From: Fictibacillus phosphorivorans
GTDB taxonomy: Bacteria > Bacillota > Bacilli > Bacillales > Fictibacillaceae
DNA: 64,000 nucleotides
Direction of reading: 5' to 3'
Assembly: GCF_001629705.1 (NCBI RefSeq)
Contig: NZ_CP015378.1
Span: forward strand, 2,418,001-2,482,000
Shown: positions 1 to 64,000 of the stretch, piece after piece
Position numbering within the stretch: position 1 is the stretch's first letter
Layout: every line of letters begins with the position of its first letter
Position numbers and translations under genes: made by a program
The notes under the pieces: generated by a model
Database searches by the model: none
Seen by the model: only the letters and a program-made list of their open reading frames with translations
Told to the model about the DNA's origin: nothing

Positions 1-126
1 GACAGCCACATTCATGTTGTTCACGTTCAACGCGCTGCTTACATCCACATCCATGTCGCTCACGTTCAACGCGTTGGTTACACCCACAAGAATGATGACC
101 TGAATTATTTCCAATCCAACCCATAA
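1..126 (+). CDS. C-terminal end of a His-rich protein (5' truncated by window edge)
   Basis: Reading frame 1 is open from the first base to a TAA at 124-126, giving 41 residues. It shows two imperfect repeats of the pattern H-x-H-V-x-H-V-Q-R-x-x-Y, followed by a polar tail ending in SNP. Such His/Tyr-rich repeat ends occur in spore coat proteins, but that link is only inference. A perfect 16-bp palindrome (146-161) follows and may form a weak hairpin. The N-terminus lies outside the window, so no family can be given. Confidence 0.5.
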   Translation, partial: DSHIHVVHVQRAAYIHIHVAHVQRVGYTHKNDDLNYFQSNP

Positions 127-241
127 CTAATCCCCCCTAAATTCCCGAAGGTATACCTTCGATTCCTATATTCTATGAAATCTCTCAGAAAGTGCTTGTA
201 CACCTATCACAGTGCCCATTCGATCCTGCTACATAAATGCA

Positions 242-275
242 TAAAAAAGGCGTTAATCCCCTTTGGATTAACGCC
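242..275 (-). terminator. Rho-independent terminator, minus strand
   Basis: An 11-bp perfect stem (249-259 / 265-275) with a short loop is followed on the minus strand by a T tract at 248-243. It would end transcription of the two small minus-strand genes to its right. Confidence 0.8.
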
Positions 276-322
276 GCTCTAAATACTATTCAGGATATCT
301 GCTCAGCAAGTCCTTCAACAAT

Positions 323-448
323 CTATATGTTCTTTAGGAATTTGAATAGAGTTGGGTATTGATGCTCTGGAATGTACTGATTAAAAAAATGTGTGGCAAC
401 TAGTACTAAAACGATTGTAAGAACGCTAAATAATGTAATCTCTTTCAT
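323..448 (-). CDS. 41-aa small membrane protein
   Basis: This ATG-started ORF of 41 codons has a GAGGAG ribosome binding site about 8 nt upstream. Residues 5-20 form one hydrophobic helix (LFSVLTIVLVLVA), followed by a short polar and aromatic tail ending in FLKNI, so it is a likely single-pass membrane miniprotein. It lies 63 nt downstream of the 105-aa gene on the same strand and ahead of the terminator at 242-275, so the two may be co-transcribed. I recognise no family. Confidence 0.5.
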   Translation of the reverse strand: MKEITLFSVLTIVLVLVATHFFNQYIPEHQYPTLFKFLKNI

Positions 449-511
449 CTGAGATATCTCCTCTTCTTTTTCTAAGTAGCAATAAACAGATTCCTACTTA
501 AAAAGTCAGAG

Positions 512-829
512 CTAACTGGATTGATAGAGGAAAGGATTAAGAAACAGTGCTTTCTTATGAGGATTTTCATTTGTTGACTTTAAATCATCTTTGTTTTCTA
601 CATGTACTTTTTTTACACTTCTGTTCTGAAATGGATTCAAAGCCTTTTGAACTTTTTTACTCTCAATGACGTTTTTCGTTATGATAATAGAAATGTCATC
701 CGAAGCTATAGAGTGTGCCGCCCATTCATAAGCTACTTCAGAACCAGCACTCTCGGTATGAAAGTAGTTTGGGACGAAAGACATTTTCAGACATACACAA
801 AGTAAAACGAATATCGAAAATACCCGCAA
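512..829 (-). CDS. Hypothetical secreted or membrane-anchored protein, 105 aa
   Basis: It starts at TTG behind a GGGGAGGG ribosome binding site. The first ~20 residues are a hydrophobic signal-like segment with one Lys in the middle. The rest is polar with a Lys/Asn-rich region at 55-90 and a hydrophobic C-terminal end (ALFLNPFLYQSS). I recognise no domain. The next gene on this strand is the 41-aa membrane miniprotein, possibly in the same transcript. Confidence 0.5.
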   Translation of the reverse strand: MRVFSIFVLLCVCLKMSFVPNYFHTESAGSEVAYEWAAHSIASDDISIIITKNVIESKKVQKALNPFQNRSVKKVHVENKDDLKSTNENPHKKALFLNPFLYQSS

Positions 830-1035
830 TTTCTTAATCCCTCCCCTCTTTCAAAACTGTTTTAATTTTAGCACAATAAGTAAACTGTAAATATAGTAGA
901 AAATATTAGAATAAGCAATCTATCAAAAGTGTAATAGCATACTTAAGAACGACTATAAAATTTGGTCGTTCACGTATGAACTTTTTCAAAAATTGTACAG
1001 ATTAATAAATATAAAGATTTGATTCAGTCTTTCAT

Positions 1036-1284
1036 TTAAAGTCCTGATTTACCTAAATTAATTGCAATGGTTAAAAAGCCTACGAAGATCAAACCATAAA
1101 AGATCAATAGAGTGGTTTTTGGACCACCTTTTTTACTCATTAAAGCTGTTAAGATAGATGTTATAACACCAATAAATAGAATGTTAGTTCCAACTTGCCC
1201 CGTTACTTTCCCTATCAAAAGCGACAAAATTAAGATTGTAAGGACGAAGATGGTAATTGATGCAAGCGGTAAATATTTTTTCAA
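1036..1284 (-). CDS. Small membrane protein, 82 aa, three predicted TM helices
   Basis: I chose the TTG at 1284 because a GGAGAGG ribosome binding site lies ~5 nt upstream; the upstream ATG overlaps that site. The protein is almost entirely hydrophobic, with three membrane segments (about residues 4-25, 32-48 and 58-76) separated by a short basic-Gly loop (SKKGGPKTT) at about 50-58. No known family was recognised. It stands alone. Confidence 0.55.
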   Translation of the reverse strand: MKKYLPLASITIFVLTILILSLLIGKVTGQVGTNILFIGVITSILTALMSKKGGPKTTLLIFYGLIFVGFLTIAINLGKSGL

Positions 1285-1473
1285 AAAGTTCCTCTCCATT
1301 CTTTTAGTAAGTTAAGCCTTAACCATTGTTTCGACTAATTGCAGTAAATCAATCGGTACTTAAACCCCAATCACATTTTTTGATACACGTATAGTCAGCT
1401 CACTTTTAACTTTATAACCTTATTTCATCATATGATTAATGAGTCATTAAAAAACCTTAATAGAAATGCACCC

Positions 1474-2013
1474 TTAGCTTTTTAATACCCTATTAATAAA
1501 TGCTGTTTTTCCTTCTGTATATCTCTCGCGGTCAGTAACATACGCTTGTGCTAAATGACTTTTTAAAGCAGTGTATTCTTTCACTAGGTGTGCGTTGGCT
1601 CTTAACTTATCTCTGAATTCCAGAAGTTGATTCCATCGTTCTTCTCCATCTAACATGAGATGTAAATGTGCTATTCGTTTGTCGTTCTCCACTTTTACAA
1701 AGAATCTACGCCAAGGCTGCTTGTCTAGTTCAGGAGGTACATAATGCCAATTGTGTGCATAGAGAGTCTCTTCTATTTTGTTAATTTGTTTAAATGATGG
1801 AATCGAAGCCATTAAGTCGATAATTGGTTTTGCTGGCAGGTTAGTTATAGAGGTACTTCCTATATGTTCTACCTGGTTAACCCCAAATGATGAAAGGAGA
1901 TAAGATAGTTCTTCCCTTTCCGAAATACCTTGTTTTTCCCGGTTAGGATCTGGTTTTTTTACCTCTATTTTTTCGTATGCCCATACTGGAATGTTTTCGT
2001 TACCAATACCCAT
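1474..2013 (-). CDS. GrpB family protein (nucleotidyltransferase fold)
   Basis: The family (UPF0157/GrpB) has a polymerase-beta-like nucleotidyltransferase fold and no firmly assigned cellular role. The signature HIGSTS at about residues 50-55 is followed by KPIIDLM at 62-68, the glycine/serine and acidic metal-site segments of this fold. The start at 2013 is chosen because AAGGAGTGG lies about 9 nt before it; a start at 2064 would have no ribosome binding site and would abut the upstream terminator. The 179-aa length fits the family. Confidence 0.85.
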   Translation of the reverse strand: MGIGNENIPVWAYEKIEVKKPDPNREKQGISEREELSYLLSSFGVNQVEHIGSTSITNLPAKPIIDLMASIPSFKQINKIEETLYAHNWHYVPPELDKQPWRRFFVKVENDKRIAHLHLMLDGEERWNQLLEFRDKLRANAHLVKEYTALKSHLAQAYVTDRERYTEGKTAFINRVLKS

Positions 2014-2064
2014 ATATTCTAACCACTCCTTATTTTCTATAATTGTTTGTTTTATAAGTTCCAT

Positions 2065-2097
2065 ATAAAAAAGCGTTAATCCTTTTGGAATTAACGC
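2065..2097 (-). terminator. Rho-independent terminator of the SDR gene
   Basis: An 8-10 bp stem (2073-2082 / 2088-2097) is followed on the minus strand by TTTTTT. Its stem shares GCGTTAATCC with the terminator at 249-275. Confidence 0.75.
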
Positions 2098-2163
2098 ACT
2101 TGTGTCTATAACGTTTGAGTAATTATGCTCAATTCTCCATTAGTTAGAAAATCTCACATTTAT

Positions 2164-3075
2164 TTATTTATATCCCTCTACATTCGCTGGCTTACCTGCC
2201 TCGACGACTTCCACCAAATATCGGAAACAATCAGGCTGTGAGCCATCTAAATCATAAAAGTCATATTTCTTAGCCAGGTCTCCGCTAGAGAAAGATTGTC
2301 CATTTAGTTCATGTCGGTTATCATCCATCGCTAATGCTGCTACGGCTCTTCCAACAAAGCGGGGTGTTTCAGATATGGCAAAGTTCGGATCTTTCTCAAT
2401 GCCATCTTGCCAATTTTCTTCTGTCACCCCGAATACTTCAAGCATGATTTCTGAACGCATCCAGCCGGGTGACACGGAAACCGCTGTACACTTATACGGT
2501 GACAGTTCGTGCGATAGCGCTTTTGCCATTCGGTTAACCGACGTTTTAGCTAAATCGTAAAACATGGACACTCTATAGTTGTTCTCATTGTATTCTTTTG
2601 TCCCATCTGTCATTTCGATCACGAGTCCGCCTTCGTTCTTTATCAACAAGGGAAGCGCGTAATGACTAGTAATGAGATGAGTATCAACAGCTAGACGTAG
2701 CATGCGTAATCCTTTTTCAAGGGAATGTTCCCACACAGGTGTACTCCATTCAATGATATTCTCTCCGCCCCAAATATCGTTCACTAGAATATCTAGTCTA
2801 CCTTGTTCCTTTTCAATACGTTTTACTAAAGCTTCAACCTGTTCTGCAACAAGATGATCGACTTGAACTGGGATTCCAATGCCACCTAGTTCGTTTACTA
2901 ATTCTGCCGTTTCCTCAATGGTTTCTGGTCGGTTGTATTCAGATACCGAGTTACGTGTCGTTCTGCCTGTGATATAGACAGTCGCTCCTGCTGCTCCCAA
3001 TTCCATCGCAATCCCGCGTCCTGCTCCACGTGTTCCTCCGGCTACTAGTGCAATTTTTCCTTCTAAAGGTTTCAT
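2164..3075 (-). CDS. Short-chain dehydrogenase/reductase (DHRS1-like SDR)
   Basis: This NAD(P)-dependent oxidoreductase has a Rossmann fold: the dinucleotide motif GGTRGAGRG is at residues 13-21, a cofactor-preference Arg lies in TGRTT after beta-2, and the catalytic YxxxK is YDLAK at 173-177. The usual NNAG is replaced by NDIWGG and the catalytic Ser position reads EMTDG, as in DHRS1-like SDRs. The substrate is unknown. The start at 3075 (MKPLEG) sits 9 nt from AAGGAG. It is divergent from the WYL regulator, with a shared inverted repeat between them, so it is probably controlled by that regulator. Confidence 0.85.
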   Translation of the reverse strand: MKPLEGKIALVAGGTRGAGRGIAMELGAAGATVYITGRTTRNSVSEYNRPETIEETAELVNELGGIGIPVQVDHLVAEQVEALVKRIEKEQGRLDILVNDIWGGENIIEWSTPVWEHSLEKGLRMLRLAVDTHLITSHYALPLLIKNEGGLVIEMTDGTKEYNENNYRVSMFYDLAKTSVNRMAKALSHELSPYKCTAVSVSPGWMRSEIMLEVFGVTEENWQDGIEKDPNFAISETPRFVGRAVAALAMDDNRHELNGQSFSSGDLAKKYDFYDLDGSQPDCFRYLVEVVEAGKPANVEGYK

Positions 3076-3122
3076 TTGCATTCACTCCTTTTTTGATCTA
3101 TCTTTAGTTTAACCTTAAAAGG

Positions 3123-3137
3123 TGACATCCAATGTCA
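3123..3137. promoter_or_regulatory. Inverted repeat in the SDR/WYL divergent promoter
   Basis: TGACAT and ATGTCA arms with a 3-nt spacer form a perfect dyad, 24 nt upstream of the WYL regulator start and 48 nt upstream of the SDR start. It is a likely operator for that regulator. Confidence 0.55.
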
Positions 3138-3160
3138 TATTAAAAATTAGGAGTGAATAG

Positions 3161-4117
3161 ATGAGAGCAGACCGTTTGATCAGCATCTTATTGTTGTTAC
3201 AGAATCATGGGAAAATGACAACAAAGGCATTAGCCAACGAATTAGAAGTAACAGAGCGAACGATCCACCGTGACATGGAAGCGTTAAGTGTTGCAGGAAT
3301 TCCTGTACTAGCCGATCGAGGCAAACACGGTGGATGGCGGCTTGTGGATCAGTACAGAACACGCTTAACTGGATTGAAAGACAGCGAATTAAAAACGTTG
3401 TTTCTTTCCCCTTCTTTTCAGCTTCTAAGTGATCTTGGCTATACAAAAGACTGGAAAGAAGCACGGCAAAAGCTGTTAGCCGCTCTTCCAAACACACTAC
3501 AATCACAAGCGGATAACTTATGGAACAGAATCCATATTGATATAGATCCTTGGAAACAATCCAAACACGAATCGATTGCACTTAATCAGCTACAGCAAGC
3601 ACTATGGGAAGATCGTAAAATACGTATTGCTTACGAAAAAGCAAACAAGGATTCATCAGAGAGAATCGTAGAACCATTAGGGCTCGTCGCAAAAGGACGT
3701 ACATGGTACCTGATTGCGGTATCGAATCAAGAGATCAAAAATTTTAGAGTATCTCGAATAAAGTCAGCTGTGTTGTTGAATGAAACATTCATCAGACCAG
3801 CTGATTTTCAACTTGCTGATTTCTGGGCTGAATCGAAACAGAATTTTGTTCGGAATTTACCTGTTTTCGAAGTTGAAGTTGAAGCATCTCCATCAATTAT
3901 AGAACGCTTATCCTTTAGCGGTCGCTTTGCACAAGTTGTGAGTATGGATTCACCGAATGAAAACGGATGCTTTCCCGTAAAACTGACCTTTGATACAAAG
4001 CAAGAAGCTGCATCTTATATCATTGGGTTTGGAAATCAGATGAAAATTATTTCTCCTTCCTCATTGATAGAATCGGTAAAAGTAATCGGAGAGTCTGTAC
4101 TATCGCTTTATAAATAG
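3161..4117 (+). CDS. HTH-WYL transcriptional regulator (YafY/YobV type)
   Basis: The N-terminal ~60 residues are a DeoR-like winged helix (LANELEVTERTIHRDMEAL). A WYL domain follows at about 145-220, containing the TWYLIAVS stretch that gives the family its name and is thought to bind a ligand. A WCX-like C-terminal part completes the 318 aa, the normal family length. The AGGAGTG ribosome binding site is well placed. It is divergent from the SDR gene with a dyad between, the usual layout for a local regulator of its neighbour. Confidence 0.85.
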   Translation: MRADRLISILLLLQNHGKMTTKALANELEVTERTIHRDMEALSVAGIPVLADRGKHGGWRLVDQYRTRLTGLKDSELKTLFLSPSFQLLSDLGYTKDWKEARQKLLAALPNTLQSQADNLWNRIHIDIDPWKQSKHESIALNQLQQALWEDRKIRIAYEKANKDSSERIVEPLGLVAKGRTWYLIAVSNQEIKNFRVSRIKSAVLLNETFIRPADFQLADFWAESKQNFVRNLPVFEVEVEASPSIIERLSFSGRFAQVVSMDSPNENGCFPVKLTFDTKQEAASYIIGFGNQMKIISPSSLIESVKVIGESVLSLYK

Positions 4118-4256
4118 ACCTTTAAGATCCATCGACACGCTAAGAAAAAAGTTGATAAGTAACTGAAGTGTTAAATTTAGGAAGGTTTTTTGTAAAAAAA
4201 TGTAGAAATATATGTACTTGGAGATTTTGTTTGTATTGATAAAGGAGAGATCCGTT

Positions 4257-5039
4257 ATACAACTCGTGAAAAATAATTATGCACTCATTTCTTTAACATG
4301 CTTATTTTTTCTAGGCATTATCTTTTTTTCGTACAGGATGTTCAGTTTAGGTATGCTCTCAGTATTATCTTTGTTTGTACTATATAGAATTAACTTTAAA
4401 CATCGACCTACCGTATCCCTCTTCGTCTTCTTTTTGTCTGGGTTTGTATTATTCATTTTAGGAAATGACGTAATCGCTCAGTTTGGGATTTCTAAAGAAG
4501 CAAAGATTGTGCTAAATCGGAGCCTCTTATTCGTTCTAATACTAGGAACAGTTATCTCTATTAGAAGGACTAAAGAAGGAGTAAACCTTTATACGGTGAT
4601 GCCAAACTGGAATAGTCGTATCGAGTTTCCTAATCATACCATTAAGACTTTAACCTTTTTAGGGTTTGGTTTATTAGGATCAATGACCATATTCTTTCCC
4701 CTCCTTTTTATGGAGAGTACAAGTTTTTCGCAATCTCTTCTTATCTTTGCACTGGTCTTTTCTCTGATTAATTCTGTACTGGAGGAATTACTTTGGAGAG
4801 GGCTATTGTTATCATCTTTAAAAAAGTACGTTTCAACCTTTTATGCCGTTCTCGTTACTAGTATCGGGTTTGGGCTGCTACACCTATCCATCGGCATTCC
4901 TATTCTAATGAGTCTATCCTTTTCATTTGGAGGGCTATTTTATGCTTTGGTGGTGTTAAAGACAAAGAGTATCTATCCCGCAATCCTGTTTCATTTTGTC
5001 ATAAACATAGGGATGGTTCTTAACGGGTGGATTTTGTAA
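4257..5039 (+). CDS. CPBP family intramembrane metalloprotease; apparent ATA start
   Basis: CPBP (Abi/CAAX-like) proteases are multi-pass membrane proteins. The three motifs are present: EELLWRG (about 176-182), HLSIG, and HFVINIG near the C-terminus. Several hydrophobic helices precede them. The notable point is the start: AAAGGAG at 4241-4247 lies 9 nt before ATA at 4257, in frame. The alternatives are ATG 4212 (no ribosome binding site and inside the leader) and GTG 4266 (18 nt from the site). Substrate unknown. Confidence 0.75.
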   Translation: MQLVKNNYALISLTCLFFLGIIFFSYRMFSLGMLSVLSLFVLYRINFKHRPTVSLFVFFLSGFVLFILGNDVIAQFGISKEAKIVLNRSLLFVLILGTVISIRRTKEGVNLYTVMPNWNSRIEFPNHTIKTLTFLGFGLLGSMTIFFPLLFMESTSFSQSLLIFALVFSLINSVLEELLWRGLLLSSLKKYVSTFYAVLVTSIGFGLLHLSIGIPILMSLSFSFGGLFYALVVLKTKSIYPAILFHFVINIGMVLNGWIL

Positions 5040-5058
5040 TTCTCAAAAATTTTATAAA

Positions 5059-5080
5059 GAGTACCCTGCTTGCGGTACTC
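5059..5080. terminator. Weak bidirectional terminator-like hairpin
   Basis: A 7-bp stem, GAGTACC / GGTACTC, sits between the convergent genes ending at 5039 and 5091; the T tracts on either side are short. Confidence 0.4.
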
Positions 5081-5090
5081 TTCTCGTTAG

Positions 5091-5438
5091 TTATTTACCT
5101 GTTTCCTTAAATGCGTATTTATAGAGGGTTCTGAAATAGACGAAGAGAAAGATCAAAACCACTAATGAAGCAAATATGAATTCATCATTGGAATGAATTC
5201 GCATGTATTTCTCTTTCGAAACCAATAACATGAAACCCATCGTGTAGAGAAGGTCAAACATAAAGAAAATTCTCCAAAAGCTCTTTCGAAAGATTTCTTT
5301 TTTGTAAACATATCCGTAGATACCTAAAAGACCTATCACAGTTATGATCAGATTCATTAACTCACGGAAATTGCTCATATCAATCCACAGAAAATTATAG
5401 GTGGAAATCAACAAGAAAAACCAAAAGTATATCTTCAA
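5091..5438 (-). CDS. Hypothetical membrane protein, 115 aa
   Basis: It starts at TTG behind AGAGGTG. Four hydrophobic segments are visible (about 1-18, 27-45, 55-73 and 88-106), with basic residues between segments 2 and 3 (YKKEIFRKSF). I recognise no domain. It converges on the CPBP gene and has no partner on its own strand. Confidence 0.5.
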   Translation of the reverse strand: MKIYFWFFLLISTYNFLWIDMSNFRELMNLIITVIGLLGIYGYVYKKEIFRKSFWRIFFMFDLLYTMGFMLLVSKEKYMRIHSNDEFIFASLVVLIFLFVYFRTLYKYAFKETGK

Positions 5439-5640
5439 ACATGCACCTCTTTCTTCAGGTTCTAGAGAGATTATCCATCATATACCGATTGTGGCGTTTT
5501 GGTTCATGTGTTTAAATAACTGGTTGTTTAATTGATGCATCAATAGAATGAAATAAAAAAATACATCCTCTCTACTTGTAACAGGTACTCTTTTTGAGGT
5601 GAAAATCGTACTTGGTAAACCCGTTTGCATAAATAGCATA

Positions 5641-5666
5641 AAAAAAAGACCAGGTTTTGTCTGGTC
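5641..5666 (-). terminator. Terminator-like hairpin, minus strand, no clear gene
   Basis: A perfect 6-bp stem GACCAG/CTGGTC with a 7-nt loop is followed on the minus strand by eight T residues. No convincing minus-strand gene lies upstream of it (5670-5980), so it may end an unseen small RNA or be a remnant. The 5439-5979 gap holds little else that I can support. Confidence 0.5.
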
Positions 5667-5979
5667 ATGTAGATTTTTTCAATATTCATTTAAAGAAAAA
5701 TAGCCCAATAAATTTTCATTATTAAAAACTTTCTTAAAAAAAATTCTTTCCTATGTCCCAAATCTCTTATGTATATATTCAGTTTCCTTCTTGGAACAAC
5801 GCACCCGTTTTTGATGATCTTATTCAACTCAAGCCCCGTTCATACAATAAGACACAAGAATTTCACATACTTAACAGGCACCATCAAGTCATTTTGTTAT
5901 ACACACACACATAAAGTAATACATATAAGTATTTATTTTATACGGACTCAAGCAGATTCATCTTAAAAGGGGGGATTAT

Positions 5980-6483
5980 ATGTCCGCTTTTAATCCACAG
6001 AAATTATTCGTAAAACTTATTCCACCTACTACTTTCATTCAACCAGTTGAAGGAAGGAAATATACTCTCACGCATTCAGATATTACAGCAGAATTATTTT
6101 TGGCTATAGGATATGTGTACAACTATAAATCAATTAACCCCGTAATGCGTGACGAAGTATTAGCAGAATGGAAAAAAGATTTACATAGACGTTTTAATTT
6201 AGTCGGAAAAGCGTATGTAGATGGTGGGGAGTTCACTCAAAAAGTTGCAGAAATTCGTTTTAAGACTTTCAAAAAACAAATGACTCTTGCACTTAGTGGA
6301 ATTATCTATGGTGACCGTCCATTTTACACAAACTATCCCGCTCTCGTTGATGCACCCATTTTTATTCATTATTTATCCACTTACCCAGAATATAGGCAGG
6401 TCGCATTTTATGGTACACCTCGCCAATATTTGAACCCATCTATCCATTCTCCTGACCTTCCCAATCATCTAAATTCACCTTAG
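5980..6483 (+). CDS. STAY-GREEN (SGR) family protein, Mg-dechelatase-like
   Basis: Plant STAY-GREEN removes Mg from chlorophyll a; bacterial homologues are known. This 167-aa protein carries the hallmark block YTLTHSDITAELFLAIG (about 28-44) with His32 and Asp34, then RDEVLAEWKK (about 57-66), a GGEF segment, and NYPALVDA followed by a hydrophobic stretch, in the same order as plant SGR. It lacks a transit peptide or membrane segment. A strong AAAAGGGGGG ribosome binding site precedes the ATG. No chlorophyll or tetrapyrrole genes are nearby, so the natural substrate is unknown. Family assignment is confident; activity is inference. Confidence 0.85.
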   Translation: MSAFNPQKLFVKLIPPTTFIQPVEGRKYTLTHSDITAELFLAIGYVYNYKSINPVMRDEVLAEWKKDLHRRFNLVGKAYVDGGEFTQKVAEIRFKTFKKQMTLALSGIIYGDRPFYTNYPALVDAPIFIHYLSTYPEYRQVAFYGTPRQYLNPSIHSPDLPNHLNSP

Positions 6484-6962
6484 CCATGCTTTCTCAATTC
6501 CATTAAATCTCTTTAAACCAGTATTCAGTTGCTATTCCAAAATCTAGCCCGATTGTTTAATAGTGGTTAAAAATGCTTTTTATTAAGCGGAACATCATTC
6601 TTGGAATAAAAGTTAAGATATTCCATAGCAATTCAAATAATAATTCACTTGTAATTTCCCTGAACAACCCTCTAATAGATCTCCTGTATCTGCCTTTGCT
6701 CATATTCATACTTCTCCTACTACATATGTCATTTTCTTACCTTTATCCACTCGTATTTATTCCACGCAGCACATTCTTAACATAATGATATATTCGATTT
6801 TACCGTCTTTTAATCCTTTTCCGCTAAAAATGGCAAGTCAATTGACAAGTGAATTTCCATACCAAAGTGACAATAGTTATTGCACTATTGCTAAAATACG
6901 TGCGAATTGGGGGCTAATTAGGTGAGAAAAGCGGTTTTTTATCAAAACCCTTATATATCAAG

Positions 6963-6992
6963 AAAAAATCGCAACGAATTAAGTTGCGATTT
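6963..6992 (-). terminator. Terminator of the DinB gene
   Basis: A 10-bp stem AAATCGCAAC/GTTGCGATTT is followed by T residues on the minus strand. The rest of 6484-7077 shows no gene I can support: weak ORFs there lack ribosome binding sites. Confidence 0.65.
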
Positions 6993-7077
6993 AAAGTGCT
7001 AATTACTATGCGAATTGAATTGTTTTTTCTTATTTTCTCCCTCAAAAGAGAATTCGTTACTCTTTATCCCTCTATCT

Positions 7078-7548
7078 TTAATCCCATACTCTTATTCGAG
7101 GGACATTTGCTGACCTTAAGTAATCCAATAATTGCCCAGTATGAACAGACTCATGATAAGCGATCCTTAGCAGCATATCTCCGAGATCTCGAATATAGCC
7201 TGATTCTGAACGATCGATTTTTATCTCTGATAAATCTTCTTCAGAAAATGATTGTACGGTATGTATAAAATCATTTCGGTATGGTTCGGCAAATATCAAT
7301 TCGTTTTTCACAGTGGTATATGGTTTGTTTTCAAAGGGAGATTCAAAGCTTTCTAAACTACCTCTATTCTTAATGGCCAAGTGATAATAATGCTCACTTT
7401 CTAGGACATGGCGTATCATTTCTAAACAACTCATTGCTTCAGAGTCGGGTCTCCAATGAAGCTTTTCTTGAGGAATAGATGTCCAAACTTTAATACTCCT
7501 TCTTCTTACTTCATTCAAATTTAAGATAAGCAGATTGATAGAATTCAT
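7078..7548 (-). CDS. DinB/DfsB superfamily protein
   Basis: This four-helix-bundle putative metal-dependent enzyme is 156 aa. The metal-binding His pattern is visible: HVLESEHY (about 48-55) and HESVHTGQ (about 132-139). Members include thiol-dependent S-transferases and many proteins of unknown role. A perfect GGAGG ribosome binding site precedes the ATG. It is followed by its own terminator. Two more DinB paralogues lie in this window. Confidence 0.8.
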   Translation of the reverse strand: MNSINLLILNLNEVRRRSIKVWTSIPQEKLHWRPDSEAMSCLEMIRHVLESEHYYHLAIKNRGSLESFESPFENKPYTTVKNELIFAEPYRNDFIHTVQSFSEEDLSEIKIDRSESGYIRDLGDMLLRIAYHESVHTGQLLDYLRSANVPRIRVWD

Positions 7549-7598
7549 TAAAGTTCCTCCTATGTACAGTGGTATAACAATTATAAACGTTTATCTTT

Positions 7599-8240
7599 CT
7601 AAAATATAAAAAAAGATATGAGTATAACACTAAACACATTTGCTATAAAATGTGAGATCGTACTTATCCAAGCATTGTTCGTTTTATAAAAAATAACGCC
7701 ATAAATGACACTGTTGATGAAAATGAAGAAAATATCATAACTGACCACAACAGCATTACCAACTGCGAAATGGCCGAGCGAGAATATATTTGAAGTCAAA
7801 ATGATCGTGGGAATGATAGGTATATACTTACTTAATTGATTTTGGAAAAACGCACGCCATGCAATTTCTTCCCCTAATGCTAAAACGGCAAGTTGTAAGA
7901 CGAGCAACAATAATTTATCAAAAGAGATTACAAACTGTGTTCTACTATGAATATGGTCAATGAATTCTGGTAGGAAAAGAGCTGCTAAAGCAAAGCAAAT
8001 GATGTTCATCACTAAAGGTAAAGCAATCCAAAACCATATTGCTTTCTGTTTTACATATGTACGTATCGCTTTAATGTCTAACCCATCTGTATCTCTCTTA
8101 CCAAATCTTCTATGGATAAAGAAAAACGTAATACCCAAAATTACTGATAACCCTGCAATACTAACCCCAACAAGATTAGAAAATGAAACAATCGTCATTA
8201 GGATTAATCCCACAACAACCATACTTCTGTTTAAATTCAA
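7599..8240 (-). CDS. CPBP family intramembrane metalloprotease
   Basis: The 213-aa membrane protein has the family motifs EEIAWRAFF (motif 1, Glu pair), FSLGHFAVG (motif 2, His) and SHFIANV (motif 3, His) in its C-terminal half. About six hydrophobic segments are present. The start is TTG with GGAGAG 7 nt upstream. It is upstream of, and 50 nt from, the DinB gene on the same strand. Substrate unknown. Confidence 0.8.
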   Translation of the reverse strand: MNLNRSMVVVGLILMTIVSFSNLVGVSIAGLSVILGITFFFIHRRFGKRDTDGLDIKAIRTYVKQKAIWFWIALPLVMNIICFALAALFLPEFIDHIHSRTQFVISFDKLLLLVLQLAVLALGEEIAWRAFFQNQLSKYIPIIPTIILTSNIFSLGHFAVGNAVVVSYDIFFIFINSVIYGVIFYKTNNAWISTISHFIANVFSVILISFFIF

Positions 8241-8420
8241 ATTTTTGCTCTCCGATCCCTTACATCCTTTATGTACAAACTATCTTTTGACATGGACTAC
8301 ATAAATGGAAAATTTTTGATGATACGAGCGTAACATAGTTAACAAACATTGTGAACGAATAACCTTCAATATCACTTACATGGCCGGTTCTAAAAGATAA
8401 CTTCAATATTGGTATTTACG

Positions 8421-8510
8421 TTAACCTAGCCAGTTATTGTTATAAGCAATAACTCCTAGAATGGCACCTATACATCCTCCAAAAATGGCCGCTACTATCT
8501 GCTTTTTCAA
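8421..8510 (-). CDS. 29-aa membrane miniprotein
   Basis: TTG start with a GGGGGA ribosome binding site. The predicted peptide is one hydrophobic helix with a glycine-zipper pattern (IFGGCIGAILGVIAY) between a KKQ N-terminus and an NNNWLG end. It lies between the alpha/beta hydrolase gene and the CPBP gene on the same strand and may be co-transcribed with either. No family recognised; the clean ribosome binding site and helix are the evidence. Confidence 0.5.
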   Translation of the reverse strand: MKKQIVAAIFGGCIGAILGVIAYNNNWLG

Positions 8511-8551
8511 GTTGTTTCCCCCAATCTACTCATGTCTATCGTTGAAGCCTG

Positions 8552-9442
8552 TTAGGACTTAAAAACGGATTCTTTAAAGCTAGTTAAAATGGACTTCCAA
8601 ACTTCGTCACTTTCAGTTAAAAAATGTCCAGCCTCTTCTAGATAATGGGTTTCTACTTGAGGAATTTTGTTAGCCAAGTTTCTCACCTCAATGAAAGATG
8701 AAAATGTATCTTTCTCTCCATGCCAAACGATTACTGGAGTAGTTAACTTCTCTACTTTAAAACCCCAGTCTTTCGTTAATAATTTGCTCTCATCGATTAC
8801 TCCATCTACTCCTTGTCGGTAAGCTTCCTTAGAATGGAGCACTCCATTTTCAAGAACTTCATCCCTTTGAAGCATATTGTTATCCCAATCTGAGAGATAA
8901 GAACCACCTTTTCTCAAATTTTTTATGTACAACTCTGGCTTCTGATCGATCAATTTTTTCTTTAATTTTTCTAATTGCTTAAGTAACCACGGACAGTACT
9001 TCGTCATATAAAAACCGATTCGATTCTCTTTTGACATCGTTGTTGGAGGTTTTCCATTTTCAAATGGTGTTGCCGTACCAACCAACATACACACCTCAAC
9101 TTGGTTGGGAAGTGCATACGTAACAGCTGCAGCAAATGCTCCACCTCCTGAAACACCTAATACGGAGAAATTTTCTAACTCTAAATGCTTTGCTAGTTCT
9201 TCCATATCTTGAGCATAATCAAGTAGTTTAAAATGATGTTTCTTATCTGAAAGACCGTACCCAGGACGATCAGTAGCAATCAAAAAAATTCCTAATTCTT
9301 TAGCGATTGAATCATCTTCTGTAAACCACACTCTTGACCCTGGCGTTCCATGAAATAAGAATAATGGAATACCTTTTAGGTCTCCATATAGGGAATATCC
9401 TAATTGTCTTCCGTCAGATAAAACCATGATGTTTTCATTCAT
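8552..9442 (-). CDS. Alpha/beta hydrolase
   Basis: The 296-aa protein has the oxyanion segment FHGTPGSR (about 29-36), the nucleophile elbow GVSGGGA, the acid Asp in HGEKDTF and the catalytic His in EEAGHFLTE near the C-terminus, a complete catalytic triad. A cap insertion lies between the nucleophile and the acid. There is no signal peptide, so it is cytoplasmic. The substrate cannot be told from sequence. The ATG has GGGAGA at 6 nt. Confidence 0.85.
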   Translation of the reverse strand: MNENIMVLSDGRQLGYSLYGDLKGIPLFLFHGTPGSRVWFTEDDSIAKELGIFLIATDRPGYGLSDKKHHFKLLDYAQDMEELAKHLELENFSVLGVSGGGAFAAAVTYALPNQVEVCMLVGTATPFENGKPPTTMSKENRIGFYMTKYCPWLLKQLEKLKKKLIDQKPELYIKNLRKGGSYLSDWDNNMLQRDEVLENGVLHSKEAYRQGVDGVIDESKLLTKDWGFKVEKLTTPVIVWHGEKDTFSSFIEVRNLANKIPQVETHYLEEAGHFLTESDEVWKSILTSFKESVFKS

Positions 9443-9621
9443 AGAGAATCTCCCTTATCATGAGCTATTTTAGAAGTTTGAAAATAAGAGAACGTAGTCT
9501 TCTATGTCTTAAGTTTAACATTGCGTTTTGTGATTTTAATCCATTTTTATGTCTTTTTATGTAATTTTGTATTACATTTTATGTTAAAGGTTTATACAAA
9601 AAGGAACGGAGGGGAATTGTT

Positions 9622-9807
9622 ATAAAATTGGTGATGCACTCATTACTAACTTTCGTAATCGTATTTCTAATAAATTGGTTCTGGACTGAGCAAAGTTTTA
9701 TCTTGAAACCACTTGTTATAGGCGTGGTTTGTGGTGGAATTTTTTATAGCATTGAAAAGATATTTAAAAAGAAAAATACTAGTAAAGAAAAAAAGCGTAC
9801 TGTGTAA
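9622..9807 (+). CDS. ~60-aa small membrane protein; apparent ATA start
   Basis: GGAGG (9608-9612) lies exactly 9 nt before an in-frame ATA at 9622; TTG 9628, GTG 9631 and ATG 9634 follow in frame but at 15-21 nt. The protein has two hydrophobic helices (LLTFVIVFLINWFW and PLVIGVVCGGIFY) and a Lys-rich tail (KKKNTSKEKKR), so it is probably a two-pass membrane protein with a cytoplasmic basic end. It ends inside the shared terminator with kynA. No family recognised. Confidence 0.6.
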   Translation: MKLVMHSLLTFVIVFLINWFWTEQSFILKPLVIGVVCGGIFYSIEKIFKKKNTSKEKKRTV

Positions 9808-9822
9808 ACAGCACGCTTTTTT
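9788..9822. terminator. Bidirectional terminator
   Basis: The stem (AAAAAAGCGT with an inner CTGT, pairing with ACAG and ACGCTTTTTT) has A and T tracts at both sides. It serves the small plus-strand gene and the convergent kynA. Confidence 0.8.
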
Positions 9823-9831
9823 CGAAAATGG

Positions 9832-10680
9832 TTAAATACTCGTACGAAGATCCCAAAGCTCTGGGAAGAAGCGTTGATCTAATACTTTCTTAAGATAGTT
9901 CACGCCTGAAGATCCCCCTGTTCCTACTTTAAAGCCTATGATGCGTTCTACGGTCTTCATATGTCGGAAACGCCACTGCTGCAACCAATCTTCAATATCT
10001 ACAAGCTTTTCAGCTAATTCATACAGATCCCAATACTTCTCAACATTTCGGTACACTTCTAGCCAAGCTGCTTCTACCGATGCGTTATATTCATAACGCT
10101 TCGTCACATCACGGTTCAGTACTTCGTCGTCGATGTGTAGTCCGGCTTTCGCGAGTGCCTGAATGGAAACGTCGTACAAACTTGGTGTGTGAAGTGCAGC
10201 TGTTAGCTGTTCGTGAAGGTCAGCGTCTTTTTTGTAGATTTCCAAAATGTGCGGTGTCTTATAACCGAGTGCAAATTCAATCATGCGATATTGATACGAT
10301 TGAAAGCCTGATGCTTGTCCAAGCTTATCGCGAAACTCCATATATTCTGCTGGCGTCAAAGTAGAAAGTACATCCCATGATTCGATGATCTGAGACTGAA
10401 TCTTAGAAACTCGCGCAAGCATTTTAAAGGCTGAATGAAGGTTTCCATCTTCAATGGAAGAAATCGCTGAACGCGTCTCGTGAAGGATGAGTTTCATCCA
10501 TAGCTCTGATACTTGGTGGATAATTATAAACAACATTTCATCATGATGACCGGATAGCCGTTTCTGACCTGACAAGATCTTATCTAGGTTCAGGTACTCG
10601 CCATACGTCATTGAATTGATAAAGTCTGTGTGAAGTCCTTTTTCCGTTTCTTTGCTGTCCAATTTTTTTTGCTCTGTCAT
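9832..10680 (-). CDS. kynA: Tryptophan 2,3-dioxygenase
   Basis: The haem enzyme converts L-tryptophan to N-formylkynurenine, the first step of the kynurenine route. The 282-aa protein matches the family along its length: [11 protein letters not shown] near residue 25, [12 protein letters not shown] with the distal-side His, SELWMKL, and the C-terminal [21 protein letters not shown] with the haem-ligand His. The start is set at 10680, 9 nt after GGGGGAG; the TTG at 10701 overlaps that site. kynB and kynU are not adjacent, unlike the usual kynABU operon. Confidence 0.95.
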
Positions 10681-10776
10681 TGAAATCCACTCCCCCGACA
10701 AATTACTAGTATGTCACCGCTTTCATTATACATGATTCTTGTGGAAGGAACGGATCATATTTAGACAAAAAAAATA

Positions 10777-10800
10777 AAACCCGGAACGAATTCCGGGTTT
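10777..10800 (-). terminator. Terminator of the SASP gene
   Basis: A perfect 10-bp stem AAACCCGGAA/TTCCGGGTTT with a 4-nt loop is followed by a T-rich tract on the minus strand. Confidence 0.85.
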
Positions 10801-10821
10801 TTCTTACAAGGAGGTTACTGA

Positions 10822-11010
10822 TTAACGAAGTCCGCCTAGCGCTTGTGCTACAAGACGCTTAGTGATTTCGCCACCTACAGATCCGTTTGCACGAGAAGTT
10901 GTGTCTGGTCCAAGATGTACTCCGAACTCAGCAGCGATCTCTTGTTTCATTGCGTCAAGAGCTCCTTGTGCTCCAGGAACCACGATTTGGTTGCTGTTAT
11001 TACGTGCCAT
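10822..11010 (-). CDS. Alpha/beta-type small acid-soluble spore protein
   Basis: The 62-aa protein coats and protects spore DNA and is degraded by the GPR protease at germination. It has the family blocks [40 protein letters not shown] and EITKRLV. The GPR cleavage region EIAAEFGV is at about 24-31. It has a strong AAAGGAGGG site, its own terminator and a sigma-G promoter, so it is expressed in the forespore. Confidence 0.97.
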
Positions 11011-11068
11011 GCGATTTCCCTCCTTTGGGATAATATGTACGAAAAACTTATTTGTTTTCCGTTAAATG

Positions 11069-11097
11069 TAGTATGGGTTAAATCTGAAAACCTATTC
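11069..11097 (-). promoter_or_regulatory. Sigma-G promoter of the SASP gene
   Basis: Read on the minus strand, GAATA (-35) is followed after 17 nt by CATACTA (-10), a full match to the forespore sigma-G consensus. It lies ~60 nt upstream of the ATG. Confidence 0.85.
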
Positions 11098-11116
11098 ATA
11101 GAAATATAAATTTTTT

Positions 11117-11149
11117 CAAAAAAAAACAAGAACTCGTCATAAGTCCTTG
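11117..11149 (-). terminator. Terminator overlapping the end of the 62-aa gene
   Basis: Stem CAAGAACT/AGTCCTTG with one G-U pair, followed by a long T tract on the minus strand. Confidence 0.7.
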
Positions 11150-11325
11150 TTCTTCAGCTCTTGGCTTAACAAATCTTCTTCTATTAATTGTGCTCTCTTT
11201 AACTCTTTTGCAGAATGTTTCTTAAAAAAGACTACCGTTCTCCAAGCAAAAATCGTAAAGAGAGCAAGCGTAATCAAAGCCGGTATGTACTCAAGTTTGT
11301 TCTCTGGAAATACGATTGGTAACAT
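11137..11325 (-). CDS. Small single-pass membrane protein, 62 aa
   Basis: The start is set at ATG 11325 (MLPIVFPENK) with GGGTG upstream, rather than at the longer ORF start. One TM helix (IPALITLALFTIFAWRTVVFF, about 14-34) is followed by a charged, probably alpha-helical cytoplasmic tail rich in Lys/Glu. No family recognised. It lies between the SASP gene and the PAP2 gene on the same strand. Confidence 0.6.
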   Translation of the reverse strand: MLPIVFPENKLEYIPALITLALFTIFAWRTVVFFKKHSAKELKRAQLIEEDLLSQELKNKDL

Positions 11326-11390
11326 ATCTTTGCACCCTTTCGGTAAACAATTCCGTCTTATTATACCAAATTCGCACAATAATTGATATG

Positions 11391-12017
11391 TTATACAGCG
11401 GTATTTGTGTTGTTTCTGTTAACGCTTTCTAATTGTTTCGCACTTTTATCGGTAAGTTTGCTAAGTACGATTACCGTAACAATACCGAGCGCAAACCCTG
11501 CTAAGATATCAGATGGATAATGAACACCGACATAAACACGGGTTAATCCAAGTAAGAAAGGAAGGATAACACCTACAACTAAGATCCAGCGCTTTTGAAA
11601 CCTTTGGTAGACAAGAACCGCTGCAAACAAATAAAACGTTGTCCCTACCATGGCGTTACCACTCGGAAAACTAAATCCGTCTTCTTCAAGAAGGCGGAAA
11701 TCTAACGGCCGTTCTCTCTGAAACATGGATTTCACTAGCAAGTTCAGACCATAAGAAACCAGAATACTTCCAATCAACAACAAGCTATTTTTCCATTGTT
11801 TCATTTTGAAAAGTACAATCGCGCCGAGTAAGCAGAGTCCCGCGAGCACTTTGGCGTCCCCTACGTGAGTGAAGGCTAGTACGATTTCATTTAACCAATC
11901 TCTTCGGAGATTTAAAATAAGCTCTCTCAAACTCGAATCGAAAGTTGTTATGAAACTTGAGCTGTAAAACGAAAGACTGACAAAGATTAAAATACATAAA
12001 CTCAAAGTTATTTTCAT
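11391..12017 (-). CDS. PAP2 family phosphatase, altered motif 2
   Basis: This 208-aa, six-helix membrane protein belongs to the type 2 phosphatidic acid phosphatase / undecaprenyl-pyrophosphate phosphatase superfamily. Motif 1 is K96-x6-RP104, motif 2 reads PSGN (118-121) where PSGH is usual, and motif 3 is R160-x5-H166-x3-D170. The nucleophile His166 is present; the general-acid His of motif 2 is Asn. Substrate is probably a lipid phosphate. The GGGGGAATAATA site precedes the ATG. Confidence 0.85.
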   Translation of the reverse strand: MKITLSLCILIFVSLSFYSSSFITTFDSSLRELILNLRRDWLNEIVLAFTHVGDAKVLAGLCLLGAIVLFKMKQWKNSLLLIGSILVSYGLNLLVKSMFQRERPLDFRLLEEDGFSFPSGNAMVGTTFYLFAAVLVYQRFQKRWILVVGVILPFLLGLTRVYVGVHYPSDILAGFALGIVTVIVLSKLTDKSAKQLESVNRNNTNTAV

Positions 12018-12080
12018 TATTATTCCCCCTACTTCTCATATTACTTCACGTCATCCAATATTAGGAATAACAATTCGGGG

Positions 12081-12180
12081 GATTACGGATAAAAATAAAT
12101 TTACTACGTAATTAATTCATATTACCTCGTATAAAAATCCGATTACTACGTAATTAATTGAGATTACTACGTAATTCTTT
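12081..12180. repeat. Tandem array with exact 21-bp period
   Basis: TTAC cores occur at 12101, 12122, 12143 and 12164, exactly 21 bp apart, with a degenerate fifth unit at 12083. The best unit is GATTACTACGTAATTAATT; units 4 and 5 are nearly identical, unit 3 is degenerate. It lies in the 258-bp gap upstream of the PAP2 gene. Function unknown. Confidence 0.75.
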
Positions 12181-12266
12181 ATCTCTGTTTCCCTGAAACG
12201 TACATATCAACCATTTTCCTCCTGCAGAGTACACTCATATTTATCAACTTACTCTTAAAATAGAAA

Positions 12267-12290
12267 AAGTCCTCCTACAAAGGAGAACTT
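12267..12290 (-). terminator. Terminator overlapping the trhO stop
   Basis: A 10-bp stem with one wobble pair (AAGTCCTCCT / AGGAGAACTT on the plus strand) and a T-rich tract on the minus strand overlaps the last codons. Confidence 0.7.
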
Positions 12291-13192
12291 TCTGCTTCAC
12301 ATTCTTTGATATAACGATTCCACGGATGTTCCCTGCATTCTGTGCTGCACGAGCGTTTATGTTCATGCTCACACTCTTCACACATCAACAGATGCGCGTT
12401 GCATTCTGGATTTCCGCATTTCACATAACGTTCTTCGGGGTTTCCGCAATGATAACACTTACCCACTACAACCTCTTCCCCTGTTCGGTTAACCGGTACA
12501 GAGATCCGCTCATCAAACACATAACACTTTCCGTCCCATAGCTTACCTTTGGCTTCTTCATCATAGCCGTAGGATATGATTCCGCCTTCAAGCTGAGATA
12601 CGTCCTTGAATCCTTCTTTAACCAGGAAACCTGAGAACTTTTCACAACGTATACCGCCTGTACAGTAAGTAAGAACTTTTTTATCTTTAAACTGACTGAA
12701 GTTCTCTCTCACCCATTGTGGCAGCTCGCGGAATGTTTCTACGTCTGGTCTGATCGCATTCTTAAAATGGCCAAGGTCGTATTCGTATGTGTTACGGGCA
12801 TCTAAGATTACCACATCTTCTGATTCCATCGCTTCGAGCCACTCTTTTGGAGAAAGATGTTTACCTGTAAGTTCGTTTGGATTCACATCGTCTTCTAAAC
12901 TTAAGTGGACGAGCTCTGGACGAACGCGAACCTTCATCTTTTTGAAGGCATGTTCGTTCGATCCTTCTATTTTGAAAACCGTATCCGCAAAACGAGGGTC
13001 ATTTTTCATGAACTGCATGTATGATTCGGTTTGCTCTACCGTTCCTGAAACGGTTCCGTTGATTCCTTCATTCGCTACAAGAATTCTGCCCTTTAACCCG
13101 ATCTCCTTACATAGAGCGAGATGTTCTTCTTTAAATGCTTCAGGGTCTTCGATTGTTACGTATTTATAATACAATAATACTTGAAAGTCCAT
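12275..13192 (-). CDS. trhO: tRNA uridine(34) hydroxylase, rhodanese family
   Basis: TrhO makes 5-hydroxyuridine at position 34 of tRNA using oxygen (UPF0176; YbfQ in Bacillus subtilis). The protein has an N-terminal acylphosphatase-like part, then a rhodanese domain (about 120-215) with the active loop CTGGIRCEK containing Cys177 and Cys183. A C-terminal Cys-rich region with several CxxC pairs (about 240-290), typical of the Bacillus type, probably binds zinc. 305 aa from ATG 13192 behind AGGTGG. Confidence 0.9.
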
Positions 13193-13258
13193 CATTACCA
13201 CCTACTTATACTTCTTAAAAAACTACCTTACCTATAATAACAAATTATGAGAAAAAGA

Positions 13259-13284
13259 AAAATACAGGACGGGTCCTGTATTTT
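13259..13284 (-). terminator. Terminator of the ankyrin gene
   Basis: A perfect 10-bp stem AATACAGGAC/GTCCTGTATT with a 2-nt loop is followed by a T-rich tract on the minus strand. Confidence 0.75.
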
Positions 13285-13771
13285 AGATTTTATTCAGTGT
13301 GCTGTTTCTCAAAATTTCAGCGGCTTCATGCGCTTCTTCATCTTCGGCCAATTCAAGCGCTGTTTTTCCATCTTCTTTGGCTAGGTAAGGATCTGCTCCT
13401 TTTTCAATAAAGTAAGCGATCATCTCAGGATCGTTATGCTGAGCGGCTTGATGGAGAATAGTCCATCCTCCGCTCTGCTTTTCGTTAATATCCGCTCCAT
13501 GCGATAGAAGAAGACTCATCATCTCTTGTCGATTCTTCATATTTGCTGCCGCTGCATGAAGCGGAGTGTTAGCCATATTATTACCGGATTTCACATGAAC
13601 ATCCGCTCCGTGATCAAGCAACAGTCTCACAATCTCCAAATGGCCAAAATGAGCCGCTAGATGAAGTGATGACCATCCTTCACTGAGTTCGTTTATGTTT
13701 GTTTCTTCGTTTTTCAAAAGTTCTTCAACCACTGTTATATTCCCATCCATTGCTGCTTGGTGCAGATTCAT
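13283..13771 (-). CDS. Ankyrin repeat protein, 162 aa
   Basis: Four to five ankyrin repeats fill the protein: SSLHLAAHFGHLEIVRLLL, TPLHAAAANMKN..MMSLLL, TILHQAAQHNDPEMIAYFI and the capping KTALELAEDEE. The repeat pattern G-x-T-x-L-H-x-A-A is clear. Ankyrin repeats are protein-binding scaffolds; the partner is unknown. No signal peptide. The start is ATG 13771 behind GGGTGG. Confidence 0.9.
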   Translation of the reverse strand: MNLHQAAMDGNITVVEELLKNEETNINELSEGWSSLHLAAHFGHLEIVRLLLDHGADVHVKSGNNMANTPLHAAAANMKNRQEMMSLLLSHGADINEKQSGGWTILHQAAQHNDPEMIAYFIEKGADPYLAKEDGKTALELAEDEEAHEAAEILRNSTLNKI

Positions 13772-13948
13772 AATATCCACCCTTTCTGAATGTTGTTAGA
13801 CGACTACTTCGACTTCCTGACACAAAAACCCTTTCCTATACAATTATTTACAAAATTTTTCTCTCATTACCAGTTGTTTCGTGGTCAAAATTATGTGAAC
13901 ATTTAAATAGGGAAAGTCGTTGGAGGAACTGGATATACGGGGGATATT

Positions 13949-14728
13949 ATGCGTTTAAAAATATTATCTTTTTCATTGGCTGCTTTTCTCGCTATGACAA
14001 CAGCAGCACATGCTTCAACACCATATACGGTTCAACAAAATGACACACTGTGGAAGATCGCACAGCACCAAAATGTAAGCGTATCAAATGTAATCGGAAT
14101 GAATCAGTTGAGTAGCCATAACATCTATCCTGGTCAAACGCTATACATTCCATCCTCTTCAAATCTCCACAAAGTAGTACTTGGAGAGACACTTAACAAA
14201 ATCGCTTCGGCGTCAAATGTTAGTTTATGGGCAATTCAACAGGCAAACCCACAGATCAAAGAGATCAACTGGGTTTACTCTGGTCAAGTGATCGAGCTGC
14301 CAGCTTCTGTTGCTAAACAACAGTCAGCACCTAAATCCGCAGCTACTGCACAACCTTCTGTCGGTTCTACTGCTACACAAGTTTCACAGCTTGTAAATGC
14401 AGAGCGTCAAAAAGCCGGCCTTGCCCCATTAACACTTGATGCTGAACTCAGCAATGTAGCTTTAGCAAAAGCTAAAGACATGATTCAAAATAACTATTTT
14501 GATCACAACTCACCGACTTACGGATCTCCGTTTGACATGATGCGCAGCTTTGGAATCGATTACACAGCTGCAGGTGAGAACATTGCAAAAGGACAAACTT
14601 CACCACAAGCAGTTATGACAGACTGGATGAACAGTCCTGGTCACCGCCAAAACATTTTAAGCTCTAACTACGACTCTATCGGAGTTGGTTATTTTGAGGG
14701 AGCTTGGGTACAATTATTTAAAAAATAA
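13949..14728 (+). CDS. Secreted protein with two LysM domains and a CAP (SCP/PR1) domain
   Basis: Signal peptide at 1-23 (cut after AHA). LysM domains lie at about 25-68 and 72-115 and bind peptidoglycan. A Ser/Ala/Gln linker leads to a CAP domain at about 140-259 with the family His in FDHNSPTYG and in NSPGHRQNIL. The layout resembles the YkwD family and SafA-associated spore proteins. Role probably wall- or cortex-associated; CAP proteins in bacteria have no settled activity. GGGGGA precedes the ATG. Confidence 0.85.
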   Translation: MRLKILSFSLAAFLAMTTAAHASTPYTVQQNDTLWKIAQHQNVSVSNVIGMNQLSSHNIYPGQTLYIPSSSNLHKVVLGETLNKIASASNVSLWAIQQANPQIKEINWVYSGQVIELPASVAKQQSAPKSAATAQPSVGSTATQVSQLVNAERQKAGLAPLTLDAELSNVALAKAKDMIQNNYFDHNSPTYGSPFDMMRSFGIDYTAAGENIAKGQTSPQAVMTDWMNSPGHRQNILSSNYDSIGVGYFEGAWVQLFKK

Positions 14729-14783
14729 GGATCTTCCGTACGACTTTCCACAACTAACATGCAGCTTCCTGGCCGCATGTTTT

Positions 14784-15323
14784 TTATATGTGTTTGAATC
14801 GATTATCTGTTTCGATCTCACGGACGACATGTTGTATGTCATGAGGAGTAAGGAGACTTGTATGAAGAAGATGCTTGTGATTTAGCCCTGACTGTAAGAA
14901 CTCATCAAAAAGAATCAAACATCTTTCGCCCATTCGTTCTTCTTCAATTCGCAAGGCATCCCTTTTTACCAATGTATCCTTATCTGCCCAAAGAACTACG
15001 TATTTGATCGTAACAGCGAAATCTCTTAGCTGATTGCTTAACCATTCAGCATCCTTTGGAAAGATGATGTAATCGATAACAACGTCACTTCCATATCGAA
15101 CAAAGTTTCTTGTAAGATGAAGGATGTTATGCCAGATCAAATCATGCTCCCGCTCACTTTCCCAAGGTTTCTCTCTACCGTTTCTGTGCATATGACTGAT
15201 ATCATCGCCTGATAGATAGGCACTATGAGTTAAACGATTTACCAGTTCCGTTGATGTTGTTGATTTGCCGACTCCTGCCGGCCCTGATAGGAGATAAACG
15301 GTTCTTCCATTTTCCATTGTCAC
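14784..15323 (-). CDS. P-loop NTPase, small-kinase-like (AAA_33/zeta-like)
   Basis: Walker A is GPAGVGKST at about 14-22; DDISH after beta-2 and VVIDYII (Walker B-like) follow, as in adenylate-kinase-type small molecule kinases. 179 aa. GTG start with GGAGG at 7 nt. The substrate cannot be told. It is 16 nt downstream of the abrB-like gene on the same strand. Confidence 0.7.
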   Translation of the reverse strand: MTMENGRTVYLLSGPAGVGKSTTSTELVNRLTHSAYLSGDDISHMHRNGREKPWESEREHDLIWHNILHLTRNFVRYGSDVVIDYIIFPKDAEWLSNQLRDFAVTIKYVVLWADKDTLVKRDALRIEEERMGERCLILFDEFLQSGLNHKHLLHTSLLTPHDIQHVVREIETDNRFKHI

Positions 15324-15339
15324 TGGTGTTCCTCCACAC

Positions 15340-15612
15340 TTAGACCATCAATTCTAATTCTTCTAAAAGTGCTTTTGCACCATTCGGACTGAGTACGAAC
15401 TTTCCGCCAGCATAGGCTGTATTGTCATCAGTTATTTCTCCTGTAATCACACAAGAGTTATTCGGTATGTATTTCTTTAAAATAATACGGTCGTCTTCTA
15501 CAAAAATCTCAATGCCATCTCTAATATCTAAATCCATCATTCGACGCAACTCAATTGGAATTACAATTCTTCCTAACTCATCCACTTTTCTAACAATCCC
15601 CGTACTTTTCAT
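15340..15612 (-). CDS. AbrB-family transition-state regulator
   Basis: The 90-aa protein has the N-terminal swapped-hairpin DNA-binding domain with MKSTGIVRKVDELGRIVIP, nearly identical to AbrB/Abh, and the C-terminal multimerisation part (CVITGEITDDN, GGKFVLS). AbrB-type proteins repress post-exponential genes. The C-terminal end is shorter than in AbrB itself, so it may be an Abh-like paralogue. Confidence 0.9.
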   Translation of the reverse strand: MKSTGIVRKVDELGRIVIPIELRRMMDLDIRDGIEIFVEDDRIILKKYIPNNSCVITGEITDDNTAYAGGKFVLSPNGAKALLEELELMV

Positions 15613-15845
15613 TTATTCTACCTTCCCTTTCCATCCAAGCGGATTACTACAATCTGCGCATTCGTTCGCACTTGGTAAATTATGTTTTACATCAGTGAAA
15701 TAATCATCTCAAAAACTTCTATAAATAGGAAGGGGATTTGGGTTGGGTTAATTTAATGAGTAGAAAGAACTGATTTAGTCAAAAAAATGAAAGCATCAGG
15801 CTATTTTATTTTTGTCATGAGACTATCCACCTAAAAATATCCGTT

Positions 15846-15877
15846 AAAAAAAGCTTCCAATCAACTTGCTGAAAGCT
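15846..15877 (-). terminator. Terminator of the methyltransferase gene
   Basis: Stem AGCTTCCA/TGAAAGCT (one wobble) with a 10-nt loop and seven T residues on the minus strand. Confidence 0.7.
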
Positions 15878-15884
15878 TTCATAC

Positions 15885-16589
15885 TTATTTTTTCCTTACA
15901 ACAAACGTTATGGCATTCGTTGCAAGAACAACAGGTTTTTGATTGCGCACGATTTCGTAACTTAAAGGATTCACAACTGTTTTTAGGATTTCCCAGTTAG
16001 AATATGTATCTCTAAGCAACTTCGTCATATCGTTCGTATTCATGTTAATTTCCATAAAGACATCAATTGATTTTTGAGTTTCAACATCTGTCTCTGTGAC
16101 CTCAGAGTTTACAATCAAACAATTAATTCCTCCCGTTCGAGTTCCCCTCTCCATTCGTTGAAGAACATCTTTTAGAGATTCTACAGAATCTAAATGTTCC
16201 AGGCTGGATACAGCTACAATAAGGTCATATGTATTTTCTTTGATTTCATATGTACTTATATCGGCCTTAATGGGTGTGACATGATCAATAACTTTAAACT
16301 CTTGACTATATTGTTCTAATTTCCTTAAAGCAGAGTCGAGAATATCAACGCAATCCACTGAAACACCTTGGTCTTTCAATACCTGAATCAATGGAATACT
16401 ATTTCTTCCCACACCAGAGCCTAAATCTAATATTTGAATATTTTTTAAATCACTTAATAAAGGAACGATTTCCATCACTGTTCTTACAGGTTTATAAAGC
16501 CACGAACCTTTTTCAAACAGCTTATAGTGATCATAACAATAATCATGATATTCTTTTTCTTCTTGACGAATTCTTTCTAATTTAATCAC
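15885..16589 (-). CDS. Class I SAM-dependent methyltransferase
   Basis: The SAM-binding motif I LDLGSGVGRNSIPLI is at about 55-69; motif II acidic VDCVDIL and the motif IV region DLIVAVSSLEHLD follow. 234 aa, GTG start with AAGGAGC. The length and motif layout fit the Methyltransf_11/25 group; the substrate is unknown. It lies downstream of a DinB gene on the same strand, 22 nt apart, so the two are probably co-transcribed. Confidence 0.8.
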   Translation of the reverse strand: MIKLERIRQEEKEYHDYCYDHYKLFEKGSWLYKPVRTVMEIVPLLSDLKNIQILDLGSGVGRNSIPLIQVLKDQGVSVDCVDILDSALRKLEQYSQEFKVIDHVTPIKADISTYEIKENTYDLIVAVSSLEHLDSVESLKDVLQRMERGTRTGGINCLIVNSEVTETDVETQKSIDVFMEINMNTNDMTKLLRDTYSNWEILKTVVNPLSYEIVRNQKPVVLATNAITFVVRKK

Positions 16590-16611
16590 TCACTAGCTCC
16601 TTCATATGTAT

Positions 16612-17100
16612 TCAATCTCTCGTCCCCAATACATCTGTATTCGGTGGTTCGTATCCCATTTGTCTTATCATCGCCATGATTTGTCCTTTGTGATGATATT
16701 CGTGGGTAACAACATGCACGATAAGCTTTTGTGGAGTTAAGGAAATGATTTCATTAGACTCTCTCCAAGGAATCGTTTGTTCAATAGCAACCTCCATTTT
16801 CGTTGCGAATGATTGGAGAACATCATTTACATACGTATCCGCTTGATCAAAGAGTTCTATGATTTCCTCAATGCCCATTGTTGGAAGCATATCTTTTGGT
16901 GTGATCGGATTTTTTGTTTTTAAAAGCACATAGGAGCCCAACCAAGCATGATAACAGTTCGCGACATGAACAAGAGTATCACGCACACTCTCCCAACCGA
17001 ACCCCAATTCACTAGTAAAATCCTTAGCATCCATTCTTCTACAAAAATTTAAAAGAGTTTCTCTATTTTCTTTCACCCATTCGTATTCGTTCTTGTTCAT
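16612..17100 (-). CDS. DinB superfamily protein
   Basis: The four-helix bundle metal-binding His residues are visible in HVANCYHAW (about 45-53) and HEYHHKGQIMAMIR (about 132-145). 162 aa from ATG 17100, set by AAAAGGTGATG upstream. Function unknown; paralogue of the proteins at 7078 and 56627. Probably co-transcribed with the following methyltransferase. Confidence 0.8.
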   Translation of the reverse strand: MNKNEYEWVKENRETLLNFCRRMDAKDFTSELGFGWESVRDTLVHVANCYHAWLGSYVLLKTKNPITPKDMLPTMGIEEIIELFDQADTYVNDVLQSFATKMEVAIEQTIPWRESNEIISLTPQKLIVHVVTHEYHHKGQIMAMIRQMGYEPPNTDVLGTRD

Positions 17101-17230
17101 AAACATCACCTTTTGCATTAGTATGGTAAAACTAATTCCTTAATGACCTCTTAAATCCTTCTTACTAGATACAAAACTGCAAAAAAAATACACTTCTTGA
17201 AAGCAAAGAAATGCATGGCGCTATCTATTA

Positions 17231-17914
17231 TTATTTTACTCGTAAAACCTGACCCGGATAGATGCTATAGTTATTATCAAGGTTGTTCCATGTTTTGATC
17301 TGCTCCACGGTACTTCCATATTGCTGACTAAGAGCATAGACCGTATCTCCACTCACCACTGTATGATAAGTTGCTTTTTTAGGAAGGTTAATGCATTTCA
17401 CGATCCCATTAACGTGTCCACGCGCAATACTCTCAATAAATGATGTCGTTTTCAACTTACTCGCATCATTTACATTATCTATGAAACCATTCTCTGTTAA
17501 TAGTGCAGGCATATTCGATTCACGCAATACATGAAAGTTCGCTGTCTTCTGTCCACGATCACTGAAATTTACAACTTTCAAAATTTCGGCATGTAAATGA
17601 GCTTGATACGTTGTTGTTGGTGCTGTAGAACCTGGATAGATGTAATCTTCATATCCTGTTCCACCGCCAGCATTCGTGTGAACGGATAAGAAAAAATCAG
17701 CTCCCCATGCGTTTGCAGCATCTGTTCGTTCTGTTAATGACTTTGTTACATCAGACGTTCTGCTCATTAGGATTGAAACATTGTTATACTCTGCAAGTAA
17801 AATATCTCTGATTCGTATTCCTATTTTTAAGGTCAGTGCTTTTTCTGTGAGGTTATTGCCAACCCCTCCCGGATCAGTTCCTCCATGACCCGGATCGATA
17901 AAGATTTTCACCAT
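17231..17914 (-). CDS. N-acetylmuramoyl-L-alanine amidase (Amidase_3) with C-terminal LysM
   Basis: This zinc enzyme cleaves the glycan-peptide bond of peptidoglycan. Zinc ligands are His10 (DPGHGG), Glu24 and His79 (SVHTNAGG), and the catalytic Glu is Glu141 (LLTENGFID). A LysM domain fills about 183-227. There is no signal peptide, as in phage-type or mother-cell amidases, so release may depend on lysis; germination or mother-cell lysis is possible. The start at 17914 is behind AGGGGTG. Confidence 0.9.
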   Translation of the reverse strand: MVKIFIDPGHGGTDPGGVGNNLTEKALTLKIGIRIRDILLAEYNNVSILMSRTSDVTKSLTERTDAANAWGADFFLSVHTNAGGGTGYEDYIYPGSTAPTTTYQAHLHAEILKVVNFSDRGQKTANFHVLRESNMPALLTENGFIDNVNDASKLKTTSFIESIARGHVNGIVKCINLPKKATYHTVVSGDTVYALSQQYGSTVEQIKTWNNLDNNYSIYPGQVLRVK

Positions 17915-18123
17915 TTTCATCACCCCTATTATTCATCATATGTGGAATCTATGAAATGGTTTGTATATTTACTAGAGTCTTCTAAAAAATTTCATAGAAA
18001 GGTAACACACAAACGCCTTTTGTTCCATAGTGTCCAATCATATAGAGTACTTCTCTCATAATCTACTACATAGAGAGCAAAACTTCTCTATATCATGCAT
18101 TACAAGGATATGGGGTGTCTTTT

Positions 18124-18210
18124 ATGCGTAATTTCTTAAGTCTATTAGACGGATTATTTGCTGACAAAAAAATCCGTAAGACTCCACAAGATAAAAAAAG
18201 AATTGGCTAA
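18124..18210 (+). CDS. 28-aa basic peptide with its own terminator
   Basis: ATG start with GGGGTG about 6 nt upstream and a strong terminator 9 nt after the stop. The peptide has an amphipathic N-terminal half (FLSLLDGLF) and a very basic C-terminal half (KKIRKTPQDKKRIG). The gene is isolated between convergent or divergent neighbours, so it is its own transcription unit. No family recognised. CATAATCTA at about 18057 resembles a mother-cell sigma -10, but the -35 is poor. Confidence 0.5.
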   Translation: MRNFLSLLDGLFADKKIRKTPQDKKRIG

Positions 18211-18218
18211 AAACCAAT

Positions 18219-18244
18219 AGCCTAACTTCATTTGAAGTTAGGCT
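18219..18244 (+). terminator. Terminator of the 28-aa peptide gene
   Basis: A perfect 11-bp stem AGCCTAACTTC/GAAGTTAGGCT with a 4-nt loop. From here to 18430 no gene or strong signal was seen. Confidence 0.75.
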
Positions 18245-18435
18245 TTACTTACATAACATTTCATTCTGATTTTCATCTTGAACAAAGTGTCCTGCCACGA
18301 TTATATATTTCAATGGGGATAAACCCCAATATCGTTTTTTACCGATTGTGCTTTGTCTCTTGTCCCATATCAAGAATTATTTGACCCAACAAATGGTATA
18401 AAAGAAGGCTTCTAAGATTCCCCCTCTTGGCAAAC

Positions 18436-18466
18436 AAAAAACGACTCTTGTAAGAAAGTCGTTTTT
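18436..18466 (-). terminator. Terminator of the collagen/glycosyltransferase operon
   Basis: A 10-bp stem AAAAACGACT/AGTCGTTTTT with T residues on both sides, 34 nt past the last stop codon of the operon. Confidence 0.75.
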
Positions 18467-18499
18467 GTATCGTCTATTATTTTGACATTAGTTAAATAT

Positions 18500-20755
18500 C
18501 TAACAAATCCTATCCTTTAACTGGAGAGGTACAAAAACGTAATCGTCCATAAATTCTTCTGAACTTTCTTCTTCATAACGTGCTATTTTACCATTCCAAA
18601 AGTTCACTTTATAGATTTCATAGCTTGGAAGGAGCTTTGATATATCTTGAATACTCTTTTTATCATTATTATGGTGTTCAAGAGTGATAACGGGTCGCGA
18701 TTTATTAATAAGATCAAGCGCACCTTCGATGACTTGATATTCATGTCCTTGTGTATCGATCTTTATGAGCTTTACTTTGGATTTCGTTTCTAAATCTAAA
18801 AACGCATCAAGCGTAGTTGTTGGAACTTGAACAGGCGTATAGTCTGTTCCTATCCCATCATAATAGTCAATGGCTGACATCCCTCTGTTGTAGTTATTAC
18901 GGTTTTGCATATGAAAGTTGATATGCCCAACAGAATTCCCTACAGCTAACTGATGAGCACTAACATTTGAAAAAGCATTTATCTCGATGTTTTGTTGAAG
19001 TTGCTCAAATATTTCGGGATGGGGTTCGAAACATATACAATCTATGTTCGAATCAAGACTAGCAGCATGTAGTGCATGATAGCCGATATTAGCCCCAACA
19101 TCCAAAAAGATACCTCCATCTTTCAGATATTTTTTTAGAGTTTTCATCATGAAAGGTTCCCAGTTCCCATTATTCTGAAGGGTTTCTTCGATAAACCCTG
19201 GAAGATGAAGGTTCATTAGAAAAGATTCCTGATTATCGTTTTTTAACTCAATCTGTACAGCAGTATGATCATTGTGGATGTTTAAAACGTTTTCTAATAA
19301 TTCTTTATTCGTAGAAAGATTTGCATAATCAGGGTTATGTTTTCTCGCTTCTTCGTTATGATGATACGCTTTTTCATAGGATCCTAATCGGTAATAACAA
19401 ACACACAGTTGGACATGAGGTAGCCATGTCCAACATGCTTCATAATGCAGCATGCCTTTCTTTTTTGGTAACGCTAGTTCTGTTGCACGTGTATACCAAA
19501 ATACAGCTTGATCTAACTTGTTATCTTGTAAGAAACCATAACCGAGTCGACAACAGATCTCTGCACGTGGTTTATCATACTGAAAAGAGCGGTAACCATA
19601 CTCCCTTTCTTTCTCACCTTCTGCACGTTGATGATAGATATCAGCCATTTCATTACAGATAAAAACTTTTACGTCCGGCACTACATGATTTGATTTTAAT
19701 AGTCTTTCATACAGAGTGATGGCTTGATCAAATTCCTTAGTGCTTTTAAAATAGTTAGCGGCCGGTAGGAGGTGTTCCGTTATTCTTTCATCATCCTTTT
19801 GATTCTCAGATTGTTGAATGACTTCTTTATAAAGAGAGAGATAATTCTCTGTCATGTGCCCTACTGTAAAATATTTTGATACGTATTCTCTCAAACCAGA
19901 TGCGTCAGAACGAACGGGCAGATGCGTGATCATCTCATCAGTGTTCTTACAGATCTGTGAAGGATAACCGTTCATCACTTCAGAAACAGCTCCGTTATCA
20001 AGCGCAATCACTGGAGTACCACAGGCCATCGCTTCCACCATCACGAGCCCGAAAGGTTCTTCCCATGACGTAGGAAAGACAAGACATTCCGCTTCTCTCA
20101 AGAGCTTCAGTCGATACTCTCCTCCAACTTCTCCAACATATTCGACATGAGGTAGCTTATTGATTCGAGGTTCCACTTCGTTCAAGAAGTACTCCGTGTT
20201 AAAAACAGGACCTGCTATCTTCATTCGTCTCTTTGTCTTTTCAGCTATCTCTAATGCATGGTGGATACCTTTATGAGCGCTGATCACGCCAAGAAAAAGG
20301 AGATAGTCTTCCTTTTCTTTTTGAAAGGGATACTCGTTTAGGTCGATACCATTATACACGTAATATCCCTTACCCTTTCCGACATGTTCGAGTGCTCGCT
20401 TACTAAGATAGACAGGATGTTCCACATCATTTTTCAAACTGTCATGGATGGTACAAACAGTAGGTACAGTCAGTTTCAATTTTCCGATCACGGAGAGATG
20501 GGTGTGATCATGGATGATATCTACTTTTTGAGGAAGCGTTTGTTTAACAAACGTTGCTATATGTTCAGGTCTACCTGGTTCGTGATGATATGGAATCAGC
20601 TGAGCACTTGTCGCGCTTCCTTCTCTCGCGTATAAATAAACTTCGTGCCCCCTTTTTACACTCTCTTCGACTAAAGCGTATATCATGCGCTCGATGCCAC
20701 CATAGTTAAGAGGCGGCACTGGGTAAAAATCAGGCGCAACATGTACGATTCTCAA
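18500..20755 (-). CDS. GT4 glycosyltransferase - TPR-like - FkbM methyltransferase fusion
   Basis: The 751-aa protein has three parts. Residues 1-310 are a GT-B glycosyltransferase of family 4 (YGGIERMIY at 18-26; the EEPFGLVMVE/EAMACGTPVI donor site at 232-250). Residues ~325-490 are TPR-like repeats. Residues ~545-740 are an FkbM-type SAM methyltransferase (motif I LDVGANIGYH, 551-560; IDTQGHEYQVIEGA later). It probably adds and O-methylates a sugar. TTG start with GGAGGTG. It overlaps the GT2 gene by 4 nt and lies in one operon with the collagen-like gene, its likely acceptor. Confidence 0.9.
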   Translation of the reverse strand: MRIVHVAPDFYPVPPLNYGGIERMIYALVEESVKRGHEVYLYAREGSATSAQLIPYHHEPGRPEHIATFVKQTLPQKVDIIHDHTHLSVIGKLKLTVPTVCTIHDSLKNDVEHPVYLSKRALEHVGKGKGYYVYNGIDLNEYPFQKEKEDYLLFLGVISAHKGIHHALEIAEKTKRRMKIAGPVFNTEYFLNEVEPRINKLPHVEYVGEVGGEYRLKLLREAECLVFPTSWEEPFGLVMVEAMACGTPVIALDNGAVSEVMNGYPSQICKNTDEMITHLPVRSDASGLREYVSKYFTVGHMTENYLSLYKEVIQQSENQKDDERITEHLLPAANYFKSTKEFDQAITLYERLLKSNHVVPDVKVFICNEMADIYHQRAEGEKEREYGYRSFQYDKPRAEICCRLGYGFLQDNKLDQAVFWYTRATELALPKKKGMLHYEACWTWLPHVQLCVCYYRLGSYEKAYHHNEEARKHNPDYANLSTNKELLENVLNIHNDHTAVQIELKNDNQESFLMNLHLPGFIEETLQNNGNWEPFMMKTLKKYLKDGGIFLDVGANIGYHALHAASLDSNIDCICFEPHPEIFEQLQQNIEINAFSNVSAHQLAVGNSVGHINFHMQNRNNYNRGMSAIDYYDGIGTDYTPVQVPTTTLDAFLDLETKSKVKLIKIDTQGHEYQVIEGALDLINKSRPVITLEHHNNDKKSIQDISKLLPSYEIYKVNFWNGKIARYEEESSEEFMDDYVFVPLQLKDRIC

Positions 20756-21837
20756 ATCTTCACCTCCACTCTTTTCTTTTGTTGTAGAAGCTTCCTGTTA
20801 TAAAGCATGTGTTCATCGGTAGGTCGGTATTTAAGAGCTTGTTCATTATGTTTATAAGACTTTTCAAACTCTCCAACATGGTAATAACATATACACAACT
20901 GAAGATGAGGAAACCAAGTCCAACAGGCTTCTTGTAAAAAACCTAAATGATCGATAGGCTTATCCAATTCGGTAGCAAGCTTAAACCAATAGCAAGCTTG
21001 TCCATAGTTCTTTTGCTTTAAGAATATAGAACCTAATCGACAGCATATCTCTGCACGAGGCAAGTCATACTCGAACGAGTGCATAGCGAATGTACATGCC
21101 TTGTCATATTCTTCTTTTATCATGTATATCTCACTCAATCGGTAACACGCAGAAATGATATCTTCACTCCAACCCTTTTTTTCTTCTATGAACCTTTCAT
21201 AAATCTTCAACGCTTTATCAAAATGTTGATTGTCCATCAACTCGTTACCAAAATAGTAAAGATCACGAGGAGAGAAAGACTCTCCTCGCTTCTCCCTGTT
21301 CTCAAAGATAGCTAGATTCCTCCCAGAATGAGCGTGTTTCCTCGTATGTGTTACCACAATATCTGAGTTTATGATTTGACCGTTCACACCTAAATACTCA
21401 TGAACGGGACCGACCCATCGAAAGTTTTTATCTCGTTTGACGAGTCGGTTACGTCTGAGACTCGTTGTTACATTTCCAAACTCATCAAACGCATAGTGAT
21501 AGATCATTGTCACAGCATCAACATTTTCTAATAACTCTTCTTTTAACCTTGCTAACTTATCTTGGTCTGCTTTTAATAAAACGTCATCCGCATCAAGCCA
21601 CAAGATGTAATCACTCGTGGCTTGAGCAAATGCAAAGTTACGTGCAGCTGAAAAATCATCGATCCACTGAAAGTCATAAACAAGTGGAGTAAATGAGCTC
21701 GCAACCTTCTTTGTGTCGTCTGTTGAACCTGTATCTACAACTATTATCTCATCACAAAGTTTATAGACTGATTTAAGACATTGTTTTAGTGTGTGTTCTT
21801 CATTTCTTACGATCATACAGAGACTAATAGTACACAT
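20752..21837 (-). CDS. GT2 glycosyltransferase with TPR-like C-terminal module
   Basis: Residues 1-~180 are a GT-A family 2 domain: CMIVRNEEHTL, VDTGSTDDT (33-42), and the LDADD metal/donor site at 81-85. Residues ~190-350 are TPR-like repeats. The stretch PRAEICCRLG (260-269) and EACWTWFPHLQLCICYY (303-319) recur in the adjacent GT4-FkbM protein. The layout recalls peptide/protein glycosyltransferases such as SunS. GGAGG precedes the ATG. It starts 9 nt after the collagen-like gene ends. Confidence 0.9.
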   Translation of the reverse strand: MCTISLCMIVRNEEHTLKQCLKSVYKLCDEIIVVDTGSTDDTKKVASSFTPLVYDFQWIDDFSAARNFAFAQATSDYILWLDADDVLLKADQDKLARLKEELLENVDAVTMIYHYAFDEFGNVTTSLRRNRLVKRDKNFRWVGPVHEYLGVNGQIINSDIVVTHTRKHAHSGRNLAIFENREKRGESFSPRDLYYFGNELMDNQHFDKALKIYERFIEEKKGWSEDIISACYRLSEIYMIKEEYDKACTFAMHSFEYDLPRAEICCRLGSIFLKQKNYGQACYWFKLATELDKPIDHLGFLQEACWTWFPHLQLCICYYHVGEFEKSYKHNEQALKYRPTDEHMLYNRKLLQQKKRVEVKI

Positions 21838-21846
21838 AACAACCTC

Positions 21847-24060
21847 CTAGATATTGGTGTTAAGAAAAACTGTGTATGCGGCACTGTTAGCTGCTATAGG
21901 ATTTGCGTACAATGAAATAGCATCTGTTCTAGACACAACATTACCAGGAGTGACAGTCGTCCAACTAACTGAACCTGGACCTACCACATAGGGACTTCCA
22001 TTAGAAACAAAGATTGGCTGCGCTCCTATATCAGTTGGTCGTATCGAAAATATGACGGTTCCCCCTGTAGCGGCAGTTATGTTTAACGTGACTCTCGAGA
22101 TTATGTTACCAGCGGCAGGTACCACTGCATTGTTGATAACATCAAAACAGATTTCAAAGATATACGCTCCAATAGAGATATTATTAGAGTTTAATGAAGC
22201 TGTAAAAGCAACAACAGATCCTGAACCTGCAGTGACATAAGGTATCGCTTGAGACAATGCTCCTGGAGAACCCGCTAAACGTTGAAATCCATTGTTTGCA
22301 CCTGTAAAGGTTATAGGTTTTGTTGATGTAGTAGCGACTGGACCGGTAGAACCTGTCGCCCCGGTTGGGCCAGTCGGTCCTGTTGGACCCGTCGGACCGG
22401 TTGGACCTGTTGGACCTTGAGCACCGGTTGGACCGGTAGCCCCTTGTTGGCCGATCGGACCTTGTGCGCCTTGAGGGCCGGTTGGACCTGTTGGGCCCGT
22501 TGGACCGAGGTCTCCTGTCGGGCCTCTGTCTCCTGTTGGCCCTTGTGCACCTTGTGGACCCGTCGGACCTGGATCTCCTGTCGGACCCCTATCACCTGTC
22601 GGACCTTGTGGACCCAAAGGACCCGTCGGACCTGGATCTCCTGTCGGACCCCTATCACCTGTCGGACCTTGTGGACCCAAAGGACCCGTCGGACCAAGAG
22701 CTCCTGTTGGGCCTTGCTGTCCGATGGGGCCGGTTGGACCTGTTTCTCCTGTTGGGCCTGTTAGCCCTGTCGGACCGATGGCGCCTGTTGGGCCGGTTAC
22801 ACCGGTTGGTCCTTGTGGACCGAGCGCTCCTGTTGCCCCTTGCGGTCCTATCGCACCTGTCGGACCTTGTGCACCGGTCGCTCCTTGTGGACCTGTCGGA
22901 CCTGAAAGACCTTGAGGGCCAGTCGGTCCAGTCTCTCCTGATCCAGTTGGACCGGTCGGACCGATCGGACCGGTCGGACCCGTGTCTCCAGTTGGACCAG
23001 GGGGCCCGCCTGAAGGACCGGTCGGACCGGTTGGACCAGTCGGTCCTCCTGCGGGACCGGTTGGACCTGTTGGACCTGTTGCCCCTTCAGCTCCGTTTAC
23101 ACCAGCAGGTCCTGTCGGGCCAGTGATACCAATTCCTGGTGATCCTGTAGGTCCGGTCGGACCAAGTGCACCGGTCGCACCCTGGGGACCAGTGGCTCCT
23201 TGTGGACCCAATTCTCCTGTTGGGCCAGTGGGCCCTGCAATTCCTTGAGGTCCGGTCGGACCTTGTTGCCCTTGAGGACCGATCAAACCTTGCTCACCTT
23301 GAGGCCCCTGCTGTCCGGTTGGACCTTGCACACCTATCGGACCGGTGTGACCGAGAGGTCCAGTCGGGCCAGGATCTCCTGTCGGGCCTAAATCTCCTGT
23401 TGGCCCTTGTAATCCTACAGGTCCTGTTGGACCAGGATCTCCTGTCGGGCCTAAATCTCCTGTTGGTCCTTGTAAACCTACTGGCCCTGTCGGACCAGGA
23501 TCTCCTGTCGGGCCTAAATCTCCTGTTGGTCCTTGTAGACCTTGAGGGCCGATGAAACCTTGAGGGCCTGTTGGTCCTGTTAATCCAATCGGACCTGTAG
23601 CTCCTTGTTCACCTATCGGGCCGGTAGCACCGATCGGCCCTTGTGGACCTTGAATTCCAGGAGGTCCTGTTGGACCTGTAGGACCTGTAGGGCCTGTGGG
23701 TCCGCCTGCTGGACCTGTAGGACCAGTCGGACCCGTCAAACCTTGTATAATCGTAGGACAACAACATGAATCTTCAGCAATATTTTCCTGCATCTCTTTG
23801 ATCTGATTAGAGATTGCGCTTGGAATAAGCGGATCCCAAAAGAGACCAGTAAATCGATAGAATGTATTGGTGCTAATATCTAAAAATAAACTTCCGATCT
23901 CGGCTTTAATAGGTCTATCTTTTAATCTTCCTTCTTGAATGAGGGGAGTTCCTCCACCATTAAGAATATAAGGCTTCGAATCAATGTGCGATTGTAAGAA
24001 TTCTTTTGAATGACTCTCACCTTTATGAATACCTTTATCTCTTCGTTTCTTAGAAGTCAT
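21847..24060 (-). CDS. Collagen-like (BclA-type) spore surface glycoprotein
   Basis: The 737-aa protein has a ~106-residue N-terminal part ending in a CCC cluster, about 155 Gly-X-Y triplets rich in GPT (about 107-574) with a few breaks, and a 163-residue beta-rich C-terminal domain resembling the trimerising BclA C-terminus. In BclA-type exosporium fibres, threonines of GPT triplets are O-glycosylated. The two genes behind it encode glycosyltransferases. GGGAGGG sets the start at 24060. CATAATATA at 24123-24131 (minus) resembles a mother-cell sigma -10. Confidence 0.92.
22561..22688. repeat. Two identical 63-bp tandem repeats inside the collagen region
   Basis: Units start at 22561 and 22624 and are identical in DNA, encoding the 21-residue block [21 protein letters not shown] split over seven triplets. 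Such repeats can change copy number by slippage or recombination. Confidence 0.85.
23350..23544. repeat. Three 63-bp tandem repeats inside the collagen region
   Basis: The marker AGGATCTCCTGTCGGGCC recurs at 23371, 23434 and 23497, exactly 63 bp apart, encoding seven-triplet blocks with [10 protein letters not shown]. The units differ by a few silent changes, so they are older than the pair at 22561. Confidence 0.85.
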
Positions 24061-24122
24061 AAAGAACCCTCCCAATAAACCATACTCAAATTACCCGTCA
24101 TAATAAGATATTAACCTCAATT

Positions 24123-24131
24123 TATATTATG
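24123..24131 (-). promoter_or_regulatory. Possible mother-cell sigma -10 element of the collagen operon
   Basis: CATAATATA on the minus strand fits the CATAnnnTA pattern of sigma-K, 63 nt before the ATG. I see no good -35 AC at 16-17 nt, so this is weak. Confidence 0.3.
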
Positions 24132-24208
24132 ATTAAAATAGATCAAACTGACTTAACATAGGTGTCCAAATGAATATAGAAGTGACATATAATATTTTTT
24201 ATCTCAAT

Positions 24209-24239
24209 AAAAAGACCAACCTCATAAATAAGGTTAGTC
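24209..24239 (-). terminator. Terminator of the MEDS gene
   Basis: Stem GACCAACCT/AGGTTAGTC (one wobble) with a T-rich tract on the minus strand. Confidence 0.7.
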
Positions 24240-24261
24240 GTAGATGTTATTCTGTTTTTCT

Positions 24262-24816
24262 CTAAGGTTTTACAATCTTATTTTCTCTTATGTATATATC
24301 ATGTATTGAAGCCAAACTCTCTAATGTTTTATGACTCAATCGATCTTCATCATAAGCACAAATTGAGATAACACTCATGGTTTTTAGTAATTGATCAATT
24401 CTTCTTTCATAAGTGATCAAATCTTTGTTCGATAAGTCTTTACCCCATTCAACATGACCCCAAGTCACAATACGTTCACCCTTTTCTACATGAGGACGTA
24501 CTTTATCTTGAAAATGGTTATAAATGGAATCAGGATTAAAACTTTCTTGTTCATAGTAAAAATCAAACGTATTCTCTCGCTTTAGATTTAAGAGATTTTG
24601 ATCAGATACTGATTTTTTTAACCTTTTTAAAATCTTAGGGTAAATCCTGTCGTTTTCGACGAGGAGTACCTGTGTACCTTTATTTAATTCCTCGCTCAAA
24701 TAATCTGCAGCCATGTGAACATAATGATCAACTTGGTTAAAAACAATAAGGATATGAGCGTTTTCAGATTCAAAGTGATTGATTTCATCTGTTAAGTTCA
24801 ACTTCTTATCTTTCAA
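24262..24816 (-). CDS. Stand-alone MEDS (DcmR-type sensory) domain protein
   Basis: The 184-aa protein is built only of a MEDS-like domain: HILIVFNQVDHYVHMAADYL (about 21-40) with the conserved early His residues, GTQVLLVENDR, and ISICAYDEDRLS near residue 155. MEDS domains bind hydrocarbon derivatives or act as sensors in DcmR and some kinases. No DNA-binding or kinase domain is attached. TTG start behind GGGAGG. It lies upstream of the collagen operon on the same strand but is separated by a terminator. The gap 24817-25124 shows no gene. Confidence 0.7.
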   Translation of the reverse strand: MKDKKLNLTDEINHFESENAHILIVFNQVDHYVHMAADYLSEELNKGTQVLLVENDRIYPKILKRLKKSVSDQNLLNLKRENTFDFYYEQESFNPDSIYNHFQDKVRPHVEKGERIVTWGHVEWGKDLSNKDLITYERRIDQLLKTMSVISICAYDEDRLSHKTLESLASIHDIYIRENKIVKP

Positions 24817-25124
24817 AAAACATTCCTCCCTTTATGAAATTTATCTAAAGTTAGAAGAAAATTTTTAATCATTAATCTTGGAGATACTCTGATTTCCCCT
24901 TATTATACCTCTAACATAAACCATTAGATTCTAAAGCATTATTGCGCTTTAATGCATTGAATGTTCCTAATAATAACATAATCAATTAGAACTCCGCTTA
25001 ATTAACAAACCATTTTAAAACTCTCTGGATAAAACTATAAAGCTGTATAGCGTGAATTAAGAGCATTTGATAATACTTTTTCTCACCGCTCATGCCAGGT
25101 TAAAGCACTTTAATCTATTAATAT

Positions 25125-25154
25125 AAAAAAATCCCCAGGAGCAGTACCCTGGGG
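25125..25154 (-). terminator. Terminator of the Ig-repeat gene
   Basis: Stem CCCCAGG/CCTGGGG with an 8-nt loop and seven T residues on the minus strand, ~105 nt past the stop. Confidence 0.75.
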
Positions 25155-25260
25155 TTGGTGTTTGTCGTTCAATTAATTTGTGTCATATCGATTCGTAAAT
25201 TCGTATTAGTTTAATTTTAATTAATCCTATAGGTGAGAATACACTATTCACCTATATCCA

Positions 25261-26814
25261 TTAAAATTGCGTTCCACAACCTCCAATGTCTGTTTGTGGA
25301 GTAACTGCAGAAGTAAAGGTTGTACTGAATGAATCTCCTGCTGTATTAGTGGCCAAAATGTTCCAAGTAGCCGTGTTGCCTGATTGTGTGTATCCTATGA
25401 ATACATCAAATAGACCTTGCAACGTCGAATTACCAGAGGCAACTGCCTCTCCCTCAAGTGTGGCTCCTGTTTCACCTATACACGATATACGAATTCTTCT
25501 TCCTTGTATAAGGTTAAACGTGAAGCTGCCACCTGAAAATGTAATGCTAAAGTTATCTACTGCAGGATTACATCCTGGTGCTGCAATATAACATTGAACC
25601 GCAGAGACATTGATGGTACCTGACACAGTAGAAGGTACTCCCCCGTTCACAATATTGGCTGTGGCTGGTGCGCCTGTTCCAGCAACGCCTAATTGGAACT
25701 TACAAGGACATACTTCTTCTTCTGGGCAACTAAAATTAATATCAATAGAATCAGCCGTTGTTTGCCCTCCTACAGTAGCAGAAGCGGTCACGATTGTTGA
25801 TGTCGGTGCGGTACCTACAGGAACGGTCACATTCGTTGTAAACGTTCCATTTGCTAAAGTAATCGTCGGTGGAATGGTTGCTACCCCTACAGGGAATTGT
25901 GTAAATGTGATTGGTATTCCTGCTTGCGGTACTCCTCCGCAGGTAAGCGTACCAGAAATGGTTCCAGTACAATTAATCTCTGGCGCAGCAGTAAGCGTCA
26001 AGGTACAGTTACTTGGACAGGAACCTGTTACGGTAACGGAAGCATTCAACACTTGTGCACCAATCGTAGCGGTTGCGGTTATGACCGCTGACTCAATATC
26101 GACAGTACCAGCTGCTATATTAACACCCGTACCTACGTCTCCCTGTGAATCAGAAATGTCTGTGGCAGGATTCAACGTAAAATCTGGGTTGCTACTACTA
26201 AAGATAACCGTAACTCCTTCAATTGGCTGACCTCCACAAGTTACAACTCCAAATACACTTCCTGTACAGTTAAAAGGTGTTCCAGAGGAGAAAAGTTCCA
26301 ATGTACATAGTGCTGAAGGACACATTACCATCGACGTATCCGTTGTGGAAATCGTTCTACCGTTTACTACAGTAGAAGCTGAAATTACAACGTCTGTTTC
26401 AGGCGTACCCACTGGAACATCTACTTCAACACTAAAGTTACCAAACGAGTCGGTAACAATTGGATTTGGCGAAAATGTTAGAATCGATGGTGTTGATTGA
26501 AACGTTACAACGGCTCCTGATACGGGAATACCATTGCAAGTTACTTTACCATTAATCGTATCATTACACACAATAACGGCAGCTGATAAGATATCTATAC
26601 CACATCCTATTGTCGGAGAAAGTTCAACACCGATAATACAATCACAATCTAGAACGATCGGCCTCCCAACAGGATCTGTTCCAAATACGCAATTATCTCT
26701 AACTTCCAAAAAAGTTAATAAAATTTGTGTTCCTCTATTAGTAACAATTGTAATGTTTTGTCCGATTTTAAAACAACGAATAAGGTCACAAACGCAATTA
26801 TGTTGGTTGTCCAT
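25261..26814 (-). CDS. Cys-rich spore-surface-like protein with Ig-like repeats
   Basis: The 517-aa protein has no signal peptide. Residues 1-~70 are a Cys-rich domain (NCVC at 6-9, PIVLDCDCI at 52-60) shared with the protein at 46837. Three Ig-like (Big_1/invasin-type) repeats of ~95 residues follow, each opening with C-N/T-x-G-x-V/I-x-C-x-G-x-P and each ending near a Cys. A ~150-residue Cys-containing C-terminal domain completes it. Disulfide-linked surface assembly is plausible. A sigma-K-like promoter lies upstream, so mother-cell deposition on the spore is inferred. Confidence 0.75.
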   Translation of the reverse strand: MDNQHNCVCDLIRCFKIGQNITIVTNRGTQILLTFLEVRDNCVFGTDPVGRPIVLDCDCIIGVELSPTIGCGIDILSAAVIVCNDTINGKVTCNGIPVSGAVVTFQSTPSILTFSPNPIVTDSFGNFSVEVDVPVGTPETDVVISASTVVNGRTISTTDTSMVMCPSALCTLELFSSGTPFNCTGSVFGVVTCGGQPIEGVTVIFSSSNPDFTLNPATDISDSQGDVGTGVNIAAGTVDIESAVITATATIGAQVLNASVTVTGSCPSNCTLTLTAAPEINCTGTISGTLTCGGVPQAGIPITFTQFPVGVATIPPTITLANGTFTTNVTVPVGTAPTSTIVTASATVGGQTTADSIDINFSCPEEEVCPCKFQLGVAGTGAPATANIVNGGVPSTVSGTINVSAVQCYIAAPGCNPAVDNFSITFSGGSFTFNLIQGRRIRISCIGETGATLEGEAVASGNSTLQGLFDVFIGYTQSGNTATWNILATNTAGDSFSTTFTSAVTPQTDIGGCGTQF

Positions 26815-26844
26815 AATATTTCCTTTCTATAGATAGATGCAGAT

Positions 26845-26872
26845 TATCATATGAAAGGATCTATAATAAGGT
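26845..26872 (-). promoter_or_regulatory. Sigma-K-like promoter of the Ig-repeat gene
   Basis: On the minus strand, AC (in CACC) is followed after 17 nt by CATATGATA, matching AC-N16/17-CATAnnnTA. It lies ~31 nt upstream of the ATG. Confidence 0.55.
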
Positions 26873-26910
26873 GAATGATTTACTCAGTGAACTGAGCCAT
26901 GAACTTGTTT

Positions 26911-27756
26911 CTACTTTTTCTCGACAGGGATCCATATTTCTGTTCTGTTTCCACTCGGTTTTGAGATATCTTGAGCATACATTTCGATTTCTGGTAAACC
27001 TGCATGCTGATAGTCAGTTGCAGGAAACCATTCATGATACACTTGATGAAACCCTTTTTGTACTGCCTCCGAAATTGTTCCGTAACATGAAAATACTGCC
27101 CAAGTAGCAGAAGGAATTTCTATACTAGTCCAATGCTCAGTTATATGTTCTGCTTCACTTCTTTTCCCAATCATATAGGTGAATTCCTCATCAAAATTAC
27201 ATGTTATACCCAGTATGGTGTGACGATTAGAATCTTGAGTGATTTCATCAAGGGTTCCGTCTCGCATACATTCTCCCCAAAAATCTTGCCGTGTTCGCCC
27301 TTCATCTCCACAAGTTAACGTTGTTGTTTTACCACAAATCATAAACGAGTCTTTTTCATCAATTATGTATTCTAGTTCACGATCGCCAGAGATCGTTAGT
27401 TGGAACGATATCCGTGGGAACGCTTTTAATGAAACGCCAGATCGACGAGCTTCAGATGGTGGGATTCCATGAATCTTCCGAAATGCCTTGGAAAACGATT
27501 CTGGTGTTTTGTATCCATATTTCATTGCAACATCTATTACTTTTGAAGAAGAGATGGCAAGTTCTTGAGCAGCTAAAGTCAGCTTTCGTTTACGAACATA
27601 CTCAGCTACTGTCATTCCCGAAATCATATAAAACATTCGTTGAAAATGGAACGGTGAAGAATATGCTATCTTTGCAATTTGGGCGATGTTTAAGGGTTCT
27701 TCCATATTGCTCTCCATGTAGTCCAAAGCTTTTTCCATTCGATTTAGCCACTCCAT
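26911..27756 (-). CDS. AraC-family regulator with GyrI-like effector domain
   Basis: Residues 1-~105 hold two helix-turn-helix motifs (NIAQIAKIAYSSPFHFQRMF; VIDVAMKYGYKTPESFSKAFRKIHGIPPSEAR). Residues ~125-280 form a GyrI-like/SOUL-type ligand pocket ending in EIWIPVEKK, as in Rob/MarA-like multidrug sensors. 281 aa. The target is unknown; local genes are candidates. GAGGTGG precedes the ATG. Confidence 0.9.
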   Translation of the reverse strand: MEWLNRMEKALDYMESNMEEPLNIAQIAKIAYSSPFHFQRMFYMISGMTVAEYVRKRKLTLAAQELAISSSKVIDVAMKYGYKTPESFSKAFRKIHGIPPSEARRSGVSLKAFPRISFQLTISGDRELEYIIDEKDSFMICGKTTTLTCGDEGRTRQDFWGECMRDGTLDEITQDSNRHTILGITCNFDEEFTYMIGKRSEAEHITEHWTSIEIPSATWAVFSCYGTISEAVQKGFHQVYHEWFPATDYQHAGLPEIEMYAQDISKPSGNRTEIWIPVEKK

Positions 27757-27942
27757 ACTGAACCACCTCTATCACTCTGTTAGAATAGATCAATAAAGTT
27801 ATACTTCGCTCTTCTTTTCAGTAAACCTCCTATCATCTCATTTCATACCCGTTCATTAAAAGCACGGAATGACAGGAAAGCTTCATTTACTACTCCTAAA
27901 ATGAAAGGGTAACCATTAAATCATTGAAAAGAGGGATCGGAG

Positions 27943-28656
27943 TTGAAGATAAGAGTAGCAAGTTTGATCACAATCGGAATGTTATTCTCAAACAGTCCAG
28001 CTGCATGGGCTCAGCCTTTTCAACAGAATTACGTAGAATATGTTGCGTTAGGTGATTCCATAGCCGCAGGAATGACGCCTTATGGTGGCTATGATGAGAG
28101 CTATCCAGATATGCTGAAAGATATGTTTAAGCGAAAAAGTACCACAATGAAAGACTATGATAATTTCGCGACCTCAGGTTATACCTCTGAACAACTGAAA
28201 CAGGATGTTCAAAACAACTCTGCTGTGCGTAAAGAACTCCGTGAAGCTACTCATATTACAATCACAATAGGAGCAAACGACCTCTTTCAAAGACTTCTAG
28301 CCGATCCATCAACTGCACAACAAGGCATTGATACAGCGAGTTCGAATTTAGATGTGATTCTTGAAACGATCAACGAACTAAATCCCCATGCAAAAGTGTA
28401 TGTTATGGGCTATTACAATCCTTTTTCTTATTACCCAGATGAAGTTCAAAATTTCCTTGTTCCTCTTTCAGATTCTTTAAATCATGAGATCGAAACTAGA
28501 GCTATTGAAAACGGTGATCGATACGTCACGACAGCTCAAGCCATTGATTCTAAATTTGAGAAGTATATGCCTAATCCTGAGGATAACCATTTAAATGTAA
28601 AAGGATATGAGGCGATTGCTAAAGAGTTTTGGAAGATAATAAAGAAAGATGATTAA
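27943..28656 (+). CDS. Secreted SGNH/GDSL hydrolase
   Basis: A 23-residue signal peptide ends near AWAQ. Block I is YVALGDSIAAG (nucleophile Ser), block III is TIGANDLF, and block V is DNHLNVKG with the Asp-x-x-His pair. 237 aa; esterase or lipase acting outside the cell is likely, as in LipC-type spore or secreted enzymes. TTG start with AGAGGG at 7 nt. It converges on the next AraC gene across a shared terminator. Confidence 0.88.
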   Translation: MKIRVASLITIGMLFSNSPAAWAQPFQQNYVEYVALGDSIAAGMTPYGGYDESYPDMLKDMFKRKSTTMKDYDNFATSGYTSEQLKQDVQNNSAVRKELREATHITITIGANDLFQRLLADPSTAQQGIDTASSNLDVILETINELNPHAKVYVMGYYNPFSYYPDEVQNFLVPLSDSLNHEIETRAIENGDRYVTTAQAIDSKFEKYMPNPEDNHLNVKGYEAIAKEFWKIIKKDD

Positions 28657-28657
28657 G

Positions 28658-28684
28658 AAAAGACTCGTCTATGACGAGTCTTTT
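28658..28684. terminator. Bidirectional terminator
   Basis: A perfect 12-bp stem AAAAGACTCGTC/GACGAGTCTTTT with a 3-nt loop between convergent genes. Confidence 0.85.
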
Positions 28685-28689
28685 CAAAG

Positions 28690-29562
28690 TTATTCATCGA
28701 AACCAAGATTTAGAGGTTCTTCCGGTAAGTTTTCAGAACCCATCATATTCGTTGTAGGTTCGGATTCATCTACTTCTTCAAACTTAAACCCATCTGCCCA
28801 TACTTTCCCTTGTCCCGCTAGCAGCACTCCGAAATGCATCGAAGCACTTTCCGCAGGAACATCTAGTACCACTTTATAATAGTTCCAATCGGAAGTTCCC
28901 GTAATCGAGCGGTTATCCATATTATCAAATTGAACAACATCCCCTGATTGATTATCGATACGAAACCAAGCACCACATTTTGTAACTTCTTCTGTTTTTA
29001 AATAACAAGACATCTTCATTCTTTTTCCTCTGAATCGGTCGGCCGCAACACTCTGCATCATCGTACCAAATTGACCTTCATCCATATCCCCGGTCGCATA
29101 TAGCAGGCCTGATTTAGTCCCCGTATGGAATACTTTATCATCCGTTTCCATGCGATAATCACCAGGATGCGAACCGCTTAACATCCATCCTTTTACTGTC
29201 GTTGTTTGGCTCATTTCATTTTCCTCCATCCCACTAATGGTTCTCATCAGTTTTCGATACTTTCCAGGTGGCATGTTGTACAGTTCTTTAAATGAACGTG
29301 TAAACGCTTCTTGTGATTGAAACTGTAATGAAAATGCGATGTGTATAATGGACTCATCCGAATAGAGAAGGTACATCGCCGCTATCGCTAACCGACGCTT
29401 CCGAATATAATCACTGATCGTTTGACCCGTTTCTTTTTTAAAAATCCGCGATAAATGAAATTTTGAATAACCCACCTCATTGGCATAATGTTCGAGGAAC
29501 CAGTCATCTTGCAAATGTTCCTCAATGTAACGAATGGTCTCCTTCGTGACTTCACTGTACAT
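28690..29562 (-). CDS. AraC-family regulator with beta-sandwich C-terminal domain
   Basis: The N-terminal ~105 residues hold the double helix-turn-helix (YANEVGYSKFHLSRIFKKET; IHIAFSLQFQSQEAFTRSF). The rest (~130-285) is a predicted beta-sandwich like those that bind ligands or carbohydrates (WFRIDNQSGDVVQFDNM, HFGVLLAGQGKVWADGF). 290 aa from ATG 29562 behind GAGGTG. Role unknown. Known in Bacillus-type genomes as AraC proteins with an unusual C-terminal part. Confidence 0.85.
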   Translation of the reverse strand: MYSEVTKETIRYIEEHLQDDWFLEHYANEVGYSKFHLSRIFKKETGQTISDYIRKRRLAIAAMYLLYSDESIIHIAFSLQFQSQEAFTRSFKELYNMPPGKYRKLMRTISGMEENEMSQTTTVKGWMLSGSHPGDYRMETDDKVFHTGTKSGLLYATGDMDEGQFGTMMQSVAADRFRGKRMKMSCYLKTEEVTKCGAWFRIDNQSGDVVQFDNMDNRSITGTSDWNYYKVVLDVPAESASMHFGVLLAGQGKVWADGFKFEEVDESEPTTNMMGSENLPEEPLNLGFDE

Positions 29563-29742
29563 CTTGCTCACCTCACTATTATCATAATAGAAGGAGAAAC
29601 TGAATTTTTGATATTATTTGCTAACCTAACTATATTTTCCATCAATTAAATGGCAAAGCCAAATTAATTAGTTCTCTAATCTATAATAAAAAATGCACTT
29701 CCTCTTGTTGGGGAAATGCATCCATTTCATGTTTATTTATGT

Positions 29743-30216
29743 TTAATATACCTCTTGATTATTAGAGGTGAATTTCATCCTCAATTTTAATGCAACCATG
29801 CTACTGGATATTCCAGTTAACAGAAACAGCCAAGTAAACCATACCAGTCCCACAGTCGGAGATCTAAACGTTAACGAACTAGCCACAAATAATGTAAGAC
29901 CGAGTATCATGAAAAACAAGCTCAGTTTGTTTGTGTGATTTCTTAAAAGCCATGTAGCAAGTATTACAAGGATATAAAGTAAACTGATTGTCATGAGTAT
30001 TGGAAATAGAGGTTTAAATTTTGCAGCATAAATGAAATGATCAAATCCTGATATCTCAGAGACGTTGGTTACCGTTCCATGTTTCCATTTTGAAAAAATA
30101 GCCGAGTACTTCCATTCCCACTGTGTATCTCTTAATTCACTTCCTTCATACCATGCTGAAAACGTTGAAACAAGAAACACGATAACTGCGAAAACAAATT
30201 GAATAACATATGACAT
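29743..30216 (-). CDS. Membrane protein, possibly DUF4306/YjdJ-like, 157 aa
   Basis: Four TM helices (about 4-22, 71-92, 100-115 and 122-142). The loop after the first helix has SAWYEGSELRDTQWEWKYSA, which recalls the conserved segment of the YjdJ/DUF4306 family; this link is from memory and moderate. Function unknown. GAGAGGAA precedes the ATG. Confidence 0.6.
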   Translation of the reverse strand: MSYVIQFVFAVIVFLVSTFSAWYEGSELRDTQWEWKYSAIFSKWKHGTVTNVSEISGFDHFIYAAKFKPLFPILMTISLLYILVILATWLLRNHTNKLSLFFMILGLTLFVASSLTFRSPTVGLVWFTWLFLLTGISSSMVALKLRMKFTSNNQEVY

Positions 30217-30403
30217 AAGTAGATTTCCTCTCGCTTGATAATGTACCTTATTTTACCATGAGAAACCTTTCGTTGCTTACTACTATTTGACTAAATTTTA
30301 CTCTAAGGCAAATTAATTCTTGAAAGACAGTAAATTTCTCACCACCAACATACATTATATGGTAATTTAGTAACATATACCATAAACAGAGGTGCAACCA
30401 CTT

Positions 30404-30661
30404 ATGAAAAAGTACATGGGGTTATTTGCAATAATCATTTTTATCGTGAGTTTGATTCCAACTTGGCTTGGAAAATATATTGAATTCTTTGCAGCTTCTT
30501 ATGCATGGTTTGCACTTTGGGGCTATATTATTGCCTGGATCTTAACACTTTTCTCTAGTAAAGGGAAATGGAAAACGGCTAGTATTTTGACGCTAACCTT
30601 ATCTGGATTAATCGTGATAATCACTGTTTTTTTCTTAATCGTAACTTGGAATAAACCCTAA
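30404..30661 (+). CDS. Small membrane protein, 85 aa
   Basis: The ATG at 30404 is preferred over the GTG at 30392, which overlaps the AGAGG site. Three hydrophobic helices (about 5-20, 28-50 and 60-80) with a short KGKWKT loop. No family recognised. The gene is alone on its strand. Confidence 0.55.
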   Translation: MKKYMGLFAIIIFIVSLIPTWLGKYIEFFAASYAWFALWGYIIAWILTLFSSKGKWKTASILTLTLSGLIVIITVFFLIVTWNKP

Positions 30662-30706
30662 TCTAACGAGCTGTAATAGACCAGATTATTAGTCTGGTCT
30701 TTTAAA

Positions 30707-31144
30707 TTACACGATTTTCTCCGCTAACTCTAGAATAATCCCCTCTGGACCACGAACATAGCAAAGTCTGTAGCTGTTTTCATATTGCTCAATCTCACTA
30801 AAAATCTCTATGCCTTTCTCTTTCAAAATGGCAACAATAGCCTCAAGATCCTTAACTGCAAAGCAGATATGTCGAATACCTAGTGTATTTGGTGAGGGTT
30901 GTTGAGGAGCGGAAACATCAGTTGGTGAATTATATTTAACTAGCTCTAACCAAGCCTGTCCATCTGGCATTCCTAGTCCTACACATTCTGTTCTAACATT
31001 CTTTAGTCCAACAATCCTGTCTAACTGATCTCCTTCTAGTCCCCATTCCGCCTTCACTTCAAGACCTATATCAAGGAAAAATGCTTTCGCTTCTGAAAGG
31101 TTGTTTACGTTTATACTCACATGATCAATTCTATTAATCTTCAC
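30707..31144 (-). CDS. VOC-superfamily protein (glyoxalase/epimerase-like)
   Basis: Two beta-alpha-beta-beta-beta modules: KINRIDHVSINVNNLSEAK opens the first and RHICFAVKDLEAIV the second, with metal-type residues His7 (DHVSI), His in IRHICF and Glu in IILELAE. It resembles methylmalonyl-CoA epimerase or lactoylglutathione lyase-like members. The GTG at 31144 is chosen because GGAGG lies 8 nt upstream; 145 aa is a normal length. Substrate unknown. Confidence 0.8.
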   Translation of the reverse strand: MKINRIDHVSINVNNLSEAKAFFLDIGLEVKAEWGLEGDQLDRIVGLKNVRTECVGLGMPDGQAWLELVKYNSPTDVSAPQQPSPNTLGIRHICFAVKDLEAIVAILKEKGIEIFSEIEQYENSYRLCYVRGPEGIILELAEKIV

Positions 31145-31435
31145 AAACAATTCCTCCGATGTTCGTTTTGGTTCATAAGATATATTCGATTGCACTACTC
31201 TAATACCTTTCTTTAAATGAAAGCTCCCCAGTGAAACTTATGTCACTCAAGAGTCCCATCCTATTTTAAGATACTTATCTAGTTAAATAGATACACACAA
31301 AAACTCCTAAAAATAGAACATTCACATTCACTTCTATAGTAAGACATTATCATTTTTCAACAACCTCACTTGATTTCATATACACATTTCCTTTTCTGTA
31401 TTATATTGGAACACATTAAGAGGAGGAGAGTTATT

Positions 31436-32089
31436 ATGAAAAAGTTTTTAAGTCTATTTACAGTGCTTGTTTTTTCACTCGTGCTCGTTGCTCCATCGTT
31501 TGCGTCTGCAGCGCAGAAGTTGATTCAACCAATCAACAACGCTTATATTACCGCTGGCTATTTAAACGCTAACTATCAAAAGAAATTTGGTTTTAAACAC
31601 TATGGTTGGGATTTAACTTCTTCTAACAGCAGCAGAGCGGTTTGGGCAAGTGGATCTGGGAAGGTCTTAGCTACAGGCTACGATAACGTTTTAGGAAACA
31701 CCGTCATTGTGAAATATCCTGCAGCATACATCCATTCAACAGGAGCAACGAAAGATCTTGTGTTCCGTTATAATCACTTAGCTTCAATTGCTGTGTCTAA
31801 AGGACAAAGTGTTACAAAGGATACGCGATTAGGTAACTATGGAAATACAGGTTTGTATTCAACGGGGCCGCACCTTCACCTTGAAATTGATACAGACACG
31901 ACTTATTATCAATACTCTCCAACATTAGGATCGAGTTCTAATATTATAAAAGCGGGTACAGCAAGCACGGTATTATCTCCGAAGAATGTTTTATATACCA
32001 AAGTTTCTGCTCCTGATAACCAAAGCATCTATATCATAGGAGATGGCTATCAATCCTCTTCTGAAGATGACCTTCCTTTTAAAAATTAA
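31436..32089 (+). CDS. Secreted M23-family peptidase (LytM domain)
   Basis: Signal peptide 1-26 (ends SASAA). The zinc-endopeptidase motifs are HYGWD (His55, Asp59) and HLHLE (His146, His148), spaced as in LytM/lysostaphin-type enzymes that cut cell wall peptide bridges. 217 aa from ATG 31436 with AGGAGGAG. A C-terminal ~50-residue polar tail follows the domain. Likely acts on peptidoglycan outside the cell. Confidence 0.88.
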   Translation: MKKFLSLFTVLVFSLVLVAPSFASAAQKLIQPINNAYITAGYLNANYQKKFGFKHYGWDLTSSNSSRAVWASGSGKVLATGYDNVLGNTVIVKYPAAYIHSTGATKDLVFRYNHLASIAVSKGQSVTKDTRLGNYGNTGLYSTGPHLHLEIDTDTTYYQYSPTLGSSSNIIKAGTASTVLSPKNVLYTKVSAPDNQSIYIIGDGYQSSSEDDLPFKN

Positions 32090-32095
32090 TAAGAA

Positions 32096-32130
32096 AGAGA
32101 CAAAGCAAATCTCGCTTTGTCTCTTTTTTT
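32096..32130 (+). terminator. Terminator of the M23 peptidase gene
   Basis: An 11-bp stem AGAGACAAAGC/GCTTTGTCTCT, then seven T residues. Confidence 0.9.
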
Positions 32131-32141
32131 GTTCCCTTCAT

Positions 32142-32891
32142 TTAACCCAACTGGCGTTTAAACTTTTTACTAGCAAAGAAGTAAGCAACCACCATAATTC
32201 CGATACACCAAGTAAGCGCCATCCAAATATCATTTCCAACTGGTCCCTCATACAATAGAGCACGAATCGCGTTCACAATAGATGTTACGGGTTGATTTTC
32301 CGCAAAGATACGCACGATCTTTGGCATTGTTTCGGTAGGAACGAATGCTGAACTGATAAAGGGTAGGAATACGAGCGGGTACGAATAAGCGGTAGCTCCT
32401 TCCATTGAACTTGCTGTTAAACCAGGTATGACAGCGAGCCATGTAAGCGCTAGTGTAAATAGACCAAGTATCCCCGCTACAGAAAGCCAATCTAGAAGTC
32501 CTGCGTTAGAACGAAAACCCATCAGCAAGGCGACTAAAATAACAATCAAGATCGTAAGTGCATTTGAAACAAGTGAAGTTAAAACATGTGCCCACAATAC
32601 GGATGATCGTTTGATTGGCATGGTTATAAAACGAGCCATTAATCCACTCTTCACATCTGTAAACAGTCGAACAGACGTATAAGCCACGCCTGATGCGATC
32701 GCCATCAGCAAAATTCCCGGTAATAAGTAATTCACATAGTTGTCTGTCCCAGTCTCAATGGCACCGCCGAATACATAAACAAACAATAACATCATCATAA
32801 TCGGTGTAATAGCCACCGTGATAATCGTATCCGGACTTCGCATGATATTACGCATTAAACGCCCTAATAAAGTTCCTGTTATCCTTTTCAT
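32142..32891 (-). CDS. ABC-2 type transporter permease (DrrB-like)
   Basis: The 249-aa protein has six TM helices and the ABC-2 signature region GAIETGTDNYVNYLLPGILLM after the first. It pairs with the ATPase encoded directly upstream (1-nt spacing). Together they form an exporter, probably for a drug, lipid or peptide. Start ATG with AAAGGAGAG. Last gene of the padR-DUF1048-ATPase-permease set. Confidence 0.88.
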   Translation of the reverse strand: MKRITGTLLGRLMRNIMRSPDTIITVAITPIMMMLLFVYVFGGAIETGTDNYVNYLLPGILLMAIASGVAYTSVRLFTDVKSGLMARFITMPIKRSSVLWAHVLTSLVSNALTILIVILVALLMGFRSNAGLLDWLSVAGILGLFTLALTWLAVIPGLTASSMEGATAYSYPLVFLPFISSAFVPTETMPKIVRIFAENQPVTSIVNAIRALLYEGPVGNDIWMALTWCIGIMVVAYFFASKKFKRQLG

Positions 32892-33653
32892 CTACACACT
32901 CTCCTTTTTACCGATGATGTTGAGGAAAATATCCTCGAGCGATGGCTGCTTTTCAACGTACTCCACTATAGCTTTCGGAAACATCTCTTTCAGTTCTTGC
33001 AGCGTGCCGGTCTTAATGATTACTCCACCATGTAAAATCGCGATACTGTCCGCGAGCTGCTCGGCTTCTTCCAAGTATTGTGTGGTCAATAATATGGTCG
33101 TACCACCATTCGCAAGTTCTTTTACAGTACTCCAAACTTCAATACGTGCTTCAGGATCAAGTCCTGTTGTTGGTTCGTCAAGAAAAATGACGTCTGGTGC
33201 TCCAATTAGACTCATGGCAATGTCAAGCCTTCGTTTCATCCCACCTGAATATTGGTCACTGCGTTTATTCGCGGCTTCCGATAAGCTGAATCTTGCAAGT
33301 AAATGATCTGCGACCTCACCTGGATTGTTAACACCTCTTAATTTAGCGATCATCATTAGGTTTTCCCGCCCTGTAAGCATTTCGTCTAAAGCTGCAAACT
33401 GCCCTGTTAAACTAATGCTTTGACGGACTCCATCGGGTTGGCGATTGACATCAAATCCGCAGATTAGCGCTTCCCCTTCATCCGCTTTCATCAATGTAGA
33501 AAGAATGTTGACGATCGTCGTCTTCCCCGCTCCATTTGATCCTAACAAAGCGAAGATTTCTCCCCTATTCACCTCTAAATCTACTCCTTTTAAGACTTCC
33601 TTATCTTTGAAAGACTTTTTCAAGCGTTTTATAGAAATCGTTGTTTGATTCAT
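32892..33653 (-). CDS. ABC transporter ATP-binding protein (DrrA-like)
   Basis: Walker A GSNGAGKTT (about 38-46), Q-loop region SLTGQFAAL, signature YSGGMKRRLDIA, Walker B VIFLDEPTTGLD and the H-loop TTQYLEEAEQLAD (Gln replaces the usual switch His). The C-terminal SLEDIFLNIIGK is typical of DrrA daunorubicin-type exporters. 253 aa from ATG 33653 with GAGGAGG. A palindromic candidate operator lies 47 nt upstream of the start. Confidence 0.9.
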   Translation of the reverse strand: MNQTTISIKRLKKSFKDKEVLKGVDLEVNRGEIFALLGSNGAGKTTIVNILSTLMKADEGEALICGFDVNRQPDGVRQSISLTGQFAALDEMLTGRENLMMIAKLRGVNNPGEVADHLLARFSLSEAANKRSDQYSGGMKRRLDIAMSLIGAPDVIFLDEPTTGLDPEARIEVWSTVKELANGGTTILLTTQYLEEAEQLADSIAILHGGVIIKTGTLQELKEMFPKAIVEYVEKQPSLEDIFLNIIGKKESV

Positions 33654-33699
33654 GTTTTTCCTCCTCAATTTCACTATTTAGCACCGCCGATAATAAGTG

Positions 33700-33717
33700 T
33701 TACTTAGTACTGAGTAA
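33700..33717. promoter_or_regulatory. Candidate PadR operator upstream of the ABC genes
   Basis: TTACTTAGTACTGAGTAA is an 18-bp near-perfect palindrome (one mismatched pair). Its core ACTnAGTAC recurs upstream of padR at 34522 and 34599, which argues for a shared regulator. Confidence 0.55.
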
Positions 33718-33739
33718 AAAAATAACTGAATAGTTCCCT

Positions 33740-34105
33740 CTACATTCTATTCAGCCATAAATAATACTCTTTTCCTAATTCCTTCTTAATACTTTGGTTC
33801 AAACCTTCACGATATTTAGCAAAATAGGTCTTGGCGTTTGCTACGAGTTCATCTGCAAAAGATGCCACGTCTTCCCCTGTAATGTCTAGCACGGGTCTCC
33901 CTTCTGCTGCTCCTGCTTCAAACAAATCAATCAACTCATACTGGATGTGTAGCATATCTATCCCGTTTCCAGATGAAAAGTTCCACATATACGTTTGAAT
34001 CTTTTTAAATACAAACTGATAATCCTCCGGAAGAGCTTCAACACGCGCCATCATCATTTTGTATTCTTTCTTATCACCAATCATCTTTTTAATCCATTCC
34101 AACAT
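33740..34105 (-). CDS. DUF1048 family protein
   Basis: The 121-aa protein matches the DUF1048 pattern (KKEYKMMMARVEALPEDYQ; VLDITGEDVASFADEL), an all-helical family of unknown function found next to PadR regulators and ABC exporters. It is likely to work with the PadR protein or the exporter. AAAGGAGG precedes the ATG. It is 58 nt downstream of padR. Confidence 0.85.
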   Translation of the reverse strand: MLEWIKKMIGDKKEYKMMMARVEALPEDYQFVFKKIQTYMWNFSSGNGIDMLHIQYELIDLFEAGAAEGRPVLDITGEDVASFADELVANAKTYFAKYREGLNQSIKKELGKEYYLWLNRM

Positions 34106-34163
34106 ATTTCCTTCCTCCTTTTTATCCCTTCCATTTATAACGCCACCGAAACACTTTATGTGC

Positions 34164-34484
34164 TTACTGTGATTTCAATCCATTAATCTTTGAAGATACG
34201 AAATCCCATTTTCTCCAAAATGATTTAAGTTCTTGTCTGCCCGCTTCATTGAGCGTGTAAAACTTCCGAGGTGGTCCCATATCTGATGGCTTCTTGACGA
34301 TGTCTACTAATTTCTTTTTTTCTAACCGTACGAGGATCGTGTATACCGTACCCTCCACCACTTCTGTAAATCCTAGATCGTTTAAGCGTCGTGTAATTTC
34401 ATAGCCATAGGTTTCATGACGACTGATTATTTCTAACACACAGCCTTCAAGAGAACCTTTTAGCATTTCTGTTAAATTTTCGAT
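34164..34484 (-). CDS. PadR-family regulator; apparent ATC start
   Basis: The winged helix spans the protein (LEIISRHETYGYEITRRL; VVEGTVYTILVRLEKKKLV; MGPPRKFYTLNEAG). GGAGG lies 8 nt before an in-frame ATC at 34484, giving the N-terminus [I/M]ENLTEMLKGSLEG; the first ATG is six codons later and 26 nt from the site. Related PadR proteins begin MENLTEMLKG (recalled, not searched), supporting the ATC site. It probably represses this operon until a drug-like ligand binds. 106 aa. Confidence 0.8.
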   Translation of the reverse strand: MENLTEMLKGSLEGCVLEIISRHETYGYEITRRLNDLGFTEVVEGTVYTILVRLEKKKLVDIVKKPSDMGPPRKFYTLNEAGRQELKSFWRKWDFVSSKINGLKSQ

Positions 34485-34521
34485 GTCAGGAGCCTCCTTT
34501 ATTTCATATGACCTATAATAA

Positions 34522-34613
34522 GTATGACTTAGTACCGTTTTAAAAAAATAGAGTCAAAGTCACGATTACTATTTAGTATTACTTATTACCTCTACATTGT
34601 ATGACTGAGTACC
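34522..34613. promoter_or_regulatory. Repeated operator-like sites upstream of padR
   Basis: GTATGACTTAGTACC (34522-34536) and GTATGACTGAGTACC (34599-34613) differ at one base and lie 77 bp apart; AGTATTACTTATTACC (34575-34590) is a weaker copy. They share ACTnAGTAC with the palindrome at 33700. Confidence 0.55.
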
Positions 34614-34672
34614 AGAAATGTCAACTGTTTTCCAAAAAAGATTTAATTTACGAAAAATCGGCATTAAATAGT

Positions 34673-34703
34673 AAAAGACTCTCCAAGATAGGACGAGTCT
34701 TTT
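34673..34703 (-). terminator. Terminator of the 93-aa gene
   Basis: A 9-bp stem AAAAGACTC/GAGTCTTTT with a 13-nt loop; T residues follow on the minus strand. Confidence 0.6.
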
Positions 34704-34726
34704 CGTATTTGCTCATTAAACTACAT

Positions 34727-35008
34727 TCAAGAACGACGGGCACGAATTAGCTTTATCATGGCTACCAAGAGTATAATACCTGTAATACCCCAAGTTAGAA
34801 GAAAGGCAAGACCAAGTCCAATATTTGCGCCAATATATTCGTTATTGTAATCATCATAAAGCGCATAAGCTAGTGGAAAAGCAGCTATAAACATACCAAG
34901 TAGCAATAGTAGAATATTCTTTTTACTTTTGTGTTTTACAGAGAGATACATAACCATAAAAGAAAGAACGAGTATAACAAATGTTAAAATCGTCACCCAT
35001 GTTTCCAT
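34727..35008 (-). CDS. Membrane protein, 93 aa
   Basis: Three hydrophobic helices (about 4-24, 29-48 and 63-87) separated by KHKSKK and an acidic loop DDYNNEY. Basic C-terminal end RARRS. No family recognised. It lies between topB and the padR operon, same strand as both, with its own terminator. Confidence 0.55.
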   Translation of the reverse strand: METWVTILTFVILVLSFMVMYLSVKHKSKKNILLLLLGMFIAAFPLAYALYDDYNNEYIGANIGLGLAFLLTWGITGIILLVAMIKLIRARRS

Positions 35009-35073
35009 GATTTACTCATACCTCCTTTAATTCACTAATACTAAATTATAATATTCTCATACAAATCATACTT

Positions 35074-37257
35074 TTATTTTTTCACGAATGAGTGATTAGC
35101 AAACTCAAATCCAATCGTGAAATCTTCCTTTAAAATGAGCATTGCACTAAACTTTTTCTTTTCTTTCGCTTTCGGTTTAAAGCCTTTAATAAGACTAGTT
35201 TTACCCTTCGTACACAGATCTTTCACTTGTTTTTCGGTAATCGTCTTACCAAGTAATTTCCCTGGAAAAGTTTGTTTGCAGCCATTAGCATGTTCTGAGC
35301 AGCGATAATAGGAACGACTTACGCTGATCATTCCTTTTTTACACCGTGGACAAGTAGCAATCGGTTTCTTACTCGCACTTTTAGCCCCATCAATACTCTG
35401 CTGGATAGGTGCAGCATTCAATTGACCAGGTACTTCTTCAATTAATTTATTGAGAAACTTTGCGATACTTCCCAAAAAAGCTTGAGGTGTCCCATCTCCG
35501 TTTCCGATTTTCTTCAAATAGGTTTCCCATTTAGCGGTCATAGATGGACTGGAAAGCAGATTGCCTTCTATGGACTGACACAGAATTTTCCCTTTTTCGG
35601 TTATGTGTACAATGTTCCTCTTCACTTCAATGTATTGGTGCTTTTTAATGGTTTCAATGATTCCACTTCGCGTTGCCTCAGTACCTAAACCTTCTACTTC
35701 TTTCAAAATTTCCATTTCTTCTTCATTCTCAACCGACTTACCACACGTTTTCATCATCGAGATGAGTTGACCTTCTGTATAAGGTTTCGGTGGTGTAGTC
35801 ATTCCTTCTTTCATTTTGACGATACTCTCCACTTGCTCACCTTTTTCAAGTATAGGAAGAGCTTGTGCTGCGTTTTCATCTTTCTTAGCATTTGGGTTTT
35901 CTTTGTCCTTTGAACCATAGTTAAAAAGTTCTTTCCATCCTTTGTTGATCTCTGTTCTTCCTACTGATTCAAAGTCTAGTCCATTCACGCTCGTTGTTAC
36001 TTTTGTCTCTTCATATACGTAATCGTGATGAAACATCGCAAGAGTTGTGTTCAACACTTCAAAGTAAATGTTCTTCTCTTCTATCGATAATCCTTGAATC
36101 TTCGCAGAAGTTGGAACCTGTTTTGTTGGAATGATTGCATAGTGTTCTTGAACCTTCGATCCGTCTACATATCTTTTACTAGGTCGTTTTGAAGCTATAG
36201 TAAAACGATTTTCTATCAAATTTTGATAGGACTCAAGGTTAGCAGTTAGATAAGCAAACTCATTTTCAGTAATGTATTGGGTATCTGTTCTCGGATACGA
36301 TAGGATTTTCTTATCGTACAATTTCTGAACCGTATCGAGAACCTTCTTCGGACTATACTTCCATCTTCTGTTCGCTGTTGCCTGCAACGTAGAGAGCGCG
36401 TGCAACTTTGGAGATTTGATTCGCATCTTCTTTTTTGAAACAGCTTTAATAATACCCGTATCTTTGCCGGTAATCTTGTGCTTTTCTAGCAGCTGTTGGA
36501 CTTCTTCTTGTTTTTCACTTTTAATTTTCGCTTTGCCTCTATACTTTCCGTTTGCGGCCGTAAAGTTCCCTTCAATCTCATAAAAAGGTTTCGGCACAAA
36601 ATTCTCGATCTCGAGGTGCCTCTGGTAGATCAAGTAGGTTGTTGGCGACTGCACCCTACCAATGCTTAAGCTATCCGTGAATCCTTTTTGCTGTAAAAGC
36701 AGCGTATAAAGCCGACTTCCGTTCATGCCAACGAGCCAATCCGAGATCTGACGAGTTTTGGCTTCAGCATATAGCAACAGATCTTTCTCGTTATTATGTA
36801 GATTAGAGAATCCTTTACGAATCTCATCCACTTCTAGAGAGTTAATCCACAGTCGTTTGATGGTTTTCCCTCTCACACCTGTCATATGGTAGATGGAATA
36901 AAAAATGTTCGAACCTTCACGATCCACATCACATCCGTTAATGATGATGTCCGCTTCTTTAAATAAGCGTTTTACTGCATTAAACTGTTCATACTTTCCC
37001 GTTGCGACCTTGAATTCATAACGTTCAGGTAAGATTGGTAAAGAAGACAAGCGCCACGTTCCCCACTCTGATTTATATTCTTTAGGTTGTTTCAGTTCAA
37101 CTAAATGCCCGATACCCCATGTAATCGTTGCCCCATTTGGAAAAATGCTGCATGGGTTTAATTCGATGAACGTTTTATCTTTCTTTTTTATTGTAAAGGC
37201 ATCTGAATAAGCCTTAGCTTGGGATGGTTTTTCTGCTAAAATGACGATTTTACTCAT
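35074..37257 (-). CDS. topB: DNA topoisomerase III
   Basis: A type IA topoisomerase of 727 aa that relaxes and decatenates DNA. The Toprim domain is N-terminal (VILAEKPSQAKAY with Glu; GCDVDREGSNI with the metal-binding DxD); the catalytic Tyr is in LSYPRTDTQYI. The central gate region and a C-terminal single zinc-ribbon-like part (CPRCKKGMISVSRSYYRC) follow. The length is normal for TopB. AAAAAGGTG precedes the ATG. Confidence 0.95.
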   Translation of the reverse strand: MSKIVILAEKPSQAKAYSDAFTIKKKDKTFIELNPCSIFPNGATITWGIGHLVELKQPKEYKSEWGTWRLSSLPILPERYEFKVATGKYEQFNAVKRLFKEADIIINGCDVDREGSNIFYSIYHMTGVRGKTIKRLWINSLEVDEIRKGFSNLHNNEKDLLLYAEAKTRQISDWLVGMNGSRLYTLLLQQKGFTDSLSIGRVQSPTTYLIYQRHLEIENFVPKPFYEIEGNFTAANGKYRGKAKIKSEKQEEVQQLLEKHKITGKDTGIIKAVSKKKMRIKSPKLHALSTLQATANRRWKYSPKKVLDTVQKLYDKKILSYPRTDTQYITENEFAYLTANLESYQNLIENRFTIASKRPSKRYVDGSKVQEHYAIIPTKQVPTSAKIQGLSIEEKNIYFEVLNTTLAMFHHDYVYEETKVTTSVNGLDFESVGRTEINKGWKELFNYGSKDKENPNAKKDENAAQALPILEKGEQVESIVKMKEGMTTPPKPYTEGQLISMMKTCGKSVENEEEMEILKEVEGLGTEATRSGIIETIKKHQYIEVKRNIVHITEKGKILCQSIEGNLLSSPSMTAKWETYLKKIGNGDGTPQAFLGSIAKFLNKLIEEVPGQLNAAPIQQSIDGAKSASKKPIATCPRCKKGMISVSRSYYRCSEHANGCKQTFPGKLLGKTITEKQVKDLCTKGKTSLIKGFKPKAKEKKKFSAMLILKEDFTIGFEFANHSFVKK

Positions 37258-37324
37258 AGGAATTCACCTTTTTACTGAATTTTTTACTATAGAAAAAGAA
37301 AATAAGGGAAGCGATACACCACCC

Positions 37325-37968
37325 TTACTCTCGTCTCATATATTGCAAGCTTTCTATGTACACATTAATTCGTTCAATCCACGGATGTCCTTTTGGGTAT
37401 TGAATCATTATTGATTTCCTTAGCCATTCTCGACTTGTATCCTTTAATAGTGGCAAGACATTTTCTAAGTCTACCATGTCTTTTTCTCGGATCACCGAAC
37501 TTCCACCTTTATATAAAAGTTGAATTTCTGGTTTTATGTATGGAACTCCTGCAGAAGTTTTCAAGTCAATATCCGTTAGCTTTCTTCTTATTGTACCATT
37601 TCGTTTGTAAATCCAATAATCATTCTCTGAATCTAGGATCATCACTTGAAAAGCCCAGCTAGACTCTCCGTTTTTCTTAAACCAGAGATTATCAAAATGA
37701 GCTTCTAGCTTTTCGTTTATGTTCCAAGGGTTAATTTTCCTTTGAATGCTTTATACCCTTCCCAGTTACTTGCCAAATATCTCTGTAAAAGGAGATGTTG
37801 CGATCTCAAAATAACAACATCGATATCATCATGTTCTCGTGTAATTCTTTCGAGATACAAATCCAATGCTCAGCCACCAGCAATCCACCATTGGATAGGA
37901 ATCGGGCTGAATATTTCTTGGATTTTGTCGACCGAAAGTGGTTTCCAGTGTTCTTTGTTTTCGCTCAT
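37325..37968 (-). pseudogene. Nucleotidyltransferase (aminoglycoside adenylyltransferase-like), broken
   Basis: The frame from ATG 37968 reads WWIAGG, then TGA at 37872-37870, then ALDLYLERITREHDDIDVVIL, the classic nucleotidyltransferase active site (GGWALD...D-D-x-D) with Trp33 turned to stop. About 60 codons later the reading shifts: restoring one A in an A run near 37735 joins it to the C-terminal frame (NINEKLEAHFDNLW...). With both repairs the gene is exactly 215 codons. It follows the 84-aa membrane protein gene by 7 nt. Two lesions make a true pseudogene more likely than one error. Confidence 0.85.
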
Positions 37969-37975
37969 TTTAACC

Positions 37976-38230
37976 TCAATGTCTCTTATTATTTTTATAC
38001 ATTGATTTCAACTTCATATATGTCCCTATTAACAAAATGGTAATTAGAGCACTTTCGAACGCTTTTACTAATAATACAAAAAGTAGTCGCCCGATGTCTT
38101 CCATTTCAGATAATTCATAGTATTGAAGTTCTTGTCCATATAAAACTTCATTAATAACCATCAAGATCATGACAATCGGGAACAGATACCAATAGTATTT
38201 CTTAAGATTGTCTGGTATTGAGAACTCCAT
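37976..38230 (-). CDS. Membrane protein, 84 aa
   Basis: Two TM helices (about 14-30 and 49-69), with an acidic tyrosine-rich loop (YYELSEMEDIG) between and a basic C-terminus. TGGAGG precedes the ATG. It is the first gene of a two-gene unit whose second gene is the broken nucleotidyltransferase. No family recognised. Confidence 0.55.
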   Translation of the reverse strand: MEFSIPDNLKKYYWYLFPIVMILMVINEVLYGQELQYYELSEMEDIGRLLFVLLVKAFESALITILLIGTYMKLKSMYKNNKRH

Positions 38231-38363
38231 ACTATTCCTCCAGTCAATATAAATTAACTGATCATTTCTTATATTAACTATAAACCATCATTGGATTCCA
38301 ATCATTTCAAATTTATTAGTATTCCTCAATCATTATTCATTGTTCCCAACATATTTCTTCAAG

Positions 38364-38390
38364 TTGTAATACTATTCATTACATTTACAA
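38364..38390. promoter_or_regulatory. Inverted repeat upstream of the ABC/phosphoesterase operon
   Basis: TGTAAT-7 nt-ATTACA is nested inside TTGTAA...TTACAA. It lies ~124 nt before the operon start and is a candidate site for the DeoR-type regulator of the operon. Confidence 0.4.
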
Positions 38391-38513
38391 TTCTGATATA
38401 CAAATTTACAAAATCGTTACTTCTTATTAATTTGGTTTTTACGTTTGTTTTGTAGAATCAAATTGTCAAATGCAACATCATTCAAACACAAAAACAACAC
38501 GGAGGGTCCCAAA

Positions 38514-39608
38514 ATGAAACTGAACAACTTTGCAAAAACATCGATTGCAAGTTTGCTATCCATTTCACTTTTAGCAGGCTGTGGTCAGAGTAATGATAAT
38601 AAAGACAAGACTCAAGAAAATCAAAATTTAAGTTTAGAACAGATCACTAAAAAGGCGAAAGAAGAAGGTCAAGTGGACAGTGTGGGTATGCCTGATTCAT
38701 GGGCAAACTGGATTGAAACATGGAAAGATATCAAAACAAAATACGGGATTAATCATAAAGACACTGACATGTCTAGTGCTGAGGAGTTAGCGAAATTTGA
38801 ATCAGCTGGACCAGGTGGACCGGATATTGGAGACGTTGGTCTATCATTCGGACCACTTGCAAAAGAAAAAGGATTGACACAACCTTATAAGACCGAAAAT
38901 TGGGATGACATCCCTAAATGGGCAAAAGATAAAGAGGGTCATTGGGCTGCAAGTTACCAAGGTACCATCTCATTTATCACGGATAAAGACCGTGTTAAGA
39001 ATCCCCCTAAGTCTTGGGCTGACCTAGAAAAAGGAAACTATAAGGTCGCGGTCGGAGACGTTATGAAGGCTAATCAGGCACAATTTGCTGTTCTAGCGGC
39101 TGCTATGGCAAATGGCGGAGATGAAAAAGATATTAAACCTGGAATTAAGTATTTCGCTAAACTTGCGAAAGATAACAGACTCTCTGTTTCTGATGTTACA
39201 GTTGCGAACTTAGAAAAAGGAGAGGTAGACGTTGCGATCTTATGGGATTTCAATTCTCTAGGATACCGTGATCAAATTGATAAAAATCGTTTTGAAGTAA
39301 CGATTCCAAATGATGTTTCTGTTGTGAGTGGTTATACAACCATCATCAATAAGGACGCAAAACATCCTAATGCTGCTAAGTTAACAAGAGAATTTATTCT
39401 CTCTGACGAAGGACAAGCTAATCTGGCACGAGGTTATGCACGACCGATACGAGAAAACGTAGAAATCCCAGCAGATGCTAAAAGCAAGTTACTTCCAGAA
39501 GATATGTACAAAAATGCAAAACCCGTTAAAGATATGAAAAAGTGGGATGAAACGATGAAATCACTACCACAAATGTGGCAAGAGAAGGTTCTCATCAATG
39601 TCAAATAA
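38514..39608 (+). CDS. ABC transporter substrate-binding lipoprotein (PotD/AfuA/PhnS-like)
   Basis: A lipobox (LLAGC) ends the signal peptide at about residue 21. The 364-aa type II periplasmic-binding fold resembles the iron(III)/thiamine/2-aminoethylphosphonate-binding branch (PDIGDVGLSFGP, KNPPKSWADLEKGNYKVAVGD, NKDAKHPNAAKLTREFILSDEGQ). ATG 38514 with GGAGGG. First gene of a seven-gene operon; it overlaps the phosphoesterase gene by 11 nt. Its ligand is probably an organophosphorus compound, judged from the neighbours. Confidence 0.85.
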   Translation: MKLNNFAKTSIASLLSISLLAGCGQSNDNKDKTQENQNLSLEQITKKAKEEGQVDSVGMPDSWANWIETWKDIKTKYGINHKDTDMSSAEELAKFESAGPGGPDIGDVGLSFGPLAKEKGLTQPYKTENWDDIPKWAKDKEGHWAASYQGTISFITDKDRVKNPPKSWADLEKGNYKVAVGDVMKANQAQFAVLAAAMANGGDEKDIKPGIKYFAKLAKDNRLSVSDVTVANLEKGEVDVAILWDFNSLGYRDQIDKNRFEVTIPNDVSVVSGYTTIINKDAKHPNAAKLTREFILSDEGQANLARGYARPIRENVEIPADAKSKLLPEDMYKNAKPVKDMKKWDETMKSLPQMWQEKVLINVK

Positions 39609-40422
39609 ACTAGCGTTTATCATGTTAGATGGCCTTCAATATAAAACAGCCGTTGAACAGATGGGCTATCTAGGTCACTTAGTCGAACAGAAAATAGCTG
39701 CTCGTTATCTTGTTAAATCTGAAGTGCCAAGTATGTCGAGACCTCTATATGAGGTCTTGCTTACTGGTACTCTACCTCATAAAAATGGCATATTAACGAA
39801 TCAGACGGTTCGTTTATCAAAAGAAGAAAGTTTGTTTCATTTAACAAAAAAGAACGGATTAACAAACGCAACAGCTTCCTACTATTGGGTAAGCGAACTT
39901 TACAACAAAGCACCATTTGTACAATTAACCGACCGTTTTCAAAATGACGAGAATAGAGCCATTCAACATGGTATTTTTTATTCAGAAGATCACTATCCTG
40001 ACTCTCATTTATTTGCAGACGCACATTATTTAATGGAAACATATCAACCTGATTTTTTATATGTTCACTCTATGAACATTGACGATACGGGACATAAATT
40101 TACAGCAGACTCTAAAGAGTACAGAGGATCAGCCATTCGTGCGGATATTATACTAGCTAATATCTTACCTCTTTGGATAGAAAACGGTTATCAAATTATC
40201 ATTACGGCCGATCATGGCATGAACGATGACGGTGACCACGGTGGAACATTGAATGATGTTAGGGATGTTCCTCTTCTCGTGATTTCAGACAAAGTACGAC
40301 CTGATGATTATGATCAGGTGGTCAAACAGTTAAACTTGGCACCGTTGGCTTGTCACTTGTTAGGGATAACACCTTCTAAAGAGATGATAAAGGTTGAACT
40401 TCCTGGTTTATTGAATCAGTAA
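39598..40422 (+). CDS. Alkaline phosphatase superfamily (NPP-like) phosphoesterase
   Basis: The 274-aa protein has the two-metal site pattern: AFIMLDGL (Asp ligand), the nucleophile region VPSMSRPLYEVLLTG, HSMNIDDTGHKF (Asp/His ligands) and TADHGMNDDGDHGG. It is closest in layout to nucleotide pyrophosphatase/phosphodiesterases and phosphonoacetate hydrolases. No signal peptide, so it acts on an imported substrate. AGAAGG precedes the ATG. Placement right after the binding protein suggests it processes the transported ligand. Confidence 0.85.
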   Translation: MSNKLAFIMLDGLQYKTAVEQMGYLGHLVEQKIAARYLVKSEVPSMSRPLYEVLLTGTLPHKNGILTNQTVRLSKEESLFHLTKKNGLTNATASYYWVSELYNKAPFVQLTDRFQNDENRAIQHGIFYSEDHYPDSHLFADAHYLMETYQPDFLYVHSMNIDDTGHKFTADSKEYRGSAIRADIILANILPLWIENGYQIIITADHGMNDDGDHGGTLNDVRDVPLLVISDKVRPDDYDQVVKQLNLAPLACHLLGITPSKEMIKVELPGLLNQ

Positions 40423-40441
40423 CGTAAGGTGGTTATAACAG

Positions 40442-41290
40442 ATGAAGAAAAAAACAAATGGATTTTTATGGTTATCCGCAACACCTTTTTTTGTTTTGAT
40501 TATTGGTTTCTTATTTCTTCCGTTCATTGCGATGATCATCTCAAGCTTTAAAAAAAATGGCGAAGCCGGTTTTTCTCTATTTAACTACACTGAAGTTTTT
40601 ACAAATAAATTTTATCTATAGGCAATAGGAAATTCGGTATTGATCTCTTTCACTGCCAGTTTGATTGGGATAATAGTAGCCGTATTCGTTGCTTACTCGT
40701 TTACAAAGTTCTCACCAAAAGTTCAAGAGCGATTGTTGTTACTCGCGAATATGACTTCAAACTTCGCTGGAGTCCCTTTGGCATTTGCTTACATTGTTCT
40801 ATTAGGGACAAGCGGATTATTTACGATATTATTTAACGAACTAAGCATCGGTTTTCTTCAAGGATTTAATCTATACTCTTGGTTTGGATTAGTCATTATC
40901 TATATCTATTTTCAGATTCCGCTTGCTATCATGCTCTTATACCCGATCTATCTCGGGATAGAAAAAAGGTGGAAAGAAGCAGCAACCTTATTGGGAGCTT
41001 CTCCCCTGCAATTTTGGTTGAAGATCGGTATTCCGTTCATCTTACCCGGAATCGCTGGGACTTTTAGTATCCTTTTTGCGAATGCGATGGGAGCATACGC
41101 GACTGCTTATGCTCTTGTAGGGAGTAATTTCAATCTCCTTCCTATAAGGATTGGAGCTTTGATATCAGGTGATATTTTCGCACAACCTGAATTAGGTAGT
41201 GCGCTAGCTGTATTTTTAGGAGTTTCGATGATTATCGCTCTTCTGATCAATGAATGGCTTATGCGTCTTGTAAGGAGGGATTTAGCGTGA
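40442..41290 (+). pseudogene. ABC transporter permease interrupted by in-frame TAG
   Basis: From ATG 40442 (AAGGTGG upstream) the frame encodes the first TM helix and periplasmic stretch (NYTEVFTNKFYL), meets TAG at 40619-40621, and continues without frame change as AIGNSVLISFTASL... to TGA at 41290. The joined protein would be 282 aa, a normal permease with the EAA loop (EAATLLGASPLQFWLKIGIPFILPG). CAG to TAG (Gln60) is the simplest explanation. Either a point-mutated pseudogene, readthrough, or a sequencing error. Confidence 0.85.
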
Positions 41291-42090
41291 AGGAAAACAA
41301 GCGTACCCATAAAATCATTGTAACGATTACGTTTTTGTATTTATTTATTCCATTGTTAGCGACTTTTCTTTATTCCTTATCTACAACTTGGAACGAGACG
41401 ATTCTTCCAGAAGGATTAACACTAAAATGGTTTGTAGACCTATATAACGATCCACGTTTTATTGACGCACTATGGCGAACGATCCAACTTACAGGAGGAA
41501 CGATGATCGTTTCTATTTTAATCATGGTTCCTGCTATATTCGCCATTACGGTTTATGCTCCCAAATATGAAAAATGGTTACAGACCATCGTTCTTTTTCC
41601 TTATGCTATGCCAGGAGTAGTAGCCGCAGTTGGGTTATTAAGTATTTATTCAAAGAGTAGTATACCAATGGTTATTGTTCTTGCAGGATCTTATTTTGTT
41701 CTAATCCTTCCCTTTATGTATCAAGGTGTGAGAAATAGTTTAAGAACAGTAAACGCAAAAACACTTGTAGAAGCAGCTGAACTTTTAGGTGCATCTCGAA
41801 GTACAGCTTTTTGGAAAGTGATTGTACCGAACATAACACCTGGTATCATGGTGAGTTCACTCTTATCATTTTCAGTATTGTTTGGTGAGTTTGTTCTTGC
41901 CAATATCTTAGTAGGTGGAAGTTTTGAAACGATTCAGATCTATTTGTACCGTCGATTGAGAGAATCTGGACATTTATCGAGTGCTATTGTCGTCTCATAT
42001 TTCTTATTGTTACTCGTACTAAGTTGGATCATGGTTAGATTTAGTCGTAGAGGAACCTTGAAATTAAAGAAAAAGGAGCCGATCGTATGA
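41287..42090 (+). CDS. ABC transporter permease, second subunit
   Basis: The 267-aa protein has six TM helices and the cytoplasmic EAA loop (VEAAELLGASRSTAFWKVIVPNI) that contacts the ATPase. The start is GTG 41287 with AAGGAGGG; it overlaps the stop of the first permease. Member of the CysTW/PotBC-type import permeases. Confidence 0.88.
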   Translation: MKENKRTHKIIVTITFLYLFIPLLATFLYSLSTTWNETILPEGLTLKWFVDLYNDPRFIDALWRTIQLTGGTMIVSILIMVPAIFAITVYAPKYEKWLQTIVLFPYAMPGVVAAVGLLSIYSKSSIPMVIVLAGSYFVLILPFMYQGVRNSLRTVNAKTLVEAAELLGASRSTAFWKVIVPNITPGIMVSSLLSFSVLFGEFVLANILVGGSFETIQIYLYRRLRESGHLSSAIVVSYFLLLLVLSWIMVRFSRRGTLKLKKKEPIV

Positions 42091-43094
42091 GTTTTTTAAC
42101 AATCAACAACCTTTCTTTAGCCTTTGGTGAAGTAAAAGTATTAAAAGAACTCTCTTTATCCATTGAAGAAGGTGAACTCGTCACCCTCCTCGGCCCGAGT
42201 GGATGTGGGAAATCAACCCTCCTCCGCTCCATTGCAGGATTAGTCGATCCGGACAATGGATCTATTGTTATTGATGATAAAGAGGTCATATCGATGAATC
42301 CAAAGGACCGAGAAGTAGGTATGGTGTTTCAATCATACGCTCTTTTTCCGAACTTAACCGTAGAAGATAATATTGCTTTTGGTTTAAAAATGAAAAAGTT
42401 GAACAAAGGCGAGATTCAAAAGAAAGTGAAAAATATGATAGACCTAGTCGGTTTAAACGGAAAGGAAAGTTCTTATCCACGTGAGCTATCAGGAGGACAG
42501 CAACAACGGGCAGCGTTGGCTAGAGCCATTGTGGTAGAACCAAAAGTTCTTCTATTAGATGAACCTCTGAGTGCTTTAGATGCACAGATTCGAGCTAGAC
42601 TTCAGAATCAAATCAGAGACATCCAACAAAAACTAGGAATCACAATGGTTTTCGTCACTCATGATCAAGAAGAAGCAATGGCGATTTCTGATCGTATATT
42701 CTTAATGAATAATGGAGAGATCGCTCAGAGTGGCTCTCCTGTCGAGATATATACACGTCCAAACAGTGAGTTTGTTGCACGTTTTATGGGTCATTATAAC
42801 GTGTTGCATGCTGACGAGCTACAACAGATTATAGGTTTTGATGCTGGATTCCAGGGAAATCTATTTGGTATTCGCCCTGAAGCATTTACCGAAACGAACA
42901 TTCACGCTAACGCCCTTACAGTTACAGGTGAAGTACAGAAAGTATCGTTACTCGGTAATGTTGTTCGGTATCAGTTAAGATCGGGCACCCAACATTTTTC
43001 TGCAGAACATCTGCATAGAAGTCAAGAGTATACGAAGAGCGGTGATGTTAAAACCCTTTATCTCTCAAAAGAGGATGTGATTCCACTAACATGA
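42087..43094 (+). CDS. ABC transporter ATP-binding protein (PotA/FbpC type)
   Basis: Walker A GPSGCGKST (about 36-44), Q-loop VFQSYALFPNLTV, signature LSGGQQQRAALARA, Walker B VLLLDEPLSALD, H-loop THDQEEAMAISD, and a C-terminal TOBE-like part (~250-335). 335 aa. ATGA overlap with the permease. It energises the importer. Confidence 0.92.
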   Translation: MSFLTINNLSLAFGEVKVLKELSLSIEEGELVTLLGPSGCGKSTLLRSIAGLVDPDNGSIVIDDKEVISMNPKDREVGMVFQSYALFPNLTVEDNIAFGLKMKKLNKGEIQKKVKNMIDLVGLNGKESSYPRELSGGQQQRAALARAIVVEPKVLLLDEPLSALDAQIRARLQNQIRDIQQKLGITMVFVTHDQEEAMAISDRIFLMNNGEIAQSGSPVEIYTRPNSEFVARFMGHYNVLHADELQQIIGFDAGFQGNLFGIRPEAFTETNIHANALTVTGEVQKVSLLGNVVRYQLRSGTQHFSAEHLHRSQEYTKSGDVKTLYLSKEDVIPLT

Positions 43095-43894
43095 ACATCG
43101 TTTCAGAGAAAAGACGGTTTGAAATCTTAAATCAACTCGAGACGAACGGAAAAGTTTTTGTTACTCAATTAGCGGATGATTTTGGAGTAACACCCGAGAC
43201 GATCAGAAGAGATTTACATGAATTAGAACAAAAAGGTATCTTGAAACGTGTGCATGGAGGAGCGGTTAAATCTGCTAGCATGCATTATGAACCACCTTTT
43301 ACAAAAAGACAGAACACAAGCGCTCATGAAAAAAAGAAAATCGGTCAAAAAGCAGCTTCCACCATTAATGATGGCGAAACTATCGTCCTTGATGGCGGAA
43401 CTACTACCCTAGAACTAGCAAAAGGCATCAAGGGTGTGAAACAACTTACCGTATTGACCAATTCGATGGCAGCCGCTCACGTCTTAAATAACTCCCTTTT
43501 TACTAAAAGGTTTGAAGGCAGTGTGATCTTAATCGGTGGAACATTGAACGCTGCGCAACAATCCGTTTCAGGTTCTATGGCTATTGCTTTTCTAGAACAA
43601 TATAGGGTCGATAAAGCTTATCTTTCATGTGGTGGAGTTTCTATGGATGTTGTAACGGATTATGATAACGAGGAAGCTCTTATATCAAAAAAGATGATTG
43701 AGATTGCTCAAAGCAGTTATTTGTTAGCCGATCATTCAAAGTTTAACAGACATTCCTTTTCAGTAATTGCACCCATTGAGCGGTTTCAACATATCATTAC
43801 GGATGTTCCCTCTATTGAAGGCTGGGATCATTACATTGAAGAGACAGGGATAGATTGGATTGTAGCAAAGGAGGCGGCATCTATTGAAAGTTGA
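43091..43894 (+). CDS. DeoR/GlpR-family regulator
   Basis: N-terminal DeoR helix-turn-helix (QLADDFGVTPETIRRDLHELEQKG, about 24-46 region) and a DeoRC sensor domain with the sugar-phosphate site pattern (VLDGGTTTLELA; LIGGTLNAAQQSVSG; CGGVSMD). 267 aa. ATGA overlap with the ATPase gene. Members sense phosphorylated sugars or related phosphates; it likely controls this operon, perhaps through the dyad at 38364. Confidence 0.9.
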   Translation: MNIVSEKRRFEILNQLETNGKVFVTQLADDFGVTPETIRRDLHELEQKGILKRVHGGAVKSASMHYEPPFTKRQNTSAHEKKKIGQKAASTINDGETIVLDGGTTTLELAKGIKGVKQLTVLTNSMAAAHVLNNSLFTKRFEGSVILIGGTLNAAQQSVSGSMAIAFLEQYRVDKAYLSCGGVSMDVVTDYDNEEALISKKMIEIAQSSYLLADHSKFNRHSFSVIAPIERFQHIITDVPSIEGWDHYIEETGIDWIVAKEAASIES

Positions 43895-44879
43895 TTATCA
43901 TTTACATCTAGAAGAAGGGCCATATTCCTTTCGATGGCTAGACCGAACTAACCTTTCATTAGATCACTTTCATCCATTACAAGAAAAACCACATACGATT
44001 GAGTGGTTAAAAAAAGCGGAATCTAGAATCAATAACAGATTAAATAAAGGATGTTATTCAGAAGAATGGCTCGATCTCTATTTAGAAGAAGCTCTTAATA
44101 AGGGAATCAAAGAAGTGGGAATCGTCGACCACCTTTATCGGTTCCGTGAAACCAGGACTTATTACGAAAAATATATGGATGTAACTTCTCCGGAGATCGG
44201 AGCTCTTCAACAAAAGTGGCTTGACCAGGTTATGACAGAATCCATCTACGAGTTTGTTACAGCTATTAATCAGGCAAAGAAACGATGGGAACAAAAAGGC
44301 GTTATCCTCCGATTGGGTATAGAAAGTGATTATTTCCCTGGATGTGAGGATGAGCTCAGAGAACTATTATCACTGGTAGAGTGGGATTATGTGATCGGAT
44401 CGGTCCATTTCTTGAACGGATGGGGTTTTGACAACCCTGAAACACAAGACCGATTCAAGAGTTTAGACCTACTCAAAACGTATGAAGAGTTCTTTGGAGT
44501 AGTTGAAATGGCGATAAAGAGTAACCTCTTTGACTTTGTAGCGCATCTTGATAATCTTAAGGTCTTTAACCATCGCCCAGATGAAAAGAAGCTAATGCCT
44601 TTTTATCATCAAATTGCCGATGCTTTAGTTGAAACAGACACAGCAACCGAGATCAATGCAGGTCTCTTTTATCGCTATCCGGTAAAAGAGATGTGTCCAA
44701 GTCCACAATTCCTATCGGTTCTTGTTGATAAAGGCGTCCTATTTACTTTATCATCTGATGCTCATTTTCCAGATGATTTAGGGAAGCACGTACCAGACAA
44801 CTTAAAGACCTTAAAAAATTCAGGTTATTCAGAGATTGTGACTTTCAATAAAAGAAAACGAGTAATGAAAACTATATAA
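43884..44879 (+). CDS. PHP-domain phosphoesterase (histidinol-phosphatase-like)
   Basis: The PHP metal motifs are DYHLHLE (about 3-9), GIVDHLYRF, the GIESDYFPGCED Glu region, IGSVHFLNGW, FDFVAHLDNLKVF and SSDAHFPDDLG. 331 aa. PHP proteins include histidinol phosphatase and cyclic phosphodiesterases. No his genes are near; the operon context points to a phosphate ester derived from the imported ligand. TTG start with GGAGG, overlapping the regulator gene by 11 nt. Confidence 0.85.
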   Translation: MKVDYHLHLEEGPYSFRWLDRTNLSLDHFHPLQEKPHTIEWLKKAESRINNRLNKGCYSEEWLDLYLEEALNKGIKEVGIVDHLYRFRETRTYYEKYMDVTSPEIGALQQKWLDQVMTESIYEFVTAINQAKKRWEQKGVILRLGIESDYFPGCEDELRELLSLVEWDYVIGSVHFLNGWGFDNPETQDRFKSLDLLKTYEEFFGVVEMAIKSNLFDFVAHLDNLKVFNHRPDEKKLMPFYHQIADALVETDTATEINAGLFYRYPVKEMCPSPQFLSVLVDKGVLFTLSSDAHFPDDLGKHVPDNLKTLKNSGYSEIVTFNKRKRVMKTI

Positions 44880-44903
44880 ATTTTAGCTAAGATAATCCAA
44901 AAT

Positions 44904-44945
44904 AGGACAAGTTGAGATGATACTCTCTTACTTGTCCTTTTTATA
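44904..44945 (+). terminator. Terminator of the ABC/phosphoesterase operon
   Basis: A 9-bp stem AGGACAAGT/ACTTGTCCT, then TTTTATAT. Confidence 0.75.
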
Positions 44946-45004
44946 TAGTTATTTACAAATCTTTATCCTTGTTAGGCAGTTCGATGTAAAAATCAGTTTT
45001 TGGA

Positions 45005-45556
45005 TTAAACAAATAAAGCCATCAGGATTAAATCTTGATATTGGTCGTCCATTTTAACCGCTTTTGCTTTTCTTCCTTCTTCAACAAAATTCAGTGATTT
45101 ATATAAGTGTATGGCACCTTGGTTGTCTTCCATAACTTCCAGACAAATCTTTTCGATTGTTTTGTTGTTTCTAGCCCAAGAAATCAGCGATTCTAACAGT
45201 GCTCTTCCAACCCCTAGATTTCGAAATTGGGGTAACACAGTCATCGCAAAAGAACCTTGATGGGCGATTTTCTCCTTATTTCCGTTTTTAAAATCAATCA
45301 CACCTGCAATCTCATTCTCATATTCAGCTACTAGTTTGAGATTATTTGGGTTTGTGGAGTAGTATTCTAACTCCTTTTTAATATTTTCTAGGCTTAACTT
45401 TTCAAGATCCTCTATAGTAGTTAACATGTAAGGAGCGTCCACCAATGCTTTTGGAGCAGCCACTAACATCTTCTCAGCATCTTCTATGGAAGCCTCTCTT
45501 ACTGTTACTTTTCTTTCACCTTTAGTTTTATAGGTATAACAATGAGTCGATAACAT
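45005..45556 (-). CDS. GNAT-family N-acetyltransferase
   Basis: The GNAT fold is clear: VTVREASIEDAEKML opens it, IAGVIDFK is beta-4, MTVLPQFRNLGVGRALLESLISWA holds the acetyl-CoA loop (R/Q-x-x-G-x-G/A), and NQGAIHLYKSLNFVEEG ends it. 183 aa. ATG with AAGGG at 9 nt. The acceptor is unknown. It is followed on the same strand by no close gene. Confidence 0.85.
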   Translation of the reverse strand: MLSTHCYTYKTKGERKVTVREASIEDAEKMLVAAPKALVDAPYMLTTIEDLEKLSLENIKKELEYYSTNPNNLKLVAEYENEIAGVIDFKNGNKEKIAHQGSFAMTVLPQFRNLGVGRALLESLISWARNNKTIEKICLEVMEDNQGAIHLYKSLNFVEEGRKAKAVKMDDQYQDLILMALFV

Positions 45557-45583
45557 ATGAACTTTCCCTTCTAAATGTATGAA

Positions 45584-46111
45584 TTAATTTTCAACTACGA
45601 TTTCCCCTTCATCTTTTGGAACTTCAAATCCATTAAGGTAAGAAGCCAATAGTTCCTCTGAAATCGGAAAAGAATTCGCATCAAAGCGTTTGTTCCGTAA
45701 CTTTAGCCGCTTTCGTAACTCATCTGGCTGAACCTTTAAATAGATCAACATCCATTTACCTCCAGCTTCTTCAATTAGCTTTTTATATTGAATCCTTCTT
45801 GATCGGTCCCAAAAGCTAAAATCGATAACCACTTGTTGTTTACCGTGTATTAATTGAATGAGTTGCTGTCGTAATTTATTTTCTGCTTCTCTTCTGTATT
45901 CCTCGAATTTTCCCATTGGAAAATCAATGCCCCAACGACCATGGGTAGACCATATTTCTTCATCAATTGAAAGACGAACAAAACCCTTCTTCTCTAACTG
46001 TTGTGAAAAAGTAGTTTTCCCGGAACCGGCTACGCCACACATCATCACGACTAAAGGTGTTATCGCATTCTGTTTATCATAAATGGTATCAAAATTAAAT
46101 TTATTGAACAT
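45584..46111 (-). CDS. P-loop AAA_33-type small-molecule kinase
   Basis: Walker A GVAGSGKTT (about 26-34), the SIDEEIW segment after beta-2, VVIDFSFWDR (Walker B-like) and a lid region KRLKLRNKR. 175 aa. Related to predicted kinases of the zeta-toxin/polynucleotide-kinase group; substrate unknown. AGGAG at 8 nt. It lies 27 nt upstream of the GNAT gene and is probably co-transcribed with it. Confidence 0.8.
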   Translation of the reverse strand: MFNKFNFDTIYDKQNAITPLVVMMCGVAGSGKTTFSQQLEKKGFVRLSIDEEIWSTHGRWGIDFPMGKFEEYRREAENKLRQQLIQLIHGKQQVVIDFSFWDRSRRIQYKKLIEEAGGKWMLIYLKVQPDELRKRLKLRNKRFDANSFPISEELLASYLNGFEVPKDEGEIVVEN

Positions 46112-46195
46112 ATCCTTTTCTCCTCATTGGTTGGACATGAGTATATGGATTAATTCTAAATCTACATCTCGAATCCCTCCTTCTTCCAATTGGTC

Positions 46196-46230
46196 ATAAA
46201 GAAAAGCGCACTTCTAATTTTTAGAAGTGC
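46196..46230 (-). terminator. Terminator of the second GNAT gene
   Basis: A perfect 10-bp stem GCACTTCTAA/TTAGAAGTGC with a 3-nt loop and a T-rich tract on the minus strand. Confidence 0.75.
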
Positions 46231-46297
46231 ACTCCGTGAGTAGTTATTTTGTGTGGTAAGTCGATTGGCCAAATGTAGATGCATCTTCCTAAACCAC

Positions 46298-46750
46298 TTA
46301 TGCTTTTGCTTTCCACTCGTATAGAAGGTCAGGTAAATTCTCTTCATTCTCATGTCCTCTTCCAATAACCGTAAACCCATTCTTTTCATAGAAACGTTGC
46401 GCTTTCTTGTTCACCTCAAATGTGCGAAGTATAAGCCTTCCGGTAGATGTTCCCTTTGCTCGTTGTAGCAATGTTTTACCAATCCCAAATTGTTGAAAAT
46501 GGTTATGTACATACAGCTGGCTTATTTCTGATTGATGATAAGCGATCATTCCAGCAACCTTTTCATTAACGATCGCTAACTCAACGATAAATTCTTTCAT
46601 TAAGATGTTATTCAGAAAATAGATATGAGTTTCAAAACTATGAATTTCCCTTATGCCTATGGCTTTGAGTTTACTATCCCGCCACATTTTAACGGTTTGT
46701 TCTGCGTATTCAGGTATATAAGGTATGATTTTAAATTGTTTATTCTCCAA
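46298..46750 (-). CDS. GNAT-family N-acetyltransferase
   Basis: Core motifs are VAGMIAYH (beta-4), ISQLYVHNHFQQFGIGKTLL (acetyl-CoA binding, Q-x-x-G-I-G) and VNKKAQRFYEKNGFTVIGRG. 150 aa from TTG 46750, set by GAAAGGA at 9 nt. Acceptor unknown. It is divergent from the Cys-rich P-domain gene. Confidence 0.82.
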   Translation of the reverse strand: MENKQFKIIPYIPEYAEQTVKMWRDSKLKAIGIREIHSFETHIYFLNNILMKEFIVELAIVNEKVAGMIAYHQSEISQLYVHNHFQQFGIGKTLLQRAKGTSTGRLILRTFEVNKKAQRFYEKNGFTVIGRGHENEENLPDLLYEWKAKA

Positions 46751-46775
46751 TTGTCTCAATCCTTTCAATTCCCTC

Positions 46776-46803
46776 ACATTTTTTCATTGTACAACATACA
46801 ATA
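46776..46803 (+). promoter_or_regulatory. Sigma-K-like promoter of the P-domain gene
   Basis: AC (46776-46777, in CACA) is followed after 17 nt by CATACAATA (46795-46803), matching AC-N16/17-CATAnnnTA. The Ig-repeat gene has the same spacing. Confidence 0.55.
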
Positions 46804-46836
46804 GCTTATCCTTAATTTTATTGGAGGTAATTTAAA

Positions 46837-47550
46837 ATTAACACAAATTGCGTTTGCCATACATTTCGTTTTTTACGCGCTGGTACAATTCTTCAAGTTT
46901 TACTGAATGGTGCTTCTGAGACCCTACGAATATCATTTGTTAGATTCAATGGTCATTGTTTAATCGGTTTACTTAATGGTTCACCTATTCTACTTGATTG
47001 CGATTGTATATGTTCTATTGGGATTGTTCCTCCTTGCGTTGAACGAACAACGACTTTTACTAATACAACACCTATTGCAATTCCCGATTTATCAACAGGA
47101 GTTCCATATCCTTCTCAAATCAATGTAACCGGACTAACAGGAAGAATTGGTAAAGTAACCGCAACTACAAATGGCTTTAGCCATACTTTTCCAGAAGATG
47201 TTGGATTCTTGCTTGTTGGTCCTCAAGGACAAACCGTTGAACTAATGAGTTGTGCGGGTGGTAGCATAAATGCTGTAAACGCAAACCTTACTTTTGATGA
47301 TAGTGCTCCTAATCAAGTCCCGACACCAATCGTTTCTGGTACCTATCAGCCAAGTATTTTTTGTGCACGCACATACAGTTCACCTGCCCCGACTCCACCT
47401 TATGGAACTCAACTGTCCGTTTTTAATGATACACTTCCTAATGGTTTATGGAGTCTTTTCGTCCAAGATTATTTTTTTATTGATACAGGTAGTATTAGCG
47501 GTGGCTGGACTTTGAATATTACATCTTGTGAAATTGTTAGCACTATATAA
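46837..47550 (+). CDS. Cys-rich surface protein with P/Homo-B-like domain; ATT start
   Basis: Frame opens after TAA 46828; GGAGG (46823-46827) lies 9 nt before ATT 46837. No ATG, GTG or TTG occurs in frame until 47209, 124 codons in, so ATT is the likely start. Residues 5-~65 (NCVC ... PILLDCDCI) match the N-terminal domain of the Ig-repeat protein. Residues ~80-235 resemble a proprotein-convertase P-domain (GRIGKVTATTNGFSHTFPED, LLVGPQGQTVELMS, LPNGLWSLFVQD, GSISGGWTLNI). No signal peptide; a spore-surface role is inferred. 237 residues. Confidence 0.75.
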   Translation: MNTNCVCHTFRFLRAGTILQVLLNGASETLRISFVRFNGHCLIGLLNGSPILLDCDCICSIGIVPPCVERTTTFTNTTPIAIPDLSTGVPYPSQINVTGLTGRIGKVTATTNGFSHTFPEDVGFLLVGPQGQTVELMSCAGGSINAVNANLTFDDSAPNQVPTPIVSGTYQPSIFCARTYSSPAPTPPYGTQLSVFNDTLPNGLWSLFVQDYFFIDTGSISGGWTLNITSCEIVSTI

Positions 47551-47562
47551 AAATCCATATGC

Positions 47563-47617
47563 ATACCAGGTACCTGTCCTTACAATGTTATGAACTGATT
47601 CCTGGTATTTTATTTTT
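47563..47617 (+). terminator. Terminator of the P-domain gene
   Basis: Stem ATACCAGG/CCTGGTAT with a 30-nt loop, then TTTATTTTTAT. Confidence 0.55.
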
Positions 47618-47705
47618 ATATGCATAAAATTTTATAGAGGAAGGGGTACCTTAGAATAAAGCGAATAAGTATACGTACAAGCTTTTTATTTCAAAGGAGA
47701 AAATT

Positions 47706-48332
47706 ATGAAATTCCTTACTTCCATAAAAGAGTATGTAAATCAGAACTATCAAACGCCAAAAGGATTGATCGGTACATATATTGTAGAAAAAATGGTCAG
47801 ACAACACAAACCTGAAACAGATTGGACCATCGATTTATTAGAACTGCAAGATCAAGATCATGTCTTAGAGCTTGGTTGTGGGGCAGGCTATGCGATACAA
47901 ATAATTTCTGAAAGATATCTTGTACAGGAAATTGTCGGTATTGATTTTTCTGCGACAGCCATTCGTTCGGCTACCACTCGCAACAAAAAGACAGTTAATA
48001 AAGAGAGAACCAAACTGATTCAAGCGAATTTTAATGCTCTTCCGTTTCCTGACAAAATGTTCAACAAGGTGTTCAGTATTCAGACGGTCTATTTTTGGGA
48101 TGAGATAGATATAATCGTTTCAGAAATCTATCGCGTTCTTAAGCCTGGTGGAATGGTGGTTATTACTTTTTCCAATGGTAAAGATGATAAAACGTGGAAA
48201 AGTGTACAAGAAGTTTCCGAGAATCAAGTAATGCCATTCATGATGGAAACTGGATTTAATGATGTTTCGTTAGTAAGAGGTCCTGATTCTAGGGGTTTTC
48301 ATACAGTGTCAATCAAAGGAACAAAAGTCTAA
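47706..48332 (+). CDS. Class I SAM-dependent methyltransferase (Methyltransf_11)
   Basis: Motif I LELGCGAGYAIQII (about 56-69), motif II GIDFSATAI, LPFPDKMFNKVFSIQTVYFW (motif IV region), and IYRVLKPGGMVVITF. 208 aa. AAAGGAG precedes the ATG. Layout is that of UbiE/Coq5-like small-molecule methyltransferases; substrate unknown. Monocistronic. Confidence 0.85.
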   Translation: MKFLTSIKEYVNQNYQTPKGLIGTYIVEKMVRQHKPETDWTIDLLELQDQDHVLELGCGAGYAIQIISERYLVQEIVGIDFSATAIRSATTRNKKTVNKERTKLIQANFNALPFPDKMFNKVFSIQTVYFWDEIDIIVSEIYRVLKPGGMVVITFSNGKDDKTWKSVQEVSENQVMPFMMETGFNDVSLVRGPDSRGFHTVSIKGTKV

Positions 48333-48370
48333 CAGTTTTATGGAATTTGCAGATTATCAAACAAAAACAA

Positions 48371-48390
48371 AAAAACAGCCTTATAGGCTG
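48371..48390 (-). terminator. Terminator of the 34-aa peptide gene
   Basis: Short stem CAGCCT/AGGCTG, then seven T residues on the minus strand, directly after the stop. Confidence 0.7.
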
Positions 48391-48397
48391 CCATTTG

Positions 48398-48502
48398 TTA
48401 TTTCTTTTGTGAAGGTGTAGAAATTAATTGAGATATGTAACCATTTAAGTCAAAATCCTTGTTCCCAGCATATTCAGTCAAGTTTACAGTTGTTGTTAGC
48501 AT
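48398..48502 (-). CDS. 34-aa soluble peptide gene
   Basis: A perfect AGGAGG lies 7 nt before the ATG and a terminator follows 8 nt after the stop, so this is a compact, well-formed small gene. The peptide (starting MLTTTVNLTEY) is polar, has no membrane helix and no Cys, with mixed charge and a C-terminal STPSQKK. No family recognised. It could be a signalling or modified-peptide precursor, but nothing nearby (DUF1272, methyltransferase) proves that. Confidence 0.6.
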   Translation of the reverse strand: MLTTTVNLTEYAGNKDFDLNGYISQLISTPSQKK

Positions 48503-48618
48503 TTTAGTTCCTCCTAAAATGAGTTTATTGTTATTAGTATTATTACCAAACTCGTAACCTATTAAACCCATTCTAGTAATATTTTTTATTGATAAGCTAA
48601 AATGCGACTTCCCTAGTC

Positions 48619-48819
48619 TTATTTACTTAATGAGCAACTTATAATCTTCGCCCCTGGTTTTGGGCGCATTACTAGTTCACCGTTACAGTTCATGCAAACA
48701 TGATTCATATCTGAAGTGCAAGTTTCACAATACGTACATTCATGAACACATATGTATGCATCCGCCTTGTCATGAAGCTCTACAGAACATTTTTCACATT
48801 GCTTTCTCATCTCTAACAT
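48619..48819 (-). CDS. DUF1272 zinc-ribbon-like protein
   Basis: 66 aa with the DUF1272 pattern: MRKQCEKCSVEL, AYICVHECTYCETC, HVCMNCNGELVMRPKPG. Nine Cys in CxxC-type pairs suggest two zinc sites. Function unknown. AAAGGGG precedes the ATG at ~11 nt. Confidence 0.88.
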   Translation of the reverse strand: MLEMRKQCEKCSVELHDKADAYICVHECTYCETCTSDMNHVCMNCNGELVMRPKPGAKIISCSLSK

Positions 48820-48982
48820 ATTGTTTATAACCCCTTTTTGTTGTAATTACTTCCTAGATATATTATATTTTTTCCAGAAATGCTTTTACATGGAATAATC
48901 ACGCTATTTCCAATGATTTTTATTAAAACTCTCGGAAAAAGATGAATTATACCTGAATATTTAAAGTCGAGAGGAAATAAGT

Positions 48983-49405
48983 ATGGACGAAATTGATAAA
49001 GAGATCCTTTTACATTTGCAGCAAGATGCTCGCTTATCCATAACAGCATTAGGTAAGAAAGTGGGTCTTTCCAATCCTGCCGTTCACGAACGTGTTAAGA
49101 AACTTGAGGATAAACAAATTATTGAGGGATATAAGGCAATAATTAATCCAGAAAAAATGAATAAACCCATCATGGCATTCATCTTGTACGACAATACGAA
49201 ATGCAAACCTTTTGTTGAATTCTGCAAAGACCATCCTGATGTAATCGAATGCCACCGATTAGCAGGACAATATAACTACCTCATTAAAATTGTTACCCAT
49301 TCCGTAGAGTCTTTAGAACGTTTTATAGATGATTCTATGACATTTGGACAACCTTCAACATTAATCAGGCTTTCTTCGCCCGTATCGGATAAATCTTTAT
49401 GTTAA
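48983..49405 (+). CDS. Lrp/AsnC-family regulator
   Basis: Helix-turn-helix at about 5-50 (LLHLQQDARLSITALGKKVGLSNPAVHERVKKLE) and a RAM/AsnC effector domain to residue 140 (IECHRLAGQYNYLIKIV). Members respond to amino acids. AGAGGA precedes the ATG. Target unknown; it stands alone with its own terminator. Confidence 0.92.
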   Translation: MDEIDKEILLHLQQDARLSITALGKKVGLSNPAVHERVKKLEDKQIIEGYKAIINPEKMNKPIMAFILYDNTKCKPFVEFCKDHPDVIECHRLAGQYNYLIKIVTHSVESLERFIDDSMTFGQPSTLIRLSSPVSDKSLC

Positions 49406-49426
49406 ATGCACGTAAGCTTAAGAAAA

Positions 49427-49461
49427 GACCGAACTAATATTATTAGTTCGGCCTTCTTTTT
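49427..49461. terminator. Terminator between lrp-like and DUF445 genes
   Basis: A 12-bp stem GACCGAACTAAT/ATTAGTTCGGCC with one wobble and a 3-nt loop, followed by TTCTTTTTG. Confidence 0.8.
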
Positions 49462-49479
49462 GTTCATATGTTGGAAAAG

Positions 49480-50736
49480 TTAAACGACCATTTTAAAAGA
49501 AGTTAAAACAATTCCAATTAAGAATCCACAGATTGCCCCGTTCACCCTGATCCATTGCAAATCTTTTCCAACATTGTTCTCAATAATGTTGATCAAAGTC
49601 TCATTATCCAATTTTTCAAGGTTTTCTTTAACTAGTTGTCCGATCTTCGCATGATACTTCTCCACCATGAGCGAAAGTTGGTTTTGAATCCAGCCTTCGA
49701 TTTTCATCATTCTGCTTGAATCTTCTTTTAGAGCTTGAATTTGATTCTTCAAAATCGTGATGATATGACGATTAATCCAATCTTCATCTTCAGCCAGTTT
49801 AATAAATTTTTCTTTTGTTTTAACTAGTATAGAACTTAACTGATCTGTCGGATTCCACTCTTCTACAATGGTGTTCTTCCACTCTCCAAGTTCTGCTATT
49901 AATTCTCTTCGCTCCTTCACATTCTTAATCTCACTGTGAATTTTATCAAGAACCGCTTTTCGATACGGATTATTTGCCTCTTGAAGAAGAACAATTCTTT
50001 TAAGGAAGAAAGGTTGCAACATGTTCCCTAACTTCTCGGCATTAATCATTTGACTAAAAGATTGAATGGCCATCTTCATAAAGCCATCTGCCTTCGTGTT
50101 ATCAAGCAATTGTTTGGCTAGTGTTCCTATCTTGTTTTTGGTATCTTCTTTCCTCAACCATTTTTCAGTTTCAACCAACACATAATCCAATGCTTTTTCA
50201 TCCAACTCTCTTTTAAGCACTTCGTTCACCATTTTGTCTAGGACAGGCTCAATTTCTACACTTTGTAGATAACCTTTTAATTCTTTCTCTAAAACTGGTG
50301 AAAGTTTTTCTGGATCTATTTCGTTTAGGAGATGAATGACTAAAGACTGTACCCCTTTATGAAAGGAAGATGAATCTAACCTTTGTTCTAACTCTTCTAC
50401 TGCTTTTGCAGATATATTCATATCTTTAATTTTATTTTGAATACTCTCTTTCGTTAACCAATCGTTCTCTAGCATATTAATGATAGCCTTGAGCATGCGA
50501 TTGCGATTTTTCGGAAGCAGCGCAGTATGAGGTATTGGAAGTCCTAGAGGATGACGAAATAGTGCAGTAACTGCAAACCAATCTGCCAAACCGCCAACTA
50601 AGCCTGCTTCAAATCCTCCTTGTAGAACTTGTCCCGCTATAGAATCTTGAAAAGGAAAGGTAGCCAAAAAACCTCCACCCATGATTCCTAATGAAATTTT
50701 CGCGTAATATTTGGATTTGTTATCTTTCATTTTCAA
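49480..50736 (-). CDS. DUF445 family membrane protein
   Basis: The 418-aa protein opens with a hydrophobic Gly-rich segment (SLGIMGGGFLA), then the family block GGFEAGLVGGLADWFAVTALFRHPLG(L) at ~38-65 (quoted in part), a long helical coiled middle and a C-terminal TM helix (VNGAICGFLIGIVLTSF). It is membrane-anchored at both ends. Function unknown. TTG start with GAGGG. Confidence 0.88.
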   Translation of the reverse strand: MKMKDNKSKYYAKISLGIMGGGFLATFPFQDSIAGQVLQGGFEAGLVGGLADWFAVTALFRHPLGLPIPHTALLPKNRNRMLKAIINMLENDWLTKESIQNKIKDMNISAKAVEELEQRLDSSSFHKGVQSLVIHLLNEIDPEKLSPVLEKELKGYLQSVEIEPVLDKMVNEVLKRELDEKALDYVLVETEKWLRKEDTKNKIGTLAKQLLDNTKADGFMKMAIQSFSQMINAEKLGNMLQPFFLKRIVLLQEANNPYRKAVLDKIHSEIKNVKERRELIAELGEWKNTIVEEWNPTDQLSSILVKTKEKFIKLAEDEDWINRHIITILKNQIQALKEDSSRMMKIEGWIQNQLSLMVEKYHAKIGQLVKENLEKLDNETLINIIENNVGKDLQWIRVNGAICGFLIGIVLTSFKMVV

Positions 50737-50826
50737 TTGTACATCCCTCAGATTTTCACAAGTTATTATGGTGACTATTATAAATCATGTGTTCGAAAAT
50801 CAAAAATGATTAACTATTTTTAAAGC

Positions 50827-51447
50827 TCAAGTGAGATTCTGTATGTTTTGGAGGACTTTAGGTTTTGATCCTCTGTATACTCTTTCACGAATTTGCTCTG
50901 CACATTCTTCTGATGTAAGTATTGAGGTGTCCACTTCTAAATCGTATATACCCGGTTCATGAACAAGTTTCTGCCAAAGTGCTACAGGTGTTGGAACCTC
51001 ACCTTCTGATGTGTAGCCTATTTTCCAACTCTCTATTCTCCGCTTCATGACAGTTTCGATCGGACACCGTACACCAATCAACCATGCTGGCATGCCACTA
51101 AGAATATGAGCAGCTTGTTGAAGAATTTTAAGCTTTACCGAATACCCTTCATGGTGGCCCACATCAACGATGACATTTAAACCCTCACGACTGAAAGCCA
51201 AAATGGAATTGTACATGGCAACATACACCTTTTGTATGAACGGCTCTAAATCTGGCCGCTCGCCCCCTGGTCGTAAACCTATACTTGGTTGAAACCTCTC
51301 TGGTGTCATATCCATGATTCGGTCTACGCCTATGTTCATCCATACTCCTTCAAAATTGTTTTGAATGACAGAGGCGATGCTTGATTTACCTGATCGTGGT
51401 GTACCATTTAGAATAATAATCTTTCCTGGCAAACGTGTTTGATCCAT
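50827..51447 (-). CDS. Chloramphenicol phosphotransferase-like (CPT) P-loop protein
   Basis: Walker A NGTPRSGKSS (about 14-23), MNIGVDRIMDM after beta-2, VIVDVGHHEGYS (Walker B region) and VRCPIETVMKRRIESW. This is the CPT-like kinase group; the natural substrate may not be chloramphenicol. 206 aa. AAAGGGG precedes the ATG. Probably in one transcript with the upstream gntR-type gene (36 nt apart). Confidence 0.82.
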   Translation of the reverse strand: MDQTRLPGKIIILNGTPRSGKSSIASVIQNNFEGVWMNIGVDRIMDMTPERFQPSIGLRPGGERPDLEPFIQKVYVAMYNSILAFSREGLNVIVDVGHHEGYSVKLKILQQAAHILSGMPAWLIGVRCPIETVMKRRIESWKIGYTSEGEVPTPVALWQKLVHEPGIYDLEVDTSILTSEECAEQIRERVYRGSKPKVLQNIQNLT

Positions 51448-51483
51448 ACAAAATCCCCTTTATTCTTTGACAAATCGCCTGTA

Positions 51484-52158
51484 TTAAAACAAAGTTGTTA
51501 AAGACTGATAATTTAATTTATCTTGCTGAAGCTTTGTTAAACTTGCATCTAGATGTTTAAGAATTAAGGAGCGTATGTTTTCTTCTTCTCCATTTTCAAT
51601 ATATTGTATCATTTGTTCGTGTTCAAGAATGTCTAACTCTTCATTGTTAGAGTTTCCATTAAAAACATCATATAGAACCATATAAGTAGTAATCTGACTC
51701 AAAATTTTCTTCATAAATTGAATTAAATAGCTGTTTCCACTAGCTTTAGCGATTACGAGATGAAATTCATTATTTTTCTCTTGGTAAGGTACGATACTGC
51801 GTTCCTTATATGCACTCTTCATTTCATTAAGGAGTTGTTTGAGTTCTTTGACTTCTTCCGTTCCAAGATTGGAGAAACCAGTCTTAATGGCCATTTCCTC
51901 TAACGTCTTTCTCATCTCAAAGGCTTGAACCATCTCTTCAATCGTAGGCTGGACGATGAATGCTCCTTTATTCGGAATAACATTCACTAGTCCTTCTGAT
52001 TCTAGCTTCATGATGGCACTTCTGATTGGTGTTCTGCTCGCATTAACCTTTTGTGCAATGGCACTTTCAAACAACTGGTTACCTGGTGCAATCTGTCTAT
52101 TTAAAATGGCGTTTTTGATTAAATGATAAACTCTTTGTTCAACTGTTTCTTTACGCAT
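51484..52158 (-). CDS. GntR-family regulator (FCD/FadR type)
   Basis: Winged helix at ~1-70 (FESAIAQKVNASRTPIRSAIMKLESEGLV) and an all-helical FCD domain (80-215) with the metal-type residues of FadR-like sensors (EFHLVIAKASGN). 224 aa. GCAGGT precedes the ATG. Divergent from yitT across a 27-bp dyad, so it likely represses both. Confidence 0.9.
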   Translation of the reverse strand: MRKETVEQRVYHLIKNAILNRQIAPGNQLFESAIAQKVNASRTPIRSAIMKLESEGLVNVIPNKGAFIVQPTIEEMVQAFEMRKTLEEMAIKTGFSNLGTEEVKELKQLLNEMKSAYKERSIVPYQEKNNEFHLVIAKASGNSYLIQFMKKILSQITTYMVLYDVFNGNSNNEELDILEHEQMIQYIENGEEENIRSLILKHLDASLTKLQQDKLNYQSLTTLF

Positions 52159-52215
52159 TTATATTACCTGCCTAATTGTTCTTTTCCCTCATTCTAACAT
52201 AGTTCATATAATTTC

Positions 52216-52265
52216 GAACAAAATTGTAGAACAATCTTGTTCAAACTATTTCTCTGTGATATATT
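52216..52265 (+). promoter_or_regulatory. yitT promoter with overlapping GntR-type operator
   Basis: The dyad GAACAAAATTGT-aga-ACAATCTTGTTC (52216-52242, one mismatch) ends on the -35 TTGTTC (52237-52242); after 17 nt comes the -10 TATATT (52260-52265) with an extended TGn. Repression by occlusion of the -35 is expected. Confidence 0.7.
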
Positions 52266-52295
52266 ATCCAAGGTATTTAGCTTGAACGGAGTGAT

Positions 52296-53132
52296 ATGAT
52301 GAACCACACAGGAAAAGAAATTACATTAATTATTATTGGATCCTTATTCTTTGCACTTGGGGTAAATTGGTTCGCCATTCCAAACGAACTTGGTGAAGGC
52401 GGCGTTACCGGGATTTCAATGACTCTTTATTATGTACTAGGTTGGTCACCGGGACTAACAAACTTTGTTATGAACGGTTTACTTCTAGCCATTGGTTATA
52501 AAGTATTAAATAAACGAGTGACTTGGTATACGATGATCGCCATCTTCTTTACTTCTCTCTTTATTCATTTAACAGAAGGTCTAGGAAAACCAGTTGATAT
52601 TATGTTAGGAACTGTTTTTGCCGGAGTTTTCATCGGTATCGGATTAGGCCTTGTCTTACGATCAGGTGGTACAACTGGAGGCTCAACCATCATTGCACGA
52701 ATGCTGAATCAGCATTTTGGCTGGGGTGTTAGTACGACGATGTTTGTTTTCGATATTCTTGTCGTTGGGGGTTCCGCCTTTGTTATTGGGATTGAAAACA
52801 CGATGTACACGGGAATATCCATTTATATTAGCACTAAGATTTTGGATTACCTGATTGACGGGTTCGATACAAGAAAAGCTGTTACGATTATATCGAATAA
52901 TACTGACGAAATCGCAAAAAAAGTAAGCGATGAGATGGACCGTGGCGTTACCCTTATTAATGCAAGAGGACATTATTCGAAGGAAGCAAAAGATATATTA
53001 TACGTCGTGATCAACAAACAAGAGCTATTCTTATTAAAGAAGATGATTCAACGCGTTGATGAAAAAGCATTTGTTGTGGTTCATGATGTAAGAGATGTGT
53101 TTGGTGAAGGATTTACTTTTCCAAAGACATAA
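52296..53132 (+). CDS. YitT family membrane protein (DUF161-DUF2179)
   Basis: The 278-aa protein has an N-terminal membrane domain with about five helices (FFALGVNWFAIPNELGEGG; GLVLRSGGTTGGSTIIAR) and a C-terminal cytoplasmic DUF2179 domain (KAVTIISNN..EIAKKV; ARGHYSKEAKDILYVVI). This is the usual YitT layout. Function is not settled. GGAGTGAT precedes the ATG pair. Confidence 0.92.
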   Translation: MMNHTGKEITLIIIGSLFFALGVNWFAIPNELGEGGVTGISMTLYYVLGWSPGLTNFVMNGLLLAIGYKVLNKRVTWYTMIAIFFTSLFIHLTEGLGKPVDIMLGTVFAGVFIGIGLGLVLRSGGTTGGSTIIARMLNQHFGWGVSTTMFVFDILVVGGSAFVIGIENTMYTGISIYISTKILDYLIDGFDTRKAVTIISNNTDEIAKKVSDEMDRGVTLINARGHYSKEAKDILYVVINKQELFLLKKMIQRVDEKAFVVVHDVRDVFGEGFTFPKT

Positions 53133-53153
53133 TATAACTTGATAGAAATAATG

Positions 53154-53186
53154 GCCGATTCTTTTATGTGAATCGGCCTTTATTTA
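53154..53186 (+). terminator. Terminator of yitT-like gene
   Basis: A 9-bp stem GGCCGATTC/GAATCGGCC, then TTTATTT. Confidence 0.75.
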
Positions 53187-53212
53187 AGAAAAGCACTATA
53201 GATGTATAAATT

Positions 53213-53992
53213 TCAGAATAACTCCGTCAACCCCAAAGAATAAGCCAACGAGAATGTAGTAACTAGCTTGGCTAATATAGCAATCATTATAAAGCGTCTT
53301 GTTTTAACACCACTCACTCCTGCTCCAACACAAATGATTTCATCTGGCAACACAGGAACAATGAACAACAAAATCAAAATCCATGTTTCATTCTTCTTAA
53401 CAAAACGATGATATTGATCTAATTGTTTTTCATTTACTAATCGTTGCACCATCTTCATTCCAAAAGTTCGAGATAAATAAAACATCGTTAGAATCCCTAA
53501 CACAGCGCCTATAAATCCTAAGATAAAAGCGGTAAAAGGGCCTAGAGTAGCACTTCCTGCTACGACAGTTACGATTTCAGGAACTGGCAAGATAATGGGT
53601 TGAGCATAACACACAGAAAAATAGAGAAGCTTGGCAAGTTCCATGTTCTCGTTTAGGATCGTCTCTAACCCTTTGTTATCAAGAGTAACAATTAAGCTAC
53701 TCAAACCATATGTGAGAAAAACGGCTGTCATTAATAGGCTATACACAATCGAAACCGTCTTCATTTTTCCGAAAAATGTGTCCCACTTCAAACTATAAGA
53801 TGCTATTAGAAGGAAGATAACACTACACCCAATGATTAGAAAAATTGTTTTATATGATGGTTCAAATGTAGCTAACGATTGAGAAAGAAGATAAATGGAA
53901 ACTAACAGTATTCCTAAATGTGTTATAAAGCCATACCTATCTGGATTAACGATTTTATATAAAAACGTACTTCGTTGCATTTTTAAATTCAA
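53213..53992 (-). CDS. VTT-domain membrane protein (TVP38/DedA-like)
   Basis: Six or so TM helices, with the VTT core (PIILPVPEIVTVVAGSATLGP, FILGFIGAVLGILTMFYLSR, PVLPDEIICVGAGVSGV). DedA/VTT proteins act in lipid carrier or phospholipid flipping and envelope stress. 259 aa from TTG 53992. Two 10-bp direct repeats 70 nt upstream match those before the neighbouring two-component operon, so it is likely a target of that system. Confidence 0.85.
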   Translation of the reverse strand: MNLKMQRSTFLYKIVNPDRYGFITHLGILLVSIYLLSQSLATFEPSYKTIFLIIGCSVIFLLIASYSLKWDTFFGKMKTVSIVYSLLMTAVFLTYGLSSLIVTLDNKGLETILNENMELAKLLYFSVCYAQPIILPVPEIVTVVAGSATLGPFTAFILGFIGAVLGILTMFYLSRTFGMKMVQRLVNEKQLDQYHRFVKKNETWILILLFIVPVLPDEIICVGAGVSGVKTRRFIMIAILAKLVTTFSLAYSLGLTELF

Positions 53993-54061
53993 TGAACATC
54001 CAACCCCTTTTCTTTCTGTTACATTTATTATGTAAAACAAATCTTAAGAAAAGCTTAGGAA

Positions 54062-54081
54062 TATTCTTAACGATTCTTAAC
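54062..54081 (-). promoter_or_regulatory. Direct-repeat response-regulator box upstream of the VTT gene
   Basis: On the plus strand TATTCTTAAC and GATTCTTAAC follow each other with an exact 10-bp period, as for OmpR/PhoB-type regulators. A further TCTTAAG lies at 54042-54048. Confidence 0.6.
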
Positions 54082-54092
54082 TTTTTCCAACG

Positions 54093-54125
54093 AAAAAAGC
54101 TTATGAAGCATGCTTCATAAGCTTT
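54093..54125 (-). terminator. Terminator of the methyltransferase/two-component operon
   Basis: A perfect 30-bp palindrome (54096-54125) followed by T residues on the minus strand, just past the kinase stop. Confidence 0.85.
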
Positions 54126-54127
54126 GA

Positions 54128-55210
54128 TCAAATTGGAAGTTTGATAATAATCGTAAGCCAGCCATCCATATACTCCGCTCGAATATGACCGTCATGAAGT
54201 TCTACAATCCTTTTTGAAATAGCAAGTCCAAGTCCCGTTCCTTCACGCTCGCTTCTGGCTTTGTCTCCTACTAGAAGACGTTCAAATAATTGATTAATAT
54301 CTTGTACATCTGGTCTTTCTGTTTGATTGGACAGCCTAAATTCAGCATAATTGGATTGTATGTCAAAGGTAGCTTTGACAATAGAAGGTTTCGTGCTGTA
54401 CTTAATAGCATTCATAAAAAGATTGTCAAAAACACGGACCATTTTTTCAATATCTATAGAAGTTAGAACTTCATCTTCTGGTATTTTCTTTACAACAGTT
54501 AGGTCTTCCTTTTCAAAGATCGGAACGTATTCCCCGATCAATTGTTCTAATAAACCTGTCATGTCTACATCTTTAATGTCTAATTTTACATCTGGACTTG
54601 TTAAACGAGTATATTCAAAAAGCTCATTAATAAGAGCTTCAAGCTGCTTTGATTTTGAGTAAGTCGTATCATGATAATCTTTTAGTTGATTTTCACCAGA
54701 ATAATTCCCCTTTCGCAACAAGTCCAAATACCCTATGATGGATGTTAAAGGGGAACGCAAATCATGGGATATATTTGTAATCAATTCATTTTTCGCTATC
54801 TCAAGTTGTCTTTCATATTCAAACTTACTTGATAATTCCTTAGACATACTATTAACATCTTCGGCAAGCTTGCTTAATTCATCGTTTCCTTCCATTTCAA
54901 TCGTCAATCCCAACTTTCCGTTGGCGATTTCATTAATACTTTCTGTAATACGCTTTATATAAAGTATTTTGTTCCGTATCAATGCTAAGAAGGTAACAAT
55001 AAAAGAAAAAATAACAAAAGTAAAAATCAGAAATACGATAACATTATAAGTAGTTGCACCAATATCTTCAATCGTAAGAAATTGAAGATTAAAGAAATGC
55101 AAAATAATTTGAGAGATAATAATCATAACCACAGTCGATACAAAAAAGCTAACAGCAACTGCTGCAAGAAGTTTTACAAGTAATGATATTTTAATCCGCT
55201 TTATTCTCAT
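54128..55210 (-). CDS. Sensor histidine kinase
   Basis: Two TM helices (about 10-33 and 48-72) flank a very short outside loop, so it is an intramembrane-sensing type. HAMP follows (~73-125), then HisKA with ELITNISHDLRSPLTSIIGY (phospho-His), and HATPase_c with DNLFMNAIKYS (N box) and EGTGLGLAISKRIVELHDG (G boxes). 360 aa. It overlaps the response regulator gene by 4 nt. Cell-envelope stress is a likely input. Confidence 0.93.
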   Translation of the reverse strand: MRIKRIKISLLVKLLAAVAVSFFVSTVVMIIISQIILHFFNLQFLTIEDIGATTYNVIVFLIFTFVIFSFIVTFLALIRNKILYIKRITESINEIANGKLGLTIEMEGNDELSKLAEDVNSMSKELSSKFEYERQLEIAKNELITNISHDLRSPLTSIIGYLDLLRKGNYSGENQLKDYHDTTYSKSKQLEALINELFEYTRLTSPDVKLDIKDVDMTGLLEQLIGEYVPIFEKEDLTVVKKIPEDEVLTSIDIEKMVRVFDNLFMNAIKYSTKPSIVKATFDIQSNYAEFRLSNQTERPDVQDINQLFERLLVGDKARSEREGTGLGLAISKRIVELHDGHIRAEYMDGWLTIIIKLPI

Positions 55211-55893
55211 ATTTTATAGCCGACTCCCCAAACCGTTTTAATATAGATGGGTCTCTTCGGATCTTCTTCAAGTTTTTCTCTTATCTTTGTTATATGAACC
55301 ATGACAGTACTGTCTGACTTATAGAATTCTTCTTGCCACACCGCTTCATATATCTTCTCAATGCTCATAACGATGCCTTTATTGAGGGCAAGCAGCTCTA
55401 AAATAGAGAACTCTTTCGGTGTGAGTCTGACATCTTTCCCTCTCACCCATACTTGACGGGTTTCTGTATTGATCTTCAGATCTCCAATCTCAATGAACTC
55501 CCTACTTGAATCAGTATCCTGGTTGTATTTTCGATATCTTCTGAGCTGGGATTTCACACGTGCCATTAACTCCAAAGGATTAAACGGTTTGGATAAGTAA
55601 TCATCTGCACCTGCAGCAAGACCTTGAATCTTGTCCATATCTTCAGACTTGGCAGAGAGCATAATAATCGGCATATTTCTCTCCTGCCTTATTCTCATAC
55701 ACGCTTGGATCCCATCCATCTTTGGCATCATAATATCTAATATGATAAGATCAAAATCCTTCTTCTCCAATTGTGCTAACGCATCAATTGCATTTTCGGA
55801 CTGAACCGTATACATTCCTTCATTTTCTAAATAAACGGAAATCAAATTCCGAATATCACTATCATCATCAACGATTAAGACTCTAGATTGCAT
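55207..55893 (-). CDS. OmpR-family response regulator
   Basis: Receiver domain 1-~120 (VDDDSDIRNLI; phospho-Asp in DLIILDIMMPKMDG; Lys in LSKPFNPLEL) and a winged-helix DNA-binding domain (~130-228; VRLTPKEFSILELLA, VHITKIREKLEEDP). 228 aa. GGAGGTG precedes the ATG. It overlaps the upstream methyltransferase gene by 11 nt. Candidate targets carry 10-bp repeats of the type TTCTTAAS. Confidence 0.93.
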   Translation of the reverse strand: MQSRVLIVDDDSDIRNLISVYLENEGMYTVQSENAIDALAQLEKKDFDLIILDIMMPKMDGIQACMRIRQERNMPIIMLSAKSEDMDKIQGLAAGADDYLSKPFNPLELMARVKSQLRRYRKYNQDTDSSREFIEIGDLKINTETRQVWVRGKDVRLTPKEFSILELLALNKGIVMSIEKIYEAVWQEEFYKSDSTVMVHITKIREKLEEDPKRPIYIKTVWGVGYKI

Positions 55894-56473
55894 AAGTCAC
55901 CTCCATCTTTTCTTCTTCTAATGAACAACATAATACCATAGCAGGTGGAACATTTCTGATCTCGATACTTACGTCCACTTTTGAAAAGAACTGTTCAATA
56001 TATGCTTTCATTACGTTTGAATATTGAAACGTAACAAACTTTCCATTCTTTCTTAATACTTTTGAAGTTTTAAACAAGATTCTATGTGAAACAGCCTTTG
56101 GTAAGCTGGCAAAGGGAAGTCCTGATATCACGTAATCTACATAGGGAATGCCACATTTTTCAAGGTACCAGTCAACCTTTTCAGCTGATCCATTATGTAT
56201 GAAGAGATTATCCACCTCTTTGTATTTCTGTACAAGTATTTTGTAGAATTCCTCATTGCTTTCAATTAAGATAATAGCCGTGTTAGGATTTCGATTCTGA
56301 AGCAGCTTTTCTGTGAAAACACCAGTTCCCGGTCCGTATTCTAGAATGTATCTTGCCTGCTCAAAATTGATACTCTTTACCATTTTATCAGCTAGATAAC
56401 TTGAACTTGGAAGAATGGCCCCTACTGAACGGGGATTACTTATATACTGTGCTAAAAAAGACAAAAATTTCAC
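55883..56473 (-). CDS. Phospholipid/rRNA-type N-methyltransferase (COG3963-like)
   Basis: The 196-aa protein resembles PmtA-like phospholipid N-methyltransferases: NPRSVGAILPSSSYLADKMV (about 13-32), the SAM motif LEYGPGTGVFTEKLL, VDYVISGLPFASLP and a late IRNVPPAM. It has the rRNA adenine dimethylase fold. GTG start with CGGAGTG. First gene of the operon with the regulator and kinase, a clue that it modifies an envelope lipid. Confidence 0.8.
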   Translation of the reverse strand: MKFLSFLAQYISNPRSVGAILPSSSYLADKMVKSINFEQARYILEYGPGTGVFTEKLLQNRNPNTAIILIESNEEFYKILVQKYKEVDNLFIHNGSAEKVDWYLEKCGIPYVDYVISGLPFASLPKAVSHRILFKTSKVLRKNGKFVTFQYSNVMKAYIEQFFSKVDVSIEIRNVPPAMVLCCSLEEEKMEVTYAI

Positions 56474-56541
56474 GATTATTCACTCCGATTGTTTGAATGT
56501 ATAGTCATTCTATAATTCAAACCTAAAGAATTAAGAGGAAT

Positions 56542-56561
56542 AATCCTTAAGATTTCTTAAG
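56542..56561 (-). promoter_or_regulatory. Direct-repeat box upstream of the methyltransferase/two-component operon
   Basis: AATCCTTAAG and ATTTCTTAAG lie in tandem with a 10-bp period, 69-88 nt upstream of the start, the same distance as the box before the VTT gene. TATAGAAT downstream is a possible -10. Confidence 0.6.
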
Positions 56562-56626
56562 TTTTAAGGAATAAAAAAACTGCACCTCCCCTTCTATTGA
56601 TGGAAATACAGCGTTGATTTCATTTA

Positions 56627-57121
56627 CTATTTAACTTCTACCGTTTCCACTTTCCAACTTTTCTGCAGCTTACGAATCATGATAATCTGTCCGATGTGGT
56701 ACGCATTGTGTGTAGCTGCATTCCCAATGATCTCCCACCATTTTGCGGGTACAGGAAAACCCATCACTTCACTTTCTACTTTTCCCTCTAAAAGAAGACC
56801 TTGCCATTGCAAAAGAACATCTAGCAGTTCTTCTTTTAAATGTGAGAAACTTTGATGTTCTGGAATCACAAAACTTTTGTCGTTATCTCCAATGGAAGGC
56901 ACTGCTTGAACATGAGACTCGTTGTAACGGATTTGCCACGTCTTATTCCAATAAAGAAGATGCTGAACAATTTCAGCGATACTGTGACAGTCATTGTTCG
57001 GCTTCCAAAAAGCTTCTTCTTCAGAAAGATTTTCTACTGATTCATTAAATGGCAGATACCAGCTAGCGTCGTTGGCATTGGCTAACAGTTGATCGGCTAA
57101 AAGATGTTTTACATGGACCAT
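56627..57121 (-). CDS. DinB superfamily protein
   Basis: Metal-type His residues are in CHSIAEIVQHLLYW (about 44-57) and THNAYHIGQIIMIRK (about 137-151). 164 aa; ATG 57121 is used because AGGAG lies 10 nt upstream while the GTG at 57130 is too close. Third DinB paralogue of this window. Function unknown. Confidence 0.8.
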   Translation of the reverse strand: MVHVKHLLADQLLANANDASWYLPFNESVENLSEEEAFWKPNNDCHSIAEIVQHLLYWNKTWQIRYNESHVQAVPSIGDNDKSFVIPEHQSFSHLKEELLDVLLQWQGLLLEGKVESEVMGFPVPAKWWEIIGNAATHNAYHIGQIIMIRKLQKSWKVETVEVK

Positions 57122-57271
57122 ACGTTTCACTCTCCTACCTTTATGACTAACTTTTTTTCATTCAAGTTTATACGATCCATTCTCGTTTCTCTGTTTTTTT
57201 CCATTATGGTTATTAATGATTATTATAGATTAAAAAACAAAATTAACAGAACGTTTGATGGAGTGTTGCAT

Positions 57272-57613
57272 ATGGAATGTTGTTGCGAAAATATGAAAAT
57301 CTATGAACTAAAATTAGAAGCTGATGTTGATACTGATCCTGTTTGGTGTAATCGGTGCGGCTGTAACTTAGAACTTGATGAACTCCCTATTTCTTTAGAA
57401 CAAAAAGAGAAGTTGCGAGATTGGGCTGTGCAATACGGAGAATGGATCGATTGGGATAACGATAAATTATGTGAAAATGGTCTAGAGCTCGAAAAAGAGC
57501 ATAATCAAATGGGTCAATCTCTTTCATCAAAAATACAGAAAGAGGTTGGAGATTCCTATAGAGTAAGTTTTTCTCCTTCCCGTTCAGCTCGCCATTATTT
57601 GAATAACGACTAA
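57272..57613 (+). CDS. Hypothetical Cys-containing protein, 113 aa
   Basis: ATG 57272 with GGAGTG is preferred; a longer frame from 57104 would overlap the DinB start. The protein opens with a CCC cluster (MECCCENMKIYEL), then VWCNRCGCNLELDELP, a CxxCxC zinc-type pair. The rest is charged and helical (ISLEQKEKLRDWAVQYGEWID). I recognise this as the kind of small Bacillus protein of unknown function. Own terminator follows. Confidence 0.65.
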   Translation: MECCCENMKIYELKLEADVDTDPVWCNRCGCNLELDELPISLEQKEKLRDWAVQYGEWIDWDNDKLCENGLELEKEHNQMGQSLSSKIQKEVGDSYRVSFSPSRSARHYLNND

Positions 57614-57627
57614 GTTTTAAACACGAA

Positions 57628-57664
57628 GAAAACCCGAATTGTTGCTTACCGCTCGGGTTTCTTT
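57628..57664. terminator. Bidirectional terminator
   Basis: Stem AAACCCGA/TCGGGTTT with a 15-nt loop and T-rich flanks between convergent genes. Confidence 0.7.
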
Positions 57665-57671
57665 AATTGCC

Positions 57672-58427
57672 TTACGCATTAATTTTATTACATATCTTGT
57701 CTATAAACTTCAGTGTTTCATCAATGATTAGTTGTTGGTCGTTGTCGAGTGTAGCCACATGGTAACTGTTCTTTAAATAAATAATCTGTTTGTCTCGTGA
57801 TGAAATGGAATCATAGATGGTTTGAGAGTTGTCGGGTGGAACGACATGATCTTCTGTTGAAACAAAGATGAGTGCGGGACAGGTGACAGTATGAAGACTT
57901 TCTTTTACTTTTTTCATTAACAATACAATTTCTTTTAGAGATTGAACCGGAGTTTTGTCATAGGCAAGTTCTTTCACATCCTGATTCTTTAAGTCTGAAC
58001 CGATGGCATCTAGAAATCGTTCGTTGGAATGTTGCATGTTTTCCATGTCTTGGATGTCGATTGCTGCATTGATTGGAATGATTGCTTTAATATTTGGATA
58101 TGTTTCTGCAACGTGTAACGTTAGTGTTCCTCCCATAGAGAGACCAGTAACAAAAATGGTATCACAACGTTCATTGAGCCATTGGTAACCTTCTTCAATA
58201 GAAGCAATCCAATCATGATATGTAGTCTTTTCCATATCCTCATAGTGGGTACCATGCCCCTTCAGCCTCGGACCACATACGGTATATCCTGCCTTTGCGT
58301 ATGCCTCTCCTAAAGGGCGCATGCTCTGGGTAGAACCAGTAAAGCCATGAGAAATTAATATACCCACTTTGTTTCCTTCAAAGTAAAAAGGTTGAGCTTC
58401 AGTCATTACAGAATGCTTCTCTGTCAT
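57672..58427 (-). CDS. Carboxylesterase / monoacylglycerol-lipase-like alpha/beta hydrolase
   Basis: Resembles the Est30/thermostable monoacylglycerol lipase group: HGFTGSTQSMRPLGEAYA (oxyanion region, ~28-45), GPRLKGHGTH, nucleophile VTGLSMGGTL, Asp in STEDHVVP and His in NSYHVATLD. 251 aa, cytoplasmic. GGAGGG precedes the ATG. Acts on short-chain esters or monoacylglycerols by family knowledge. Confidence 0.9.
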   Translation of the reverse strand: MTEKHSVMTEAQPFYFEGNKVGILISHGFTGSTQSMRPLGEAYAKAGYTVCGPRLKGHGTHYEDMEKTTYHDWIASIEEGYQWLNERCDTIFVTGLSMGGTLTLHVAETYPNIKAIIPINAAIDIQDMENMQHSNERFLDAIGSDLKNQDVKELAYDKTPVQSLKEIVLLMKKVKESLHTVTCPALIFVSTEDHVVPPDNSQTIYDSISSRDKQIIYLKNSYHVATLDNDQQLIIDETLKFIDKICNKINA

Positions 58428-58512
58428 TGAAATCCCTCCAATATGAATAACTTACTTCATACATTCAAGAAATTTGTAACATTACCTGCAATAAAATATC
58501 TTACTTGATGTT

Positions 58513-58695
58513 TTAGCTCTTATCTTCCTTATTTTTAGGCTTTGACCACTCTAGTATCAAGATGACCAACACATAAAGAGAAGGTATAATTAAATTTTCT
58601 AATAACTGTAGACTTTTATATTTGAAAAAGTCAAACGCAATAAGGGTTAAATATATAGATATAAAATAATAGAAACTTTTTCGGGTTATCCCCAT
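58513..58695 (-). CDS. Small membrane protein, 60 aa
   Basis: Two TM helices (about 8-21 and 34-49) and a Lys/Glu tail. GAGGTG precedes ATG 58695. No family recognised. Divergent from the YwqG-like gene. Confidence 0.5.
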   Translation of the reverse strand: MGITRKSFYYFISIYLTLIAFDFFKYKSLQLLENLIIPSLYVLVILILEWSKPKNKEDKS

Positions 58696-58810
58696 TTTCA
58701 CACCTCAATTATACAGATAAAAGCTCTAGATTAAGTTACTTCAGTGTATTTTGATATTGTAATACAATTCCAGGAAACTTACACTTAAAAGAAAAGGAGA
58801 TTCGTATATT

Positions 58811-59617
58811 ATGACTTTATCACTTCCAAAAGCATTAGAACCCTATCGAAAAGACATTGAGAACACAGTTGTTCCTTTTGTTTCAATACAAGCAACGCGT
58901 CAGTCTACCGAGGTAAAAGACAGCAAAATTGGAGGATCGCCTTACTTGCCAGAAGGATTCTCTTATCCCTTAGATTCTTCTGGAAAACCAATGGCTCTTC
59001 TTTGCCAACTTAATTTTGAAGAAATTCCTCCCCTCGAACACTTCCCAAAGCAAGGGATTCTGCAGTTCTTTCTTTCAAAACATGATGATGTGATGGGAAT
59101 GGATTTTGATAACCCTACAAATCAAAGTAACTTCCGTGTGGTTTATCATGAGGATCTAGCGTTGTCTCACACTTCTGCTTCTTATGTTTCCAAAGAAACC
59201 GAAGAGGAACACCTGCCTTTTAATGGTGAATACCGTTTATCTTTTTCCTTGTCAAAAGAAGCACTTGGTGTAAGTGATTTTCATTTTGAAGAAAGTTATG
59301 AATCTATTGATATGGATCAGGCTACTGGTGAAACAAATATGTGGGGAGAAGAAACGCTTTATGACCTTTTCTGTGAACATGTTGAGAACATGGGACACAA
59401 AATAGGCGGATACGCGTACTTTTCACAAACAGATCCACGTGATTATGGAGCGCAATTTGATGATTACCGCATTACTTTGCTTCAGATCGATACAGATGAT
59501 GAAGGTGAGAACGACATCATGTGGGGAGATGCTGGTGTAGGTAACTTCTTTATTACAAAAGAAGATTTAAGAAACAAAGATTTCTCTCGCGTTTTATTTA
59601 ACTGGGATTGTCATTAA
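58811..59617 (+). CDS. YwqG-like DUF1963 protein
   Basis: The 268-aa protein has the DUF1963 blocks: SKIGGSPYLPEGFSYP (about 39-54), MALLCQLNFEEIP, GILQFFLS, GGYAYFSQTDPR and LLQIDTDDEGENDIMWGDAG with FFITKEDL. DUF1963 occurs in polymorphic toxin immunity sets and as free-standing YwqG proteins; function is not settled. AAAAGGAG precedes the ATG. Confidence 0.9.
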   Translation: MTLSLPKALEPYRKDIENTVVPFVSIQATRQSTEVKDSKIGGSPYLPEGFSYPLDSSGKPMALLCQLNFEEIPPLEHFPKQGILQFFLSKHDDVMGMDFDNPTNQSNFRVVYHEDLALSHTSASYVSKETEEEHLPFNGEYRLSFSLSKEALGVSDFHFEESYESIDMDQATGETNMWGEETLYDLFCEHVENMGHKIGGYAYFSQTDPRDYGAQFDDYRITLLQIDTDDEGENDIMWGDAGVGNFFITKEDLRNKDFSRVLFNWDCH

Positions 59618-59624
59618 TAGACGT

Positions 59625-59657
59625 GAAGGGACAGCTTTGCGGCTGCCCCTTCTTTAC
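59625..59657 (+). terminator. Terminator of the YwqG-like gene
   Basis: An 11-bp stem GAAGGGACAGC/GCTGCCCCTTC with one mismatch, then TTTACG. Confidence 0.7.
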
Positions 59658-59658
59658 G

Positions 59659-60129
59659 TTATTTTAATGTGATATTTCCTACATATTGCGAACGACCATT
59701 GCTAGTGCGAAAATTAACTTCTAACACATATTGACCCGGATCACTTGGGAAGGAAAAGGAGTAATCAGTTGATGATTTCGTCGTCAACTCAATCTTCTCA
59801 TTCTCTTTCCAAAGGGATATTTCCAAAGTCTCATTTGTATATTCCCCATCATCTTCTTTATTTTCAAGTAAGATTAATTCTGCTGATTGATTAGGTGAAA
59901 GTTTAATTTCCTTTTGTTCACTGCCTAACGTTAAGAAGTGTTCTACTTTATTCTTAAATTCCTTTTCTTCTGTTTTCCAGTCAACATTTGCTTGTTTTAA
60001 AGCATATAGATCTTCTTCAACACTAAGTCTTAACTCTGGTGGACCAGCATCATAGTCTTCTCCTATACAGGCGGTTAATAAAAGGATAAACAAGAATCCT
60101 GTTAACATATGTAGACATTGTCTCTTCAT
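59659..60129 (-). CDS. Lipoprotein of unknown function, 156 aa
   Basis: A lipobox LLTAC ends the signal at about residue 21, so the mature protein is lipid-anchored. The rest is acidic and predicted as a beta-sandwich in its C-terminal half (SADL-type strands: SFSFPSDPGQYVLEVNFRTS). No family recognised. It lies 32 nt downstream of the HAAS-domain gene, in the same likely operon under the PadR regulator. Confidence 0.65.
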   Translation of the reverse strand: MKRQCLHMLTGFLFILLLTACIGEDYDAGPPELRLSVEEDLYALKQANVDWKTEEKEFKNKVEHFLTLGSEQKEIKLSPNQSAELILLENKEDDGEYTNETLEISLWKENEKIELTTKSSTDYSFSFPSDPGQYVLEVNFRTSNGRSQYVGNITLK

Positions 60130-60161
60130 GTTACACCTGCTCCTCTCCCATTTATCGCGGC

Positions 60162-60785
60162 TTAGATAGAACGGTTAAAAAGTTGATTATAAATTTGTCG
60201 GGCTATCACGTAGAAAAAAGCACCAATAGGAACTACCAATAGATCAACCCACATTCCATTTTGATAGTTTTCTGGCTGCTGAAAGTAAGCTAAAAACATT
60301 ATGCCACCGATAAAAATGGAGGGAGTAAAAAAGAATATCCAAGGATTCATTATATATTTCATCTTCACTTGGCTTAATTGTATAGCCTCATAAACCAGTT
60401 CAGCCATCCCAGCTATAAAGAGAATGATAAAGAAACCTCCTATTACACTGGAAAGAGGTGCAGTGTTATCCGCTCCGGGGTTGTAATGTTCCATGATAAA
60501 ATATGAAAGTAAACAAAAGACGAAGGTAACGAATACGGTGTTCCAAAGAAAACGCGTAATCTTATAAAAAGGATAGACTGCTTTTTTCATTTCCCAATTC
60601 ATCTTTTTTCCGTTTCCAAACGCCTTTATTGCAATTTTTAACGATTCTTGCTCTGTGTATCCTTTTATCATTAACTCATTCATATGATCGTTGAGGTGCT
60701 GTGTGATCTCTTCTTTTATGTCCTCTTGTTCTTCTATTGGCAAACCCGCTACGATCACATCAATATATTGATTTAAATTCTTCAT
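60162..60785 (-). CDS. HAAS-domain membrane protein (permease prefix-like)
   Basis: The first ~75 residues form the HAAS (DUF1700-like) helical domain (LPIEEQEDIKEEITQHLNDH; GYTEQESLKIAIKAFG), which is typical of proteins encoded with PadR regulators. Four TM helices follow (~78-95, 110-130, 143-165, 175-195). 207 aa. It overlaps padR by 4 nt. Function unknown. Confidence 0.82.
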   Translation of the reverse strand: MKNLNQYIDVIVAGLPIEEQEDIKEEITQHLNDHMNELMIKGYTEQESLKIAIKAFGNGKKMNWEMKKAVYPFYKITRFLWNTVFVTFVFCLLSYFIMEHYNPGADNTAPLSSVIGGFFIILFIAGMAELVYEAIQLSQVKMKYIMNPWIFFFTPSIFIGGIMFLAYFQQPENYQNGMWVDLLVVPIGAFFYVIARQIYNQLFNRSI

Positions 60786-61108
60786 AACAACCCCTCCAGC
60801 GTCTTATCCATCAGGTCATTAATTTGTTTCCAATCTCTACGCTTTTCTGTTAAGATCTTTCGTCCAGTTGTTGTTAAAGAATAATATTTACGACGATTTC
60901 CGTCAGGTCCATGTTCCCAGTATGAAGTCACACACTCTTTTTTCTCTAAGCGTTTCAAAGCCGGATAAAGGGTTCCTTCATTCATAGAGAATTCTTCGTT
61001 ACTTAATATTCTCAGCTTCCTTGTCATATCGTATCCATAACTATCTCCATCCACCAAAAGTGAAAGAAGTAAGATATCTATACTTCCCTTCAAAAGTTCT
61101 TTATCCAT
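60782..61108 (-). CDS. PadR-family regulator
   Basis: Winged helix with LLKGSIDILLLSLLVDGDSYGYDMTRKL and EGTLYPALKRLEKKECV, then HGPDGNRRKYYSLTTTGRKIL. 108 aa from ATG 61108 with GGAGGGTG. A 28-bp perfect palindrome lies 29 nt upstream, so it probably represses itself with the HAAS and lipoprotein genes. Confidence 0.92.
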   Translation of the reverse strand: MDKELLKGSIDILLLSLLVDGDSYGYDMTRKLRILSNEEFSMNEGTLYPALKRLEKKECVTSYWEHGPDGNRRKYYSLTTTGRKILTEKRRDWKQINDLMDKTLEGLL

Positions 61109-61136
61109 GTTCACCCTCCAATATTTTCTAATTGTA

Positions 61137-61164
61137 TTGTAATACGATGTACATCGTATTACAA
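61137..61164. promoter_or_regulatory. 28-bp perfect palindrome, PadR operator candidate
   Basis: The core ATGTACAT, centred at 61150/61151 within TACGATGTACATCGTA, and its flanks are perfectly symmetric over 28 bp. ATGTACAT is typical of PadR operators. It sits just upstream of the padR start. Confidence 0.75.
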
Positions 61165-61349
61165 GGGTGTGTTGTATTTTTTTCCAGCTAATGATAAAAA
61201 ACAATGTTATTAATTGCTCTATTCTGTGCCGAAGTGGTTTCTAAAATATTCGATCTCTTTGGTATGCTGCTATCGAGTGCAATTCGGTTTTGATAATTTT
61301 ATTAAAGATTGAATATAAGTATAAGAAGGAATTAGCGAGGAGGGAAAGA

Positions 61350-61739
61350 ATGGCCACAGAGTTTGTTTATTTTTCTTCGATTATTGTTGCCATTATGTTT
61401 GTGTCCATCTCGGTCTTCCAGGTATTACTTTCGCTCGGTTATCCATTAGGTGAATTTGCGATGGGAGGTTTTTATAAGGTTCTACCGAAAAAATTACGTA
61501 TTATGAGTATGATTAATGCTATCATTCTATTATTTATGGGCATTGTATTTCTTAAACATACGGATGTCTTATATGGTTTTAATTTTTTACCTACGAACAC
61601 TTTAGTTTGGATTATTACGATATTTCTCGGTACAAATACAATTACAAACCTTCTATCTCAGAGTAAGAAAGAAAGGCGTATGATGACACCATTTTCAAGT
61701 ATCGCTTTTCTTTTATGTTTATTTATAACTTTATCTTAA
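61350..61739 (+). CDS. Membrane protein, 129 aa
   Basis: Four TM helices (about 4-24, 45-65, 78-95 and 105-125). The first loop has SLGYPLGEFAMGGFYKVLP. ATG 61350 with GAGGAGGG. A possible DUF of small membrane proteins, but I do not recognise it. Divergent from the padR set. Confidence 0.6.
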   Translation: MATEFVYFSSIIVAIMFVSISVFQVLLSLGYPLGEFAMGGFYKVLPKKLRIMSMINAIILLFMGIVFLKHTDVLYGFNFLPTNTLVWIITIFLGTNTITNLLSQSKKERRMMTPFSSIAFLLCLFITLS

Positions 61740-61771
61740 GAAAAGATATCACTTTAACAGGCTAACTGCCC

Positions 61772-61799
61772 CCAATTGTTAGAAACAACTAACAATTGG
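61772..61799 (+). terminator. 11-bp perfect hairpin downstream of the 129-aa gene
   Basis: CCAATTGTTAG/CTAACAATTGG with a 6-nt loop; a T tract follows only 8 nt later (61808-61814). It may be a terminator, or it may mask the GGAGGTG that starts in its 3' arm. Confidence 0.5.
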
Positions 61800-61865
61800 A
61801 GGTGAAGTTTTTTTATGACTAAATTTTGGGACTCCAATACCTGTTAACATCACTTCTGCTTTTTA

Positions 61866-63212
61866 CTAATTATTGAATACCTTATTCTCTCCATCATAAC
61901 GAACTTCATGAAATCCTAGTGTTCGTGATAATTTAGGCACATGCAGGATTAGGAACAACGATCGGGCGGTACTGAAAAGAATAAATGCTAACCATAACCC
62001 ATGGTTACCTAGACCTGGTGTTGCTAAATAAAGAGAAACCAAGAAAACAATTAAAGCTAGAATCATAGAGTTACGTAGTGAAGACGCTTCTGTTGCTCCT
62101 ACAAAAATACCGTGAAGGACGACACCAAAGCTGGATACGATCGGGAAGATGATAATCCACGCTTCATACGTTCCTACTACATTCAACACTTCAGGTAAAG
62201 AGGTGAACAATAGGTGTATCCGGTCTTTAAATATAAAATAAACACTCGAGATGCTTAGTGAGGAGATAATTGCCCATTGAAAACTACGTTTAATCGTTGA
62301 TCGATAGAGTGCCTTATCGTTAGAACCTATTGCTCTTCCAGTTAATATACTCGAAGCATTGGCGAATCCATCATACATATAAGCCATGATGTAGTGGATC
62401 TGAATCAAGATGGCGTTTGCCGCAAGAATCTCTGTACCGAAAGTGCCTCCTTTTGCCGTAAAAACATTAAACACAATTAATAAGCATAATGTTCGAATGA
62501 ATAGATCTCTGTTCATCCTCATCATTTTTTTATAAGAAGACAGGTCGATTGATTTTATCTGGAAAATCTTCTTACGTTGGTTAGCGGGAATCGCTTTCCA
62601 CACGATAAAAAGACCGATTACAAAAGTGGAAACCTCCGAAATCAATGTAGCCGCTGCAACCCCTGCTACACCCCATGAAAAGACTTTAACAAATAGAATA
62701 TCAAGTACAATGTTCGTTACGTTCATATACATTTGAAGAAACAAAGTCTTCTTAATCATTGCAAGTCCCATCATCCAACCTATGATTACATAGTTGAGCA
62801 GTCCAAATGGTACACCCCATATACGAATTGCAAAGTATTCTATGGCTAGAGACTTAACGGCTGGATCTGAAGTAAGAAGTGGCAAAAACTGCTCTTTGAT
62901 CGGATATTGAAGCGCTACTAAACAAGCACTTATGCCGAGTGCTAAGAGCAATGGTCTACTTAGTGAACGTAAGAGATCGTCCTCATTTTTTGTTCCATGT
63001 GCTTGTGCAGCAAATCCAGATGTACTCACCCTCAAGAATCCAAACAGCCAATACATCGTATTAAAAATAATCGTGCCCACCGCTACACCAGCTATGTAAG
63101 AGGAATCATCTAACTGCCCCACAACAGCCGTATCTACTGCACCAAGAAGAGGAGTCGTTATGGTTGTAAGAATCAGCGGTAGTGCCAATCCAAGATATCT
63201 TGAATGATTCAA
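61866..63212 (-). CDS. MATE-family efflux transporter (DinF-like)
   Basis: The 448-aa protein has 12 TM helices in two MATE halves: PLLGAVDTAVVGQLDDSSYIAGVAVG near residue 22 (quoted in part) and TEILAANAILIQIHYIMAYMYDGFANAS in the second half (quoted in part). MATE proteins export drugs or cations in exchange for protons or sodium. TTG start with GGAAGGA. Confidence 0.92.
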   Translation of the reverse strand: MNHSRYLGLALPLILTTITTPLLGAVDTAVVGQLDDSSYIAGVAVGTIIFNTMYWLFGFLRVSTSGFAAQAHGTKNEDDLLRSLSRPLLLALGISACLVALQYPIKEQFLPLLTSDPAVKSLAIEYFAIRIWGVPFGLLNYVIIGWMMGLAMIKKTLFLQMYMNVTNIVLDILFVKVFSWGVAGVAAATLISEVSTFVIGLFIVWKAIPANQRKKIFQIKSIDLSSYKKMMRMNRDLFIRTLCLLIVFNVFTAKGGTFGTEILAANAILIQIHYIMAYMYDGFANASSILTGRAIGSNDKALYRSTIKRSFQWAIISSLSISSVYFIFKDRIHLLFTSLPEVLNVVGTYEAWIIIFPIVSSFGVVLHGIFVGATEASSLRNSMILALIVFLVSLYLATPGLGNHGLWLAFILFSTARSLFLILHVPKLSRTLGFHEVRYDGENKVFNN

Positions 63213-63231
63213 ATACGTTCATCCTTCCAAA

Positions 63232-63269
63232 ATAAATAAACCAGCACTTCACGTGTAAAAGTGTTGGTT
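63232..63269 (-). terminator. Terminator of the oligopeptide-type ABC gene
   Basis: An 11-bp stem AACCAGCACTT/AAGTGTTGGTT (one imperfect pair) with T residues on the minus strand. Confidence 0.6.
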
Positions 63270-63274
63270 CTCTT

Positions 63275-64000
63275 CTAGTTATACTCTTGTTCCATACTCA
63301 TCTCTACCAATAGTTTAGTATAGGGATGACGAGACTCTGAAAAAAGATCCTCCGTTAAAAATGAATCAACTGCGAGTCCTTCTTTTAATACTACAATTCG
63401 TTCACACATGAATTGGACAGCGGCGATATCATGCGAGATGAATAGAAAAGAGAGATTCAAGTCTCGCTGTAACTTCTTTAACAGGTTGAGGACTTGTGCT
63501 TGTACAGAAACATCCAAACTTGAAGTAGGTTCATCGCAAACGAGCAGATCTGGTTCTAAGCTAATTCCCCTCGCTACGGCTATTCTTTGTTTTTGTCCAC
63601 CACTTAGTTGGTGTGGATATCTCTCCAGAAGTTCAGGTGACAAGCCCACTTTTTGAAACAAGACTTCGGCCATCTTCTTACGATTATGTCTTACTTCTTT
63701 TAAAAATGAAGGGATAACATCTGGATAATTTTCTAACGGTTCAACCACAGACTTCCACACAGGAAGTTTGGGGTTTAATGACCCGGCAGAATCTTGAAAC
63801 ACGATTTGAAGTTGACGCCTGAGTTTTTTCAAAGCTTTTCCGTTTAACGTGTGAAGGTTATTACCTCTAAAATGGACTTCTCCCTGATCAGGCTTATCAA
63901 GCCCTAAGATGATCTTGCCAAGAGTACTTTTACCGCTACCACTCTCTCCAATGATTCCTATACTTTCACCATGTTGAACGGTAAGTGAAATATTATTTAA
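63275..64000 (-). CDS. Oligopeptide/dipeptide ABC transporter ATPase (OppF/DppF type), 5' truncated
   Basis: The frame is open to the right edge, so the N-terminus is outside the window; 241 residues are seen. Walker A GESGSGKST, Q-loop VFQDSAGSLNP (typical of OppF/DppF/NikE), signature QLSGGQKQRIAVARG, Walker B LLVCDEPTSSLD and H-loop FISHDIAAVQ. C-terminal PYTKLL is the start of the oligo_HPY-like tail. It energises uptake of peptides or nickel. Confidence 0.92.
   Translation of the reverse strand, partial: LNNISLTVQHGESIGIIGESGSGKSTLGKIILGLDKPDQGEVHFRGNNLHTLNGKALKKLRRQLQIVFQDSAGSLNPKLPVWKSVVEPLENYPDVIPSFLKEVRHNRKKMAEVLFQKVGLSPELLERYPHQLSGGQKQRIAVARGISLEPDLLVCDEPTSSLDVSVQAQVLNLLKKLQRDLNLSFLFISHDIAAVQFMCERIVVLKEGLAVDSFLTEDLFSESRHPYTKLLVEMSMEQEYN

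Follow-up and report, generated by a model that had tools for sequence, protein, structure and literature searches.

Initiation factor IF3 discriminates against the mismatched initiation complexes formed at AUU, AUA and AUC codons (AUH; ATH in the DNA), and its own gene, infC, starts at AUU or AUA and is autoregulated by IF3. In Escherichia coli, the AUU start of pcnB limits the protein to a low level. Weak starts have also been described in Staphylococcus aureus, in cvfC1 (AUU), ccpN (AUA) and citZ (AUA), where AUH reporters gave about 10% of the AUG output in poor medium and the ccpN reporter up to 30% in rich medium (PMC13009471), and an AUC start mutation in a Bacillus subtilis rny-lacZ fusion led to a much lower expression (PMC10303841).

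Here, we analysed a stretch of 64,000 nucleotides of Fictibacillus phosphorivorans (G000:C1:2418001-2482000, called the window; positions are those of the window unless a contig or locus is given), which belongs to a genome of 4.23 Mb in a single contig, and compared 18 Fictibacillus genomes. A sequence-only reading of the window had pointed to four genes opened by ATT (46837), ATA (4257 and 9622) and ATC (34484), and on rereading these positions we find each codon 8-9 nt past a Shine-Dalgarno (SD) sequence and at the opening of a coding frame. With a probability of about 80%, we consider AUU, AUA and AUC to be the genuine translation starts of these genes, and probably weak ones that would hold their output low. 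The feature is real and conserved and its kind is already known; what is added here is the genes themselves and the use of AUC in padR.

The known systems resemble the window genes to different degrees. In infC, AUH likewise follows a strong SD and is conserved in a clade, and this holds in the present genome too, where the codon is ATT; however, infC autoregulates, whereas none of the window genes codes for a translation factor, and IF3 would act on them in trans. The pcnB case is that of a single gene in another phylum. The S. aureus genes are likewise AUH genes of Firmicutes with a strong SD, conserved in the case of cvfC1 and of ccpN, which codes for a repressor (PMC13009471), but the genes described here are other ones, use AUC as well, and have a third base that varies between species in three of the window families. 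None of the matches listed in our literature search deals, by title or abstract, with AUH starts of these genes.

Conservation of AUH at the probable start codon

The four window genes have AUH at the start codon in every Fictibacillus orthologue read, that is in 10/10 for padR, 9/9 rows for a CPBP-type gene, 5/5 for a gene coding for a small membrane protein and 5/5 for a surface protein gene here called P0001, with ATG in none of the orthologue rows. The sequence-only reading had held that ATH in the relatives would speak for real use, and ATH is indeed retained across the genus in all four families. The combination of SD and ATH in the four genes is thus more than chance, and that a weak start is kept in related species makes a real way of holding output low the most likely explanation, rather than sequencing error. 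The third base seems to be of little matter in some families, being A or T depending on the species, and padR has a fixed ATC. The SD sequences of the four genes have a dG of -10.7 to -13.2, the median for 46 canonical starts being -10.8; they are slightly stronger than the latter (p = 0.034), a p-value that is biased because the SD was a selection criterion.

P0001 and the possible loss of its start

P0001 (46837..47550, + strand), delimited from its open reading frame, profile matches and dN/dS, codes from ATT for 237 aa comprising a Cys-rich N-terminal domain and a P-domain-like part. Its match to the profile PF01483, which many of its database homologues carry, lies below the Pfam cut-off (E 0.003, 18 bits against a gathering score of 21). 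The N-terminal domain, of about 65 residues, recurs in further predicted surface proteins of Fictibacillus, among them an Ig-repeat protein of the window (25261-26814, - strand), and the similarity that had been claimed between P0001 and the N-terminus of the latter is real, if weak (E = 4.3e-5, 33% over 64 residues). A homologue of this Ig-repeat surface protein (L016, in G012, - strand) has CTG at the start position after AAAGGAATATT, and the window copy has ATG.

The ATT codon (46837..46839, + strand), assigned from orthologues aligned by SD spacing, lies 9 nt after GGAGG (46823..46827, + strand; dG -10.7 kcal/mol). An in-frame TAA at 46828 directly follows the SD, with zero in-frame ATG, GTG or TTG between it and ATT, and the absence of a canonical codon over 124 codons was read correctly, the first ATG, GTG or TTG downstream of ATT occurring at 372 nt. 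The automatic start search placed the start of P0001 at 47110, inside the frame, which is a failure of the method at this gene; the start at 46837 was therefore assigned by eye. Further upstream, CATACAATA (46795..46803, + strand), a sigma-K-type -10 with AC 17 nt upstream of it, matches CATANNNTA, which we take to be the sigma-K -10 consensus. The presence of a CATANNNTA box 26-34 nt before the SD in 5/5 orthologues, with a background of 0.032 per 100 nt in the window, suggests that P0001 is probably a late mother-cell gene of sigma-K type for the spore surface.

Matches to P0001 occur in 10/18 Fictibacillus genomes, and the five full-length orthologues start with ATT in this genome, ATA in G015 (80% identity), G009 (79%) and G002 (51%), and ATT in G001 (48%), at 9 nt from GGAGG in this genome and at 8 nt in the other four. 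These codons were counted by SD spacing (ATT 2, ATA 3), and a gapless alignment would give ATT 3 and ATA 2 instead; G009 has a shorter leader, in which the gaplessly aligned ATT is only 2 nt from GGAGG, and its ATA at 8 nt was the codon counted. A canonical start at this codon was seen in paralogues only, the five full-length ones (44-46% identity) all having ATG.

P0001 is the least certain AUH start among the four window genes, because in four orthologues the SD overlaps an ATG or TTG that is in frame. For this gene alone, one might suppose that the start was lost in the present genome through an extra base and the TAA beside the SD, so that P0001 is untranslated here while its relatives start at the ATG or TTG overlapping GGAGG. 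Such a codon is indeed found in frame at -15 in 4/5 orthologues and is absent in this genome, where the spacer is one base longer (9 rather than 8) and contains the TAA; moreover, with G015 as outgroup, 7 amino-acid changes are specific to this genome and 4 to strain 5RED26 (5 have no lineage assignment), and database entries of P0001 relatives begin with MEV (two) or MKI (one), placing their starts at the ATG or TTG that overlaps the SD or two codons upstream of AUH (for 5RED26, from the protein alone). G015 has an additional ATG 6 nt before ATH. Against such a loss, the ATG or TTG of the four orthologues has, by eye, no SD of its own and is TTG in two of the four, GGAGG is correctly spaced for ATH in 5/5 orthologues, and the 237 codons of P0001 are intact, with a dN/dS over codons 2-124 of 0.20 against G015 and of 0.20-0.29 against all four orthologues. 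We thus consider the loss of the start unlikely, and retain AUU as the start of P0001.

Start codons versus internal isoleucine codons

A second alternative is that ATH is in each case an ordinary internal isoleucine codon, with translation from a canonical codon upstream or downstream; its third base is only ever A, T or C, as expected of isoleucine. The evidence bearing on it differs between genes. On the basis of its open reading frame, profiles and orthologues, padR (34164..34484, - strand) codes from ATC for a PadR-family regulator of 106 aa and is the first gene of a padR-DUF1048-ABC-ABC2 cluster. The ATC (34482..34484, - strand), kept in the ten close Fictibacillus orthologues (91-100% identity), is preceded at 8 nt by the SD AAAGGAGG (34493..34500, - strand; dG -12.0). 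The 69 nt between the upstream stop and ATC contain no in-frame canonical codon, the next ATG being at +18, and L024 and L026 likewise have an upstream stop with no in-frame ATG, GTG or TTG before ATC. Outside Fictibacillus, the start codon of padR is ATG in G018 and G033, TTG in G032 and G027, and ATC in G021. Among the plasmid records of padR, of which 5 of 12 matches were read, it is ATC in Priestia megaterium KF18 and Niallia taxi, ATG in Peribacillus R9-11 and Mesobacillus foraminis, and TTG in P. megaterium ELP1.24a; between the Niallia (ATC) and Peribacillus (ATG) genes, the stretch from SD to start differs by one base, and the KF18 record's own annotation begins the padR CDS at ATC. 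A tree of 20 padR genes requires two changes between ATC and a canonical codon, 9/17 of its inner branches being without resolution. A canonical codon (AUG or UUG) at the homologous start is found in relatives for padR and, outside the window, for the genes of an old yellow enzyme and an OppC-like permease (both described below), and such a start in other genera at the same codon indicates that this codon is the start.

After ATC, padR changes in the manner of coding sequence: codons 2-6 have 2 synonymous changes over 2.7 sites and 1 non-synonymous change over 12.3 sites. The 24 nt upstream do so far less, with little synonymous bias (6 synonymous changes over 3.7 sites and 19 non-synonymous changes over 20.3 sites). 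Common gene callers favour ATG, GTG and TTG, and will thus miss, truncate or extend genes with AUH starts. Among the best 120 of 7046 padR homologues, 19 show Ile at the start position, and gene callers have extended every one of these 19 N-terminally, as the internal-isoleucine alternative would have it; 1 is called from the next Met onwards.

The padR-DUF1048-ABC ATPase-ABC2 permease cluster occupies 32142-34484 (- strand) of the window, and padR also adjoins DUF1048 on the Priestia KF18, Peribacillus and Mesobacillus plasmids. The same PadR-DUF1048 pair, at 33740-34484 in the window, is known from Listeria, where the PadR-like gene lftR forms an operon with the DUF1048 gene lftS; the main text of that report does not contain the terms "start codon" or "initiation codon" (PMC4517056).

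The CPBP (Rce1-like) membrane protease-type gene (4257..5039, + strand; 260 aa from ATA, by open reading frame, profiles and orthologues) has the SD AAAGGAG 9 nt before ATA (4241..4247, + strand; dG -12.0). Its start codon is ATA in 5 and ATT in 4 of 9 rows, namely seven orthologues and two paralogues at 61-100% identity, a count that leaves out L054 (36%) and L250 (partial). In 5/9 rows, from three related species and the two paralogues, an upstream stop is followed by no ATG, GTG or TTG before ATH, and the gene is readable only from there. An upstream in-frame ATG or TTG is present in four species, among them the present one, where it occurs from 4212; thus the claim that the gene is readable only from its ATH codon holds for P0001 from ATT, but not for CPBP from ATA in this genome. 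Substitution counts are of no help to an AUH start in this gene: codons 2-15 have 15.5 synonymous changes over 9.7 sites and 32.5 non-synonymous changes over 32.3 sites, and the 24 nt upstream of ATH have 8 over 5.7 and 17 over 18.3 sites, so that no constraint was found in the first 14 codons and change is alike before and after ATH, as an internal codon would show. None of the CPBP orthologues read has a canonical start.

The small membrane protein gene (9622..9807, + strand; 61 aa from ATA, by open reading frame, profile and orthologues), whose similarity to the SA1362 family is below the curated cut-off, has the SD GGAGG 9 nt before ATA (9608..9612, + strand; dG -13.2). The start codon is ATA in 4 and ATT in 1 of the five orthologues, with an upstream stop and no canonical codon before ATH in 5/5. 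In-frame TTG, GTG and ATG codons occur within 12 nt downstream of ATA, far from the SD, and all of them are missing in G012. No relative with a canonical start was found among the orthologues read.

Two genes elsewhere in the genome bear on the same point. In infC, taken as a positive control, the start is ATT in 18/18 Fictibacillus and in 14/14 loci read in sister genera (14 of 16 genomes), and no in-frame ATG, GTG or TTG lies between the upstream stop and ATT in 18/18. In the gene of an old yellow enzyme, presumably YqjM-like, the start is ATT in 16, ATC in 1 and TTG in 1 (F. aquaticus) of the 18 Fictibacillus; in the sister genera g2 and g4, the homologous codon, located by extending the alignment without gaps, is ATG in 8 and TTG in 1 of 9 rows, and in three rows of g3 ATG comes one codon later (5 rows without loci are left out of the count). 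All of the 17/17 AUH rows have an in-frame ATG or TTG adjoining the SD (-9), which could be taken to favour an internal codon, as do the upstream ATG or TTG of four species in CPBP and in P0001. A start codon at zero SD spacing should be unusable, and no synonymous bias is seen before ATH in this gene. Finally, in the old yellow enzyme gene (16/17 ATT, with 1/18 internal columns uniform), padR (10/10 against 1/6) and infC (18/18 against 4/11), the start codon varies less than the codons of invariant isoleucines inside the gene; CPBP, P0001 and the small membrane protein gene show no such difference. Altogether, that these codons are internal isoleucines is highly improbable, and initiation at AUH is the reading we prefer. 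That the ATH codons are ATG misread in sequencing or assembly, for which the sole argument is that all four codons differ from ATG at one base, is excluded by the agreement of independent assemblies, the same state being found in those of 5 to 18 species. The sequence-only reading had offered either weakly translated genes with AUH starts or inactivating changes and sequence errors; the AUH starts are borne out by the orthologues of all four genes, the translation from them would be weak, and both error and, for padR, CPBP and the small membrane protein gene, inactivation have dropped out, a lesion at 46837 being a minor possibility.

Search for further AUH starts

A codon-agnostic start search in the window covered 72 genes, of which 12 were dropped (fewer than 2 orthologues) and 60 assessed; 12 were flagged as non-canonical, and the flags for CPBP, the small membrane protein gene and padR were judged real. 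Those at 13093, 17857, 21834, 27943, 35011, 37657, 60129 and 63874 are artefacts (internal SD-like motif, adjacent ATG, or ATG or TTG in relatives). A GNAT gene (window 45005-45556, - strand) has ATT in G005 and ATG in six species, with a GTG and an SD-like motif downstream, and its start is ambiguous.

With four AUH genes the window is rich, but it was picked because of them. An SD with ATH and without a canonical alternative is rare: 400 kb sampled from this genome gave 3 raw candidates, or 4 with a retrained gene model, one of them confirmed by orthologues. Raw candidates per 400 kb numbered 4 in G000, 9 in G003 and 7 in the sister-genus genome G032; those confirmed by orthologues are the old yellow enzyme gene (G000) and an OppC-like permease gene (G003). 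The remaining candidates of G000 and G003 were judged by eye from the listing, several being clearly internal and others still candidates, and the seven of G032 included no case that was obvious by eye. With so few confirmed cases, one per 400 kb Fictibacillus sample, a generally relaxed choice of starts in the genus is not supported.

Genome-wide, AAAGGAGGN7-9ATH has 36 matches against 44 for the reversed pattern, so that there is no bulk excess of this arrangement. Of the 36 matches, 35 were read (3896767 was left out), and those of padR, the OppC-like permease gene and a Y1-type transposase gene look real. The latter, of the Y1_Tnp (IS200-like) type (L188:592-1143, + strand), has ATT after AAAGGAGGTGAAAACC (dG -21.5). 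Further AUH candidates are L151, L158, L179, L189 and the L100 frame among the pattern matches, and L093 in the 400 kb sample. L173 and L159 were rejected as AUH starts, having a better start downstream, and the other matches either lack a long frame or have a suitably spaced canonical start.

The start of the OppC-like permease gene is ATC in G000 and G010, and ATA in G002 and in one of two copies in G003, G008 and G014; the same codon is TTG in 7 rows and ATG in 9 rows of the genus and 4 outside it, these counts leaving out many rows without loci, and rows L210-L219 being unaligned at the start. The frame of the ATA copy of G008 is interrupted after 23 codons. At G000:C1:3296211-3298276, two OppC-like permease genes stand in tandem (L176, L190), one with an ATC start and its neighbour with ATG. 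An OppC-like frame with one TGA and one TAA is found at both G000:C1:2203200-2204171 and G009:C11:343180-344151, and is perhaps a shared decayed gene.

Selection, mechanism and significance

Among comparable fourfold sites, the fraction at which G never occurs comes to 0.05 when multiplied over six families. Avoidance of AUG at these starts is a fair guess; as this figure supports it weakly, much of the conservation of AUH could be inertia.

With an SD 8-9 nt upstream, AUH would come to lie in the ribosomal P site, where the initiator tRNA(CAU) could start on it with a third-base mismatch, two of three bases being paired and the complex being held by the SD. Initiation would then be inefficient and more sensitive to IF3 than at AUG, and, given the discrimination of IF3 against AUH complexes, output would be low and tied to IF3. 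A special initiator tRNA finds no support: a pattern search, not exhaustive, for initiator-type anticodon stems with any anticodon gave two matches, both CAU. A weak, IF3-sensed output would fit both the ATT of infC in 18/18 Fictibacillus and the S. aureus reporter data (PMC13009471).

Low output and control by IF3 may thus extend, in Fictibacillus, to proteins that would be made at low or condition-dependent levels, such as the PadR regulator, the CPBP membrane protein, the small membrane protein and the sporulation surface protein. One might speculate, very tentatively, on an AUH regulon of the genus, in which unlinked genes are held at AUU, AUA or AUC, drifting among the three and not to AUG, and share with infC an output governed by the level of IF3 or the fidelity of initiation, padR being so held in several other Bacillales genera too. 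Conservation of AUH at the homologous start across species offers a simple, genome-only test for weak starts, and the PadR regulator (AUC) and the old yellow enzyme (AUU) are new candidates for IF3 control beyond infC.
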